A stretch of DNA of 52,062 nucleotides from a virus. Numbering within the stretch: the first letter of the stretch is position 1; each line of letters begins with the position of its first letter. The notes beneath the pieces were generated by a model. It was not told where the DNA came from. It did not search any database and worked only from the letters and a program-made list of their open reading frames with translations. The stretch is taken from the IMG/VR virus record IMGVR_UViG_3300037333_000078, positions 1 through 52,062 of that record. One strand, 5' to 3'. The position numbers and the translations under genes were made by a program. Positions 1-52,062 of the stretch are shown in pieces.

Positions 1-635
1 ACCACCAAATACACCTCTATCATTTACACCATTAGAAGTTGCTGCCAATCCGTCTCTTGCTACTGTTAAATCTCCAAAATCAGCAGCATTTGATGGAGTT
101 GATATTGTGATATAATCTATAGTATTTGAATATTCTACTGAATATCCTACTAAATAAGACCCACCACCAAATACACCTCTATCATTTGTTCCATTAGATG
201 TTGCTGCTAAAGAAAACCTTGCTACTGTTAAATCTCCAAAATCAGCAGCATTTGATGGAGTTGATATTGTGATATAACAAAGGTCTCCACTACCAAATAC
301 ACCTCTATCATTAACACCATTAGATGTTGCTGCAATATTATTGTTAATTGAACTCAATAATTCTCCAAAATAAACTGCATTTGATTGACTTGTAAGTGTA
401 ACATAATCTATCAAACTATAATTAACAGCATTCCCATTATCATCATAACCGTTACCACCACCAAATACACCTCTATCATTTGTTCCATTAGATGTTGCTG
501 TAAGCTCTCTTCTTGCTGCTGTTAAATCTCCGAAATCAATAGCATTTGATGGAGTTGATATTATAATATAATCTATAGTATTTACTGCATTACTAATATT
601 ACCATCAGTAGATCCCCCTCCAAATACACCTGTAT
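1..635 (-). repeat. Tandem kelch-like repeats in the fibre gene
   Basis: Units begin near 627, 480, 310, 183 and 20 (minus-strand reading), each with GGTGTATTTGG. Identity is high at DNA level: a block of about 38 bases (around 87-124 and 238-277 on plus) is nearly identical between two units. Such repeats can recombine and can collapse in assembly. Confidence 0.75.
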
Positions 636-783
636 CTCCTAAAGGCAATCCTGAAAACACTCTATTCCATACTCCATTAACATTAACATATACTTTATTA
701 ACCTTATTCCATACTCCATTAACATTAACATACACTTTATTAATTTTATTCCACACACCACTAATATTCACATAACTACTCAT
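1..783 (-). CDS. Tail fibre with kelch-like repeats (partial, runs off position 1)
   Basis: The open frame of 261 codons starts at an ATG at 783, preceded by GAGGTGATAA, and has no stop before the window edge. The N-terminus carries three copies of a 14-residue unit of the form YVNVNGVWNKVNKV. Then come four to five units of about 40-55 residues with the pattern DRGVFGGG...IDYITISTPSNAADFGDLTVAR...AATSNG. Gly-rich, aromatic repeats of this kind are common in phage receptor-binding fibres and are probably beta-propeller or beta-solenoid blades. It is the last gene of the tail module, 15 bases after another fibre-type gene. The third unit is shorter, lacking about ten residues. The frame is in phase with an open frame entering from the right end of the window, so the gene probably continues there. 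Receptor binding is inferred from position and repeats. Confidence 0.8.
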   Translation of the reverse strand, partial: MSSYVNISGVWNKINKVYVNVNGVWNKVNKVYVNVNGVWNRVFSGLPLGDTGVFGGGSTDGNISNAVNTIDYIIISTPSNAIDFGDLTAARRELTATSNGTNDRGVFGGGNGYDDNGNAVNYSLIDYVTLTSQSNAVYFGELLSSINNNIAATSNGVNDRGVFGSGDLCYITISTPSNAADFGDLTVARFSLAATSNGTNDRGVFGGGSYLVGYSVEYSNTIDYITISTPSNAADFGDLTVARDGLAATSNGVNDRGVFGG

Positions 784-798
784 TATTTATCACCTCAA

Positions 799-1596
799 TT
801 AATATTGAAACCAAATATCACCATCACTACCACCAGAAGGGTCAGTAGTAGAAACATATTTAGTAGCGCCATCCCATTTTAAAGCATTGTCAACATCACC
901 AATAAAAGAACTATCAATTTTACCATCTGCATTAGCTCTAACTAATACTCTCGGAGAAGATGTATAAGAATAAGGTAAAGAAGAATAAGATGTGTTAGAG
1001 TGAATTAATGCGTGTTCTACACTAACAAGAGTATCATCAATAACACTATCTACTGTTATTACTGTGGTGATATTATTAGTGCTGTCATATGTTGATGTAT
1101 ATACTTCAGTAACTACAAAAGAAGTAGATAAGTTTATTTTTAATCTTCTTCCTGCGTAATAAATATCTGTTTGGTCACCTTCTACTGAAAATTGATTTGC
1201 AGCTACATAAGTAAAAGTCAAAGAAGGTTTAATCCATTCAGATTGATATGCAACTACATCTGTTTTTAATGTTCCGTCTTCATTTAAAACAACATCAAGT
1301 CTTTGGTCTAATGATGATTTAGTTCCTCGTGAGTTTATTACTTCTTGAATAACTGCTGATAATTCTGATGTTATTTCTATCCAACCATTTGTTCCTAACG
1401 AAACATCACCTGAATATACATAATATTTATTTAAATCTGTCCTATAACAAGTTTGTCCTATAACAGGATTATCAGGAAAAGCAGTTCCAGAAAAGTTACT
1501 TCTTATAGTTTCAAATTTAGTTTTTAATACGCCATATAATTCACCAAAAGTAGTTACACCTTCCTGTGGTAATGTTGGGTCATAAGTTTGTGCCAT
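799..1596 (-). CDS. Tail fibre / distal tail-tip protein
   Basis: A 265-residue protein starting at ATG 1596 behind GAGAGGTTAGAAAA. It lies between the gpJ-like tip protein and the repeat fibre. The N-terminus (QTYDPTLPQEGVTTFGELYG) resembles attachment segments of phage fibres. The middle is rich in beta-forming Thr, Val, Ser and Tyr with no catalytic motif. The C-terminus, ALKWDGATKYVS...GDIWFQY, has the short aromatic 'GDIWF' ending often found in fibre proteins. It probably has its own promoter upstream (1625-1653). I infer a structural, host-recognition role. No specific family is recognised with confidence. Confidence 0.6.
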   Translation of the reverse strand: MAQTYDPTLPQEGVTTFGELYGVLKTKFETIRSNFSGTAFPDNPVIGQTCYRTDLNKYYVYSGDVSLGTNGWIEITSELSAVIQEVINSRGTKSSLDQRLDVVLNEDGTLKTDVVAYQSEWIKPSLTFTYVAANQFSVEGDQTDIYYAGRRLKINLSTSFVVTEVYTSTYDSTNNITTVITVDSVIDDTLVSVEHALIHSNTSYSSLPYSYTSSPRVLVRANADGKIDSSFIGDVDNALKWDGATKYVSTTDPSGGSDGDIWFQY

Positions 1597-1624
1597 TTTT
1601 CTAACCTCTCAATTAGTTATTATT

Positions 1625-1653
1625 AATTTAACTTCTTTGTATTAAAATGTCAA
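1625..1653 (-). promoter_or_regulatory. Candidate promoter for the fibre genes
   Basis: On the minus strand a perfect -35, TTGACA (1648-1653), is followed after 17 bases by TAAATT (1625-1630), a weak -10. It overlaps the end of the gpJ-like gene. An 18-base stretch around the -35 is identical to one at the end of the terminase gene. Confidence 0.45.
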
Positions 1654-1656
1654 CTA

Positions 1657-4600
1657 TTAAAAGCCTCTTAAATAAATATCTACATATCCTTCTACAGGAT
1701 TTCCTGCACTATCAAATAAATCTATATGAAATCCAGTTAATGTTTTATTTGATACAGCATAATTATAATTACCTAATGTAGTTATTCCTACAAAATACTC
1801 TTTTAAGAATTTAATATTATTACTTGCAAAATCAAAATCCAATCCTGTATTTGGAATATGAATTTCTTTTAAAATATAATTTTTATCAGGAACATCTATT
1901 ATCATATCATAAGATGATATTTTTGTAAAAGTATATTTACTATCAGAATATATTTCAAAACCTGCCTTTATATACCTAAACTCCTCATCAGATACAGTTA
2001 CAAAATCTTTTTCTGTCCAAGTAACTCCATCTTCTGAAATCCAATATTTTCTCTTAATAACAGTATTTGATGTTATATGCTGATCTGTATCATTAGGATA
2101 TGTTAAATCTGTTCTATTAGGATAAGTTTGATCTGTAACTCTTCTTATACTACTATCATACTGTAATTGTAATCTAATACTTGCTTTTACAATATCTGTA
2201 ACATCATACGATGGTGATATAAATAATGAATAATCACTATAATCACCTGTATATGTAGTAATCATATCTGTTTGGTCTGTCCAATCAGAAACATCTGCAT
2301 CTACTAATGAAAACGGAGGTGCTAACCATCTTTCAGTTCCATTATCATAAAATATTAAATTCTCTAAACTTCCTGCAAAATCATCTGTATTTACTAATTC
2401 TTCTTCAAGAACTATATTCAAATTATCTTTTATATTTGATACAGTTATTTGAGTAGAAGTAGCATTTAAAGACATATTCCCAAAGAAATCAATTGCTTTA
2501 ATCCAAAAAGTATAAGTTCCATCTAATGGTGGCTTCCAGTATGCTACATTTTTAGATATTTTATCAAAAATTATATCTCCTGTTTCCCAAGAACTGCCTA
2601 CTCTTATTTGGTAACCTGCCAAATCTACATCAGGTATATGTTCCCAATTTAATTGAATATAATTTCCTGATAATGTTGCTGTAAAATTAGTAACATCAGA
2701 CGGTGGTGCTTGTTTCATTAAAATTGTTATATTAGTAGAAAGTGCTGCATTTAAAGGCTGTTTATTTCCTAAATAATCTTCATATACAACTTTAAATTCA
2801 TAATTATGTAAATAAATATAATTATAATCTGCTATAAAACTATTAAATTGTGTTTTTCCTAAATATACATATTCGCCATTAGCAGTAACATCTCTCATAT
2901 AAATATGAAAATATTTAACAATATCCCCATTATAATCCCAAGATAAAGTAACTCTTGAACCTATTTGACCATTAGGTAATTGAATATAACTCTCTCTTGC
3001 TGTTAAATTCTTTATTTTATACTCTTGTGAGTAATCAAATGTAGGGGTAAATCGCGGTGCATTAGTATATATGCTTTCATTATATTCTATTGCTGTAATT
3101 TTTCTTTTTAAATCACCACTTCTTGTTATACTTGTAATCCTAAACAATTTACTCCCATAATTAACCTTACCGAAAGAATACAAATCGTATTGTTGCGGAA
3201 CTTCATCATCTGCAAGTGTTAAATAAATAGTATCAATATATCCTGTTTCTGTTGCTATAAAATCTTTTTCTATAATTGTATCATTCTGCAGTCTATATGC
3301 AATTCTATAAGTTTCTCCTTCTTCAACAGGAACTTGTTTATCAAGTTTTATATAAGTATTAGTTGCATATACTATTCTTCCACCATATCCCCATTCGGGA
3401 ACATCGTGCTGAACTTTTATAACATCTCCTACTGTGCAAGCAATAGCATCTATATCTGCTTCAAATTCTATTGTTCTTGTTATATATTTATTATAATTAA
3501 GCATATACATAGCAGTTTTATATGCTTGTTCAAAATTAGTAACTCCATATAATGTAATTGATTTTCTTACATCATTCCCTGTATACCAATCATCAGTATA
3601 TACTGAAAAAGTTTCTCTTTCATAATCGTGATCTTCATTCATAAATGTTACTTCCATATAATTAACACGCTCTGATTGTGGCAAAAATGTTTCTTTAAAA
3701 CTGTCTTTTATAATATTTCCAACAGAAAACATTTGAACAGGAGATGCAGGTTTATCTACTATTACACTAAATGTAGTGCCTTCTATTTTAAGAATTCCTC
3801 TACCTATTTGCGCTAATTTTAAACAAGCATCCCATATTGATATTTCTGTATCAAATATAACATTACATTTTAAATTATTCTCTTCACAAAATAATGCCCA
3901 TTCATAAAATGAATTGTAATCTATTCTGCTATCATCAATACCTGCACCATAAATTTTATTTGTTAGAATATCATATACTGCCCAAGCAGGATTATTTGAT
4001 GGTTTTCCATATAATTTAGAAGAAACACCAGTATCATCAAAAGCAAAATACCCTCTATCTACTACACAAGTAACAGTTGGTAAAGAACCTGATAATTGAT
4101 CTGTTGCTAATGCTCTTATTCCTAATAAAGCTAAATTAGGATAAATTAATTCCTCATCTATTACTTCAACTACAGATGAAAGAATAACAGTATCTAAATC
4201 TCTTAAGCTATTACTTTCTTCTGAAATTCTTGTAATTCTAACATCATACTGATTAGAAGGTAAATGAAGAAACATTTTTAATGTTTTTCTTAAAGTATCT
4301 TTAGTAGCTGCTGTAATTTCATAATTATTACTATAAACTGACCAAGTATTACTATCACTTCGTTTATATTCTATTTTAAATTTAACAGTTCTTTTTGATA
4401 TACTTCCATCATCATTTATATGTCCTAAACCTGTTGGGAAAATAAAATTCAATTTTATATTATTTACATCATTACTCTGTGTTCTAACACTAACAGGAAC
4501 ATTATATTTTAATTTTCTATTAACATAATTATCTACTTCTATACAATGCATATAATATATTGGATCTTGATAATTAGTTCCATATCTTACTTCATACTCT

Positions 4601-5295
4601 ACATCATTATAAAAAGAAATCGGATTATTATTTATTTTTATATCACTTATAGATGCTACTTTTCCGTTACACAAACCAAGTAACATATTTAAATATTGCT
4701 TATTATCTATATACTCAATTCTTTTAGCAATTACATTACCACCAACTTTTATTCTACCATAAACAACAGGAATAGGAATTCCTTGTTGTGATATTGTTTG
4801 AACTCCATCCCAAGAATAAGTAGGTGATTTCATACCCTTTTCTGGATTTTCTAAAGTAGGGACTTGTTGGGGAAAAATAGCATTAACTAACATTAATCCA
4901 GCAGTAGTAACTGCCATAGTTGTTACTGCACCCCAAAATGCAGATGTAATACCCAAAAGACCAGGCGCAGCAAGTCCTGCTACTAATACACCAATAGTTG
5001 CTATTGCTCCTAATACACCGCCACCTTTACTTCCTCCACCGTGATGACCTCCACCTTGTAAAACTGGAGTTATAATAATCTCATCATTAGGCATTACAAT
5101 ATGATTATCATTAATAGCATTTACTTTTTGACCATTATAAGCTACTAAAAAATCTACATTAACATCTTTTAATTGTTCTATATAATATGATATAGGTTTA
5201 TTATATTCATAAGGCAATTCAATTACTTCAAAATCTTTTCTTGTTAAAGGGTCTTTAACTATAATTACTTTTACTTTTTTATCTTTAACTGCCAT
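1657..5295 (-). CDS. Tail tip protein, gpI-gpJ fusion (host specificity protein)
   Basis: A 1212-residue protein that combines what lambda splits into gpI and gpJ. Residues 1-85 look like the small gpI-type domain. A Gly/His linker and a hydrophobic Ala/Gly-rich segment follow (about 95-140). The gpJ-like core starts near SPTYSWDGVQTISQQGIPIPVVYGRIKVGG. Two fibronectin type III-like domains lie at about 760-960, followed by a beta-rich C-terminus. gpJ-type proteins form the tail tip, contact the receptor and nucleate tail assembly around the tape measure. The gene follows the gpK-like peptidase directly, as in lambda, and ends with tandem stops TAA TAG. The gpJ assignment is firm by order and sequence character; the exact domain limits are approximate. 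Confidence 0.85.
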   Translation of the reverse strand: MAVKDKKVKVIIVKDPLTRKDFEVIELPYEYNKPISYYIEQLKDVNVDFLVAYNGQKVNAINDNHIVMPNDEIIITPVLQGGGHHGGGSKGGGVLGAIATIGVLVAGLAAPGLLGITSAFWGAVTTMAVTTAGLMLVNAIFPQQVPTLENPEKGMKSPTYSWDGVQTISQQGIPIPVVYGRIKVGGNVIAKRIEYIDNKQYLNMLLGLCNGKVASISDIKINNNPISFYNDVEYEVRYGTNYQDPIYYMHCIEVDNYVNRKLKYNVPVSVRTQSNDVNNIKLNFIFPTGLGHINDDGSISKRTVKFKIEYKRSDSNTWSVYSNNYEITAATKDTLRKTLKMFLHLPSNQYDVRITRISEESNSLRDLDTVILSSVVEVIDEELIYPNLALLGIRALATDQLSGSLPTVTCVVDRGYFAFDDTGVSSKLYGKPSNNPAWAVYDILTNKIYGAGIDDSRIDYNSFYEWALFCEENNLKCNVIFDTEISIWDACLKLAQIGRGILKIEGTTFSVIVDKPASPVQMFSVGNIIKDSFKETFLPQSERVNYMEVTFMNEDHDYERETFSVYTDDWYTGNDVRKSITLYGVTNFEQAYKTAMYMLNYNKYITRTIEFEADIDAIACTVGDVIKVQHDVPEWGYGGRIVYATNTYIKLDKQVPVEEGETYRIAYRLQNDTIIEKDFIATETGYIDTIYLTLADDEVPQQYDLYSFGKVNYGSKLFRITSITRSGDLKRKITAIEYNESIYTNAPRFTPTFDYSQEYKIKNLTARESYIQLPNGQIGSRVTLSWDYNGDIVKYFHIYMRDVTANGEYVYLGKTQFNSFIADYNYIYLHNYEFKVVYEDYLGNKQPLNAALSTNITILMKQAPPSDVTNFTATLSGNYIQLNWEHIPDVDLAGYQIRVGSSWETGDIIFDKISKNVAYWKPPLDGTYTFWIKAIDFFGNMSLNATSTQITVSNIKDNLNIVLEEELVNTDDFAGSLENLIFYDNGTERWLAPPFSLVDADVSDWTDQTDMITTYTGDYSDYSLFISPSYDVTDIVKASIRLQLQYDSSIRRVTDQTYPNRTDLTYPNDTDQHITSNTVIKRKYWISEDGVTWTEKDFVTVSDEEFRYIKAGFEIYSDSKYTFTKISSYDMIIDVPDKNYILKEIHIPNTGLDFDFASNNIKFLKEYFVGITTLGNYNYAVSNKTLTGFHIDLFDSAGNPVEGYVDIYLRGF

Positions 5296-5706
5296 TTATT
5301 TACCCTCATATTTATAAAATCCTTCTATTTTTAATCGCCAATTAGGTTCATATATATCTGAAATTATTACTCCTGTTTTTAATAAGCAATGTAAAAATTT
5401 ATTATTTCCAATATAAATTCCTGCGTGATTAACATATTTAGAATTATTACGAATAAGAATAACACAAGGCTCAACAGGTATTGATATTTTTTTCCATATA
5501 CTTTCTTGTTTATGCTTTAAAAAATGCTTATAAGTTTCTTTATCTAATGGATTAGCAAAATAACTTTCATAATCAGGTATTTCTATACTGTAATAATTCT
5601 TATAAACATATTTAACAAATGACCAGCAATTAAATCCTTCTTTTGGTGAATTTCCGTTTTTATTAAAAGGAATTCCTATCAATTCATTTATTATTTTATT
5701 ATTCAT
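5296..5706 (-). CDS. NlpC/P60-type peptidase, gpK-like tail assembly protein
   Basis: A 136-residue cysteine peptidase of the NlpC/P60 family. Visible residues are the nucleophile Cys in FNCWSF (about 27), His in VNHAGIYIG (about 93) and a third polar residue in FLHC. In siphophages this domain (lambda gpK C-terminus) sits at the tail tip and is thought to cut peptidoglycan during entry. The JAB/Mov34 half of gpK is absent. I take the ATG at 5706: a TTG at 5715 touches the GGGGGAG ribosome site, while the ATG lies 10 bases after it. The start overlaps the previous stop as TAATG, suggesting translational coupling. Confidence 0.85.
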   Translation of the reverse strand: MNNKIINELIGIPFNKNGNSPKEGFNCWSFVKYVYKNYYSIEIPDYESYFANPLDKETYKHFLKHKQESIWKKISIPVEPCVILIRNNSKYVNHAGIYIGNNKFLHCLLKTGVIISDIYEPNWRLKIEGFYKYEGK

Positions 5707-6317
5707 TATGTCCAAACTCCCCCTTGAATTCCAATAAATCCACCAAATCTTTTTTGATTTCTTTTTTTCTTACAATCTTCAAAAGTATGATTACAATAAG
5801 TGTCAACTCCTGTATAACCACATTCAGGGCTTTTAAATTTCCATCGGCAGAAATTCTTTATATATTTATGTTTAGGAAATCTTAATATTAAAGGATTCAT
5901 TGCACCTAAAGTAAAGGTAATCCAATAAGCATCACATTGGGTTCCTATAACTTCAAATTGTTCTTCTATTTCTGGAGTAGTGCTATCTAAATTATTTGAT
6001 AATACCAATCTTAATGTAACTTTCGCACCAACTGCACCATTAGATTTTTCTACATACTGCTGAAATAACCTATTAACATTAGATACTTTTATTGTTAAAT
6101 TAGGTATATCGCCTTTAGTAGTATCTTGTTTTATATCCAACTCAAATGGAAATGCATTCCAAGTATATCCATTCCAAACAATATCTTCTGTATTATCACA
6201 TACTCTAACTACACCTAAATCCCATTGAGATAAATCAACTTCCAATAATGTAATAAATACATTATTATTAAATAATTTATTCTTCTCTATTTTAGCTATA
6301 TCTGATAAATTTATCAT
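5706..6317 (-). CDS. Minor tail protein L-like with Fe-S cluster cysteines
   Basis: A 203-residue protein in the lambda gpL position, between gpM-like and gpK-like genes. The N-terminal part (VDLSQWDLGVVRVCDNTEDI, then VWNGYTWNAFPFEL) is typical of this tail-tip family. The C-terminus has four cysteines, in FCRW, PECGYTG, YCNH and EDCKK, followed by a basic, Gly-rich end. gpL-type proteins are known to hold an iron-sulfur cluster with such C-terminal cysteines; I infer the same here. It is a baseplate-hub subunit connecting tail tube and gpJ. Confidence 0.8.
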   Translation of the reverse strand: MINLSDIAKIEKNKLFNNNVFITLLEVDLSQWDLGVVRVCDNTEDIVWNGYTWNAFPFELDIKQDTTKGDIPNLTIKVSNVNRLFQQYVEKSNGAVGAKVTLRLVLSNNLDSTTPEIEEQFEVIGTQCDAYWITFTLGAMNPLILRFPKHKYIKNFCRWKFKSPECGYTGVDTYCNHTFEDCKKKRNQKRFGGFIGIQGGVWT

Positions 6318-6325
6318 TTATCACC

Positions 6326-6676
6326 TCACACTTGTTCTAAAACAAGTGATATTTGCCAATAATACTTATTATTAATCATTTTATATTTTATAGGCTCTAA
6401 TAACCTAACAGTATAAATAACATTATCAACAGGATTTAACCATTCAAAAGCATCGCTACCAACATATATAGAATTTTCAAAATCTTTAACTTGCTGCATT
6501 TCTGTATCTGATATTCCTTTATACACTACATTCCATTTACGAATAATCCTTGTAAATCTTGGTCTTGTTAATATATAACCGCCTTCATATTCACTTCTTA
6601 TAGTAGGATTATAAGATACTTCATCTTCCCAACTATCTATTTCAGGAGATACTGATAATGTAGGAAATGTAGCCAT
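6326..6676 (-). CDS. Minor tail protein M-like
   Basis: A 116-residue protein located, as lambda gpM is, just after the tape measure gene. Features are the start MATFPTLSVSP, a central RTRFTRIIRKW-type basic/aromatic strand (here RPRFTRIIRKWNV), and the ending YWQISLVLEQV. These match the small gpM/distal tail family that caps the tube. No enzymatic motif is present. The ribosome site is GAGGTAATAAATA before ATG 6676. The order TMP-M-L-K-IJ supports the call strongly; sequence alone supports it moderately. Confidence 0.7.
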   Translation of the reverse strand: MATFPTLSVSPEIDSWEDEVSYNPTIRSEYEGGYILTRPRFTRIIRKWNVVYKGISDTEMQQVKDFENSIYVGSDAFEWLNPVDNVIYTVRLLEPIKYKMINNKYYWQISLVLEQV

Positions 6677-6682
6677 TATTTA

Positions 6683-9600
6683 TTACCTCAATTGTGATTT
6701 AAGTGTATTTCTAACATCAGGTCTTGTAACTACTGCTTCAAGCACAGTATGTATAATAAAATCTTTTCCATTAAATGTTACATTAGTTTTTGACGCATCT
6801 ATCGGAACACCAGATTTATTCTCTATATTAATATATACATTTGGTTGAGTTTGTCCATTCTTTAAAACTACAGGAATTGACCTTCCATCAGGCAATGGAA
6901 CTACTGCTTCATTATACTTACCTTCACCTACTATTCCTATCGTAGGTTGAGTTACCACTCCACCATTTGCGAAAAATTGAATTCCACCTTTAAATACTCC
7001 ACCATTTGCTGCACCTAAAACTTTTAATACAGATGAAAAATCAATTCCAAAAGTCTGTCCTGCCCATTTCAATGTATTTATAATCATTAATTTAGCTATT
7101 AATTTTGAAACTAAACTAATCATATCATTTAATAATCCAGATACAAAATTATGAAATGCATTCGCTTCACCTTTTAATAATCCTGATATTAAATTAGCTG
7201 TATTTGTTATATAAGAACTTATCATATCAGTAGCAGCTTGTGTGAATGCCTGTGTTTCTTGAACTTTAATAAATGAATCACTAAAGTATTTCTGGAATTC
7301 ATCAAAGAATGCTTTAGCACCTTTTGTTTTCTCTTTAGTATTATCTATTTCTTTATTTACTTGCTGTAATAATTGCTGTGCTTCTTGTAAATCTTTCACA
7401 TTAAATATTGTAAAATCTACATTTTTACCTGATTTTGCTTGAATTATTGCTTTCTGCAATTTATCTCTTAATTCTTCTAATTGCTGTAAAGATTGTAACA
7501 AATTAGTATCTTTTGTAGATTCTTTTATCTTATTAAATTGATTTTTAATATTGTTTATCAAATTCTTGAAGAAAGTAGCAAATCCAGATGTTTTTGCATT
7601 AAACTGCTTTTGTTCAAATTTAGTTGCAACAATTTGTAATTCTAATTTCTTTTTCTCTAAAACATCTTTTGTTTTGTCTATTTCTTGTTGATAATAAGAA
7701 ATTAATTGGTCATAATAATTATTTATCTGTTCCTTTAATTGAGATAAATTAATTCCTGCAAAATTAGATATATTTAAATTAAATAAATTATTAAATAATC
7801 CTTTTTCAGTAGATAAAATAGAAGATATTTTACTTATTTTATCTTTTATTTTCTGCAATGCGTCGTCTAATTTAGACATAAAAGATTTATAATCCAAATC
7901 AAGATTTGCTAATTGTATAATTAATTTTTCTTTTTTTACTTTATCTTTTGTTTGTTTTATTTGTTTTAATATCTCATTCCTTGCTTTTGTATAATAAGAT
8001 TTAATTTTATTTAAAACACCTTCTTTTGTTAATCCAAATAATTTATCAATACCTAAATCACTCATTTCCGTATAAATATTTTTATATTTATCATAAAAAT
8101 CAGTCAAAGACTGTATTATCTGATCAAATGTTTTTGTTATATTACCACTACCAGTCGGCAATCCTTGTGGTGATGGAGTCAATCCTTTTGTTACTGATGT
8201 TAATTCTTTCTTTAATCCTTTTAATTTCTTTATAAAATCACCTATAATAGGAACTTTTTCCAATAACTTTTCTGCTAAAGTAATTAATCCATCAATATCA
8301 TTCATAACATTTTGTTTTAATCTATTGATAAATATATTCCAACTTTTCTCATATTTCTTTGATTCTCTTTCTGCTACATCTGCATTTTGTTTATAAAAAT
8401 TAGTAAAAAACTTTCTAACTGGTTTAGTAAAATCAATATCAACTCCAGTTATCAATTTAAATATTCTAAATAAATTTCCAAGTGGTGTAAAATTAATAGA
8501 TTCTTTACTTAAAAAAGCAAATCCTTCATTTATACCTTCTACAAACTTCCAAGCCAAATATTTACCTGCTTTTAAAGCATCTTCAGGTAATTGCCAAATT
8601 GTTTTACCTATCTCATATAAAGCAGCTACTACTAAAGTTATAGCACCTACCCATCCAAGTATTGCCGTAGAAAGAAATTCAGCACCTTCTGCTGTTAATT
8701 CTACTTCTGTGCCTATTTTTGAAATAAAAATTAAAACTTTAGCTAATCCATTTTTAATTAATTTAAACATACTAAACATATTTTTTACAGGAATTAACAG
8801 CAACCTAATACTATCTGCTGAAACTATCCACAAACCTCTTATCGCTTTATTGATTAAATAAATAGATATAAATAATCCTAATAATTTTACAACTATATTA
8901 ATAATAGGTTTAAATGAACTATATACAACTCTAACAAAAGCAACAATTTGTGATAATTTACTTATCAAAGATACTACTGTATCACTCATTGCTAATAATA
9001 TATTATATAAACTCTCATATATAACAGATAAATTAGCAGCTAATTCTTTTCCTTTATCTGTATACATTTTATTATAAAAAGAATCAGCTAATGCTTTTTG
9101 TGATTCCAATTGTGCATTTAATTTATCTACTTCATCTTTATTACCAGATTCTTTTGCTTGTTTTAATTTTAATTCTGTCAAATAAATTTCGTGTTGTATT
9201 TGTTCAAATTTTTTCAATTTATCAAGATTAATATATTTTGAAGTTATCTTATTAAATACATCAGCAAATAAGTTACGAGATGCAGTTCCTATTTTATTTA
9301 AACTTGCTAATCTTAAACCTAAATCACCTAAAAGATAAAATATTTTCTGCATTCTTGAAAACGCAGCACTTGCTGATAATTTAAACAAATTTTCATTCAT
9401 CTTTTCAATTACAGGATTAACCTTATTAATTATAATTTCAAGTTGTTCTGTAGCATTAGCTGCATTTTGCAATTGTTTTACTATATCTTTCGGTAATTTT
9501 CCTGCTGCTGCTAAATTACTAACAAACCTAATTAAAGTATTTCCAGCTCTTTTAGTTCCTTCAAACAATGATTGAATTTCCTGTCTTACTTGAATAGCAG

Positions 9601-11314
9601 AAGAACCTGTAGTTGTAGCAATCATAGAAATCATATTAAATAAATTAATATATGCTTTTAATTTAGAAGTATCAGAAATAAATACTCCGTGCTGTGCAAG
9701 TTCATCAAGACCTTGAATAACATCTTGCATAGATGCTGTTGAATTAATCATTGCAAGTCTGAATGCATTAGTAATATTAATACTTCTCTTTAATGCTTGT
9801 TCATATGTTAAAGCACCATTACCAAAAAATTGATACATTAAAGCCATTCTTTGAGAAACATTAATCATTTCATCAAAATTAACTATTACTTGTTTTAAAT
9901 AATCAGTAAATCTCATTATACCATATTCTGCTATTTGCATTACACGATAAAATAATGTAAAACCAACAGCTACTTCACCAAATCGTTTCCACCAAGTAAT
10001 TAATTTATTTTTACTTGCTTCAAAAGTCTTATTAACTCTCTCTAATTTATTACGCATAATATCTAATCTTGCTGAAAATACTTTACTATCTATTGCCCCT
10101 GTTTTAGATAAAGACTCACCTAACTCTTTATATCTATTAAATAAAACATTCAAATGTTTTAATTCTTTTGAAGATAAAGGTGAATAAATACCTTTATTTA
10201 ACATAGAATTAATTTTTAACTGTAAAGATCTTAATTCATTTAATAATTTTCTTTCTTCTTGTTTTAATTTTTGTTTATCTAATTTAGTTTCTAATTTTAT
10301 TTTTTCATTTTCTATTTTAGTTTTAAAATTCCTTATTGAAAATGCTGCTTTAGATAATTCTGCTTTTAATTTACTATCATCAATAATTCCTTTATCTTTT
10401 GCCAAATTCAAAGTAGATACTAATTCTCTATATTTATCTAATGCTCTACTTAAATTACCTTCCTTCAAAGATATAGTCAAAGAGTTTTTCAATAAAGAAA
10501 TCTTTGATTTGACTAAAGCAACATCTTTTAAGAATTTATTTTTTTCTAAATTAATCTTTAACTTAAACTCACTTACACCTAATTGATTTTTTAACTTCTT
10601 TATTTTGGCAGCAGCAGTTATTAAACTTGTTTTTAATGATTCTTCATCTATAAATCCACTCTCTTTAGCAGATTTTAATGCTACAACATATTGCTTATAA
10701 TAAGATAAAGATTTTTCCAAATTACCTAAAGAAGTATGTGCAGATAATCTATTTATTATATTTCTTAATTCACTTAATTTTTCTTTTGTAGATTTTGTAT
10801 TTAATTTTGTATCTATAACTACTTTTTGATTTCTAATCTTATCTATTATCCTTTTATATTCATAGAAAGACGCTTTTTCAAAATCTAATTTTATTAACAT
10901 TTTCCTTGCAGAATCTAACTTCTCAAATTCTGGACTTTCCATTAATCGTTTTATTTCACCTACATAAGCATTTCGTATATTTAACAATCTTTTATTAGCT
11001 GTCCAATCACCGCCATAATATTTTGATACAATACTATTAATCTTATTTAATACATTTATCTTTCTTTTTATTTCTTGCTCTACTTGTCTAACTTCCCTCT
11101 TAATAGTCTTAACTCTTTCTGATGACGATTTTTTATAAATATTAGTTAATTTTTTCTGTAAATTTATTTGATTATTAACTAATTTAGTAAAAGATTTATT
11201 AATAACACCTAATTGTTTAGCAAAATTAGATAAAGATTTCTCTAATTTCTCTAAAGTTTGTGAAAACTTATCTATACCTTCTATCTGAATACGAATATTG
11301 TCCTGACGAGGCAT
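6683..11314 (-). CDS. Tape measure protein
   Basis: At 1543 residues this is the longest gene. The first 450 residues are almost all helix and coiled coil, rich in Lys, Leu and Asn. They include three degenerate repeats of about 80 residues (roughly 165-435). Hydrophobic segments lie at about 440-460, 780-850 and 885-915, as in tape measures that form a DNA channel in the membrane. The C-terminus (AANGGVFKGGIQFFANGGVV, then GEGKYNEAVVPLPDG) is the classic tape measure ending. It lies after the G/GT chaperones. By the usual ratio of about 0.15 nm per residue the tail would be roughly 230 nm; this is an estimate from family behaviour. No lytic domain is visible. Confidence 0.92.
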   Translation of the reverse strand: MPRQDNIRIQIEGIDKFSQTLEKLEKSLSNFAKQLGVINKSFTKLVNNQINLQKKLTNIYKKSSSERVKTIKREVRQVEQEIKRKINVLNKINSIVSKYYGGDWTANKRLLNIRNAYVGEIKRLMESPEFEKLDSARKMLIKLDFEKASFYEYKRIIDKIRNQKVVIDTKLNTKSTKEKLSELRNIINRLSAHTSLGNLEKSLSYYKQYVVALKSAKESGFIDEESLKTSLITAAAKIKKLKNQLGVSEFKLKINLEKNKFLKDVALVKSKISLLKNSLTISLKEGNLSRALDKYRELVSTLNLAKDKGIIDDSKLKAELSKAAFSIRNFKTKIENEKIKLETKLDKQKLKQEERKLLNELRSLQLKINSMLNKGIYSPLSSKELKHLNVLFNRYKELGESLSKTGAIDSKVFSARLDIMRNKLERVNKTFEASKNKLITWWKRFGEVAVGFTLFYRVMQIAEYGIMRFTDYLKQVIVNFDEMINVSQRMALMYQFFGNGALTYEQALKRSINITNAFRLAMINSTASMQDVIQGLDELAQHGVFISDTSKLKAYINLFNMISMIATTTGSSAIQVRQEIQSLFEGTKRAGNTLIRFVSNLAAAGKLPKDIVKQLQNAANATEQLEIIINKVNPVIEKMNENLFKLSASAAFSRMQKIFYLLGDLGLRLASLNKIGTASRNLFADVFNKITSKYINLDKLKKFEQIQHEIYLTELKLKQAKESGNKDEVDKLNAQLESQKALADSFYNKMYTDKGKELAANLSVIYESLYNILLAMSDTVVSLISKLSQIVAFVRVVYSSFKPIINIVVKLLGLFISIYLINKAIRGLWIVSADSIRLLLIPVKNMFSMFKLIKNGLAKVLIFISKIGTEVELTAEGAEFLSTAILGWVGAITLVVAALYEIGKTIWQLPEDALKAGKYLAWKFVEGINEGFAFLSKESINFTPLGNLFRIFKLITGVDIDFTKPVRKFFTNFYKQNADVAERESKKYEKSWNIFINRLKQNVMNDIDGLITLAEKLLEKVPIIGDFIKKLKGLKKELTSVTKGLTPSPQGLPTGSGNITKTFDQIIQSLTDFYDKYKNIYTEMSDLGIDKLFGLTKEGVLNKIKSYYTKARNEILKQIKQTKDKVKKEKLIIQLANLDLDYKSFMSKLDDALQKIKDKISKISSILSTEKGLFNNLFNLNISNFAGINLSQLKEQINNYYDQLISYYQQEIDKTKDVLEKKKLELQIVATKFEQKQFNAKTSGFATFFKNLINNIKNQFNKIKESTKDTNLLQSLQQLEELRDKLQKAIIQAKSGKNVDFTIFNVKDLQEAQQLLQQVNKEIDNTKEKTKGAKAFFDEFQKYFSDSFIKVQETQAFTQAATDMISSYITNTANLISGLLKGEANAFHNFVSGLLNDMISLVSKLIAKLMIINTLKWAGQTFGIDFSSVLKVLGAANGGVFKGGIQFFANGGVVTQPTIGIVGEGKYNEAVVPLPDGRSIPVVLKNGQTQPNVYINIENKSGVPIDASKTNVTFNGKDFIIHTVLEAVVTRPDVRNTLKSQLR

Positions 11315-11318
11315 TTAT

Positions 11319-11708
11319 TTATCCCCCACTATTTAATTGTTCTGCTTCTATTTCAGAAACAGCATTATTAATCATTATCATAGCTTTATAATAATAATAT
11401 GGTTGATTATATATTCCACCATCAAAAGGCATCATACCATTTTTCCAAAACGCATATAAAGATAAAATCTCTTCTACTTCTTCATCATACAAAAGAATTT
11501 TGGGGCAATAATTTAATACTGTCCCTTTATCTACAACAAATCTTACTTTTTCACTTGTTATATTTGGTTTAGGTATATTACCACCATCACAATTTCTCTG
11601 TAAATAATACTTTCTTTTTCTGCATTCTATACAATCATAACTTTTATCTTCTAAATTTACAGTTTTATTGTGATGTATTTTTATTAATGTAATTGCTTTA
11701 TTTATCAC
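11319..11708 (-). CDS. Tail assembly chaperone, T-type extension made by -1 frameshift
   Basis: This frame follows the G-like gene, overlapping its stop as GTGA. It could start at GTG 11708, but there is no good ribosome site. The -1 frame opens instead at the slippery heptamer GGGAAAA (11714-11720) and runs straight into this frame, giving a G-T fusion of about 236 residues. In lambda, gpGT made this way binds the tape measure and recruits tail tube subunits. The extension has CIECRKRK, a further NCDGG and YCPK, a possible metal site. It ends just before the tape measure, as T does in lambda. Confidence 0.75.
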   Translation of the reverse strand: MINKAITLIKIHHNKTVNLEDKSYDCIECRKRKYYLQRNCDGGNIPKPNITSEKVRFVVDKGTVLNYCPKILLYDEEVEEILSLYAFWKNGMMPFDGGIYNQPYYYYKAMIMINNAVSEIEAEQLNSGG

Positions 11709-12028
11709 ATTAATTTTCCCATTTCATTGTTTATGATTTTCCAAAAAATATTAAGTGCTTCTGAATAAGACAATTCTTCAACTTTAGGATATACTACTTT
11801 AACAACTCTAATAACATCATCTTCTTCAGGTATCATAGATGCTGGACTTATAGATTTAGTTTTAGGATTTCCATTCTCATCTAATTCTACTTCCATATTT
11901 TTCATAATATTACGCATAACAGTAGATAACTTACAAGCTCTTGCTTGTTTTACTGTAAGTGGTTTAATTTCCACTACTTCTCCGTTAGAAAGTTCTACTT
12001 TTTCAAATTCCATTGTAGCTTCACTCAT
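11705..12028 (-). CDS. Tail assembly chaperone (G-like)
   Basis: A 107-residue acidic protein, MSEATMEFEKVELSNGEVVE..., in the lambda G position before the tape measure. Features such as ELSNGEVVEIKPLTVKQARA are typical of phage tail assembly chaperones. These proteins coat the tape measure and are absent from the mature tail. Its last codons, ATG GGA AAA TTA ATG TGA, contain GGGAAAA in the frame required for simultaneous -1 slippage. Most product would be this short form and a minority the fused form. The start ATG 12028 is preceded by GGAGGTAGCT. Confidence 0.8.
   Translation of the reverse strand: MSEATMEFEKVELSNGEVVEIKPLTVKQARACKLSTVMRNIMKNMEVELDENGNPKTKSISPASMIPEEDDVIRVVKVVYPKVEELSYSEALNIFWKIINNEMGKLM
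11714..11720 (-). other. Slippery heptamer for -1 programmed frameshift
   Basis: GGGAAAA is read in zero frame as G GGA AAA, matching X XXY YYZ and close to the lambda site GGGAAAG. After slippage the next codons are ATT AAT GTG ATA, which enter the downstream frame without a stop. Confidence 0.8.
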
Positions 12029-12039
12029 AGCTACCTCCT

Positions 12040-12459
12040 TTAATCTATATAATCTATTGCAATTGTTATTTTCAATAAAAATAATCCATCTAATTGTTCA
12101 TCATTTATAAGTTCTTCACTTTGTATATAAAAAACAGTTAAACAATTCTGATGTAAATCATAAGGCATTAAATCTTCAATATATTTTATTAACTTATCTT
12201 CATAATCATCAAGATTATCAAAATAATCTTTCCTTTTCTTATCTAAAATAACTATTTCTACATACATTCTACGAACTTGGCGATTATATGTAGATTTAAC
12301 TTCTTCCTTTTCTGTTTTAAAAGAATTAAATACACAAATAGGAAAATCTGTCTTTTTATAATTCTCTAATGCTTCTAATCCACGACTAACTTTTTTAAAA
12401 ATACCTAATCCTGCTAAAGCATTTCCTAAATTATTTAATATATCAGTTTTAACTGCCAT
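12040..12459 (-). CDS. Tail terminator (gpU-like)
   Basis: A 139-residue protein between the gp10/gpZ-like gene and the tail chaperone, the position of lambda gpU. The pattern of an N-terminal helix (DILNNLGNALAGLG), a beta strand region (TDFPICVFNSFKTEKEEV) and a final strand (LFLLKITIAIDYID) fits the tail terminator/minor tail U fold. Such proteins form a hexameric ring that stops tube growth and joins head to tail. The call rests mainly on size and order. Confidence 0.6.
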   Translation of the reverse strand: MAVKTDILNNLGNALAGLGIFKKVSRGLEALENYKKTDFPICVFNSFKTEKEEVKSTYNRQVRRMYVEIVILDKKRKDYFDNLDDYEDKLIKYIEDLMPYDLHQNCLTVFYIQSEELINDEQLDGLFLLKITIAIDYID

Positions 12460-12467
12460 ACTTCACC

Positions 12468-13145
12468 TTATAAAATATTTCTTAACTTTAATTTAAGATT
12501 ATCAATAAATTTGTCAATGTTTACTTCTTTTAATGATGTCTTTATAAAATGTCTTGCTGGCAATCTTACTTGTTTTACTAATAAATACAACGGTTGATAT
12601 AATCCTTTTCTTATTTTCTTAAAAATAAATTTATTAGTAGCTATCGTATTACTAAACCTTGTAGGAGATTTTCCATAAGAAATAGGAGATATTGGAATAG
12701 TAAGAAATCTTCCTTTAGCTCTTATTATTGCACCATCTTCTTGTGCTTCTACATAAGGTGCTATCTCTTTATCTAAATAAATATAATAAGACATTCTTGC
12801 TTTCTTACCTTCATATGCAATACCGTGAGTAGTTTTAGGTGTTAAATACCTACCACCAATAATCTTTATTGATCTATCAAGTCTTCCTGTTCTTTTTCCT
12901 ATCAATGGTGGTGGTAGTGATTTAGGTAATCTAAAAAATACTTTATCTTTAATACTCTTAACAATTTCAGATTGTGGTAGATCAGTTCTCCTTACAAACT
13001 TATTCTGTATTTTTCTTTTAACATCTTCTGCAATACTATATAAAGTTTCATCTAACGCTTGTTTAAATAATTGCTTATTATTTACTTCTTTTATTTTATT
13101 TATCTCTCTATTTAATTCTCTTAAATCTATTTTAACATAAATCAT
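12468..13145 (-). CDS. Head-tail joining protein, HK97 gp10 / lambda gpZ-like
   Basis: A basic 225-residue protein. It has an N-terminal helix (LRELNREINKIKEV), a helix resembling IAEDVKRKIQNKF, a central TGRLDRSIKI segment and a C-terminal RHFIKTSL motif. This layout (helix, G-R-L-x-x-S-I, then P-x-R/H-F-hydrophobic) is typical of HK97 gp10-like neck proteins that complete the tail end before head joining. The start overlaps the stop of the connector gene (ATGA), so translation is probably coupled. It is longer than most members, with an insert of Pro- and Lys-rich sequence around 85-130. Confidence 0.7.
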   Translation of the reverse strand: MIYVKIDLRELNREINKIKEVNNKQLFKQALDETLYSIAEDVKRKIQNKFVRRTDLPQSEIVKSIKDKVFFRLPKSLPPPLIGKRTGRLDRSIKIIGGRYLTPKTTHGIAYEGKKARMSYYIYLDKEIAPYVEAQEDGAIIRAKGRFLTIPISPISYGKSPTRFSNTIATNKFIFKKIRKGLYQPLYLLVKQVRLPARHFIKTSLKEVNIDKFIDNLKLKLRNIL

Positions 13146-13723
13146 ATCTTTTTCCTATATTTATCAAGAATACTATTTATACTATCAGGAACTAAAGTAA
13201 AATCATAAGTCAATGTTCCATCAGGAGTTGTCATTTTAGATACACCTGATTTTTGAATATCAGTTAAGGAATACATTTTTACAGCTATTTGATATATAGC
13301 ATATTTTAAATCTTCTGGAACTTCACTAAATCCAACATTATAATTTATTTCATATTTATTATATTTACAAAACTTCGCTGAAACACCTATTGTATTTGAT
13401 TGTTCTCTTAATAAAATCCCCATCAAACTATCTACAATAGAAACTTCATCTGTAATATCATTAGATAATTCAACTGTATCAGTATATACATATTCTTTAA
13501 CAGAATTAATTGAATTAATAGGTGTATATTGTAAAAATAAATAAGCACTATCTGTTCCAAATACATCAACAGTAATGTCTTGTGATGATAAATAAATACT
13601 TAACTCTCTCTCTACCATCTTTTCAGCAGATGAAAGAATAAAATCTAAATATTCATCATAATCTGTATCTGTTAAAAGTATATCAAGCATAAATTTCAAG
13701 GTATCTAAAGATAAAACAGCCAT
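13142..13723 (-). CDS. Head-tail connector, gp6-like
   Basis: A 193-residue protein starting MAVLSLDTLKFMLDI with the helical pattern TDTDYDEYLDFILSSAEKMVERE. This is typical of gp6/SPP1 gp15-type adaptor proteins that bind under the portal ring. A beta-rich middle (SINSVKEYVY) and the segment ISYNV-like NYNVGFSEVPEDLKYAIYQI complete the family pattern. It lies between a small basic protein and the gp10-like gene in the connector cluster. There is a clear ribosome site (GAGGTGATAA) before ATG 13723. Confidence 0.75.
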   Translation of the reverse strand: MAVLSLDTLKFMLDILLTDTDYDEYLDFILSSAEKMVERELSIYLSSQDITVDVFGTDSAYLFLQYTPINSINSVKEYVYTDTVELSNDITDEVSIVDSLMGILLREQSNTIGVSAKFCKYNKYEINYNVGFSEVPEDLKYAIYQIAVKMYSLTDIQKSGVSKMTTPDGTLTYDFTLVPDSINSILDKYRKKI

Positions 13724-13733
13724 TTATCACCTC

Positions 13734-14027
13734 TTATTTGTTTTCATAATCAACTTCTTGTGTTTCTGCTTTTTCAGGTAAGCCATTATCTTCTTTTTTC
13801 TTTCTCTTTCTACTTCTTTTTTTCTTCTTTTCAGTTTTATCTAAATCTTCCTTTATTTCTTCTTCTACTTTTTTTATGGAATTATCTATTTTATCTAATA
13901 CTTCAACCAATTCTCTTTCTACAAATACTTTTAATTGTTCTTCTTTTGCTACAAAAATATCTCCTACTTTCTTTATCATTCCACCAAAAACTATTGGATT
14001 TCTAACTTTAACTCTTAAAAAAGCCAT
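13734..14027 (-). CDS. Small charged protein of the head-tail module
   Basis: A 97-residue protein. Residues 1-45 (FLRVKVRNPIVFGGMIKKVG) look like a small folded beta domain. The rest is extremely charged: a KKKKRSRKRKKKE run, then an acidic tail. Similar small proteins with disordered tails often precede gp6-like connectors. I choose ATG 14027, six bases after GGGGG; ATG 14030 is only three away. It is the first gene after a terminator and may be served by a weak promoter at 14058-14085. The function is unknown; nucleic acid binding by the basic tail is a possibility. Confidence 0.6.
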   Translation of the reverse strand: MAFLRVKVRNPIVFGGMIKKVGDIFVAKEEQLKVFVERELVEVLDKIDNSIKKVEEEIKEDLDKTEKKKKRSRKRKKKEDNGLPEKAETQEVDYENK

Positions 14028-14057
14028 CATAAACCCCCAATTAATATATTCAACTTT

Positions 14058-14085
14058 AAATTAATAATATTATTTTATTTGTCAA
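14058..14085 (-). promoter_or_regulatory. Possible promoter for connector and tail genes
   Basis: A perfect minus-strand -35, TTGACA (14080-14085), lies just downstream of the tail tube terminator. The best -10 after 16 bases is TAATTT (14058-14063), which is poor. The location supports a promoter more than the -10 does. Confidence 0.3.
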
Positions 14086-14093
14086 GTAGTATA

Positions 14094-14124
14094 AATAAAA
14101 AAAGCCCCTCTTTTAAGAGGGGCT
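14094..14124 (-). terminator. Intrinsic terminator after the tail tube gene
   Basis: A 10-bp perfect stem, AGCCCCTCTT (14103-14112) with AAGAGGGGCT (14115-14124), is followed on the minus strand by seven T residues. It lies about 30 bases after the stop of the tail tube gene. Confidence 0.9.
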
Positions 14125-14153
14125 AAATTACATTCAGTAATTGTTATTATTAA

Positions 14154-15116
14154 TTAAGCAAATGTAATTTGAACTTCATCGTCGTTTCCAATACAAGTAA
14201 AGTCTGTTGTATATACTCTTATACTATCTCTCTCATCAATCTTAATAGAGTTATAAACTGCCTGTGGAATATTAATAGAAACTTTATTTCCTACTTCAGA
14301 ACCTACTGTAGCTTCAATAGATTGAGGTGTTCCACTTTCAAATTGTGTCCAAATATCATACTCTGCTGCAAGCATCATATCAGGATTGAGACTACCACTT
14401 GGGTTTCTACCAATAATATCTATACCACCCACCCCTTCAGCAGCATTCATATCATCTCTTTGAACTATATCATTATTCATATTTACTTCAAAAGATGAAA
14501 GAATAGGTGCGTAACCACCCATAGTAAGGTTTACATTCTTAATAAGAGGTGGTATAACTTCTTCAATAGTTACAGTTGGAAATGCAGCGTCAACAGGAGT
14601 TTCAAATAATCCTGTAAATGTAAACTGTATCTTTCCTATATTATTAGCTTCCATTTGTATTTGTGCATTTCCTCTTGCACCTGTAACTTTATAAAGAACA
14701 CCATCAAGATAAGCATAAAATGTAAGTGATTTAAAATCAGTAGAAGTAGGTTTTAAGATATATTCCACTGCATCAGTTGTTCCATCATTATTACTATCTA
14801 TATTATTAATAGTCAATTCAAATCCACAACCTTGCAACAAATCAACAACTTTAGGTTGTTTTGCTAATCCTGTTGTGCTATCTATACCTGCACCTTTTAA
14901 TTCTACATAAAAAGATAATTCTGTATATCTCTTACCGGGAATAGCAGCAACAGGAGAAAGCGTAGGTCTATATGGATTTCTTTCTACTTTATCTATATTA
15001 GGTGTAATAGAAAAATCAAATATTTCAACAACATCATCAGTTGTAGGCGTAGCATCTACACCATATGTTGTCTCAAGCTTTGCTAAAAGTGCTGTTTTTC
15101 TTGCATATATAGGCAT
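14154..15116 (-). CDS. Major tail (tube) protein
   Basis: A 320-residue protein. Its start, MPIYARKTALLAKLETTYGVDATPT, has the KxxLLAKLETTYGVD pattern of siphophage tail tube proteins, followed by beta-rich sequence with few Cys. A SGSLNPDMM segment and SVSINIPQAVY-like strands (here KVSINIPQAVY) fit the tube fold. The ATG at 15116 is preferred because GGAGGT sits 4-10 bases upstream; an earlier TTG lies inside that site. Its place directly after the capsid, before the connectors, is unusual (lambda and HK97 place it after them). A hairpin before it and a strong terminator after it suggest a separately adjusted high-level message. Confidence 0.85.
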   Translation of the reverse strand: MPIYARKTALLAKLETTYGVDATPTTDDVVEIFDFSITPNIDKVERNPYRPTLSPVAAIPGKRYTELSFYVELKGAGIDSTTGLAKQPKVVDLLQGCGFELTINNIDSNNDGTTDAVEYILKPTSTDFKSLTFYAYLDGVLYKVTGARGNAQIQMEANNIGKIQFTFTGLFETPVDAAFPTVTIEEVIPPLIKNVNLTMGGYAPILSSFEVNMNNDIVQRDDMNAAEGVGGIDIIGRNPSGSLNPDMMLAAEYDIWTQFESGTPQSIEATVGSEVGNKVSINIPQAVYNSIKIDERDSIRVYTTDFTCIGNDDEVQITFA

Positions 15117-15136
15117 AATTACCTCCAAATTAAATT

Positions 15137-15163
15137 ATAGGGCAGGCACAAAACCTGCCCTAT
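15137..15163 (-). terminator. Hairpin between capsid and tail tube genes
   Basis: A 10-bp perfect stem (ATAGGGCAGG / CCTGCCCTAT, loop of seven) is followed on the minus strand by ATTTAATTT rather than a clean T run. It could be a leaky terminator or a 3'-stabilising structure for the capsid message. Confidence 0.5.
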
Positions 15164-15169
15164 TAATTA

Positions 15170-16279
15170 TTACTTAACACCTGTTACTCTTACAAATGCT
15201 TCACCAAGAACTACCTTAAAATCAATTCTATTCCAAGACTTAATAAGAATTTGATGATTCAAGAACGCATTTCCACCTTCTTTTGTAGCTTCAATTCCAA
15301 ACTCACCTCTATCAAAGAGATAAGCATACTTAAAATCACCAAGAATTATTTTAGCTGTGTAATACTCATCGCCAGAATTTGGAGTTTTATCAGGATCAAC
15401 AAGAGTATCTTCAAGATAAGGGTTCTCAATTACAGGTCTTCCAAAGATAGTTGGAGCACCACCTTGTGTTGCAGGAACAAGTATAGGATTACCATTAGCA
15501 TCTTTAAGTTTTCTCAATACTTGAACACCAAGTGGAGAAGTCATAAAGATAGCAGACTTCCTATATCCTTCTTTCAAAGACCAGAAAGCATCTACAAGGT
15601 CATCATAAGTAAGTGCATCAGTCAATGCAAGCTCTGCAATAGAAGCATCTTTACCAACACCAACTACAGGAATAGTAGTTCCATCACCTTCAGACATAGC
15701 TTCATCTTCTGCTTTAGCATAAGACTCAACAAAAAGTTCTTTAATCATAGAAGTTAAATCTATCATACTATCAGCAAGAAGCTCTCTTGAAATAGCAGAG
15801 AATACATCAAGTCTCTTAACTGCATAAGCAATCTGTCCAAATGCAGGCTCAGATTCAGAAAATGCAGAGTTTTCAGTTCCCCAAGAGTAGTTAGGTCTGT
15901 TTGTAAGAGTTGGAATATTTCCTGTTCTTTCAGCAACCTTAATTACTCTAACCCTTGGACGCATTACACCAACAGTAATAAGACTCTCTATAATCTCTTT
16001 CCTGAATTCAGTAGGAATAAGATAACCACCTTCTGAATCTGTAGTTCCACCAAGAGCTTTAACAACTTTAAAATCTTTCTCAATGACAGACTTTAGAAAT
16101 ACTCTAAATCTCTCTTCTTTAGAAAGTTTTTCAAATTCTTCTTCTTGTGCTTTTGTTTCTTGTGGTATCATTCCGTGCTTAATATCTACCTTATCAAGTC
16201 CAAGTTCTTTAAGTTTAGACTCTATAGTAGATGCAAAAAGTTCTTTCAGTTCTTCCATAGTGAGTTCTTTAACAGCCAT
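15170..16279 (-). CDS. Major capsid protein, HK97 fold
   Basis: A 369-residue HK97 gp5-type capsid protein. Residues 1-75 are a charged helical delta domain, probably a scaffold removed by the upstream protease. Family signatures follow: GGTTDSEGGYLIPTEFRKEI, ESLITVGVMRPRVRV (N-arm and E-loop start), SRELLADSMIDL (spine helix), and FGRPVIENPYLED in the P/A domain. The protease lies directly upstream, and its coding end carries the GGGGGT ribosome site for this gene. I cannot tell whether E-loop cross-linking occurs. Confidence 0.93.
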   Translation of the reverse strand: MAVKELTMEELKELFASTIESKLKELGLDKVDIKHGMIPQETKAQEEEFEKLSKEERFRVFLKSVIEKDFKVVKALGGTTDSEGGYLIPTEFRKEIIESLITVGVMRPRVRVIKVAERTGNIPTLTNRPNYSWGTENSAFSESEPAFGQIAYAVKRLDVFSAISRELLADSMIDLTSMIKELFVESYAKAEDEAMSEGDGTTIPVVGVGKDASIAELALTDALTYDDLVDAFWSLKEGYRKSAIFMTSPLGVQVLRKLKDANGNPILVPATQGGAPTIFGRPVIENPYLEDTLVDPDKTPNSGDEYYTAKIILGDFKYAYLFDRGEFGIEATKEGGNAFLNHQILIKSWNRIDFKVVLGEAFVRVTGVK

Positions 16280-16281
16280 AA

Positions 16282-17703
16282 TTATTTACCCCCATTTAAT
16301 AGTTTTTCAAATAATTCAGAAATTGTTTTTTTAAGGTCTTCTTCACTAACTCTAACTTTAACTACTTCATCAGCATCGCTATCTACTTCTTTTTCAGAAG
16401 GAGATGCTGATTTTTCATCTTCGTTAGAGTTATCTTTAATATCTTCTTTCTCTACTTCTTTATTTTCCAATAAAGAATTTAATTTTTCTTCAACAGATTT
16501 TAGAGATTTTTCAAGTTCTTCATATTCTTTTTGAAGTCTCTCAAGAGTTTCTTTTAATTCCATAGTTTCCCCCAGTATATCAGAAATCTCTTTAATAAGC
16601 TCTTTAGGTTCATAAAGTTTTATAAATTCTTCTTTTAAATCATCATCAAATAATTCCATTGCTTCTTTAAGTGTATATCCTGCTTCTTTATATTCAGGTG
16701 GTTCTTTGTCAAAATCATTCTTATAATGTTTTGCAAGGTGATTATATACAGATTTTTTATCTTCAGCAGGTATACCAACACCCCCTCTCGCTCCCAACAA
16801 TGCTGCCATTGCTGCAACTACTCCACGCCATACAACATAAAAATCACCATTTTCTACCCAGTGATGTGGTAGTTTGTAGCTTGTAAAGTTATCTATTACA
16901 TTAGCATCATACCAACCAAATCCTTTTCTATATTTAACCCAACTTATCTTATCCTTATCACCAGAACCATCAGATGACGCCCATTTTCTTAATGATTCAA
17001 TTGCTTTATTTTTATCCCAAGCACTTGTTTCATCTTTTTTCATATTCTTTGGATGTGCAGAATATGCTACTGCATTTTTAACTTCTATAACATCTTCTTC
17101 CATTGGAATATCTACTAAAATCGTTTTTCCTTTCTCATCACAACTCAAAGAATAAATATTATCTATTCCTTTACTTCTCATTACAAGTAAAGCATTTTGA
17201 TTTGCTGGAACAGGAACTACTGAAATTTCAAGCAATTCAGATTTAGCTATTACTCTATCTGCTATTAAAAGTTTCTCTTTATTCTTTTCATACCATTCTG
17301 GCATTTTTTCTTTTAATACATCAAATTTTTCACCAAACCAACCATCTTTTGAATATACTTCTTTAGCTATAAATCCAATAGATACTGCTTTCATATATCC
17401 ATTATCTACAAGATATTTTACTTTTTGTCCTTCTTCTGTATCTGCAAATTCAATTCCAACCAAAAGTTTTCCATCTTCTTTTCTAATATCTACTGCTTTA
17501 CCAACAGGAAAATCTCTACCATTATGTGCAAAAAGAATAACTGGAGATTTTTCATAATTAGTAGTATCAATGCCATTAACAATCATTACATCTCTGTCTC
17601 TATCTACATCTTCAGTTGATGCTATAAAATAATAAACACCTTTTCCATCTTCTGTTGATTTTACTTCTTTTAGATAAGTAAATTTATTCAGGCTTTTTTG
17701 CAT
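16282..17703 (-). CDS. Prohead protease with inserted domain and coiled-coil tail
   Basis: A 473-residue protein. Residues 1-200 are the HK97 prohead protease domain: FIASTEDVDRDRDVM, catalytic His in FAHNG, Ser in MKAVSIGF, and the closing ISVVPVPANQNALL. Residues about 225-345 hold a second domain with KWASSDGSGDKDKISW, YKLPHHW, WRGVVAAMAALLGARGG and HLAKHY. This module recurs in phage prohead proteases, but I know no function for it. Residues 375-440 are a Glu/Lys coiled coil that may act as internal scaffold. The start ATG 17703 has GAGGTT upstream and lies below a consensus promoter. The protease matures the capsid and delta domain. Confidence 0.88.
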   Translation of the reverse strand: MQKSLNKFTYLKEVKSTEDGKGVYYFIASTEDVDRDRDVMIVNGIDTTNYEKSPVILFAHNGRDFPVGKAVDIRKEDGKLLVGIEFADTEEGQKVKYLVDNGYMKAVSIGFIAKEVYSKDGWFGEKFDVLKEKMPEWYEKNKEKLLIADRVIAKSELLEISVVPVPANQNALLVMRSKGIDNIYSLSCDEKGKTILVDIPMEEDVIEVKNAVAYSAHPKNMKKDETSAWDKNKAIESLRKWASSDGSGDKDKISWVKYRKGFGWYDANVIDNFTSYKLPHHWVENGDFYVVWRGVVAAMAALLGARGGVGIPAEDKKSVYNHLAKHYKNDFDKEPPEYKEAGYTLKEAMELFDDDLKEEFIKLYEPKELIKEISDILGETMELKETLERLQKEYEELEKSLKSVEEKLNSLLENKEVEKEDIKDNSNEDEKSASPSEKEVDSDADEVVKVRVSEEDLKKTISELFEKLLNGGK

Positions 17704-17762
17704 TTTAACCTCACTAATTATATTTGTATGATAAATTAATAATTTTATATTCTCTGAATTAA

Positions 17763-17790
17763 ATTATATACAATTTTTTAAAATTGTCAA
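17763..17790 (-). promoter_or_regulatory. Consensus promoter for protease, capsid and tail tube genes
   Basis: On the minus strand TTGACA (17785-17790), a 16-base spacer and TATAAT (17763-17768) match the sigma-70 consensus in all 12 positions. The -35 contains the TGA stop of the MuF-like gene. Transcription would start near 17756, about 50 bases before the protease ATG. Confidence 0.85.
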
Positions 17791-18524
17791 GTATTTATAT
17801 TCTCTTTTAAGCAAATAAGAATTGCTCTTGAATTAGGGTGAAGCGGAGGGAATTGTCCAGAAATATTATCTTCTGGAATTACAAAAGGCTCTAAATAAAA
17901 TTTAATTTGTCCATTTATTTTTTTAGTTTTTGAGTAAGGCGAATTAAAACAAGCAATTATTTTCTTCCAAACATATCCTTGTAATACCATATAAGTAAAA
18001 TATGCAAAATTATATGCACGATAGACTTCTGTTAAAGCTATTTCTTTAGAACGCCAACCTTTACAATCTGAATTATAATAATCATTAACTTGATTTATAA
18101 ATTCTTCCTTTGTTATATCACCTACTGAATATTGTTGAAATAATCTATTCAGCTTTTTTATAGTAGTAACATCAATTTCTTGTGATATTGTATTAATAGT
18201 TTCTGATATATATTTCTCTACAAACATTTTTAATATATCTTCTGAATATTCTGTATCACTTTCTGCTGATGCTCTCTTTAATGCTTTCTTAAAAATATTT
18301 ATTATTTGTTCTGAATAAAGTTTTACAAAATCACTAATATATTTATCTCTATCATAAAAAGTATAAAAAGAAACATTATCATTTTTAATATTTTTTATAA
18401 CTTCCTTTTGTTGTCTTGAAAAATAACCACGAAGTTTAGAATTAAAATCTTTTATAATCGGTGATAAAGATAAATAAACAGCCATACATAATTCTCTTTC
18501 TTTGCTTTTTAATACATAACTCAT
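17787..18524 (-). CDS. MuF-like minor head protein
   Basis: A 245-residue protein directly after portal (stop and start abut), the usual place of SPP1 gp7/Mu gpF-type proteins. The second half has the family layout: EIALTEVYRAYNFAYFTYM, then W-KKIIAC, NGQ, PFVIP, and a final PPLHPNSRAILIC. Such proteins are packed in the head in few copies and act in assembly or DNA ejection. The His-Pro-Asn motif is kept, while the usual following Cys is Ser. The N-terminal 110 residues are helical. No fused toxin domain is seen. Confidence 0.8.
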   Translation of the reverse strand: MSYVLKSKERELCMAVYLSLSPIIKDFNSKLRGYFSRQQKEVIKNIKNDNVSFYTFYDRDKYISDFVKLYSEQIINIFKKALKRASAESDTEYSEDILKMFVEKYISETINTISQEIDVTTIKKLNRLFQQYSVGDITKEEFINQVNDYYNSDCKGWRSKEIALTEVYRAYNFAYFTYMVLQGYVWKKIIACFNSPYSKTKKINGQIKFYLEPFVIPEDNISGQFPPLHPNSRAILICLKENINT

Positions 18525-19823
18525 TTATTCTCCAATCATACTATTTATTGCTTTATCTATCTGATATATTTCTTGTAATATTTTATTAGCATCTTGAACT
18601 GCTGTTCCTTCATCACTTTGAGTAGGTCTTCCAATAGGGTGATTAAGTGCAGGAACTAATTGTTCACCTATTTCATCTTCTAAAGGTTCAAATCCAAGTA
18701 ACTTCCTTGCTTCATTAACTGTTAATACACCAAAAGTTAAACCTACTTTTGCTTTTTGAACTTGTAATTCTTCATCTTCTGGAATAGGATTTTTAAATTC
18801 TATTTTATATTCATCAGCTTTTAATTTAGGTAATATTTTGTTATTAAATAATGATTGTAATTTAACAAGTTTAGGTTTTATACAATCTCTTGCAAAAATA
18901 ACATTTTGTTCGTGTGCTGATGACCTATTTATATTTTCTGTAATTCCAAGTTTAAAAGGTGGAACTTTAAATACAGATAAAATATCATTCCTTGTCCAAT
19001 TTGATTGCTCTATAAAATCTTTATTATTTGGATTTATTGATAATTCCTGATATTTTAATCCACCCCATAATACTGCTATTTCCCATCCTTTTTCTACTCC
19101 TTGATGCTTTGCTTTCCATCTCTTTTCAAGTAAATCTGCTTGTGCTGGAGATAACTTCTCTTCTGTTGTTAAAATACCTTGTGGAACTGCACCATTCCTA
19201 TAAAAATTCCTTGCATATTTTTTAGCAAAATAATGTATATCAAATTCAAGTAAAACTTTAGATAAAGGTGATTCGCCACGATTTATTCTTTCAGGTGATG
19301 GAATAAAATCATAAATAATTTCATCAGGTGTCCATTTAATACTATCAGTAGGGTCTGTTAAATCTTTATATCCTATTATTTCAAGACCTGTCTTTTTATC
19401 AAATACAGGTTCTATCATAAAAGATGGAATTGGATATAATTGAACAGGACGACCTAATTTATCTCTTGCTATATAAATATATCGCTCTCCAAAAATTTCC
19501 ATCATTACAGTTAAAATATAAATAAAATCATACCAATCCATATAAGGATTAGGATTTTTTAGGAGTTTATAAATATAATCGTTAGTTCCTTCTTCTAATA
19601 ATTTATCTTTCTTAAATAACTTATATTCATTTTGTGCAATTGTATTAGCTATCAGTGTAATACAAGCATATACAATAGAGATATTTCCATGAATTACTAA
19701 ATCTCTTTTTGTTGCTCCATCTGCTAATCCTTTTTCTCTCCTACTTAAATTGAAAATCCAATCAATAGTTTTTAAACCTATCTCACTTCCACTATTATAT
19801 AAATCAGAAGTTTCTATTTTCAT
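18525..19823 (-). CDS. Portal protein, HK97 family
   Basis: A 432-residue portal of the HK97 gp3 type. Typical parts are SIVYACITLIANTIAQ near residues 50-65, YDFIYILTVMMEIFGERYIYI, PDEIIYDFIP, the GESPLSKVL helix, FYRNGAVPQGILTTEEKL, and a C-terminal NEARKLLGFEPLED. Portals form the dodecameric DNA gate and bind terminase. The ATG 19823 has AAGAGG upstream. The transcript leader before it holds a highly structured element (19849-19931). The gene is followed without a gap by the MuF-like gene. Confidence 0.93.
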   Translation of the reverse strand: MKIETSDLYNSGSEIGLKTIDWIFNLSRREKGLADGATKRDLVIHGNISIVYACITLIANTIAQNEYKLFKKDKLLEEGTNDYIYKLLKNPNPYMDWYDFIYILTVMMEIFGERYIYIARDKLGRPVQLYPIPSFMIEPVFDKKTGLEIIGYKDLTDPTDSIKWTPDEIIYDFIPSPERINRGESPLSKVLLEFDIHYFAKKYARNFYRNGAVPQGILTTEEKLSPAQADLLEKRWKAKHQGVEKGWEIAVLWGGLKYQELSINPNNKDFIEQSNWTRNDILSVFKVPPFKLGITENINRSSAHEQNVIFARDCIKPKLVKLQSLFNNKILPKLKADEYKIEFKNPIPEDEELQVQKAKVGLTFGVLTVNEARKLLGFEPLEDEIGEQLVPALNHPIGRPTQSDEGTAVQDANKILQEIYQIDKAINSMIGE

Positions 19824-19848
19824 TCTATACCTCTTATAATATTGATTT

Positions 19849-19931
19849 CGGTATCAGGACGGGAGTAGGCAGGGGTCTACTCCCATTCACAGGACGGTTG
19901 GTAATGTCCTGTGTCCTGATACCGCCCCTGC
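19849..19931 (-). ncRNA. Three-way-junction RNA element with pseudoknot in the portal leader
   Basis: This GC-rich 83-base element stands in very AT-rich surroundings. An outer 12-bp perfect stem (19849-19860 with 19913-19924) encloses two hairpins. Hairpin A is an 8-bp stem (19861-19868 with 19877-19884). Hairpin B is a 7-8-bp stem (88-95 with 106-113 of 198xx/199xx). The loop of hairpin A, GCAGGGG on plus (19869-19875), is fully complementary to CCCCTGC (19925-19931) right beside the outer stem, so a 7-bp pseudoknot is possible. CAGGAC and GTCCTG each occur twice, allowing an alternative pairing. It lies between promoter elements and the portal ribosome site, with no T run after it. I match it to no known RNA family. 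It could be a leader regulator, a stable small RNA or a DNA-level site. Confidence 0.7.
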
Positions 19932-19950
19932 TAATATGATATAATGTATT

Positions 19951-19991
19951 ATTATACACTTTAATAATATGTCAATAGATAAAAATGTCAA
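19951..19991 (-). promoter_or_regulatory. Promoter region for the head genes
   Basis: Two minus-strand TTGACA boxes (19986-19991 and 19970-19975) lie after the terminase stop. The first has TATTAT (19964-19969) at a 16-base spacing. A perfect TATAAT (19951-19956) is also present but sits 13 bases from the second box. A start within this region would place the structured RNA at the 5' end of the portal transcript. Confidence 0.55.
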
Positions 19992-19994
19992 CTA

Positions 19995-21401
19995 TTAAAT
20001 AATTCCAACAGCCATAGTAACAGGGCAAAACCTCAATGCTACTGCTACAGCTCTATCTGGGCTTTCACCTAATTTTCCTTTCTTTAATTGTTTAAATGGT
20101 ATTAATTTAAATCTTCCTTCACTATCAAAATCATAACTAATAGACATTAATTGTCTTTTAAGTTTATCATCATAAGGTAGTTTAATTAATCTATCTCTCA
20201 ATACATTCCTTAAATGGAAAAACATCTCAGTAGCTATATTTGCATACTTCTCTTTTTCTAAAGCATTTTGAGAAAAGTTAACAGGATATACATTTGTATA
20301 ACCAAGTTCTAATAATCTATCTGCTACACCACGACCTTCACCTGTTGCATCAACTATTATATAAGAATTATGCTGGTTTATATCTACTTTATATTCTTTT
20401 GCTATATTATTTATCAATCCTACTGCACCCATTATATCGTTTTTCTGTGATGTAACCATTTCAACACAATTAAATCCTTTCCATACGCAAATAACTGTTT
20501 CATCATCACCCATAGATGCTATGTCTGCTGTTATATAAATCTCATTTTCATTTTCTTTCACATTTTTATTTGTCATTGCATATTCTATATCTGCTATATT
20601 AAACATTCCCATATCTGATTCTTCTGGAAATATTCCAAGAATTTTTGCTTTATAATAAGCACTATCTTTTCCATATTTTAACTCTACTTCTTCTACATAT
20701 TCAGGTGTAGGTAAAACTTTTCTTAAAATTTTAGCATATTTTTCTGGAATTTCATTAATTTCATTAGTAAATAAAGGCGTATCAAAAACAGATATTCTTA
20801 CTTTATAATATGATGGATTAAATAATGTCCTATAAAACTCACCTTCAGGTCTTAAAGGATTTCCTATCATCAATCTATAATTAATACCACCTGTAATATT
20901 TCCATCTAAAGCATCTATAACCCAATCTTCTATTCCTGAACTTTCCTCAAGCACTTGAAATTGATATAAAGAATGTAAACCTTGCAATGCTTCAATTTTT
21001 CTGGCTGATAATACTTCTGCCCAATGTGTTCCTTTTGTTATCTGCCATTTCGTTGAAGTTATTTCGCCTCTTAATTGAATTCTTGATTTATAATACATAT
21101 CTACAACATTTCGCCATACAGTTCTTAAACAAGAACGAAAATTAGGACTAACTATTGGAATAATCATACTATCTCTTGTATTTAACATATAACTAACTAA
21201 ATTAGCTACAAGAAATGTTTTTCCTGAACCTGTGCAAGAATAAACTGCTACTTTTTTATATTTTACAAGTGCTAATGCTATCTCTCTTTGCTTTGACCAT
21301 AGATAAGAATCGTGAACAATTCTGGCATAATATACCGGGTCATTAACTAATTTCTCAATCACTTCAACAGGTAATTCTGTTATATCTATTTTATTACTCA
21401 C
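19995..21401 (-). CDS. terL: Terminase large subunit
   Basis: A 468-residue packaging ATPase/nuclease. The N-terminal ATPase half has an adenine-side motif WSKQREIALAL, Walker A SCTGSGKT, and Walker B-like QFQVLEESSGI, where the usual Asp of DE is Glu. IGNPLRPEGEF follows as the coupling region. The C-terminal RNase H-type nuclease has ITADIASMGDDETV, IIVDATGEGRGVADRL and a late Asp in GESPDRAVAVAL. The enzyme drives DNA into the prohead and cuts it. RNase HI lies just upstream and the portal downstream. No recognisable small subunit precedes it. It ends with tandem stops TAA TAG. Confidence 0.92.
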   Translation of the reverse strand: MSNKIDITELPVEVIEKLVNDPVYYARIVHDSYLWSKQREIALALVKYKKVAVYSCTGSGKTFLVANLVSYMLNTRDSMIIPIVSPNFRSCLRTVWRNVVDMYYKSRIQLRGEITSTKWQITKGTHWAEVLSARKIEALQGLHSLYQFQVLEESSGIEDWVIDALDGNITGGINYRLMIGNPLRPEGEFYRTLFNPSYYKVRISVFDTPLFTNEINEIPEKYAKILRKVLPTPEYVEEVELKYGKDSAYYKAKILGIFPEESDMGMFNIADIEYAMTNKNVKENENEIYITADIASMGDDETVICVWKGFNCVEMVTSQKNDIMGAVGLINNIAKEYKVDINQHNSYIIVDATGEGRGVADRLLELGYTNVYPVNFSQNALEKEKYANIATEMFFHLRNVLRDRLIKLPYDDKLKRQLMSISYDFDSEGRFKLIPFKQLKKGKLGESPDRAVAVALRFCPVTMAVGII

Positions 21402-21403
21402 AT

Positions 21404-21823
21404 TTAACTCCTTGCTATATTAGCTAATAAATCTGCCCTGTCATTAAAAGGATTATTTGAATGTCCTTTTATCCAAACAATTGATGTTTTACAATTTATA
21501 CTATTTCTTAAATCTATTATTTCATCTATTAAATATTTGTTTTTTCTATATCGCCATTTACCATTCAATACTTTTACAGAATATAAACTATCAGACACTA
21601 TAATTGCTTTATATATCTTATCTTCATAATCCTTAACTAATTCTAAAGCACGATAAATTGCTATTAATTCACCTTGATTAACTGTTATATTCTGTATTTG
21701 TTCTATATACTCACATAATATTATTCCTTTTCTATCTACTACACAATAAGCAATTCCACATAAATTTGAATGATTTGTTTTACTTGCATCTGTGTATATC
21801 CATATTTTTCTTGGAAAACACAT
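21404..21823 (-). CDS. rnhA: Ribonuclease HI
   Basis: A 139-residue RNase HI. Catalytic acids are visible in IYTDAS (Asp), NQGELIAIYRAL (Glu), VSDSLYSV (Asp) and NDRADLLA (Asp), with the conserved IKGHS before the last. It removes RNA from RNA-DNA hybrids, for example primers or origin transcripts. The ATG at 21823 is chosen because AAAGGAGATTTA precedes it; a longer reading from 21862 has no such site. The length is normal for the basic enzyme without a hybrid-binding domain. Its location in the packaging/recombination operon rather than with the polymerase is noteworthy. Confidence 0.9.
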   Translation of the reverse strand: MCFPRKIWIYTDASKTNHSNLCGIAYCVVDRKGIILCEYIEQIQNITVNQGELIAIYRALELVKDYEDKIYKAIIVSDSLYSVKVLNGKWRYRKNKYLIDEIIDLRNSINCKTSIVWIKGHSNNPFNDRADLLANIARS

Positions 21824-21837
21824 TAAATCTCCTTTAT

Positions 21838-22098
21838 TCAAAATCCTATAAATGAAATCCAATCTCTTGTATTTATACCATAAGGTGAAGACATTTTAAC
21901 TTCTCTTATTTTCTTCAATCTATCATAATTAACATTATATGTATAATAATATTTATCATCACCAAACTCTTGTGTTATATTATCAATTCTTTTGTTAATG
22001 CGTTCAGCAGTATTTATCATATTATCAATTTTCTTAATAGCTTTATCTAATTTATTAATTACCAACTCTAACTTATCATAAATATTTTCATCCACCAT
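21838..22098 (-). CDS. Small helical protein of unknown function
   Basis: An 86-residue protein with a helical first half (KLELVINKLDKAIKKIDNMI, heptad-like, with MINTAERINKRIDNI following) and a Tyr-rich second half ending NTRDWISFIGF. It starts at ATG 22098, overlapping the previous stop as TGATG, with GGAGAATTG upstream. I recognise no family. The location just upstream of RNase HI and terminase makes a packaging accessory role possible, but no helix-turn-helix is clear. Confidence 0.6.
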   Translation of the reverse strand: MVDENIYDKLELVINKLDKAIKKIDNMINTAERINKRIDNITQEFGDDKYYYTYNVNYDRLKKIREVKMSSPYGINTRDWISFIGF

Positions 22099-22799
22099 CA
22101 ATTCTCCTTTATTTGTTGTCTTTGCTTATTCCAATTTTCTTCTATCTTCTCTATTTCCTTTTCTTCTAATTCTTCAATCTCTTTATAAGCATTTAAAATA
22201 TCTTCTATTGTTAGTTCTACTTCTTGATTATTTTCTTGCTCTTCTAATTTCTCTAATGCTTTTACATAATCAATAAGTTTAGCAGTAAGCTCAAGATAGG
22301 AATTTTGTGCTTTCCAATAATCTACACTTCCACTATCAAATAAATCCATATCTTTTCTAATTCTTGTAATTATTGATAATAAATCCTTAATCTTAAATAC
22401 AAGCAATTTCTTTGTATTAACATTTCCATCTTCTGATATAATTTCAGAAATAATTTGTTCATCTTGTTTAACTTCTTCAGAAAGTTTAGATGGAAAGAAA
22501 AATCTTAATTGAGAATTAATTAAATCCATTCCTTTCACAAGTGATTTATATACTGTCATTAATTCATTTACATCTTCTATTGCTTCTACTTCTATTTCAA
22601 GTCTCTCTTCAATTTTCTTTAAAATATTTATTAATAAAAACAATCTTTTTAATGTTAATTTGTATGCATATACTTTGAAACTTTGAGTTATATCTCTGAA
22701 ATCTTCATTATCTTCAAGGCTGTCTAATTCAACCATAAATTCTTTTACTTTTACTTCTAAATCTTGTAATACTGTCAATTTTTGTTCTTTGTTGCTCAT
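22098..22799 (-). CDS. Helical acidic protein; possible small-terminase candidate
   Basis: A 233-residue, almost entirely helical, Glu/Lys/Leu-rich protein. A coiled-coil C-terminus is visible at about 195-225 (KEIEELEEKEIEKIEENW). It lies between SbcC and the genes leading to terminase. No catalytic motif is seen. Since no typical TerS exists in the window, this size and helix content make it one candidate; a partner of the SbcCD complex is another. Its start at 22799 abuts the SbcC stop. I do not recognise the family. Confidence 0.55.
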   Translation of the reverse strand: MSNKEQKLTVLQDLEVKVKEFMVELDSLEDNEDFRDITQSFKVYAYKLTLKRLFLLINILKKIEERLEIEVEAIEDVNELMTVYKSLVKGMDLINSQLRFFFPSKLSEEVKQDEQIISEIISEDGNVNTKKLLVFKIKDLLSIITRIRKDMDLFDSGSVDYWKAQNSYLELTAKLIDYVKALEKLEEQENNQEVELTIEDILNAYKEIEELEEKEIEKIEENWNKQRQQIKEN

Positions 22800-24427
22800 T
22801 ATTCCCTCACAATTTTTGAAACACCGTCTTCTTTTTCTACATAAATAACATCTGAAAAGAATGACTTTAAATTTTCATTATGTGAAATAAAATAAACTGC
22901 TTTATTGTCAAATAAGTCATTTATATAATTCAATATATTAAATAAAGATTTTTCGTCAAGTCCATCTGCTACTTCATCAAATACACGAATGTTTATATCA
23001 AAATTATTTATCATTGATATAAAATCACTAAAAGCTATCTGAAATGCAAAATCAAGCCTTCTTTTCTCTCCACCAGACAAATTATCATAATTAATTCCTT
23101 TAACTACCAATCCTTGCATTTTATCATCAATTTCTATCTTTATATCTTTATTTTCTGGAAATAATTGTTCTACAATTGAACTTAATATTTGATTATAAAC
23201 ATCTATATAATTTATTAAAAGAATCGTTCTTAATTCACCTGATGGTTTAACTAAATTATAAAATTCTTTATATCTACCATAATCAAACTCTTTATCAACT
23301 AAAATTTCTTCAACTTCTTTTACTTGCCTCTCTAATTCTCTACATTTTTCTTCTATTTCTTCTAACTTCTTAACTGCTTCTTTGTTTTTATTATATTTAG
23401 TTACAAGCAAATACAAATCTTTCTTTTTTTCTTGCAATTCGCTTTCAATTTCCTGCTTTATCTTTTTCAGCTCATTTAATTCATCTTGCTTATCAAAAAC
23501 AAATTCTTTATTTATTAAATTTTCTAAAGTTTTTATCCTATCTCTTATAAAATCAATATTATCAATTTTCTGCTTACATAATGGACAAACACCTTTTGAT
23601 AATTTCTTTAATTGAGATAATTCCATCTTATATCTTGCTTGTTCCATTGTGAAATTAGATTTCTTAATATTAAACTCTTCTTCCAACTTACTTATTTTTT
23701 CATTCAATTGAGATAAATAATGTTCTGCATCATTAATATCGTCTTGTAATCTTTCTATATCTATCTGAACCTGTTTATCGTCTATCTCAACATAATCCAA
23801 AATACTTGATTTTTTACCTTCATAAAATGATAAATCTTGTTTTAATAGATTATATTTTTCTTTCAGTTCTTCCATTTCTCCTTCTAATAATTTAACTTTC
23901 AATTTAACATTCTTTTCAACTTCACTAAAATTTGCATCTACAAGATTTGAAAAATACTCTTTCCTTTTAGACGGTGTTAAACTTGATAACTTTATAGTTA
24001 ATCCTTGTTTATAAATTATTGATGATATAAAATTATCATATGATAATGTAAAAATTTTATTAATAAATTCTTGTGTTTGTTTCTTTGTATGAAAAGTTAT
24101 ATATTCGCCATTTCTATACAATTCAAGTTTATTTTTATATACCTTATGATTAAAATACCTAATTATCTTATACAAATCATTGTTATAGATAAACTCTAAC
24201 TCTACATAGGTATCATCTGTTCCATATCTCTGATAATTCCTATCTGCTTTTCCATAAATTGCGAATACTACTGCATCAAATAAAGATGATTTTCCAGCAC
24301 CATTAGAAAACGATACTTGACTATCTTTATTTCTTCCAAGTATCAAATACTTGCCTTCTTGAAAAGAAAATTCCTCATCTTCAAATGACAAAAAATTATG
24401 CAGTTTTATTTTTTGCAAATCAATCAT
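22799..24427 (-). CDS. sbcC: SbcC/Rad50-type recombination ATPase (gp46-like)
   Basis: A 542-residue SMC-like ATPase. Walker A is in NGAGKSSLFDAVVFAIYGK (about 40-60). Two coiled-coil arms flank a zinc hook, GVCPLCKQKID (about 275). The signature YDNLSGGEKRRLDFAF and Walker B IRVFDEVADGLDE lie near the C-terminus, followed by a His-switch SHNEN. With SbcD it resects and processes DNA ends. The arms are short compared with bacterial SbcC, as in phage gp46. ATG 24427 is preferred, with GGAGG upstream; it overlaps the end of sbcD by eight bases. Confidence 0.92.
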   Translation of the reverse strand: MIDLQKIKLHNFLSFEDEEFSFQEGKYLILGRNKDSQVSFSNGAGKSSLFDAVVFAIYGKADRNYQRYGTDDTYVELEFIYNNDLYKIIRYFNHKVYKNKLELYRNGEYITFHTKKQTQEFINKIFTLSYDNFISSIIYKQGLTIKLSSLTPSKRKEYFSNLVDANFSEVEKNVKLKVKLLEGEMEELKEKYNLLKQDLSFYEGKKSSILDYVEIDDKQVQIDIERLQDDINDAEHYLSQLNEKISKLEEEFNIKKSNFTMEQARYKMELSQLKKLSKGVCPLCKQKIDNIDFIRDRIKTLENLINKEFVFDKQDELNELKKIKQEIESELQEKKKDLYLLVTKYNKNKEAVKKLEEIEEKCRELERQVKEVEEILVDKEFDYGRYKEFYNLVKPSGELRTILLINYIDVYNQILSSIVEQLFPENKDIKIEIDDKMQGLVVKGINYDNLSGGEKRRLDFAFQIAFSDFISMINNFDINIRVFDEVADGLDEKSLFNILNYINDLFDNKAVYFISHNENLKSFFSDVIYVEKEDGVSKIVRE

Positions 24428-25463
24428 TACTAATATCCTCCAACATAAGTTCTTTGAATATATCATAAAGATGAGAATATTTATGTTCTACATATCTCTT
24501 TAACATTTCTTTATAATCTTCTGCATACTCAATTTCTTTAAACTTCTTTTCCTTTAATACAGGTAATTTCTGAACATAATAAGGAATTCCTACTTCTTTC
24601 AAATATTTTGTCAGATACTCAAAATACTCTTTAAAATCTTGGTCTTTATCTAAATCAACATCTATGATAATCTTAACAGCACTATAATCAATCAAAGTTT
24701 CTACATCTCTAACACTTGATAAATATAACTTTTTAATTGGTTTAACATAGTAATTTCTATAAAAATTATACTTTCCATATTTTGTATCATACAAAACTAC
24801 ACCATTTCCTTTTTCAGAAAACTCTGAAATTGAATTCTGATATAACGAACCAACATAAATAACATTATTAGAAAATTGTGGAATGTGTATGTGTCCTGAA
24901 ATAATAACTTTATCAACATCATCTGTTATATGAACACCATTAGTAACTTCTTTTGCATTATTATATCTAAATCCATTTATATTTGCGTGAGTTACTATAT
25001 ACTTAATTTCGTCATTATACAAATTCTTGTGAATAAAATTAATCATATCAACTTCAGGCTCAAAATAAGGGACAAACAAAATATTGTCTTCTATATAGAA
25101 TTTTTTTATAATCCTATGTGCAGGACACACATCAATCATACTATAATTTTTATTAATGTAATCGTGATTTCCATTCAATACATATAATTCACTTCCAACT
25201 TCTTTAACTACACTATACAATTTCCACAACCTATCCATAGCAGCAGAAATAACTATATTTTGAGTAACATTAAGAGAATGAAAAACATCGCCAAGCAATA
25301 CTACTAAATCTGGTCTGTATTCAGCGATAGTGTTACAAACAAAATCAATAGAATTTAATGCTCTTTTTAGTTCTAAAGTAAGTCCTCTTTCATCTGCTTT
25401 AGAAAACACAGGTATCTGTGATAAATATTTAAAATGTATATCTCCTACAAATAGTATTTTCAT
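24420..25463 (-). CDS. sbcD: SbcD/Mre11-type nuclease (gp47-like)
   Basis: A 347-residue metallophosphoesterase with all phosphoesterase motifs in order: FVGDIH, LLGDVFHS, LNGNHDY, VTHANI, SGHIHIP. The C-terminal 130 residues are the capping and SbcC-binding part. It forms an ATP-dependent nuclease with the next gene. Phages use gp46/gp47 for recombination-dependent replication and host DNA degradation. The start ATG 25463 follows GGAGGAGATAAGTA and overlaps the previous stop as TAATG. Confidence 0.92.
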   Translation of the reverse strand: MKILFVGDIHFKYLSQIPVFSKADERGLTLELKRALNSIDFVCNTIAEYRPDLVVLLGDVFHSLNVTQNIVISAAMDRLWKLYSVVKEVGSELYVLNGNHDYINKNYSMIDVCPAHRIIKKFYIEDNILFVPYFEPEVDMINFIHKNLYNDEIKYIVTHANINGFRYNNAKEVTNGVHITDDVDKVIISGHIHIPQFSNNVIYVGSLYQNSISEFSEKGNGVVLYDTKYGKYNFYRNYYVKPIKKLYLSSVRDVETLIDYSAVKIIIDVDLDKDQDFKEYFEYLTKYLKEVGIPYYVQKLPVLKEKKFKEIEYAEDYKEMLKRYVEHKYSHLYDIFKELMLEDISND

Positions 25464-25843
25464 TACTTATCTCCTCCTACTTGATTTTCCATAACTTCAA
25501 ATTGTTTATTTATTGCTTTTATAATATCTTTTTTATGTTTCTCATATCCAAAGTTCTTTCTATCGTATACGCCAAGAACACAAGATGTTTCTACAATCTC
25601 AATAATTTTATTAATTGTATTTCTTTGCTGTTTATCTGGAACATCGGCATATTCATCTCTCAACATTGCAGCAGTATTGTGGCAAATATAGTTACTTGCA
25701 GTTTGAAAACCAAGTTCATAAGCAGAAATTGTCATTTTCGTAAAAGATTTTTTAGTTTGTTCAAGTTCTTGTTTAGTAACTCCAAATGATGTTGATGGAA
25801 TAAATAGTGCTACTGCCATTAATCCTGTAATTAGCTTTCTCAT
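25463..25843 (-). CDS. Exported protein of unknown function
   Basis: A 126-residue protein with a clear Sec signal peptide: MRKLITGLMAVALFIPSTSFG, likely cut after SFG. The mature part is about 105 residues, helical and charged, with two cysteines (NYICHN and TSCVLG) that could form a disulfide outside the cytoplasm. It is the second gene of the leftward operon, right after a consensus promoter, with a strong GGAGGAAGTT site. Expression is therefore probably early. Superinfection exclusion, lysis inhibition or an envelope function are possible; none is shown by the sequence. Confidence 0.7.
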   Translation of the reverse strand: MRKLITGLMAVALFIPSTSFGVTKQELEQTKKSFTKMTISAYELGFQTASNYICHNTAAMLRDEYADVPDKQQRNTINKIIEIVETSCVLGVYDRKNFGYEKHKKDIIKAINKQFEVMENQVGGDK

Positions 25844-25878
25844 AACTTCCTCCTTTAAATTTGTTTTGTCTATAATTA

Positions 25879-25907
25879 AATATAATTCCTATTGACTTAT
25901 TTGTCAA
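25879..25907 (-). promoter_or_regulatory. Promoter with overlapping TTGAC-N6-GTCAA dyad
   Basis: On the minus strand TTGACA (25902-25907), 17 bases, then TATATT (25879-25884). The -35 is half of a perfect inverted repeat TTGAC-TTATTT-GTCAA (25892-25907 on plus). It reads toward the exported protein and sbcDC. The dyad could be an operator. Confidence 0.8.
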
Positions 25908-26739
25908 CAAATTCTCTAAAAATAGCACTTCCATTTTTCTTTATTTCTCTTTTAACTTTCTTGTTTTCAAAATATTTAGGTTTAGTATAAATATACTCAA
26001 CTAAAATATCACAAGTATCTCTATCAAATCTCCATATCTCTTTAATTCCTGCAAACTTATTTTCATATTCATAAAATACACTATCATCTTTATATTTCTC
26101 TTTACATTTTTGATAATCAGATAATGCTTGAAAATATTTTTTTAGAAAAGGTTTATCAGTTGAATATAACTCTCTATCATGTTTACAAACATAACTAACT
26201 TCTTCTGCTGCCATAAAAGGTAAAGGAATTTTCTTTAATTGATTATTTATCAATCTATAAATTCTTGATTTATCAATATCTACTAAAGACATTGGAATTA
26301 TAGATATTTTTAATTTTTGTCTTAATTCTTCTAAACTCTCTTTCTGCTCTACTCTTTTATTAATGTCTTCTATAAGAAACGATTGCTTAAAATTTCTAAT
26401 ATCAGAGTATCTAACTAATTCTTTTTCATATTCAGTCATTTTTTCATAAGGAATTTCTACATAACAATTTTTTTCTTTATCAAACTTTTTTAATCTTGTA
26501 TTACGATTATAATAAGAAATCGGTGGCAAAATAATATATTCTTTAAAATCACAATAGGATAATTCTTGTTTTTCTAATCCTACTTGTTTGAGAAAATCAT
26601 TATAAGAAGTGTAATCTATATCGCTAACATCATCAGAATACTTTTTAGAATGCCTGCCGATAAATGTTTTTCCAATATGTGCTTTTCTAATTAATCTTTG
26701 TTCTATTTCTTCTCGGAATTCTACATCAGAATAATCCAT
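25897..26739 (-). CDS. Unknown protein, first gene of the leftward arm
   Basis: A 280-residue charged protein. I choose ATG 26739, which follows GGAGGAGTTAATA; a TTG at 26757 lies inside that site. Visible parts are a helical start (REEIEQRLIRKAHIG), a basic GRHSKKY patch, a Tyr/Pro-rich segment (ILPPISYYNRNTRLKKF) and a Lys-rich C-terminus. I see no nuclease, ATPase or helix-turn-helix motif that I trust. It is divergent from the PrimPol gene across about 90 bases. It ends just before the promoter of the next gene, so it may be a separately controlled early gene. Confidence 0.6.
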   Translation of the reverse strand: MDYSDVEFREEIEQRLIRKAHIGKTFIGRHSKKYSDDVSDIDYTSYNDFLKQVGLEKQELSYCDFKEYIILPPISYYNRNTRLKKFDKEKNCYVEIPYEKMTEYEKELVRYSDIRNFKQSFLIEDINKRVEQKESLEELRQKLKISIIPMSLVDIDKSRIYRLINNQLKKIPLPFMAAEEVSYVCKHDRELYSTDKPFLKKYFQALSDYQKCKEKYKDDSVFYEYENKFAGIKEIWRFDRDTCDILVEYIYTKPKYFENKKVKREIKKNGSAIFREFVDK

Positions 26740-26828
26740 TATTAACTCCTCCAACACTTGACTATAATATGTTTAGTTATAAATTAAGTCATACAGAAAT
26801 AAAAATCAACCTTTTTGTGAGGTGCAAA
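26740..26828. promoter_or_regulatory. Divergent promoter region between the two arms
   Basis: About 90 AT-rich bases separate the outward-facing starts at 26739 and 26829. TTGACT (26757-26762) could serve as a plus -35 with TATAAA or TAAATT downstream at short spacing. On minus, TTGATT with TAATTT and a TATTAT box are present. No perfect pair is seen. An imperfect TTGACT...AAGTCA arrangement is visible. Confidence 0.4.
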
Positions 26829-29153
26829 ATGAGAAATGTTGATGTAAAAAAAGAAGGCACAGCCAAGAAGGCTGCACCTAACGCGGAGATAAAGAAGATG
26901 GTTCAAACATTAACTCAATCTACATATATAATTATAGACCATAATACAGATTTGTCAAGTATTGATACTTCTAATTACCATAAATTCATCACAGGAAAAG
27001 CTCTTATAAAAATAACTAAAACTGAAAAAGGATTAAAATATAATAAAAATGTATCTAAAGTAATAACAAAAAAATATCTTTCTTTTGTTCACTTTTTAAA
27101 GTCTATGGTTGCTAATCTAAACTTTAATTCTCTTAACTACACTTATGTTCCTGCATTTACATATTTTCCAATGAAAGATAGTAAAAGAAAAGGAATTAAT
27201 GCTTACATAATTCCTAATACTTCTATTTATACTTGCATAGATATAGACTTTAAAAATAAACCTATTGAATACATACAAAAATGGAAAGAAGAAAAACTAC
27301 CTATTCTACAAGAATTCTTATCTATATTTCCTAACTCTTATGCTATACAAATAAGTAAATCTGGTTTAGGATTTCATATTTATTTACTTCTCTACATAGA
27401 TAAACAAAAAAGAAATGATAAAAATACTAAATATGATAATATGGCAGGTATCCAATTACTATTCTCTAAATTAAAAGAAATTTCTAAACTAATAGATGCT
27501 GATATAAATGTATATGATAAATCCAGATATATTATTTCTTCTCCTAATCCTGTTTTCTATATTCCTAAAAATTCTTCTTCTAATATTACTAATATAATAT
27601 CATCTCTCTCTCTACTTTCTTATAAATACATTGAAACACAATCTCTTAACAATAATAATTCTTCTAAAAATTCTAACAATAATTCAAATAATTCTAAAAA
27701 ATCTTATAAATATGATTTAAATCAAATATATTATGCTAAAAATTATTCTTCTTCTTTTGCGTCTGATAAGAAGTATTCTCTCTCCTATATCTATAATAAT
27801 ATAATATCATCTCTCTCTCTACTTTCTTATAAATACATTGAAAATCAACAGATAACTCAATCAGAAATTCCTACAAATATTAAATTTAACAATAAGCTTT
27901 TAGATAATTCTTTTAAATATTTTTCAAAAAAATTTAATTCTTTTGAAAATTTTACTTTAGATGAGTTTATTAGAGATTTAAAAGAATTACCTGCGAACCT
28001 TTTTAAAGTTAGATATGGAAAAACTCCGACTTTAGCATTTGAAAATATGTGTAAAATATTAGCTAATGAGTTAAAAAAAAGAGAAGTTATAAAAGAAAAT
28101 AGTGAATTTATAGTGTATAACAGAGGAAATAAAAGATGGGTAAATATCAGAATATCTCCTTATGAAAAAAGCACTTATGATTTATTTACTTATCCAGATA
28201 CAGATTGTGTATGGTTTCAATCAGAGAATGCAATAAGGCATTTAGGACAATTAGGAAAATATGTTCAAGGTGTAGAGTTAGATGGTGAATATATAGACCA
28301 AGATACAGGTGAAGTAACTTATTTTTATAAATTTACAGGAAAAACAACATTAGGAAAAAAAGTAGAAAAACCTTGTTTATCACCTCAGTATTTTGGATTT
28401 CTATTTGTTAAAATAGCAAGGAATTGGAATATAGATGTTCCTGATGAGATTGGATATTTATTTGCAAAGAAGTATGAAGCATATATCGGTTCTTTACCAA
28501 TTATGTTTTATGCAGAACAATTACTTATTATGATTTCTGATGCTTTAAAGAAAAATCCTAATGAAAATAATGAAGTAGAAATAAAGATAAGTGATTACAT
28601 ACCAACAGATTATCGTTCAGGTGTTCGTGCAAAAACTTGGAATATGATAGTAAACTTTATAAATGATAATTATTCAGAAGTAGTAGAAATAAGAAAAGGA
28701 AAGAATAATGCACTCTATCTTACACTTAAACATAAATTTAAAACATATCTTAATTCTACAGTAAACATAGCAAAAGCAGTAACTAATAAATCATTTTACT
28801 TTAAAAAGAAATTAATAAAAACAAATAAAGCAATAGGTGTAATAGCATATCTTGTTAATTTACTTTACATAGTAGATAGAAAAGTAGAAGATTTACTTAC
28901 AGACATAGTTAAATTATTTACAGAAAAAGCATCTGAATTATTACCTGTTATAAATGTATTTGAAGGATATGCAACTCTTATAATTCTTTCAAATGATGTA
29001 TTTGGATTGTTAAATGATGAACAAGAAAAAGAAATAAAAGAATACTTATTGGCAAGAATAATTGCAGGTAGATGTTTAATCCGATATACATTAATTAAAC
29101 TTAATGAAAATGCAATTCCAATAGATTTGATAGATGAGTTAGCAGCAGCTTAA
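26829..29153 (+). CDS. PrimPol-like replication protein
   Basis: A 774-residue protein. I use ATG 26829 after GTGAGGTGCAAA rather than the upstream ATG 26769, which has no ribosome site. Residues about 115-260 carry archaeo-eukaryotic primase-like motifs: TCIDIDF (DxD), SKSGLGFH (SxxGxH), and DINVYDKSRYIISSPNP. This order resembles the BT4734/VirE N-terminal type of PrimPol. A disordered Asn/Ser linker follows (about 262-355), containing the duplicated IISSLSLLSYKYIE. The C-terminal 400 residues show no Walker motif and are unrecognised. The first 1.1 kb uses C/T-rich codons and the rest A/G-rich ones. It is the first gene of the replication arm and probably initiates or primes DNA synthesis. 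Confidence 0.65.
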   Translation: MRNVDVKKEGTAKKAAPNAEIKKMVQTLTQSTYIIIDHNTDLSSIDTSNYHKFITGKALIKITKTEKGLKYNKNVSKVITKKYLSFVHFLKSMVANLNFNSLNYTYVPAFTYFPMKDSKRKGINAYIIPNTSIYTCIDIDFKNKPIEYIQKWKEEKLPILQEFLSIFPNSYAIQISKSGLGFHIYLLLYIDKQKRNDKNTKYDNMAGIQLLFSKLKEISKLIDADINVYDKSRYIISSPNPVFYIPKNSSSNITNIISSLSLLSYKYIETQSLNNNNSSKNSNNNSNNSKKSYKYDLNQIYYAKNYSSSFASDKKYSLSYIYNNIISSLSLLSYKYIENQQITQSEIPTNIKFNNKLLDNSFKYFSKKFNSFENFTLDEFIRDLKELPANLFKVRYGKTPTLAFENMCKILANELKKREVIKENSEFIVYNRGNKRWVNIRISPYEKSTYDLFTYPDTDCVWFQSENAIRHLGQLGKYVQGVELDGEYIDQDTGEVTYFYKFTGKTTLGKKVEKPCLSPQYFGFLFVKIARNWNIDVPDEIGYLFAKKYEAYIGSLPIMFYAEQLLIMISDALKKNPNENNEVEIKISDYIPTDYRSGVRAKTWNMIVNFINDNYSEVVEIRKGKNNALYLTLKHKFKTYLNSTVNIAKAVTNKSFYFKKKLIKTNKAIGVIAYLVNLLYIVDRKVEDLLTDIVKLFTEKASELLPVINVFEGYATLIILSNDVFGLLNDEQEKEIKEYLLARIIAGRCLIRYTLIKLNENAIPIDLIDELAAA
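27591..27636 (+). repeat. 46-bp direct repeat, copy 1
   Basis: This copy is identical to 27798-27843 and offset by 207 bases (69 codons), so the reading frame is kept. It encodes NIISSLSLLSYKYIE in the PrimPol linker. Confidence 0.9.
27637..27960. other. Candidate replication origin
   Basis: An AT-rich segment with AATTCT(A)-type short repeats lies beside the 46-bp direct repeats inside the replication protein gene. The GC skew of the plus strand changes from C-excess to G-excess at about 27.94 kb. Lambda has its origin inside gene O in a similar way. This is inference. Confidence 0.35.
27798..27843 (+). repeat. 46-bp direct repeat, copy 2
   Basis: The second copy of the sequence at 27591-27636. 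It lies at the end of the Asn/Ser-rich linker of the PrimPol-like protein. Confidence 0.9.
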
Positions 29154-29155
29154 TA

Positions 29156-29183
29156 TTGACAAAATATAATTTTTTACTATATT
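29156..29183 (+). promoter_or_regulatory. Promoter for the lysis and nrdGD genes
   Basis: TTGACA (29156-29161), 16 bases, TATATT (29178-29183), placed right after the PrimPol stop. It reads into the transglycosylase, nrdG and nrdD. Confidence 0.8.
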
Positions 29184-29221
29184 TAATATTACCATTTAAA
29201 CTTTAGACGGAGGAAATCTTG

Positions 29222-29776
29222 GTGAGATTATTACTAATAATAATGGCAATCTTGTTTCTTTTTTCAAATTCACAAGCACAGCCAATAGAGAAAGTAATCA
29301 ATCAAGTGTCTTTTGAAAAAGCAGTAGATGATGTATGTAATTATAACAAGAATTATTGTTTTATTCTTAAAGATAAAAATATTAATTCTTATTTGAGAAA
29401 GTATTATAAAACAGGACTTTATACGATAGCATATATAGAGTCAAAATTTAAATATAAGCAAGGATTTTATAACAAAAATGATATATCAATATTCCAAATA
29501 AATACTTATTACTGGAATAGAGAACAATTAAACAAACTTAATGTAAAGTATTCATACAATCAAATAAAGCACAATAATTATGCAGCAGCATATACAGCAT
29601 TGAGAATATGGTTAGTTAATATAAGCAGATACATTTATGTTTATAGAAAATACCCTAAATCTTTAGCAGAATATATAGCTTTATATCATAGAGTAGAGAA
29701 CATAGATAGGCATTATACAAGAAAAGCAAGAAAAGTAGTTTACAAATTTCTTAATTTAGCACAAGGAGAAAAGTAA
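29222..29776 (+). CDS. Exported lytic transglycosylase (endolysin candidate)
   Basis: A 184-residue protein with a signal peptide (RLLLIIMAILFLFSNSQAQ, probable cut after SQA) and an SLT-type muramidase core. IAYIESKFK contains the catalytic Glu, followed by ISIFQINTYYW (the Q-I-N motif), AAYTALRI and a Tyr-rich region resembling the YN/YH-type groove (IALYH). Such enzymes cut the glycan strands of peptidoglycan. The signal peptide indicates Sec export, as in signal-endolysins. GTG 29222 lies eight bases after GGAGG; TTG 29219 (five bases) is an alternative. It overlaps nrdG as TAATG. Confidence 0.75.
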   Translation: MRLLLIIMAILFLFSNSQAQPIEKVINQVSFEKAVDDVCNYNKNYCFILKDKNINSYLRKYYKTGLYTIAYIESKFKYKQGFYNKNDISIFQINTYYWNREQLNKLNVKYSYNQIKHNNYAAAYTALRIWLVNISRYIYVYRKYPKSLAEYIALYHRVENIDRHYTRKARKVVYKFLNLAQGEK

Positions 29777-30312
29777 TGGCTGATAATAAAATAAAAGTAG
29801 TATCTGTTGAAGTTATGAATTTGCAGGACGATGTATTATATCATAATCCTGCTATTGTATTCTATGCAGCAGGTTGTAAGTGGGATTGTAAATATTGCCA
29901 TTCTAAAAATACTTGGAATTTTAATCAAGGATATTATGTGACTCCTGAAGATTATTATGATATAATTAAAGATTTATTATTTAATAATGCACCTGTAACA
30001 ATAATAGGAGAAGGTGGTGATTTTTATTTTCAATTAGAGAATTGGTTTAATTTTGTAAAAGATATAAAAGATAAATTTAAATTATTTTCTGATTTATTGA
30101 AAGTTATTTGGTATACAGGTGCAGAAGTAGATGAGATACAAGATATATTCTATAATAAGTATCCAGAAATGCAGAGATACTTTGACGCAGTATTATGTGG
30201 AAAACCTTTTTATAATAAAAAAGATAAAAACATAAAAGATTTGTATTTTCCAAGTATTGATGTAATAGCAAAAGTAGAAATAACACAAGATGGACAATTA
30301 ATATATCTATAA
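29776..30312 (+). CDS. nrdG: Anaerobic ribonucleotide reductase activase
   Basis: A 178-residue radical-SAM protein. VFYAAGCKWDCKYCHSKNTW has the CxxxCxxC cluster motif typical of NrdG, followed by GEGGDFYF, similar to the SAM-binding GGEP. NrdG uses a [4Fe-4S] cluster and SAM to make the glycyl radical on NrdD. nrdD follows 21 bases later. It needs a low-potential electron donor, and a ferredoxin is encoded at 35785. Activity requires anaerobic conditions. Confidence 0.93.
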   Translation: MADNKIKVVSVEVMNLQDDVLYHNPAIVFYAAGCKWDCKYCHSKNTWNFNQGYYVTPEDYYDIIKDLLFNNAPVTIIGEGGDFYFQLENWFNFVKDIKDKFKLFSDLLKVIWYTGAEVDEIQDIFYNKYPEMQRYFDAVLCGKPFYNKKDKNIKDLYFPSIDVIAKVEITQDGQLIYL

Positions 30313-30333
30313 AATCTAAATTGGGGGTATAAA

Positions 30334-32103
30334 ATGTATGTAAGCAGAGAACAATATAAAATGTGGAAACAGAGATTTCACGATTTTCTTGATGGTGCGT
30401 ATGTAAATGATAAAAACGATGCAAATGCAAATAATAACATTGCACGCCCTACTCTTTTAAAGAATTACATATGGGGCAATGAAATGAAAGAATTTGGTAT
30501 CAAACTTATGCTTGAAGAAGCAGGATTTAAAAATATTGATGAAGCATATAAAAAATACATAGAAAGTAAATTAATTTATATTCATGATGCAGGCTCTGGA
30601 AAAGTATTTAAACCTTATTGTTTTGCATTTGAAACAAAAAATGTGAGATTATTTGGATTGCCTATATCTCCAGAACCTAAATCTCCAGCAAAACACGCTA
30701 ATGTATTTGTAGACCATGTAGCTATGCTTATTCATAATCTTTCACAAGTGTTTGCAGGAGCTATAACTCCAATTGATTTTCTTATAGAATTATCTTATTT
30801 CACTAAAAATTTATCTGATAAAGAAGTAAAACAACTTATACAGATGTTTATGCATATTATTAATGATGATATTAGAGAAGTAGACGGTTCTCCATTTGTC
30901 AATATTAATATTTTTGATAAACCTGCGCTTAAAAGACTATTTGATGTTCCAGATGAGCAGATACCTGAAGTAGATAGAGTTCAAAGATTATTTATTGATG
31001 AATTTACAGAAAGACCAAGAAATGGTGGTCGCCCATGGACATTTCCAGTGGTTACCTTGCAAATTTCTTTTGATGAAGAAGGTAATGTGTTAGATGAAGA
31101 TTATCTTGAGCTGGCATCTACATATCCTCATTTATGGTATATTTATCATAATTATGGTGATATTAAGGCGATTTCTACTTGTTGCCGTTTGAGGAACGAT
31201 TTATCTTTTATTCAAGAAGTTACAAAGCATAAAATAGGTTCTCTTGGAACTGCTAATGCACAAATAGGCTCTCATAGAGTTATTTCTCTTAATATTCCAA
31301 AAATACTTGAAAAAGGTGGTTTTGCTTTACTTGATGATATTCTTGAAAATGTAGTATATCCTTTACTTAAAGCACATAGAAAGATAATGCATAAAGAGAT
31401 AGAAAAAGGTGTTTTGCCTTACTTTAGATGTAAGAAATATGATACAGTAGAAAAAGGTGGTTGGTTTGATTTAGATACTATGTTTTTCTCTACTGTTGGA
31501 ATTATAGGACTATATGAAGGTGCAGTAGTATTAGCAGGTAGTGAAGAAGATAAAGATGCATTGTTAAAATGGGAAAAAGAAATAGCTAAATTTATCAGAG
31601 AAAAAACAGATAAATGGTCAAAGCAAGATTTATTGCCTTACGGCGTAGAGCTTGTTCCAGCAGAAAATGCAGGTGCAGTATTATCAGATACGCATATTCC
31701 TCTATCTACACAATACATTCCTTTCTGGAAAAATGAAGATGTTTATACAAGATTGAAGTTTGCAGGTGAAGTAGATGAGTATTGTAATGGTGGAACAGTT
31801 ACATTCTTACCTGTTGGTAATATTCCTAAACAAGAAACTGTTAAGCAAATAATTAGATTTGCAGGTAGAAAGAGAGTTTATTATTATACATTTAATCCTA
31901 TTTATACAATGTGTAATGATTGTGGCGAAACAATGTTTGGAAAGGTTGATAAATGTATGAAGTGTGGTAGTAAAAATGTAGATTACTTTACAAGAGTTAC
32001 AGGTTGGTATACTAAAGTGAGTAATTGGAATGATAAAAAGAAAAATGAATTTAAAATTAGGCAATTGGATTGTGTAGATGTTGACAAATCAGACAATGAG
32101 TAA
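30334..32103 (+). CDS. nrdD: Anaerobic ribonucleoside-triphosphate reductase
   Basis: A 589-residue class III reductase, similar in size to the phage T4 enzyme and without an ATP-cone. Typical segments are YIHDAGS near the start, an ISTCCRLRND region with catalytic Cys, and PEPKSPAKHANVFVDH. The C-terminus has a zinc site, CNDCG and CMKCG, followed by the glycyl radical loop RVTGWYT. It makes dNTPs from NTPs, probably with formate as reductant. The ribosome site is GGGGGT. The last codons contain a promoter -35 for the small RNA downstream. Confidence 0.93.
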   Translation: MYVSREQYKMWKQRFHDFLDGAYVNDKNDANANNNIARPTLLKNYIWGNEMKEFGIKLMLEEAGFKNIDEAYKKYIESKLIYIHDAGSGKVFKPYCFAFETKNVRLFGLPISPEPKSPAKHANVFVDHVAMLIHNLSQVFAGAITPIDFLIELSYFTKNLSDKEVKQLIQMFMHIINDDIREVDGSPFVNINIFDKPALKRLFDVPDEQIPEVDRVQRLFIDEFTERPRNGGRPWTFPVVTLQISFDEEGNVLDEDYLELASTYPHLWYIYHNYGDIKAISTCCRLRNDLSFIQEVTKHKIGSLGTANAQIGSHRVISLNIPKILEKGGFALLDDILENVVYPLLKAHRKIMHKEIEKGVLPYFRCKKYDTVEKGGWFDLDTMFFSTVGIIGLYEGAVVLAGSEEDKDALLKWEKEIAKFIREKTDKWSKQDLLPYGVELVPAENAGAVLSDTHIPLSTQYIPFWKNEDVYTRLKFAGEVDEYCNGGTVTFLPVGNIPKQETVKQIIRFAGRKRVYYYTFNPIYTMCNDCGETMFGKVDKCMKCGSKNVDYFTRVTGWYTKVSNWNDKKKNEFKIRQLDCVDVDKSDNE

Positions 32104-32109
32104 TATATT
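32081..32109 (+). promoter_or_regulatory. Promoter of the small RNA / leader
   Basis: TTGACA (32081-32086), 17 bases, TATATT (32104-32109). The -35 lies in the last codons of nrdD and the -10 begins just after its stop. Transcription should start near 32116. Confidence 0.8.
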
Positions 32110-32115
32110 TATTTA

Positions 32116-32226
32116 TAGAAGGCTTCTTTGGGATTGGCGCTACTCCTCAGCTCTTACCTCTCTAAAGAATTTGATGGTTTGCAGTCGCTGGCAGACAGGC
32201 AGGTAAATCCTGCCTGTCATCTTTTT
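32116..32226 (+). ncRNA. Small RNA or transcription attenuator leader
   Basis: About 110 non-coding bases with clearly higher G+C than the genome lie between a good promoter and an intrinsic terminator. A 6-9-bp stem pairs 32124-32132 with 32161-32169. The segment 32172-32183 (GATGGTTTGCAG) can pair at both ends with the 3' arm of the terminator (CTGC and CATC), a possible antiterminator. Only about 26 bases separate the T run from the next start codon, too few for another promoter. Downstream genes therefore depend on readthrough or on more distant promoters. I know no matching RNA family. Confidence 0.65.
32194..32226 (+). terminator. Intrinsic terminator / attenuator
   Basis: A perfect 10-bp stem, GACAGGCAGG (32194-32203) with CCTGCCTGTC (32109-32118 of the next hundred, i.e. 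32209-32218), loop TAAAT, followed by ATCTTTTT. Confidence 0.9.
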
Positions 32227-32252
32227 AAAAAACTGAATAGGAGGAATTAAAA

Positions 32253-32702
32253 ATGGCAAAGGTAGAAGTATATAAATGTGATGTTTGTGGAAAGTTTATA
32301 GATGAAGTATATAAAATAAATCTTGATTTTATTGATGCTAAAGAGACTTTTGAAGTATGTGAAGAATGTATGGAAGCAGTATTAAAAACTATTAGTAATA
32401 GAATGAATAAGAATAAAGATAAATTTCAAGGAGAAGAAAGCAATAAAAAAGAACAGGAACAAATTGAAGAAGTAGAAGTTGGTGTTGATACTTCTGTAAG
32501 TAATATAGTTACTATTGATGATGTTAATAATAGTGATAATGATTATGCCGATGTATATTTGTATGTAGATGTTAATAATGTGAAAGATTTACATTTGCTA
32601 TATGCAGCACTAACATCAATGTTGCCTTATATAAATGATAAGAGATTGAAAGAAGTTATTTTATCTCTTGTAGATGTAATAGCAAGAAAAATAGAGAATT
32701 AA
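32253..32702 (+). CDS. Zinc-ribbon protein of unknown function
   Basis: A 149-residue protein. Residues 1-45 form a zinc ribbon: YKCDVCGKF and FEVCEECMEAV. A charged, flexible linker (Lys/Glu, 55-85) follows, then a helical C-terminal domain ending LKEVILSLVDVIARKIEN. It is the first gene after the attenuator and has GGAGGAATTAAAA upstream. The ribbon suggests nucleic acid or protein binding. No specific family is recognised. Confidence 0.6.
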   Translation: MAKVEVYKCDVCGKFIDEVYKINLDFIDAKETFEVCEECMEAVLKTISNRMNKNKDKFQGEESNKKEQEQIEEVEVGVDTSVSNIVTIDDVNNSDNDYADVYLYVDVNNVKDLHLLYAALTSMLPYINDKRLKEVILSLVDVIARKIEN

Positions 32703-32703
32703 A

Positions 32704-33015
32704 ATGGAACAGAGAAAGTTTTGTTCATCTTGTGGAAAATGGTTACCTTTATCTGAATTTTATTATAACTCATATAGACAACGATATGAATGGGTATGCA
32801 AAGAATGTTTTAAAAAGAGAGTATATAAAAATAAAGAAAGTAGAAGAAAGGCATTTAAGAAGTGGTATAATAAAATAAAGCAAGATAAAGTTAGGTGGTT
32901 TCAATATATAAATAAGAAGAGATTAGAAAGATATAAAAGGAAAAAATATAAAGTAAAGCAAGCAGATAAATTAGTTAAAGGTTTATTATATTTAATACAA
33001 CAAGGACGCATATGA
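32704..33015 (+). CDS. Small basic zinc-ribbon protein
   Basis: A 103-residue protein. The first 40 residues have FCSSCGKWLPLSEFYYNS and WVCKECFKKRVYKN, a treble-clef-like CxxC...CxxC ribbon often found before HNH endonuclease domains in phages. Here no HNH residues follow; the rest is a very basic helix (Lys, Arg, Tyr), apt for nucleic acid binding. It lies two bases after the previous gene and overlaps the next one's reading. It may be the remnant or a regulatory relative of a homing-type endonuclease. Confidence 0.6.
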   Translation: MEQRKFCSSCGKWLPLSEFYYNSYRQRYEWVCKECFKKRVYKNKESRRKAFKKWYNKIKQDKVRWFQYINKKRLERYKRKKYKVKQADKLVKGLLYLIQQGRI

Positions 33016-33026
33016 AGGAGGTAGTG

Positions 33027-33524
33027 ATGATAACAAAGTTTATTCCATTTTTTTATGCTGGAAATAAAAGGATTTTTTATATTCCAAGTGATGCTTATGT
33101 AATTAACTTAATAGAAAATCCAGAAGAAGAGAAAAAATTAATTCCTATTTTAGGTAAGCGTTATTTGTATGAAGGACAAGAAGTAATAGTTAATAAAGTA
33201 GATAAATACATTTTTATAGAAAGAGAAATGCCTACAAGCATTGTTATTTTTAGAAGTTATTTGGCTAAACTAATTAATGTTATGCGTTCTATCGCACCTA
33301 TCTTCTTTATAGAAGACATTAATGGAGATACTATTAATTTAAGAATTACTCTTGTAGATGATGAAGTTAATCTTAATGTAGTTAAATCAGATGTATTCAC
33401 TACTGCTGACTTGAATTGTTATGGAAAAAGAAATAAGGCATTTGAGCTTGTAGCTGCATATTATAATGAATGTAAAGTAAAAGGAGTTGGTTGGAATAGA
33501 CCTGAAATAGAGTTGACTAATTAA
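33027..33524 (+). CDS. Unknown protein before the ssDNA-binding gene cluster
   Basis: A 165-residue protein. An upstream ATG at 33012 lies before the AAGGAGGT site, so ATG 33027 is chosen. Mixed alpha/beta composition; beta-like start (ITKFIPFFYAGNKRIFYIPS) and a C-terminal helix (NKAFELVAAYYNECKVKGVG). No catalytic motif is seen. The end of the gene contains the -35 of a promoter for the next operon. The family is unknown to me. Confidence 0.55.
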   Translation: MITKFIPFFYAGNKRIFYIPSDAYVINLIENPEEEKKLIPILGKRYLYEGQEVIVNKVDKYIFIEREMPTSIVIFRSYLAKLINVMRSIAPIFFIEDINGDTINLRITLVDDEVNLNVVKSDVFTTADLNCYGKRNKAFELVAAYYNECKVKGVGWNRPEIELTN

Positions 33525-33540
33525 TCAAAAGGATTATATT
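33513..33540 (+). promoter_or_regulatory. Promoter for the ssDNA-binding protein / RecA operon
   Basis: TTGACT (33513-33518), 16 bases, TATATT (33535-33540). The -35 overlaps the last codons of the preceding gene. It has the same GGAT-TATATTTA layout as the other plus-strand promoters. Confidence 0.65.
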
Positions 33541-33567
33541 TAGTAATAACATAATTGGAGGTGAGCG

Positions 33568-33783
33568 ATGAAGCTCAAGGAAATTTCTATTAGTAAAGGA
33601 ATTAAAGTATCAATTGATTACAATTCTGTTTCTGCAAATATATCATTAAGTGCAGAAATAGATGAAGGAGAAGATATTAATGAAGTATTTTCTCAATTAT
33701 CGGAATTTGCAGAAAAAATGTTAGATGTAGAAGTTGACAATCAAATAGAATTTTTAACAATCAAACAACCTAAAACTTTTTAA
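33568..33783 (+). CDS. Small acidic protein linked to ssDNA-binding protein
   Basis: A 71-residue protein with a beta-hairpin-like start (MKLKEISISKGIKVSIDY) and a helix (INEVFSQLSEFAEKMLDVEV). It is translated from GGAGGTGAGCG and lies just before the ssDNA-binding gene. Small proteins of this shape occur beside phage recombination genes, but I know no tested function. It could be a loader or modulator of the ssDNA-binding protein or RecA. Confidence 0.55.
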   Translation: MKLKEISISKGIKVSIDYNSVSANISLSAEIDEGEDINEVFSQLSEFAEKMLDVEVDNQIEFLTIKQPKTF

Positions 33784-33793
33784 GGAGGATATA

Positions 33794-34729
33794 ATGATAA
33801 CAAGAGACGAAAATTGGATTCAAAATCTATTAAATCAGTTTAAAGGTAAGAATGGCAGTTCATCAGTAAAATGGCTTAAAATTCCACTCAAAGAAGGTAG
33901 TAGAGTTTCAATTAGACTTCTACCTATTAATGCTAATACTGCGATGACGCATTATCAACACTGGGGAATTACAGATAGACCTATAACTTGTATGAAAACA
34001 TTTGGAGAACCTTGTCCTATATGTGATGCTATTCGTGCAGCAGAAGATATTGATTGGAAAAAGAAAGGAAAACTTCTGCCTAAAGATAGACTTCTTTTGT
34101 ATGTATTGAAAGTTAATGGTAATATGGTAGAAGATACGCCGTATATATTTTCAACTACGAAAGTATTTATGGACGAATATATGGCGTTAATGAATGAAGG
34201 CATTATTCTTGACCACCCTGAAGAAGGTAAAAAGATAATTCTTATCAGAAAAACAGATGGTGGACAATTAACAAGAACAATAGGACAAACAATATCAATT
34301 GTTGATATATTACCAAGTATTGAAGATAAGATAGTTCCACTTAATAAATATATTAAACCACCAGCAGAAGAAGAAATTAAAGAAGCACTTGAAAAGTTAG
34401 AGCAAAAATTTGATTATTGGCGTGGAAAAGCAGGAGAAGAAAAACAAGATAGTAATATTCAAATAAATAAAGTATCTCAATCAGGAGATGTATTAGATTT
34501 TTATGGATACGAATTGACATTACCACAAAAAGCAAAACTTATTACTGATGTTACAGGAATAAATATTCCATCTGAATATATTGCTTGTTTTGGATTAGGT
34601 AGTGATAATAATGATAAATGTGAGTTTTGTGAATATGCTTATATGTGTGATAACTTTAAAGATTTGATTGTTAATGAAGATAAGGAAGTAGTTGATAGTT
34701 GGATAAAACAAGCAGTAATAGGAGGATAA
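33794..34729 (+). CDS. gp32-like single-stranded DNA-binding protein
   Basis: A 311-residue protein. Its core begins VKWLKIPLKEGSRVSIRLLP and includes HWGITDRPITCMKTFGEPCPICDAI, a zinc-binding pattern like that of phage gp32-type proteins (HxxW...C...CPxC). An OB-fold-like strand pattern follows. The C-terminal region holds a second cysteine group (ACFG, KCEFCEYAYMC) and ends acidic. It would coat ssDNA and work with the RecA-like protein two bases downstream and with the UvsW-like helicase. The arrangement SSB-RecA-helicase supports the call. Confidence 0.8.
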   Translation: MITRDENWIQNLLNQFKGKNGSSSVKWLKIPLKEGSRVSIRLLPINANTAMTHYQHWGITDRPITCMKTFGEPCPICDAIRAAEDIDWKKKGKLLPKDRLLLYVLKVNGNMVEDTPYIFSTTKVFMDEYMALMNEGIILDHPEEGKKIILIRKTDGGQLTRTIGQTISIVDILPSIEDKIVPLNKYIKPPAEEEIKEALEKLEQKFDYWRGKAGEEKQDSNIQINKVSQSGDVLDFYGYELTLPQKAKLITDVTGINIPSEYIACFGLGSDNNDKCEFCEYAYMCDNFKDLIVNEDKEVVDSWIKQAVIGG

Positions 34730-34730
34730 T

Positions 34731-35792
34731 ATGAGTAAAACAATTGATGCTTATTATAAAACAGGAATTCCATTACTTGATATAATTATTGGTGGTGCAG
34801 GTATTCCTGTGCCATCAATAATGGAATTCTTTGGTTCTGAAGGAGGTTCAAAAACAACTCTTGCTTTATATTTAGCAACTAAATTTTTAAATAATTTTGA
34901 AAATTCAGAATTTATTTATATAGATGCAGAATTTAAATTAGATGAAAAAAGATTTAATTATATTATTTATAATAGTGGAATAGAAAAAGATAGAGTTGAA
35001 ATTATTAGAAGTAATATTATTGAAGATATATTTGATGATTTATCAAAAAGACTTGAAAGTAATGCACTTGAAGGAAAGAAAACAATAATTGTATTAGATT
35101 CAATTGCTAATTTGATGTCAAAAACAAATGAAGGTAAGGGATATAGTGGTGCAAAAGATGCTGCTATTATAGCAGGTAAATTAACTGAATTGTCATATAA
35201 AATATATCGTTCTAAATCTCAATTAATTCTCATTAATCAAGTAAGAGATAATTTACAAACAGGTAGAGGTTTAAGAACACCTAAAGGTAGATATATTAAG
35301 CATATATCACCGATTAGAGTAAAAATATCAAGAGATGCTAAAGTTACTACTAAAATAGGTGATTTAGAAATTGAAGAAGGAATTGTTGTTAAACTTGAAA
35401 CAGAGAAAAATCAAATGTTTATCCCAAGAATGACTGCTAAATTGTTTATTAACAATGAAAAAGGTGTAGATGAATTAAGAAGTATATTTGAACAATTGAA
35501 AGAATACAAAATAATTCAGCAGTCTGGTGCTTGGAGTATATTTAAATATGGTGACTATAACCTAAAGTTTAGAGGTTATAATGAGTTTAAAAAGAAAATT
35601 AAAGAGAATCCTGAATTATTACCTTTGTTTGCTTATTTATTCTATAAAAGATTTGTAAATATATCTCCATTATCAAAAGCAAAACTTATTAAAGATTTAT
35701 GGAAGTATGAAGAAAAATTTGGATTTGAAAAAACTGAATTAACAGACGAAGAAAAGAAATTGCTTGAGTATTTGGAGATAAATAATGATTAA
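34731..35792 (+). CDS. RecA/UvsX-like recombinase
   Basis: A 353-residue RecA-fold strand-exchange protein. Walker A is FFGSEGGSKTTLA (about 33-45), EFIYIDAE carries a catalytic acid, Walker B is TIIVLDSIANL, and the SQLILINQVRDN segment follows, typical of RecA/UvsX loop 2 entry. The C-terminal 100 residues are a helical domain. It pairs with the ssDNA-binding protein upstream and the UvsW-like helicase downstream in recombination-dependent replication and repair. The last eight bases overlap the ferredoxin gene. Confidence 0.9.
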   Translation: MSKTIDAYYKTGIPLLDIIIGGAGIPVPSIMEFFGSEGGSKTTLALYLATKFLNNFENSEFIYIDAEFKLDEKRFNYIIYNSGIEKDRVEIIRSNIIEDIFDDLSKRLESNALEGKKTIIVLDSIANLMSKTNEGKGYSGAKDAAIIAGKLTELSYKIYRSKSQLILINQVRDNLQTGRGLRTPKGRYIKHISPIRVKISRDAKVTTKIGDLEIEEGIVVKLETEKNQMFIPRMTAKLFINNEKGVDELRSIFEQLKEYKIIQQSGAWSIFKYGDYNLKFRGYNEFKKKIKENPELLPLFAYLFYKRFVNISPLSKAKLIKDLWKYEEKFGFEKTELTDEEKKLLEYLEINND

Positions 35793-36003
35793 ATTACTTG
35801 ATGGTAATTTATGTTTAAAATGTAAGATTTGTGAAAAGTTGTGTCCTGTTGATGCTATAAATGTATTTGAATATAAATTTGTGATAAGGCAAACAATATG
35901 TATCGGTTGTGGAATATGTATAGAAAAATGTCCTAAAGGAATATTGAGTTATGATTATGATATAGTAAGATTTAAGGAGGACATCAATGAAAGTATCTCT
36001 TAA
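35785..36003 (+). CDS. 2[4Fe-4S] ferredoxin
   Basis: A 72-residue protein with two complete ferredoxin motifs, CLKCKICEKLCP and CIGCGICIEKCP (each CxxCxxCxxxCP), the pattern of bacterial two-cluster ferredoxins. It lies between recA and the helicase and overlaps both (8 and 17 bases), so it belongs to the operon. Such proteins transfer electrons at low potential. Inference: it could supply NrdG and perhaps ThyX. Ferredoxins are uncommon in phages outside cyanophages, whose version is the 2Fe-2S type. Confidence 0.9.
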   Translation: MIKLLDGNLCLKCKICEKLCPVDAINVFEYKFVIRQTICIGCGICIEKCPKGILSYDYDIVRFKEDINESIS

Positions 36004-37453
36004 AGGAAGACTTTTATATTTTGATGAAGTTAGTAATTATGAATTGGATATGTTAAAGGCATTATTAAATAGAGAAGATAAGAAATCTGAAAGAAAAGTA
36101 GAAATGTTATTTTATAATGAGAATGAAGGTAAATATTATACTTATTTCGGATATTTAAAACTTATTATAGATAGAATAGGTAATGTTTTTTATACAAAAC
36201 CAAGGAGAGAATTAAAAATATTTGATAGAGAGAAGATAAAAAATGTAGGTAATTTTATTTTGAGAGATTATCAAATTAAAGTAGTTGAAAATTGTTTAAG
36301 AGAAAAATTTGGAACAGTAGTAGCACCAACAGGTTCAGGTAAAACTGTTATAATGTTAAGTTTAATTAATTATTTAGATTTACCTACTTTAATAGTGCAG
36401 CCAACAAAACAATTGGTAGAACAATTTTATAAAAAAATGGTTGATAGTGGTGCTTTTAATGAAGAAGAAATAGGTTTATTATATGGTGAAAAGAAAGAAG
36501 TAAAAAAGATAACAATAGGAACATTTCAAACTATTAAATCTTACATAGAACAATATCCTGATTTAATGAAAGATTTTAAATTGTTATTGTATGACGAAAG
36601 CTCTACTACACAACAGGCAACAACTGGAAGATACATAGATGAATTTTATAAAGATAAAGTAGAATATGTAATAGGATTTACAGCAACACCTTATAGATAT
36701 AAAGATATAGATAATTCAATAGAAGATTTTATAATGTTAGGGTTAACAGGAAAACCTATTGCACAAATTCCTTTAATGTTTTTAGTTAAAAAAGGATATT
36801 TGGCAAAACCTTATGTTTATTTTGAGAGAATAAATGCACCTGCTGCAAAAATAAAAAATTGGCATACTGTATACAGGAACTATATAGAGAATTTTGAGAG
36901 AAGAAATCTAAAAATAGCAGAATGGATAACTAAATTTTATAGAAATAATATAAAAGTGATGTCATTAGTAGTAACCAAAAAACACGCAAGGAATGTATTT
37001 AATTTATTACCTGAAGATGTAAAGAAAGAAGCAATAATAGTATTTGGCAATAATCAAGGAATGATATATGATTATGGAGATTTGAGATATACATATATTG
37101 ATTATAATGATTTGTTGTATAAAGTAGAAAATGGAATAGATTATAAAGTAGTTATAGCGACACAGATATTTAATCAAGGAACTGATTTGCCGTCTTTAGG
37201 TGCGTTAATAATGGCGTTCGGTGGAAAAAGTAATGTTCAAATTTTCCAGAAATTAGGTAGAGTATTAAGATTATCAGAAAATAAAGATAAAACTTTTATA
37301 ATAGATTTCTTTGATGATACACATCCTTATTTACGCAATCATTCGTATAAGAGAATAAAATCTTATCAAGAAGAAGGAATACCAATAATTACAGATAGAA
37401 TGGAATTGGAAGAAATGATTAAAGAAGAAAGCCTATTAAAAGGAGGTAATTAA
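35987..37453 (+). CDS. UvsW-like superfamily 2 helicase
   Basis: A 488-residue SF2 helicase. Motifs in order: NFILRDYQIKVVEN (Q-like), VVAPTGSGKTVIML (I), LIVQPTKQLVEQF (Ia), LLYDESST (II, DES in place of DEAH), VIGFTATPYR (III), VIATQIFNQGTDLPSLG (V) and FQKLGRVLRL (VI). The N-terminal 85 residues fit the small DNA-binding domain of T4 UvsW. The enzyme would unwind branched recombination intermediates. It has a strong AAGGAGG site inside the end of the ferredoxin gene. Confidence 0.88.
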   Translation: MKVSLKGRLLYFDEVSNYELDMLKALLNREDKKSERKVEMLFYNENEGKYYTYFGYLKLIIDRIGNVFYTKPRRELKIFDREKIKNVGNFILRDYQIKVVENCLREKFGTVVAPTGSGKTVIMLSLINYLDLPTLIVQPTKQLVEQFYKKMVDSGAFNEEEIGLLYGEKKEVKKITIGTFQTIKSYIEQYPDLMKDFKLLLYDESSTTQQATTGRYIDEFYKDKVEYVIGFTATPYRYKDIDNSIEDFIMLGLTGKPIAQIPLMFLVKKGYLAKPYVYFERINAPAAKIKNWHTVYRNYIENFERRNLKIAEWITKFYRNNIKVMSLVVTKKHARNVFNLLPEDVKKEAIIVFGNNQGMIYDYGDLRYTYIDYNDLLYKVENGIDYKVVIATQIFNQGTDLPSLGALIMAFGGKSNVQIFQKLGRVLRLSENKDKTFIIDFFDDTHPYLRNHSYKRIKSYQEEGIPIITDRMELEEMIKEESLLKGGN

Positions 37454-37454
37454 A

Positions 37455-37775
37455 ATGGAATGGATGTTGATTTTTTTTATTTCGTTGCTGGTATTTATAT
37501 ATTTAGAAAAAGACGCCATTTATAATTTTTTGGTAGATTTAAAATATTTTAAATATAGTTTGAAACCACAAATAGATGCAATTAAAAGAAAAAAATCTTT
37601 ATGTGCATATTGTAAGTATTCTGTGAAATATAATAATGAATTTTACTGCTTGAAAGCAGCAGAATATAAATTGTATCCTGAAAGCGTAGTAATTTCTCCA
37701 TTTCCTTGCAGAGAACTAAATGAGAATAATAATTGCAAATATTTTAAATTTGATTGGTTGTGGTTTATAAAATAA
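37455..37775 (+). CDS. Membrane-anchored cysteine-rich protein
   Basis: A 106-residue protein. Residues 3-18 (WMLIFFISLLVFIYLE) form one membrane segment. The soluble part has five to six cysteines (SLCAYCKY, FYCLKA, PFPCREL, NNCKYF), probably a metal site. It begins one base after the helicase stop. Function unknown; a membrane tether for a replication protein is conceivable but not shown. Confidence 0.6.
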   Translation: MEWMLIFFISLLVFIYLEKDAIYNFLVDLKYFKYSLKPQIDAIKRKKSLCAYCKYSVKYNNEFYCLKAAEYKLYPESVVISPFPCRELNENNNCKYFKFDWLWFIK

Positions 37776-37790
37776 GTAAGGAGAATTGTT

Positions 37791-38780
37791 ATGGCAAAAC
37801 ATTATGAATTTATACAGGTAAAATCTAATAATAAAATAAAAGCAACAGAAAATAAAAAGATTTTAGTAGTGAATACTATATTTACAGATTGGCATAATAA
37901 TTTAAATCCTGTAATTCGTAGTGTAAAATATGCATTAAAGAATTTTGATTATGATGTTTTCCAAGCAAAAATAGAGATTACAAAAGAAGAAGAAAGTGAA
38001 GTTGTAAACAGGATAAAGAATGATAATTATTGTGCTATATTGCAAGTATATGACTCATATTATTTTCCAAGAGATTTTTTGATAGAAAATATTTATAAAA
38101 AACTTGGTGTTCCGATTTTTTATTATTGTTATGATTATTTGGCGTATCCTTTTGGTAAATATAGAAAGTATTATGAAGAAGAAGTTATAACTATCTCTAA
38201 TGTAGAAAATATCAAGCAATACAATCCAAAGATTATTTATGCTTTAAATTTAAATTCATTTATTTTAAATAATAAATATCAAGAACCTTTATCAAAGCCA
38301 TTTAATATTATTTATTATGGAAGTTTTAGAAAGAATAGAGTAGATTACTTTAAAAAGTATTTAAAGTATCCTATGATTTTATCTACAAGTAAGAGAAGAA
38401 TTAGTAAATTTAAGGAATTTGATTGTGTAGATTGTGATATTATAGAACCATTAGATTGGCGAAATCCTTTATTAAAATATTTTAAATATTCTCTTTATAT
38501 AGAAGATAAATATACTCACGAAAATTATAATTATATGGCTTCAAGATTTTATGAAGCACTTAATTATCTAACAATTCCTGTTTTTGATAAGAGTTGTATG
38601 AATACAATAGAGAAATCAGGATATAAAATTAGAGATGATTATATAATTGACGGATTGCAGGATTTAGGTAAGTTGGAATATGATAAAGAATATGTTATTG
38701 ATTTATTTAAACAAGCTAAAAAAGAAAAATTAAATGTTTTAAAACAAGTAAGAGATATACTGTTAAAGTATATAAATTAA
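37791..38780 (+). CDS. GT-B-like glycosyltransferase
   Basis: A 329-residue protein. The N-terminal half is Rossmann-like, beginning KKILVVNTIFTDWHNNLNP. The second half has FNIIYYGSFRKNRVDYFKKY and MASRFYEALNYLTIPVFDKS, which resemble the nucleotide-sugar-binding half of GT-B glycosyltransferases (R/E-A-L...P-V-F). Its place among helicase and primase genes rather than tail genes suggests DNA modification more than surface glycan work, but this is inference. No clear homology to T4 glucosyltransferases can be asserted by eye. Confidence 0.5.
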   Translation: MAKHYEFIQVKSNNKIKATENKKILVVNTIFTDWHNNLNPVIRSVKYALKNFDYDVFQAKIEITKEEESEVVNRIKNDNYCAILQVYDSYYFPRDFLIENIYKKLGVPIFYYCYDYLAYPFGKYRKYYEEEVITISNVENIKQYNPKIIYALNLNSFILNNKYQEPLSKPFNIIYYGSFRKNRVDYFKKYLKYPMILSTSKRRISKFKEFDCVDCDIIEPLDWRNPLLKYFKYSLYIEDKYTHENYNYMASRFYEALNYLTIPVFDKSCMNTIEKSGYKIRDDYIIDGLQDLGKLEYDKEYVIDLFKQAKKEKLNVLKQVRDILLKYIN

Positions 38781-38792
38781 GCAGGAGAAGAA

Positions 38793-39788
38793 ATGAAGGA
38801 ACTTTATCAGTTTTTTACAGAGAATTTTGTTGAAGGAAAGCGTTATGATTTAATTATGCGTTTGGCAGGTTCTTGTGCAGTATTAAATGTTCCAATGGAA
38901 GATTGTATTAATTTTTATAATCTGTTTAAAGATAGAGATGATGAAGACAGAACACATCTTATAGAAAGAACTTATAAAAAAGTAGCAGAAGGTAAAAAAG
39001 TTTTAACATTAAAACCTTATGAAGTAGATGTAGCAGGATATTTTGGATATACAAATAAAGAAGAAGTTAAATATTTAAATGTTTACGATAAAGAAGAATA
39101 TATAAAAAAATTAGTAAATAATGAACTAATAAGGCAAGATAAAAATATAATTAAAACAATAGATATAAGTAGTGTATCAGTAAAATTAGATAAGAAAGTT
39201 CATAAAAAAGAGTATTTTTATTTAAAAACAAGAAAAATTACAGACTTTAATATTAGAATGTTTGATATAAGAGTAGGTATAGGTAAATTAGAAAATAGAG
39301 TGGTATTTCCTATTTATAATAAAAATAAGGAATGTATTTATTATGTAGCAAGAGCAATAAATAATGATATACAACCAAGATATTTAAACTCTAAATTACC
39401 AAAAGAAGCAGTTATTTGGAATTATTATAATTGTAGATATAATAAACCAGTTATTGTATGTGAAGGAATTTTTAATGCTATTACTGCAATTAATTATACA
39501 GGAATGCAAGCAGTAGCTACATTAGGTAAATTTTTGACAGATACACAAAAATTAATGCTATCAAAATTTAAAACTATTTATTTATGTTTTGATGGAGATG
39601 TAGAAGAGTATTTTGTTAGGAATATAGCAGATGAACTTTCTTGTCCTTTTGTTTATATTTTAAAAATGCCTAAAGATAGAGATGTAAATGATTTGACAAA
39701 AAAGGAATTTCTGGATATATTTAATAGTGCAATAAAAATAGATAAAGAAGAAGAAAGATTATATAATATTTTAAGGAGGTTAAAATGA
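38793..39788 (+). CDS. DNA primase with TOPRIM domain
   Basis: A 331-residue protein. Residues about 180-310 form a DnaG-type primase core: NRVVFPIYNKNKECIYYVAR, PVIVCEGIFNAITAI (catalytic Glu), ATLGKFLT, IYLCFDGD (DxD) and DVNDLTK. The N-terminal 60 residues are helical and resemble primase C-terminal (PriCT)-like helices. No zinc-binding domain is seen. It lies near the DnaB-like helicase and would make primers for the PolA enzyme. Its 3' end contains a consensus promoter for the next gene. Confidence 0.82.
   Translation: MKELYQFFTENFVEGKRYDLIMRLAGSCAVLNVPMEDCINFYNLFKDRDDEDRTHLIERTYKKVAEGKKVLTLKPYEVDVAGYFGYTNKEEVKYLNVYDKEEYIKKLVNNELIRQDKNIIKTIDISSVSVKLDKKVHKKEYFYLKTRKITDFNIRMFDIRVGIGKLENRVVFPIYNKNKECIYYVARAINNDIQPRYLNSKLPKEAVIWNYYNCRYNKPVIVCEGIFNAITAINYTGMQAVATLGKFLTDTQKLMLSKFKTIYLCFDGDVEEYFVRNIADELSCPFVYILKMPKDRDVNDLTKKEFLDIFNSAIKIDKEEERLYNILRRLK
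39693..39721 (+). promoter_or_regulatory. Intragenic promoter in the primase 3' end
   Basis: TTGACA (39693-39698), 17 bases, TATATT (39716-39721). Its first 17 bases match the promoters at 43598 and 47659 at all but one position. It reads into the XRE regulator and ThyX. Confidence 0.7.
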
Positions 39789-40003
39789 GTTGTGATAAAT
39801 TAAGAGAAAATATAGTAAATCAGATAAAAGATTTGATGCAGAAAAGAAATATGACACGAAAAGAGTTAGCAGAAAAATTAGGAGTTGATATTAGTAGAGT
39901 GTCCAAGATTTTAAATGGAAATAAGATTTCCAATCTTAATAAATTATGTGAATTGGTAAGAGTGTTAGATGGAGAACTTGAGATTGTAATAAAACCAAAA
40001 TAA
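39785..40003 (+). CDS. XRE-type helix-turn-helix regulator
   Basis: A 72-residue HTH protein. MTRKELAEKLGVDISRVSKILNG is a full XRE/Cro helix-turn-helix (residues about 22-44), followed by ISNLNKLCELVRVLDGELEIVI, the ending common in HigA-like proteins. No HigB toxin lies beside it. It overlaps the primase by four bases and sits just after an intragenic promoter. It is the only clear sequence-specific regulator in the window, and a candidate for binding the TTGAC-N6-GTCAA sites. Confidence 0.85.
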   Translation: MSCDKLRENIVNQIKDLMQKRNMTRKELAEKLGVDISRVSKILNGNKISNLNKLCELVRVLDGELEIVIKPK

Positions 40004-40013
40004 AGGAGGAAAT

Positions 40014-40193
40014 ATGTTTAAAGCAAAAGTTACTTTTCTTGACCCTCTTGGTGTTAATATGAAAATTGAGTATTTAAGCGACAAGCCTTATGGAATTCCA
40101 GAAGAAGTATTAGGATTAAATAGAAAAATAGTGGAAATGATTGAAGATTTTTGCAGTAAATACGATACAAAAGTAGATTTTAAATTAGAATAA
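40014..40193 (+). CDS. Small protein of unknown function
   Basis: A 59-residue reading frame with a strong AAAGGAGGAAAT site, in the same direction and spacing as its neighbours. The protein starts MFKAKVTFLDPLGVNMKIEY and ends with an acidic helix (LGLNRKIVEMIEDFCSKY). It fills the gap between the XRE gene and thyX exactly (11 bases on each side), which supports coding. No family recognised. Confidence 0.65.
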   Translation: MFKAKVTFLDPLGVNMKIEYLSDKPYGIPEEVLGLNRKIVEMIEDFCSKYDTKVDFKLE

Positions 40194-40204
40194 AGGAGGA
40201 AATT

Positions 40205-41269
40205 ATGGAATTAAAGTATATTAAAAAAGTAGCCAAAAAAGAAATTTATGATTATTCTCCAGTAAAAGGTTTTGTTGAATTGTGGGATTTCTCTTTATCT
40301 AATTTAAATCAAGAAGCAAGAGAAGAAACAATTGCAACAGTAGCAAGTTTAAGTTATGGTAATGAACAAGCTAAAAATTCAAAAAAGTTATGTCAATTAC
40401 TTGAAGAATTAGGGCATTCTTCTGTTAAAGAATTTATTAGATTTCCAGTAGATAATACTCTTTTTGATATTTCTTTTTCATTAAGAAATGATGATTTTTG
40501 CACTTATGAAGAATTTATAGAGAATTCAAAAATTGGTGATTTAAGAGAGTTTGAAATAAATCTTAATATTGATGATTTAATTAAATATCACAAACAAGCA
40601 ATAGCAGTTTTTAAGATTAAAGTTCCTTTGTTTGTAAGAAGTCAATATCATCGTCATAGATGTCAAAGTGTGTTGGAAATTTCACGGAGGTATGTAAAAC
40701 CAGATAAAGTGGATTTTGAATTTTGGTATCCACCTAATAATGATAAACCTGTAAATGATGATGAATATTTATTTCCTTATTCTGTTGAGAAAGAGTTAGA
40801 TGATCATTATAATATTTCTGTTAAGTTTTATGAAGCATTGTTGAAGACTGGTTATAAACCAGAAGTAGCAAGAAGTATATTACCTCAATCTCTTTATACG
40901 ACATTTTGGGTAATGAAAGATTATGAATGTGCAAGAAATTTTTATATTGAGAGGTATTCTGTTCACGCACAAGAACAGATAAAAGAAGTAGCGAAGGCAG
41001 AACTTGAACTTCTCAAAAAATATCAATCAGAATTTTTAGGTCAGTATGTAGTAGTAGTTGGAGATGAGAAACTTGGATTATACAAAGAAGGCACTTATAT
41101 AAAAATTCTTGACATTCAAGAACATTATAAAGCACTACAATCTAATGGTTGGAATAAAGATGCTAAAATTGTGTATTGTGAATTTGATGATGATAAGTAT
41201 TATGCTAAATTTAATTTAGAGAAAGGATTGTTTGTTGGTAAAATATTAAAAGAAAAGGTAGGTAATTGA
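40205..41269 (+). CDS. thyX: Flavin-dependent thymidylate synthase
   Basis: A 354-residue ThyX. The family motif RHRx7S is present in YHRHRCQSVLEISRRYV, with ELGHSSVKEF (the GHxSxxE motif) and a later ARSILPQSLYTTFW, matching the usual R-x-x-LP substrate region. ThyX makes dTMP from dUMP with FAD, NADPH and methylene-folate. Residues beyond about 270 (from FLGQYVVVVGDEKLGLYKEG) form an extra C-terminal domain of about 85 residues, not usual for the 220-250-residue family. With dUTPase and the kinase it forms a thymidine supply path. Confidence 0.88.
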   Translation: MELKYIKKVAKKEIYDYSPVKGFVELWDFSLSNLNQEAREETIATVASLSYGNEQAKNSKKLCQLLEELGHSSVKEFIRFPVDNTLFDISFSLRNDDFCTYEEFIENSKIGDLREFEINLNIDDLIKYHKQAIAVFKIKVPLFVRSQYHRHRCQSVLEISRRYVKPDKVDFEFWYPPNNDKPVNDDEYLFPYSVEKELDDHYNISVKFYEALLKTGYKPEVARSILPQSLYTTFWVMKDYECARNFYIERYSVHAQEQIKEVAKAELELLKKYQSEFLGQYVVVVGDEKLGLYKEGTYIKILDIQEHYKALQSNGWNKDAKIVYCEFDDDKYYAKFNLEKGLFVGKILKEKVGN

Positions 41270-41270
41270 T

Positions 41271-41450
41271 ATGGAAGAAGAATTTAAATATCAATTAACA
41301 TTAATTCTTACAAAAACTAACAAAAATTATTATATGAGAATAAATAATAAAGTTATAAAAGATAATTCATTAAAAGATTTATTATTTAAAGTAATGCAGG
41401 AATTATTACACAAAGAGGAGGTTATGTATGGAAGTTCAAGAAACTATTGA
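41271..41450 (+). CDS. Small basic protein overlapping the helicase start
   Basis: A 59-residue frame starting one base after the thyX stop, with a weak AGGTAGG site; it overlaps the helicase gene by 23 bases. The protein (MEEEFKYQLTLILTKTNKNY...) has a beta-hairpin-like start and a helix (LKDLLFKVMQELLHKEE). It fills an otherwise empty 158-base gap and ends beyond the helicase ribosome site. Function unknown. Confidence 0.5.
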   Translation: MEEEFKYQLTLILTKTNKNYYMRINNKVIKDNSLKDLLFKVMQELLHKEEVMYGSSRNY

Positions 41451-42813
41451 AAATCCTGTCAATGAGTTTTTTACTTCAGATTTCAGAAAAATGTTTTTAA
41501 AGTTAATTATTGAGAATAAACTTTATTTTGATATTTTTTCTCCTCATATATCTATATTTATTTTTCCAGAAAAAGAATTAAGACATATTTATACTGCTAT
41601 TAGAAATATAAGAATGAATGTTGACCAATATTCACAAACAATTCCAAAGTCTTTATTAGAAGCAGAAGTTGCAGAAATTCTTGATAATCAACCAACTTCT
41701 GAAGCATTTGAAATGTATAGACAATTAATAGATGAAATTTATAATATTCCTATATATGATGAAAAGATATTTGTAGATAAGATAAAGGAATGGATAAAAA
41801 GAGAAAAAATGATAATTGCAATTGAGAAAGTTATTAAATATTTAAAAGATAAAAAATATGAAGAAATCAGAAAAGAAATAGAATGTGCGTTAAATATAAA
41901 TATAGATGCAGTAGATTATGCAGATATTACTTCATTTGAATCATTACCTGATGACATAAAAGAAGAAAGAGGTGATGATATAATTGTAAGAAGTGGATTT
42001 CCAACTCTTGATAATTGTATTTACGGTGGTTACGGTGCTGGAGAAGTGCATATTGTTCTTGCAGGTGCAAAAGCAGGTAAAACCTCTTTTTTAATTCAAA
42101 TAGGAACAAATGCAGTAAAAGATGGAAAATCAGTAGTTCACATAACTCTTGAGTTATCAGAAACACTTGTAAAGTGGAAATATGCTTGTTGTATGACAGG
42201 ATTAACTTATGAAGAAATAAAAAATGAAGATATATTTAAAGAAAGAATGAATGTTTTTAAACAAAAATTTAATCCTAAACTTTTTATTAAGAAATTTCCT
42301 ATTGGTAAAACAGATACATTAATGATTAAAGGATTTATACAATCATTAATTTCACAAGGTAAATTAGAAAAACCTGATTTAATAATAATTGATTATGATG
42401 ATTTATTAATTCCTACAAAACCAACAGGAAAGCAGTATGAAGATGTAGGCTTAATATATGAAGATATGATAGCACTTGGAGAATTTTTTAAATGTCCAAT
42501 ATTGACACCTGCACAAACTAATAGATTAGGTTGGATAAAATCTCAAAAAGGAGAAATAATTACTTCGGCAGAGATGGCACATTCTGCTTTAAAGAAAATG
42601 TATTGTAATACTATTGTTACTCTTAATCCACAAGGATATGATAGATTAATTCTTTATGTAGATACTGTTAGATTAGGAACACTTGATAAAGAAATAGACA
42701 TTATTTGTGATTTATCAAGAAACAGATATGCAGAATATAAAGAAGGTAAACCTGTAAAATATATTCCAGATATAGATGATGTAGAAGAAGATGATTATCA
42801 ATATGATTTTTAA
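41428..42813 (+). CDS. Replicative DNA helicase, DnaB/gp41-like
   Basis: A 461-residue SF4 helicase. The RecA-like domain starts at SGFPTLDNCIYGGYGAGEVH, with Walker A LAGAKAGKTSFL, an Asp/Glu motif in HITLELSETLVKWKYACCMTG, and Walker B LIIIDYDDL. The PAQTNRLG segment (motif H3) and an Arg-rich end follow. The N-terminal 180 residues are the helical oligomerisation domain. It would unwind the fork together with the TOPRIM primase and PolA. The start ATG 41428 has AGAGGAGG upstream. Confidence 0.88.
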   Translation: MEVQETIENPVNEFFTSDFRKMFLKLIIENKLYFDIFSPHISIFIFPEKELRHIYTAIRNIRMNVDQYSQTIPKSLLEAEVAEILDNQPTSEAFEMYRQLIDEIYNIPIYDEKIFVDKIKEWIKREKMIIAIEKVIKYLKDKKYEEIRKEIECALNINIDAVDYADITSFESLPDDIKEERGDDIIVRSGFPTLDNCIYGGYGAGEVHIVLAGAKAGKTSFLIQIGTNAVKDGKSVVHITLELSETLVKWKYACCMTGLTYEEIKNEDIFKERMNVFKQKFNPKLFIKKFPIGKTDTLMIKGFIQSLISQGKLEKPDLIIIDYDDLLIPTKPTGKQYEDVGLIYEDMIALGEFFKCPILTPAQTNRLGWIKSQKGEIITSAEMAHSALKKMYCNTIVTLNPQGYDRLILYVDTVRLGTLDKEIDIICDLSRNRYAEYKEGKPVKYIPDIDDVEEDDYQYDF

Positions 42814-42828
42814 TGAAGGAGATTTAGG

Positions 42829-43629
42829 ATGAATAATTGGAAGGATTTATTTCCTAAACAAAATAGATTTTTTGAAACTAAAAATGGTATTTTATTTTGT
42901 GGTAATTGTTTAGAAATTATGAAAAATTTTCCTAAAGAAAGTGTTAATTTAATATTAACAGATCCTCCTTATAATATTGCAGATTCTAACAAATTAACAA
43001 AAGTTGGAAATAGAATAAAAACAAATAATGAAGCGTGGGGTAATAAGTTTAAAGATAAATGGAGTTCAATAGAAGAATATTTTAATTGGTTAAAAAATAA
43101 TATAAGTGAAATGAGTAGAGTTTTAAATAGATTTGGAAATCTAATTTTATTTCTTGATAGAAATTATATAGGTTTTTTTATTTATAAAATAGAACAAGAA
43201 TTAAATCTAAAATTTAGAAATAAAATTTATTTTGAAAAACTTAATCCTTTACCTCACTTTAGGAAAACAAATTATCGCTCCTGTATAGAAGAAGCTGTTT
43301 GGTTTACTAAAACTTTTAAAAGTGATTATTATATTAATTTTGTATCGCAACAAGAAATGAAGCAGATATTTAGAGGAAATATAGGTAAAAAATTTTCTAA
43401 ACATCCTACTGAAAAATATGAATGGATGATAGAGCCTTTAATTATTAGACATTCTAAAGAAAATGATTTAGTTTTAGATCCTTTTGCAGGTTCAGGGACT
43501 GTTCTTGTAATAGCAGAAAAATTAAATAGAAAATGGATAGGGATAGAAATTAATGAAGAGTATTGTGAAATAATTAAAGAAAGAATTTTGAAAGTAATTG
43601 ACAAAAAAGGAAATAGGAACTATATTTAA
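42829..43629 (+). CDS. DNA adenine/cytosine-N4 methyltransferase
   Basis: A 266-residue enzyme of the N6/N4 type with order DPPY before FxGxG (beta class): NLILTDPPYNIADSN near residue 45 and LVLDPFAGSGTVLVIAEKL near 215, then KWIGIEINEEYCEII. No restriction endonuclease is nearby, so it is a solitary phage methyltransferase. Protection against host restriction is the likely role. The target site cannot be read from the sequence. Confidence 0.88.
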   Translation: MNNWKDLFPKQNRFFETKNGILFCGNCLEIMKNFPKESVNLILTDPPYNIADSNKLTKVGNRIKTNNEAWGNKFKDKWSSIEEYFNWLKNNISEMSRVLNRFGNLILFLDRNYIGFFIYKIEQELNLKFRNKIYFEKLNPLPHFRKTNYRSCIEEAVWFTKTFKSDYYINFVSQQEMKQIFRGNIGKKFSKHPTEKYEWMIEPLIIRHSKENDLVLDPFAGSGTVLVIAEKLNRKWIGIEINEEYCEIIKERILKVIDKKGNRNYI

Positions 43630-43656
43630 AATAGAACAAGTTAAAAGGAGGAGAAA
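43598..43656 (+). promoter_or_regulatory. Duplicated promoter-leader block, copy 1
   Basis: TTGACA (43598-43603), 17 bases, TATATT (43621-43626), then a 30-base leader with AAAAGGAGGA ending at the ATG. It matches 47659-47717 at 52 of 59 positions by my count. The promoter overlaps the methyltransferase end. Confidence 0.8.
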
Positions 43657-43986
43657 ATGAATACAGCAGAAGTCAGGTTGAAGCACATAACAGATTTAAC
43701 AGTTAATGAATTGTTGTCTCAATATTTTACTTATAAACATTTAGTAGATGAGTATAAGCAAAAAATGGAAGAAATTAAAAAAGTATTAAGAGATGATTAT
43801 AAAATAGGAATTAATGAAACTTATGAAACAGAAGTAGATGGAGAAAAAATAGTTGTTTATAGTTATAAGCAAAATAGAGAATATGTAGATAAAAATAAGC
43901 TAAAAGAATTAGCAGAAGATATTTATAATGAAGTTGTGTCTACAAGAGAAGTAGAAGGGTATACTATAAAAGTTGTAAATGAATAA
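43657..43986 (+). CDS. Unknown helical protein before the polymerase
   Basis: A 109-residue charged protein. An N-terminal helix with heptad spacing (HLVDEYKQKMEEIKKVLRDD) is followed by beta-like TYETEVDGEKIVVYSYKQNR and another helix. It has its own promoter-leader block and a strong ribosome site and lies 14 bases before the polymerase. A polymerase accessory role is possible by position only. Confidence 0.6.
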   Translation: MNTAEVRLKHITDLTVNELLSQYFTYKHLVDEYKQKMEEIKKVLRDDYKIGINETYETEVDGEKIVVYSYKQNREYVDKNKLKELAEDIYNEVVSTREVEGYTIKVVNE

Positions 43987-44000
43987 TAGGAGGTATTCTA

Positions 44001-46715
44001 ATGACTTGTGATAATTGTAAAATAAAAGATAAATGTAATAAGTTATTTTATATAGGCAATATAAATAATCCTAAAATAGCTTTTATAATGCCTGCACCAA
44101 GAGAAGAAGATATTAATTTTAAAAGAACAGAAACTCCTTTTAAAGGAAATTCATTTGAATATTCTCTTTTAAAAAGAACAATAGAAGAATTAAAATTATC
44201 TATAAGAGATGTTTGTGTATTTTTCACTATTCCATCTTTACTACGATTACACTCTAAACTTTCTTATGCAAAAAGAAGAACTTATATGCAAAGTATTGCA
44301 GAAGAATGCAAAGAAAATTTATTTGATTTGTTGTTTGATTTGCCAGAAGATTGTATTATAGTGCCTGTTGGAGATTTGCCTAATAAAATATTACTTAATT
44401 TGAAAAATATAACAGATAAGTCTGGAACATTAAAGTTTCGTAATTTCACAAAGAGATGTAAAGTGCCTGATGATAAAGGAAAAATAAAAGAAAAGAATGT
44501 AACGAAGAAATTTCAAATAGTCCCATTAATTAATCCACAATCAATTGCTATTAATCAAATGAAGTATTTAAAAATATACGAAAAATCTGTTAGATATTTA
44601 TATAAACTTTTGAATAAAGAAGAAAGAGAAGAGATTAATTATAAAATTTTACATAAAGATGAATTAGATGATTTTGTAGAGCAGTTAAGAAAAGATAAAG
44701 AAAGTGGAAAAGTAAAGTTTATTTATTTTGATATAGAATCAACTTCTCTTTTATACCACGAAGTAAAAACACTTGGAATATCTTTAACAGCAGATGCTTA
44801 TGATACATCTTATTATATTCCAATATTATTAAATGAATATAAAGATGAAAATGGAAATATAGTTCATTATACAGAACACGATAAATTTTATATTAAAAAT
44901 AAAATTAGAGAAATATTACAAATGTTTCCTATTGTAGGACACAACATCAAATACGATATTGTGTCTTTAATGATGGACAATATTATTAGATATCAAGATG
45001 TAAAAATTTATAATGATACTCTTTTAATGGCACATTTAAAATATAATAATACTTTAACATCATTATCTCTTAAAGAATTATCAAAAATATTTTTTGATGT
45101 ATTTGATGACTGGGATAAACCAATAGACGATTATAGAAGCCAATACGCTAAAGAAAATAAAATGAAAAAATCAGAAGTGTCTTATGCAGTAGTTCCGACA
45201 AATATACTTGGTAAATATGCTTGTTATGATGTTTATTATACTAAATTACTTTATAATAAACTTATAAAAGAATTAAATGAAGAAGAGTTAGAGCATAATA
45301 AGAGATTAGTAGAAGAAGAGCAAGCAGTAATTTGGTGGGAATATAATGGTGTAAAAATAGATGAAAATAAATTTAAAAAATTAAAGGAAATAGTAATAGA
45401 AAAAGTAGAAAAAGCAAAAAGAAAATTGAAAGAATTGCCAACAGTAATAGAATTATATGGAAATAAATTTAATCCGAATTCAACACAGCATATTAGTAAT
45501 TTAGCAAAAGCCTACAATTTACCTATTTTAAGAAAAACAAAAGCAGGAAATATATCTCTTGATAAAAATACATTACCACTCTATTTAAATAGAGATGATA
45601 TATCAGAAGAAGCAAAACTATTTTGTGAATATTTGCTTGATTATAAATTTTATAATAAAGCATTAACATCTTATATAAATTCTATACCTAAAGAAATGGA
45701 CGAAAACTACATATTTAGAACAAGTTTTAATATATGTGGAACAGTAAGTGGTAGAATAAGCTCTGCATTTCACACTATACCTGCTAAAACAGAGTTCGGT
45801 AAAAATTTTAAAAGAATGATAAGGAGTAGATGGAGAGATGGTATTATAGTCTCACTTGATGTATCCCAAGCTGAACCAAGAGTTATGGCATCATTATCTG
45901 GAGATGAAAATTTAATTCATATTTACCAAGAAGGAAAAGATATTTATAAATATATTGCTACAAAAGTATATGGTTATGATTATGATGAAGTTCCAAAAGA
46001 AGTTAGAAATAATATGAAAGCACTTGTATTAGCATTAATGTATGGAATGTCTTATGTAACTTTTGCAGAAAAGACAGGTATATCAGAAACAGAAGCAGAA
46101 GAAATATTTAATCAATTTTTTAAAGAGTTTAAAGGCGTAGCAAGATTTATAAAAGAAATGCATAATAGAGTATTTAAGTATAAAGGAATAAAAACACCAT
46201 TTGGTAGATTTATTCCTATAAGTGTTTATAATTCAGAAGAAGCAAAAAGAAAAGCACAGAATTATATTATTCAATCAACTGCATCTGAATTGTGTTTAGA
46301 TTGTTTTAAAGATGTGACAATGCATTTGATTAATAAGAAAATGAAATCAAGAGTAGTAGGTTCTGTTCACGATAGTATAATTATAGATACAAAACCAGAA
46401 GAAATGTTTGAAGTTTTAAAAGTATTAAAGTTTTATGTAGAGCAAAAACCGAGAATGAAACATAAATGGTTAAAAGTTCCTATAAAAACAGATATGGCAA
46501 TAGGAGTTAGTTGGGGTAATTCAGTAGAAATAAAAGAATGGAATAAAAATGAATTAATTGTTGAAGGATATTCACAAGATTTAAATGATTTACTTGAAAT
46601 ATTGCAGAATTATGATTTAATAGAATGTGAAGTATTAGATGAAGAAGAAGTTGAAGTTCCAGATGATAGTTTAATTACAGAAAATGTGGTTGGTAAATAT
46701 AAATTAATTTTTTAA
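44001..46715 (+). CDS. DNA polymerase A fused to a UDG-like domain
   Basis: A 904-residue fusion. Residues 1-205 resemble the uracil-DNA glycosylase superfamily (family 4/5 style): an N-terminal CDNCKIKDKC cysteine cluster, then KIAFIMPAPREED where active enzymes have a GEAPG-like motif, and a late INPQS in place of HPS. Residues about 235-420 are a 3'-5' exonuclease with intact acids: YFDIES, GHNIKYD, YACYD. Residues about 430-860 are the polymerase: GTVSGRISS, motif A LDVSQAEPRVMASLSGD, motif B RNNMKALVLALMYG, motif C SVHDSIIID. In motif B the position of E. coli Phe762 is Leu. It is the replicative polymerase of the phage. The UDG-like part may sense uracil rather than cut it. Confidence 0.88.
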   Translation: MTCDNCKIKDKCNKLFYIGNINNPKIAFIMPAPREEDINFKRTETPFKGNSFEYSLLKRTIEELKLSIRDVCVFFTIPSLLRLHSKLSYAKRRTYMQSIAEECKENLFDLLFDLPEDCIIVPVGDLPNKILLNLKNITDKSGTLKFRNFTKRCKVPDDKGKIKEKNVTKKFQIVPLINPQSIAINQMKYLKIYEKSVRYLYKLLNKEEREEINYKILHKDELDDFVEQLRKDKESGKVKFIYFDIESTSLLYHEVKTLGISLTADAYDTSYYIPILLNEYKDENGNIVHYTEHDKFYIKNKIREILQMFPIVGHNIKYDIVSLMMDNIIRYQDVKIYNDTLLMAHLKYNNTLTSLSLKELSKIFFDVFDDWDKPIDDYRSQYAKENKMKKSEVSYAVVPTNILGKYACYDVYYTKLLYNKLIKELNEEELEHNKRLVEEEQAVIWWEYNGVKIDENKFKKLKEIVIEKVEKAKRKLKELPTVIELYGNKFNPNSTQHISNLAKAYNLPILRKTKAGNISLDKNTLPLYLNRDDISEEAKLFCEYLLDYKFYNKALTSYINSIPKEMDENYIFRTSFNICGTVSGRISSAFHTIPAKTEFGKNFKRMIRSRWRDGIIVSLDVSQAEPRVMASLSGDENLIHIYQEGKDIYKYIATKVYGYDYDEVPKEVRNNMKALVLALMYGMSYVTFAEKTGISETEAEEIFNQFFKEFKGVARFIKEMHNRVFKYKGIKTPFGRFIPISVYNSEEAKRKAQNYIIQSTASELCLDCFKDVTMHLINKKMKSRVVGSVHDSIIIDTKPEEMFEVLKVLKFYVEQKPRMKHKWLKVPIKTDMAIGVSWGNSVEIKEWNKNELIVEGYSQDLNDLLEILQNYDLIECEVLDEEEVEVPDDSLITENVVGKYKLIF

Positions 46716-46733
46716 TTATAAAGGAGGTAATAG

Positions 46734-46877
46734 ATGAATTATTATGATCATTTAAAAGCGAATTTAAATGTTGCATTGAAGGCTTTAATTTTATTTGTTT
46801 TTCATTTTATACACGCTTTTATTCCGTGCAAGTATACAAGTCACGAATATTGGGGTATAACTCTAACAAAGAAATAA
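46734..46877 (+). CDS. Small membrane protein, DUF6356-like
   Basis: A 47-residue frame with a strong AAGGAGGTAATAG site. The pattern YYDHLKANLNVALKALILFV, then FHFIHAFIPCKYTSHEYW, resembles a small phage/bacterial membrane family (DUF6356) with H-L near the start and HA-x-x-P after a hydrophobic helix. One membrane segment (about 13-30). Function unknown. The family assignment is by recollection of the pattern. Confidence 0.55.
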   Translation: MNYYDHLKANLNVALKALILFVFHFIHAFIPCKYTSHEYWGITLTKK

Positions 46878-46926
46878 AATTAATTTATTTTTGAAGGAAT
46901 GGTTTAAATATGTTGGAGGATAGATA

Positions 46927-47367
46927 ATGAATTATATAAAATATAAGGATATTATTTATTACAATAAAACAAATTATATAGAATTTGTTGATTTTTTCTT
47001 AAAAGGAAAAGGCAGAGATTTATTTAAAGATGGTATGATGACTATTTTATTTCAACAAATAGGCTCTCCTGAAGTAGTATTAGAGTTTGATATAAATAAA
47101 AATGTTCGGAAAGGACTTAATGTTGTTATTTCTTTTAAAGTTATTTATGATGATGATTTGTTAACTTTGAATGATTTAGAAAATAGTATTAGAGTTTGTA
47201 TTGTAGGTTTTTGTGTTTTTATAGAAAAAAATTCTGAAACATATTTTTTAACAAAAACAGAAATATCTGAAGAAGATTTAGATTTAATAGAAAGTGAAGT
47301 GGAAAAAGAATTTTATAGAGTATGTAAATTTTTTGAAAACTTCTTAAAAGGAGAGGGAGATGAATAA
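46927..47367 (+). CDS. Unknown acidic protein
   Basis: A 146-residue acidic protein with a beta-rich middle (VVLEFDINKNVRKGLNVVIS) and a C-terminal helix (DLDLIESEVEKEFYRVCKFF). It follows GTTGGAGGATAGATA. The last bases overlap the next gene by eight, so the two are probably translated together. No family recognised. It opens a run of nine small genes of unknown role between polymerase and dUTPase. Confidence 0.55.
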   Translation: MNYIKYKDIIYYNKTNYIEFVDFFLKGKGRDLFKDGMMTILFQQIGSPEVVLEFDINKNVRKGLNVVISFKVIYDDDLLTLNDLENSIRVCIVGFCVFIEKNSETYFLTKTEISEEDLDLIESEVEKEFYRVCKFFENFLKGEGDE

Positions 47368-47662
47368 AGAAAAGTTAATATTTTATTTTTGGAATGAAGA
47401 AAATATGGTATTTATTGCAGTAGCACCAGAAAATTATGAATGTAAAGATGAAATAACAAGAATTCCTAAAGAATGGAAAATAATAACAGGAATAGAATTT
47501 AAAGATTTAAGTGATTTTATTTCATATGGAACGGCTTATAAAGAAATATATTTTTACGATATATTGTTTAAAGGTGATGATATTATTTTAAAATTAAGAA
47601 GAGTAGATAAAAGTGATTGTTTGGATTTTGTTAGAGATATATCTTGTAGTATAATATATTGA
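47360..47662 (+). CDS. Unknown small protein
   Basis: A 100-residue protein, coupled to the previous gene by an eight-base overlap with AAAAGGAGAGGGAG upstream. It starts with beta-like sequence (KLIFYFWNEENMVFIAVAPE) and ends DFVRDISCSIIY. Its stop is inside the next promoter. No family recognised. Confidence 0.55.
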   Translation: MNKEKLIFYFWNEENMVFIAVAPENYECKDEITRIPKEWKIITGIEFKDLSDFISYGTAYKEIYFYDILFKGDDIILKLRRVDKSDCLDFVRDISCSIIY

Positions 47663-47717
47663 CAAAAAAGGAAATGAGGATTATATTTAAAATAGAACAA
47701 GTTGAAAGGAGGAAAGA
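47659..47717 (+). promoter_or_regulatory. Duplicated promoter-leader block, copy 2
   Basis: TTGACA (47659-47664), 17 bases, TATATT (47682-47687), then a leader with GAAAGGAGGA ending at ATG 47718. It is the same length (59 bases) as the block at 43598 and nearly identical. Confidence 0.8.
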
Positions 47718-47903
47718 ATGAGAGCAGTAAAAGATTTCTTTAAGCAGAAAGGTTTTAGTTATGAAAATGGACAATTTGAAAAAATTGTAGGTTCAAAAGT
47801 TTTCTCTATCAAAAAGCAACAAGATAATCAATATGAGTTGTTTATCTGGGATAGTAAAGATAATCGTGTTATAACAAAAACATTTGAAATGAAAGTTAGT
47901 TAA
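47718..47903 (+). CDS. Unknown small basic protein
   Basis: A 61-residue protein, first gene after the second promoter block. The sequence MRAVKDFFKQKGFSYENGQFEKIVG... suggests one helix and a beta sheet (KVFSIKKQQDNQYELFIWDS). Size and strong expression signals fit an early host-takeover protein, which is inference. No family recognised. Confidence 0.55.
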   Translation: MRAVKDFFKQKGFSYENGQFEKIVGSKVFSIKKQQDNQYELFIWDSKDNRVITKTFEMKVS

Positions 47904-47915
47904 GGAGGTGGTGTG

Positions 47916-48113
47916 ATGGCTTTTAAGCTAATAATTGAAAGAATAGAGCGACAATCACTAATGTATCCTAACAAGATAGAATTAGAAATTCCAGAAGATA
48001 TAACATCAATAGATTTTACATTAGCATTTTTAAGATTGATATATCTTTTTGCAGAATTTCCTGTTAGTGAAATAGAAGAATTAATATTAGAAAAGTATGG
48101 AGGAGGTGAATAA
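47916..48113 (+). CDS. Unknown small protein
   Basis: A 65-residue protein. ATG 47916 lies seven bases after GGAGG; an upstream GTG at 47913 is less well placed. Beta-like start (AFKLIIERIERQSLMYPNKI) and a helix (FTLAFLRLIYLFAEFPVSEI). Its stop overlaps the next start as TAATG. No family recognised. Confidence 0.55.
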   Translation: MAFKLIIERIERQSLMYPNKIELEIPEDITSIDFTLAFLRLIYLFAEFPVSEIEELILEKYGGGE

Positions 48114-48220
48114 TGTTTAATTTAGTAGTATTTATGTTTATATCATTACTATTGTTATTTATAGGATTTACCTTTGAGATAGGTAGGATGATTGCAAAAA
48201 TGATAATTGGAGGTGAGTAA
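48113..48220 (+). CDS. Tiny single-pass membrane protein
   Basis: A 35-residue frame with GGAGGTGAATA just upstream. It overlaps the previous stop and the next start, each as TAATG. MFNLVVFMFISLLLLFIGFT is one membrane helix, followed by a short amphipathic end. The tight coupling on both sides supports translation. Possible membrane-acting or regulatory peptide. Confidence 0.6.
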   Translation: MFNLVVFMFISLLLLFIGFTFEIGRMIAKMIIGGE

Positions 48221-48522
48221 TGACAGATACTTATTATTTTATAAATGTAAGAGCATATAATTCTGAAGGAGATGAAAGAGACTTTGTTATTGGATATGTT
48301 ACTAATTTTATACTTAATCCACAAGAATATGATAATGTATCAGATTTTATAAATGATTTTAATTCTCTTAATGATGATGTAAAGATAGATACAACAATAG
48401 GTGCTATTGATTTGAATTCAATTGATAGTAAGTATTTAAGAGATGCTATCCAAATAAATGATACTATTTCTGTATTGCAAGATAATTTCTTGATAAGAAT
48501 ATATAAAGTGGTAAAACCTTGA
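48220..48522 (+). CDS. Unknown acidic small protein
   Basis: A 100-residue acidic protein (DTYYFINVRAYNSEGDERDF...), mixed strands and helix. It is coupled to the tiny membrane protein by TAATG, with GGAGGTGAG upstream. Its TGA stop lies inside the -35 of the next promoter. No family recognised. Confidence 0.55.
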   Translation: MTDTYYFINVRAYNSEGDERDFVIGYVTNFILNPQEYDNVSDFINDFNSLNDDVKIDTTIGAIDLNSIDSKYLRDAIQINDTISVLQDNFLIRIYKVVKP

Positions 48523-48547
48523 CATTAAAGTCAATAATGATTATATT
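48519..48547 (+). promoter_or_regulatory. Promoter with TTGAC-N6-GTCAA dyad
   Basis: TTGACA (48519-48524), 17 bases, TATATT (48542-48547). The -35 overlaps a perfect dyad TTGAC-ATTAAA-GTCAA (48519-48534), the same arrangement as at 25892-25907 on the other arm. Confidence 0.8.
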
Positions 48548-48575
48548 TAATCCTAACAATATTTAGGAGGAAGAA

Positions 48576-49013
48576 ATGACAGAACAATTAGAGTTGTTTG
48601 AACAACCTGTAAAGGAGAAGATACCAGAAAAACCTAAATTTAAATTATCTAACAAACGAATTCTTATTGCAGTGACATCTAAACCTATTAGAGAAAAATT
48701 AAAAAATCAATTTGATGAAATAATAGAAGTATCTTATCCAAATATAACACCAGATTATATTCAAATTGATATGTATTTTATAGTTAAAAATTATGTAGAT
48801 ATAATTGGAAATATTATAAAAACAACAAAAAGAGAATATAAAGGAGAAGACTTAAATTTTTATCTTTTAATTGATATTAAAAATATGTTGTTTTATACTG
48901 AATTCTTGTTAGGTTTTAAATCTTTTATTTATGAAAACTTTTATGAAGTATTAATTCCTACTAATTTTATGTTATCAGATTTTTATTATTATAAAATGTG
49001 GGGGAATGTATAA
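48576..49013 (+). CDS. Unknown protein
   Basis: A 145-residue protein with a Pro/Glu/Lys-rich N-terminal tail (EQPVKEKIPEKPKFKLS), then alpha/beta sequence (KRILIAVTSKPIREKLKNQF) and a Tyr-rich C-terminus. The early beta-strand followed by SKPIREKL could be a Rossmann-like unit, but no ligand motif is clear. It is the first gene after the dyad promoter. Confidence 0.55.
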   Translation: MTEQLELFEQPVKEKIPEKPKFKLSNKRILIAVTSKPIREKLKNQFDEIIEVSYPNITPDYIQIDMYFIVKNYVDIIGNIIKTTKREYKGEDLNFYLLIDIKNMLFYTEFLLGFKSFIYENFYEVLIPTNFMLSDFYYYKMWGNV

Positions 49014-49210
49014 TGCCAGTAGTAGTATATTATGAACAAACAAAAAAAGGAAAGCAGGTTGTTTGGATTGAGAAAGTGTTAATAACTACAAATAAAGACA
49101 AAGTAGTTTATGATGGAGAATTTAGAAAATATGATAATAGTTTATTAAAGTTGATAGAACAATATAGCGACAATTATGAAGAATTTAAGAAAAAACATAA
49201 TTTGATATAA
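49013..49210 (+). CDS. Unknown small protein
   Basis: A 65-residue protein. ATG 49013 overlaps the previous stop (TAATG) and follows GGGGGAA; a GTG at 48998 lies within that site. The sequence PVVVYYEQTKKGKQVVWIEK suggests a small beta sheet, followed by a helix (SLLKLIEQYSDNYEEFKKKH). No family recognised. Confidence 0.5.
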   Translation: MPVVVYYEQTKKGKQVVWIEKVLITTNKDKVVYDGEFRKYDNSLLKLIEQYSDNYEEFKKKHNLI

Positions 49211-49221
49211 AGGAGAGATAA

Positions 49222-49635
49222 ATGATAGATAGAAGTTTAGAATGTTTAATAGGTTTTATAGAAGAAATTGAAGTTTTGCCGCAAAATGATTATTTTTTTA
49301 AAGTTATTATTAGGACGAGTAAATTAGAAATTAATATAAATGTTTCATTAAAAGATTTAATTCATATGTTGAAATATGCTGATAATTCAAATTCATTATC
49401 TGAATTATTAGATATTTTGATATGTCCCACTTGGTTATTATCTCTTTATAATTTTTATAAAGTTATAACAAGTGAAGTTTTTAATAAATTAATTGACCCT
49501 GTATGTTTATCTATTTCAATACCAGAAAATATAGGTAGATTATTTATTTCTGAATTTGAACAAGAATTGCCTTATCCAGATGGTTTGAAATATAAAGATG
49601 GAAAATTAATATATTCTATATATTTAGAAGATTGA
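49222..49635 (+). CDS. Unknown protein
   Basis: A 137-residue acidic protein with a strand-rich start (IEVLPQNDYFFKVIIRTSKL), a helix pair (LKDLIHMLKYADNSNSLSEL) and PTWLLSLYNFYK in the centre. It follows AAAGGAGAGATAA. Weak overall likeness to the 46927 protein (similar size, acidic, beta start) may indicate distant paralogy; this is an impression only. Confidence 0.5.
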   Translation: MIDRSLECLIGFIEEIEVLPQNDYFFKVIIRTSKLEININVSLKDLIHMLKYADNSNSLSELLDILICPTWLLSLYNFYKVITSEVFNKLIDPVCLSISIPENIGRLFISEFEQELPYPDGLKYKDGKLIYSIYLED

Positions 49636-49647
49636 AGGAGGTATAAA

Positions 49648-50040
49648 ATGATAGAAACAGAGCCTATTATATCGCCAAGTTTCTTTTATTGGTTACAGGT
49701 AGCAGACCAAGTAAGAGTTGTTTTTGGTATTATATTTGTGTTTTTGTTGTTAGCTTTAGCAGTTAGTTCTTTTATGTATGCTTATGTTTGGTTGGTATGT
49801 GATGAAAAAGAATTTCCAAAAAAAGACAAGAAAAAAGTTAGTAAATTGTTATTTGTTATAGCGACATTTACATTTGTATGTTTTATTATATCAACATTCA
49901 CGCCATCTAAAAATACTTTGATAGAGATGGAAGTTGCAAAACACATAACAACACATAATTTAAAAATTGCAAAAAAGGAATTTATCTCTTTTATTAAAGA
50001 AATAATTAAAGCAGTAAATACCGAAAAAGGAGGTAAGTAA
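49648..50040 (+). CDS. Two-pass membrane protein
   Basis: A 130-residue protein with two membrane helices: IIFVFLLLALAVSSFMYAYV (about 27-50) and LLFVIATFTFVCFIIS (about 70-87), followed by TFTPSKNTLIEM. A short membrane hairpin with an F-x-P-S-K-x-T/L motif recurs in many phages, function unknown. The basic KKDKKKVSK loop between the helices should face the cytoplasm. A holin role is possible but the C-terminal soluble part is long for that. Confidence 0.6.
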   Translation: MIETEPIISPSFFYWLQVADQVRVVFGIIFVFLLLALAVSSFMYAYVWLVCDEKEFPKKDKKKVSKLLFVIATFTFVCFIISTFTPSKNTLIEMEVAKHITTHNLKIAKKEFISFIKEIIKAVNTEKGGK

Positions 50041-50041
50041 T

Positions 50042-50635
50042 ATGGTAAAGGTAGAGCAGATTAATTTAAAGTATGCACTTGAGTTGGCAGAAGAACAGCG
50101 ACAAGATTATATTTTGTTTTGTTTTAAAAATCAAAATGTATTTAATGAAATTGATTTGGAGATGCATACAGGATTTGATTTAGCTACAGCAAAACAAGTA
50201 GAAGTTAAAGAAGGAGAAACTACTTTAGTTCCGACAGGAGTTAAATGGGTAGCACCTAAAGGTTATTATCTTTCTATTGTTCCTCGTTCAGGAATTTCTT
50301 TACATACGCCTATTAGATTAGCCAATGCACCTGCGACAATTGAAAGTTCTTATCGTGGTGATATTTCATTTTTAGTATCATTAGCAAATAGAGAATATGT
50401 ATCAAAATTTGTAAATTATAAAGGAATTAAGCGTTCAAGACTGATGAAAGATGGAATATATAAAGTATTAATTCCAGAAAATACAAGACTTGGACAATGT
50501 TTAATTCACAAAACTATATTTGCACAACCAATTAATAATATATTTTATGTTATAGATGAAGAATTGTATAATACTTTAGCGACAGTATTTCAATCAAAGC
50601 GTGGTGAAAAAGGATATGGCTCTACAGGAGTATAA
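50042..50635 (+). CDS. dut: dUTP pyrophosphatase
   Basis: A 197-residue dUTPase with all five motifs: MHTGFDLATA (1), PRSGISL (2), ATIESSYRGDI (3), RLGQCLIHK (4) and RGEKGYGSTG (5). It cleaves dUTP to dUMP, keeping uracil out of DNA and feeding ThyX. An insert between motifs 3 and 4 (EYVSKFVNYKGIKRSRLM) makes it longer than the 150-residue trimeric type. It follows the membrane gene by one base. Confidence 0.9.
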   Translation: MVKVEQINLKYALELAEEQRQDYILFCFKNQNVFNEIDLEMHTGFDLATAKQVEVKEGETTLVPTGVKWVAPKGYYLSIVPRSGISLHTPIRLANAPATIESSYRGDISFLVSLANREYVSKFVNYKGIKRSRLMKDGIYKVLIPENTRLGQCLIHKTIFAQPINNIFYVIDEELYNTLATVFQSKRGEKGYGSTGV

Positions 50636-50638
50636 TTA

Positions 50639-50839
50639 ATGACAAAGCACAGCATACTTGATATATTATATTTTTTGTATGCAATTACTTTTATGATTGA
50701 TGAAATTTTAATAGCTATTATGTGCGATAAAGTAATTACTATGAGTATAGTAATAAAATTATTAATGTTTATAATAGTATCTATAATGTATTTAATAGGA
50801 GGTAGTAGCTATGAGAAATATGACAGGATTGATACTTAA
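50639..50839 (+). CDS. Small membrane protein 1 (holin candidate)
   Basis: A 66-residue protein with two predicted membrane helices (ILDILYFLYAITFMIDEILI and ITMSIVIKLLMFIIVSIMYL). It is the first of three consecutive, overlapping small membrane genes. A holin or antiholin is a reasonable idea, since the transglycosylase gene lies elsewhere; the sequence gives no proof. The start has AGGAG 12 bases upstream. Confidence 0.6.
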   Translation: MTKHSILDILYFLYAITFMIDEILIAIMCDKVITMSIVIKLLMFIIVSIMYLIGGSSYEKYDRIDT

Positions 50840-51050
50840 TATAATTTATCTAATTGGAATAATTTTAGCGACACCTTTTGTAGTTTTTTGGTCTGTAAAT
50901 AATATTTTTAATAGCGACATTCATTATACTTTTAAATCTGTAATTTCATTTTGGATTTTATTTATTCTTTATATTTTGATTACTTTATCAGTATTTAATG
51001 CATCTTTTCAAGAGATTGTTAAAAAAGTAAGAAATGGGGAGATACAATGA
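50811..51050 (+). CDS. Small membrane protein 2 (holin candidate)
   Basis: A 79-residue protein with two strong membrane helices (LILNIIYLIGIILATPFVVF and VISFWILFILYILITLSVF) and a short basic tail (VKKVRNGEIQ). Size, two helices and a charged C-terminus fit class II holins. It overlaps both neighbours (29 and 4 bases). Confidence 0.6.
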   Translation: MRNMTGLILNIIYLIGIILATPFVVFWSVNNIFNSDIHYTFKSVISFWILFILYILITLSVFNASFQEIVKKVRNGEIQ

Positions 51051-51259
51051 AGGATTATTTAACAGAAACATTTTTAATTTATGTATTAAGGTGGATTATA
51101 TCAGCAGTAGTTATGTTTATTCCTTTATTAGTATTTCAAAAATTGAATATACTTAACGACAATCCATATTTAAGATTATTGTTATTACAAATTATAGGTG
51201 CTTTTATTTTCTACAAAATAGATGTATTTATCTTATCAGGAGGTTATGAAAAATGGTAA
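51047..51259 (+). CDS. Small membrane protein 3
   Basis: A 70-residue protein with two membrane helices (IYVLRWIISAVVMFIPLLVF and LLLLQIIGAFIFYKIDVFIL). It overlaps the previous gene as ATGA and the kinase by seven bases. Part of the same translationally coupled group. Confidence 0.6.
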   Translation: MKDYLTETFLIYVLRWIISAVVMFIPLLVFQKLNILNDNPYLRLLLLQIIGAFIFYKIDVFILSGGYEKW

Positions 51260-51891
51260 GTAATATATTTACTTTATGTTCTTATGCCTGCGGTGGTAAA
51301 ACTTCAATTTTGCCTGCTTTAAAGTGGAATTTGGAATTAAAATTTCCGACAAAAAAAGTAATTGTAGTTCCAGAACCAGTTTCTTATGGATTAAAAGTAT
51401 TAAAAGAATTAAATGCAGATAATAATTTTAAAAACAGGCAAGCGACATTTTTAGCAACAGCATTGGCACAATTAGATATGATTAAAGATTATATTTATAA
51501 TAGTGATTATATTATTTTAATGGACAGGAATATTATAGATGTATTAATTTTTACTTTTATTAATAATAAAGATGCATTTAAACAAATTATTAAATATTTA
51601 GATAACATTGATAATAAATATGGAATAGATTTTACTTGTGAAGTTAATTACTACTATTTTAATTTACCTAAAAATCCAGAAATAATAAATAAATGCTTTG
51701 AAAGAATAGAAAGAAAAGAGACTATATCACAATCAGACTTTTTCCAAAAGGAAAGGAAATTCAAGGAATTATATTTTAAGATAGTTTATCCAGATTATAT
51801 TAGAGAAGTAAATCATCCGACAGATAATACTTATATACTTTATCAATTATTAGACGACATTTCAAAAAAGATAAATTTATTATCAGATTAA
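51253..51891 (+). CDS. Deoxynucleoside / deoxynucleotide kinase
   Basis: A 212-residue P-loop kinase. Walker A is CSYACGGKTSILP at the N-terminus, VVPEPVSYG corresponds to the E-P motif of thymidine/deoxynucleoside kinases, and YIILMDRNIIDVL holds the DR motif. A lid with several Arg/Lys (CFERIERKE) follows. It would phosphorylate thymidine/dTMP or another deoxynucleoside, completing the dUTPase-ThyX route. Exact substrate uncertain. Last gene of the rightward arm. Confidence 0.75.
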   Translation: MVSNIFTLCSYACGGKTSILPALKWNLELKFPTKKVIVVPEPVSYGLKVLKELNADNNFKNRQATFLATALAQLDMIKDYIYNSDYIILMDRNIIDVLIFTFINNKDAFKQIIKYLDNIDNKYGIDFTCEVNYYYFNLPKNPEIINKCFERIERKETISQSDFFQKERKFKELYFKIVYPDYIREVNHPTDNTYILYQLLDDISKKINLLSD

Positions 51892-51892
51892 A

Positions 51893-51941
51893 CAAAAAAA
51901 AGAGAGAGAGGAAATTTATATATTCCCTCTCTCTCTCTCTA
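51893..51941 (-). terminator. Terminator between the converging arms
   Basis: A GA/TC-repeat stem (51899-51911 with 51926-51940) with a 13-15-base AT-rich loop. On the minus strand it is followed by TTTTTTTT, so it works best for the fibre transcript. On plus there is no T run, so it would act weakly for the kinase transcript. Confidence 0.75.
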
Positions 51942-51957
51942 ATACTTTCATCTCATC

Positions 51958-52062
51958 TCATATTTTATCTATATTTTCTTTTAACTTTTCCATCTCTCTT
52001 TCTATTTTCTTTAATTCTCTTTTTCCTTTCCATTTTTCTATATTAACCTCCAGAATCCTTCT
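51958..52062 (-). CDS. C-terminal fragment of a minus-strand gene (probably the fibre)
   Basis: A 34-residue open frame enters from the right edge without a start and stops with TGA at 51958. The residues (EVNIEKWKGKRELKKIER, then EMEKLKENIDKI) give a coiled coil with Leu/Ile/Met spacing of 3-4. Its phase at 52062 equals the phase at which the fibre gene leaves position 1, so in a circular molecule they form one frame. It is 17 bases from the shared terminator. Confidence 0.6.
   Translation of the reverse strand, partial: RRILEVNIEKWKGKRELKKIEREMEKLKENIDKI

Follow-up and report, generated by a model that had tools for sequence, protein, structure and literature searches.

What is an 83-base, strongly GC-rich segment doing between the terminase and portal genes of a phage genome that is otherwise AT-rich? 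The window, that is, the whole stretch of DNA analysed, is the entire 52,062-base phage record (26% GC). A run of minus-strand genes descends through it from ca. 26.8 to 0.8 kb, encoding an SbcD/SbcC-like nuclease, RNase H, terminase, portal, head morphogenesis, protease, capsid and tail proteins. The element occupies positions 19931 to 19849 of the minus (gene) strand. It lies in a 171-base gap between the gene for the terminase large subunit upstream (19995..21401, minus; phrog_2, E 3e-28) and that for the portal protein, the first gene downstream (18525..19823, minus; phrog_12, E 3e-81); two tandem promoters come first in this gap, then the element, then an A+U-rich stretch carrying a Shine-Dalgarno sequence. 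As an earlier note on this DNA had remarked, the element is GC rich in an AT-rich setting: 59%, against 26% for the genome and 17% for the rest of the intergenic gap. Our answer, to which we give a probability of only about 0.45, is that it may be the thermostable, structured 5′ leader of the portal-protease-capsid-tail transcript in a phage of thermophilic Desulfurobacteriaceae.

Read along the minus strand, its sequence is GCAGGGG / CGGTATCAGGAC / ACAGGAC ATTACCAACC GTCCTGT / GAAT / GGGAGTAG A CCCCTGC CTACTCCC / GTCCTGATACCG. The outer stem consists of 12 perfect pairs between CGGTATCAGGAC (19913..19924) and GTCCTGATACCG (19849..19860). Enclosed by it are hairpin A (19889..19912), in which ACAGGAC pairs with GTCCTGT to give 7 bp and a 10-nt loop, ATTACCAACC; the junction GAAT (19885..19888); and hairpin B (19861..19884), in which GGGAGTAG and CTACTCCC form 8 bp around an 8-nt loop made up of A plus CCCCTGC. 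Outer stem and hairpins all appear in the predicted fold, which contains a three-way junction closed by the end helix. Seven of the seven bases of the loop strand CCCCTGC (19869..19875) are Watson-Crick complementary to GCAGGGG (19925..19931), which abuts the outer stem on its 5′ side, and each of these 7-mers occurs once per strand in the genome, both within the element. The 12-bp stem, the two enclosed hairpins and the loop complementary to the stem-adjacent bases had been described in the earlier note, and all are present and perfectly paired. Judging from this complementarity, we infer that a 7-bp loop-to-flank pseudoknot forms in the RNA. In the hairpin B loop, a single base (A) precedes the seven that pair and nothing follows them, so that the predicted geometry on the minus strand is an 8-bp stem, a 1-nt crossing loop, the 7-bp helix and a 0-nt link. 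H-type pseudoknots permit a 1-nt crossing loop over a 7-bp helix, and this is a mild argument that the gene strand is the RNA strand.

That the fold exceeds chance was confirmed in several ways. Against dinucleotide shuffles, the element scored z = -5.0 on the plus strand and -5.2 on the minus strand, and none of 200 shuffles was as stable on either strand. The lowest 100-nt folding energies of the whole 52-kb window fall at the element (-49.7 kcal/mol plus, -44.8 kcal/mol minus; window mean -10.7, standard deviation 5.1), whereas the best value among 12 Markov genomes with the same dinucleotides was -31.8 kcal/mol. We also searched with a strict descriptor of the four-helix layout, which set thresholds on all four helices and required neither a GC content nor an energy: such a layout turned up at all in 13 of 400 Markov genomes, and in the window exactly once, as the element itself. 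Only this strict version is cited because relaxed thresholds, which returned 4 to 24 loci per random genome strand, do not discriminate. Given the stems, the chance of a 7-bp match between loop and flank is about 0.2 to 0.8%. The evidence fixes the anatomy and context of the element, namely its sequence, its fold strength, its unique complementary 7-mers, its position and its absence from a relative described below.

The fold is also predicted to be durable and to have no close competitor. The CAGGAC and GTCCTG copies had been thought to allow a second fold; pairing them in the other register yields -32.2 or -27.6 kcal/mol versus -45.6, that is, 13 to 18 kcal/mol worse, and the proposal falls on that account. 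At 60 to 80°C, the GC core is predicted to stay folded (-27.6 to -12.9 kcal/mol) while its surroundings are open and the Shine-Dalgarno region is unpaired. Against the predicted pseudoknot, its helix would be worth no more than about -7 kcal/mol at 70°C, with loop penalties still to be counted.

The case for a leader comes from what flanks the element. By consensus match, two sigma-70-type promoters, each scoring 11/12, lie on the gene strand: TTGACA-16-TATTAT at 19964..19991 and, nearest the element, TTGACA-16-AATAAT at 19948..19975, with a predicted start near 19941. The earlier note had put the element between terminase and portal, below a promoter, and took it for a separate RNA or for the head operon's 5′ leader; the promoters seen on the gene strand support that placement. 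TTGACA-type boxes also occur elsewhere in the phage, including one ahead of the protease gene (window 17790). On the other side (19824..19848, minus), an A+U-rich spacer, predicted to be open at 60 to 80°C, leads to the Shine-Dalgarno sequence AAGAGGT and then the portal ATG at 19823; the ribosome site begins 13 bases past the outer stem, and both it and the ATG lie within 25 nt of the element. A sequence scan revealed no U-tract terminator between element and portal start, so the transcript should continue into portal. Since promoters immediately precede the element and it is followed by a ribosome site, 13 bases beyond the outer stem, and not by a terminator, a 5′ leader is the simplest reading.

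Under the leader reading, transcription would start from the promoters at 19991-19948, some 10 nt before GCAGGGG, and the RNA would fold as it is made, the 12-bp stem and two hairpins forming and the hairpin B loop pairing with the 5′ flank to make the 7-bp pseudoknot. The A+U-rich Shine-Dalgarno region would stay open beside the folded RNA. Most likely, a knot so near the 5′ end would act in cis, shielding a long late mRNA from decay that depends on the 5′ end, or offering a binding place to a protein that adjusts how portal and later genes are translated, or both. Such a leader function, in cis and through mRNA stability or translation, is something we infer.

The T4 gene 32 leader offers a parallel for both roles, decay shield and protein-binding operator; there, a pseudoknot precedes an A+U-rich ribosome site, and the mRNA is unusually stable (PMC3014915). 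Complementarity and the order of parts here would fit that arrangement, a predicted pseudoknot in the presumed 5′ leader of a phage mRNA coming ahead of an A+U-rich stretch that contains the ribosome site. The differences are that no three-way junction is described for gene 32, and that its autoregulator is a single-stranded DNA-binding protein, whereas the gene here encodes portal. One could go further and suppose that, much as T4 gp32 acts on the mRNA that encodes it, some phage protein attaches to the pseudoknot and then either extends across the A+U-rich ribosome site or obstructs it. The order of pseudoknot, A+U-rich stretch and ribosome site matches that of gene 32 (PMC3014915), but the downstream gene is not one for a single-strand-binding protein and the relative does without the element, and we regard a translational operator of this kind as quite unlikely.

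The main rival to a leader is a processed, trans-acting RNA. Here, the locus would be a promoter-plus-RNA cassette (an “RNA moron”) between late genes, from which a discrete small RNA is freed by RNase III-type cutting. The element's own promoters, the exposed loop ATTACCAACC and the relative's lack of promoter and RNA alike would suit such a cassette. Against it, no terminator follows the element, the Shine-Dalgarno sequence and portal ATG come within 25 nt, and no obvious phage target was found, the loop complement GGTTGGTAA having one further occurrence (46688, plus). We consider this explanation unlikely, if worth keeping in view. That the phage carries small RNAs is suggested by a second promoter-RNA-terminator candidate at window 32081-32225 (plus), in which a promoter, TTGACA-17-TATATT, is followed by a GC-rich stretch and then by a perfect 10-bp intrinsic terminator (GACAGGCAGG/CCTGCCTGTC, then ATCTTTTT) shortly before the GGAGG of the next gene. 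This candidate had no Rfam match and may represent either an attenuator leader or a small RNA.

Lying shortly behind a promoter, where a long operon begins, the element also brings to mind the put RNA of HK022, and it might, like put, modify RNA polymerase so that it reads the ~19-kb late operon. HK022 put is likewise a structured RNA of ~70 nt downstream of a phage promoter (PMC9378689), and the element is near it in size. However, put is described as two stem-loops acting at early promoters, with no enclosing stem, whereas the two hairpins here are enclosed by one of 12 bp. Moreover, we found no sequence similarity, only one terminator-like site is present in the scanned part of the late operon, and the relative runs the same operon without the element. 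We regard an antitermination role as very unlikely.

That relative, IMGVR_UViG_3300026512_000011, is the only close one found; further scans with capsid and terminase queries recovered the same contig only. Its regional gene order is that of the window, and its proteins are 57% (terminase), 48 to 49% (portal) and 58 to 59% (capsid) identical to those of the window. Its terminase-portal junction (L008) is 38 nt long, leaving no room for such a structure, and by the test applied to the window it contains no near-consensus promoter; the box before the protease gene, by comparison, is kept (L008 7530). It would appear, from this one relative, that head-gene expression and packaging in the group do not need the element. 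Promoter and RNA may have arrived together or been lost together. As a lineage-specific pair, they would add a transcription boost plus a leader, where the relative apparently reads through from terminase at the corresponding junction. Because the nearest relative is without it, a regulatory leader specific to this lineage is a likelier identity for the element than a component of the DNA-packaging machinery.

The latter idea, that the element is a packaging RNA like the phi29 pRNA, had been floated in the earlier note and is not supported by these comparisons; we consider it most improbable. A three-way junction in a phage-encoded RNA is indeed what the two share (PMC5340915), the element lies beside terminase, and no small terminase was recognised among the proteins scanned. 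However, pRNA assembles through interlocking loops, whereas the complementary stretches here are a loop (that of hairpin B) and the 5′ flank, and between the loop of hairpin A, ATTACCAACC, and that of hairpin B we found none of the complementarity that assembly of a pRNA ring needs. The terminase is a phrog_2 large subunit that aligns over its length with conventional large terminases, not a gp16-type ATPase as in phi29. Finally, the relative has no such RNA at its junction despite its 57% identical terminase, and in its genome the strongest GC-rich island is formed by a TnpB gene together with the 3′ end of that gene (L092:13400-14717, minus). This GC-rich, strongly folding 3′ end is possibly an omega RNA.

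Nor do we favour a DNA-level explanation, in which the locus would be a miniature mobile element or a structured DNA site (a transposon end, an attachment site or an origin hairpin) and not an RNA. A GC-rich 12-bp inverted repeat that is absent from the relative's junction would fit this well enough; against it, the promoters point straight into the element, which is single copy in the window and has no counterpart in the relative, in 136 genomes of the host phylum, or among phages and plasmids. The relative's junction was considered as an empty insertion site and rejected, the match of the flanks (ATACATT..ATTAGCA) not being significant (p about 0.06). A mobile element or DNA site is, in our view, improbable. 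As to cargo in the neighbourhood, an N6/N4 DNA methylase gene lies in the rightward region of the window (42829-43629, plus), and the relative has its homologue between RNase H and terminase (L092:6192-6923), so that the terminase flanks look like a place of cargo turnover.

The earlier note knew of no described family with this layout, and at the Rfam 15 gathering threshold no family matches in the window; at a loose threshold, the best match was iscRS at 16.8 bits against a cutoff of 40. By blastn, no homologue of the element was found in 50,697 phage records or 72,556 plasmids, the whole junction had no match among phages, and the 136 genomes of the host phylum yielded only a 17-nt chance match. 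Coverage of IMG/VR consisted of two gapped DNA patterns only: the outer-stem pattern gave one match, inside a coding gene without hairpins and thus taken as chance, and the loop pattern gave two, both without the fold. The outer-stem pattern was not found in 22 genomes of the host family. Applied to 90 loci, mostly terminase relatives, the structural descriptor gave apparent chance matches only, nearly all in GC-rich sequence. The self-cleaving ribozyme classes were set aside by reasoning on topology, the element order of HDV not fitting. One might suppose a new RNA family, a promoter-plus-RNA cassette of a vent phage whose three-way junction is locked by the loop-to-5′-flank pseudoknot and which, instead of being a leader, targets the host or competing elements in trans; we think this rather unlikely.

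GC-rich islands often mark structured RNAs in the AT-rich genomes of hyperthermophiles, which supports reading the element as such an RNA; in Pyrococcus abyssi, they recovered 51 known noncoding RNA genes (PMC3124441). Those RNAs are cellular, whereas the element sits in a phage and has no known homologue. The element shows that such islands can also point to structured RNAs in the AT-rich phages of thermophiles.

The host is probably a thermophilic bacterium of the Aquificota, within the Desulfurobacteriaceae; the evidence for this is a single spacer together with a single transposon protein in the relative. A CRISPR spacer (L107, 683-718) is 92% identical to the portal gene at window 18749-18784. 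Its array (L107:590-1270; genome G122, contig C27) has 11 repeats (GTTTTATCTGAACTAGTGGGATTTAAAC) at a spacing of 63 to 65 bases, and the genome falls in the family to which genomes titled Desulfurobacteriaceae and Thermovibrio belong. The TnpB of the relative has its closest copies in Desulfurobacteriaceae (65 to 84% identical). A 29/29 match in another genome (G071) lies outside any CRISPR array and was taken as chance. Desulfurobacteriaceae are anaerobic, thermophilic vent bacteria (Aquificota), and the host's high temperature is presumed accordingly. The window also encodes an anaerobic ribonucleotide reductase (NrdD) and a radical-SAM activase-like protein (29776-32103, plus); a phage NrdD fits an anaerobic host. 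Nearly all knowledge of Aquificota viruses comes from metagenomes, and no such virus had been isolated according to a 2020 paper (PMC7689252). If real, the leader, knotted and heat stable and lying between terminase and portal, would offer a simple and testable example of RNA structure controlling late genes at high temperature.

Several other features of the window deserve mention. Five long promoter-like boxes of the TTGACAAAAAAGGAAAT...TATATTTAA type precede rightward genes (window 32074, 39686, 43591, 47652 and 48512, plus) and probably constitute one phage promoter family. Tandem repeats at the left end (window 1-760), with units of 42 bases and longer, are likely a repetitive tail-fibre gene cut by the end of the record. 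Near the other end, a long, near-perfect AG/CT inverted repeat at window 51890-51945, followed on the minus strand by a T run, is probably a terminator for leftward transcription.
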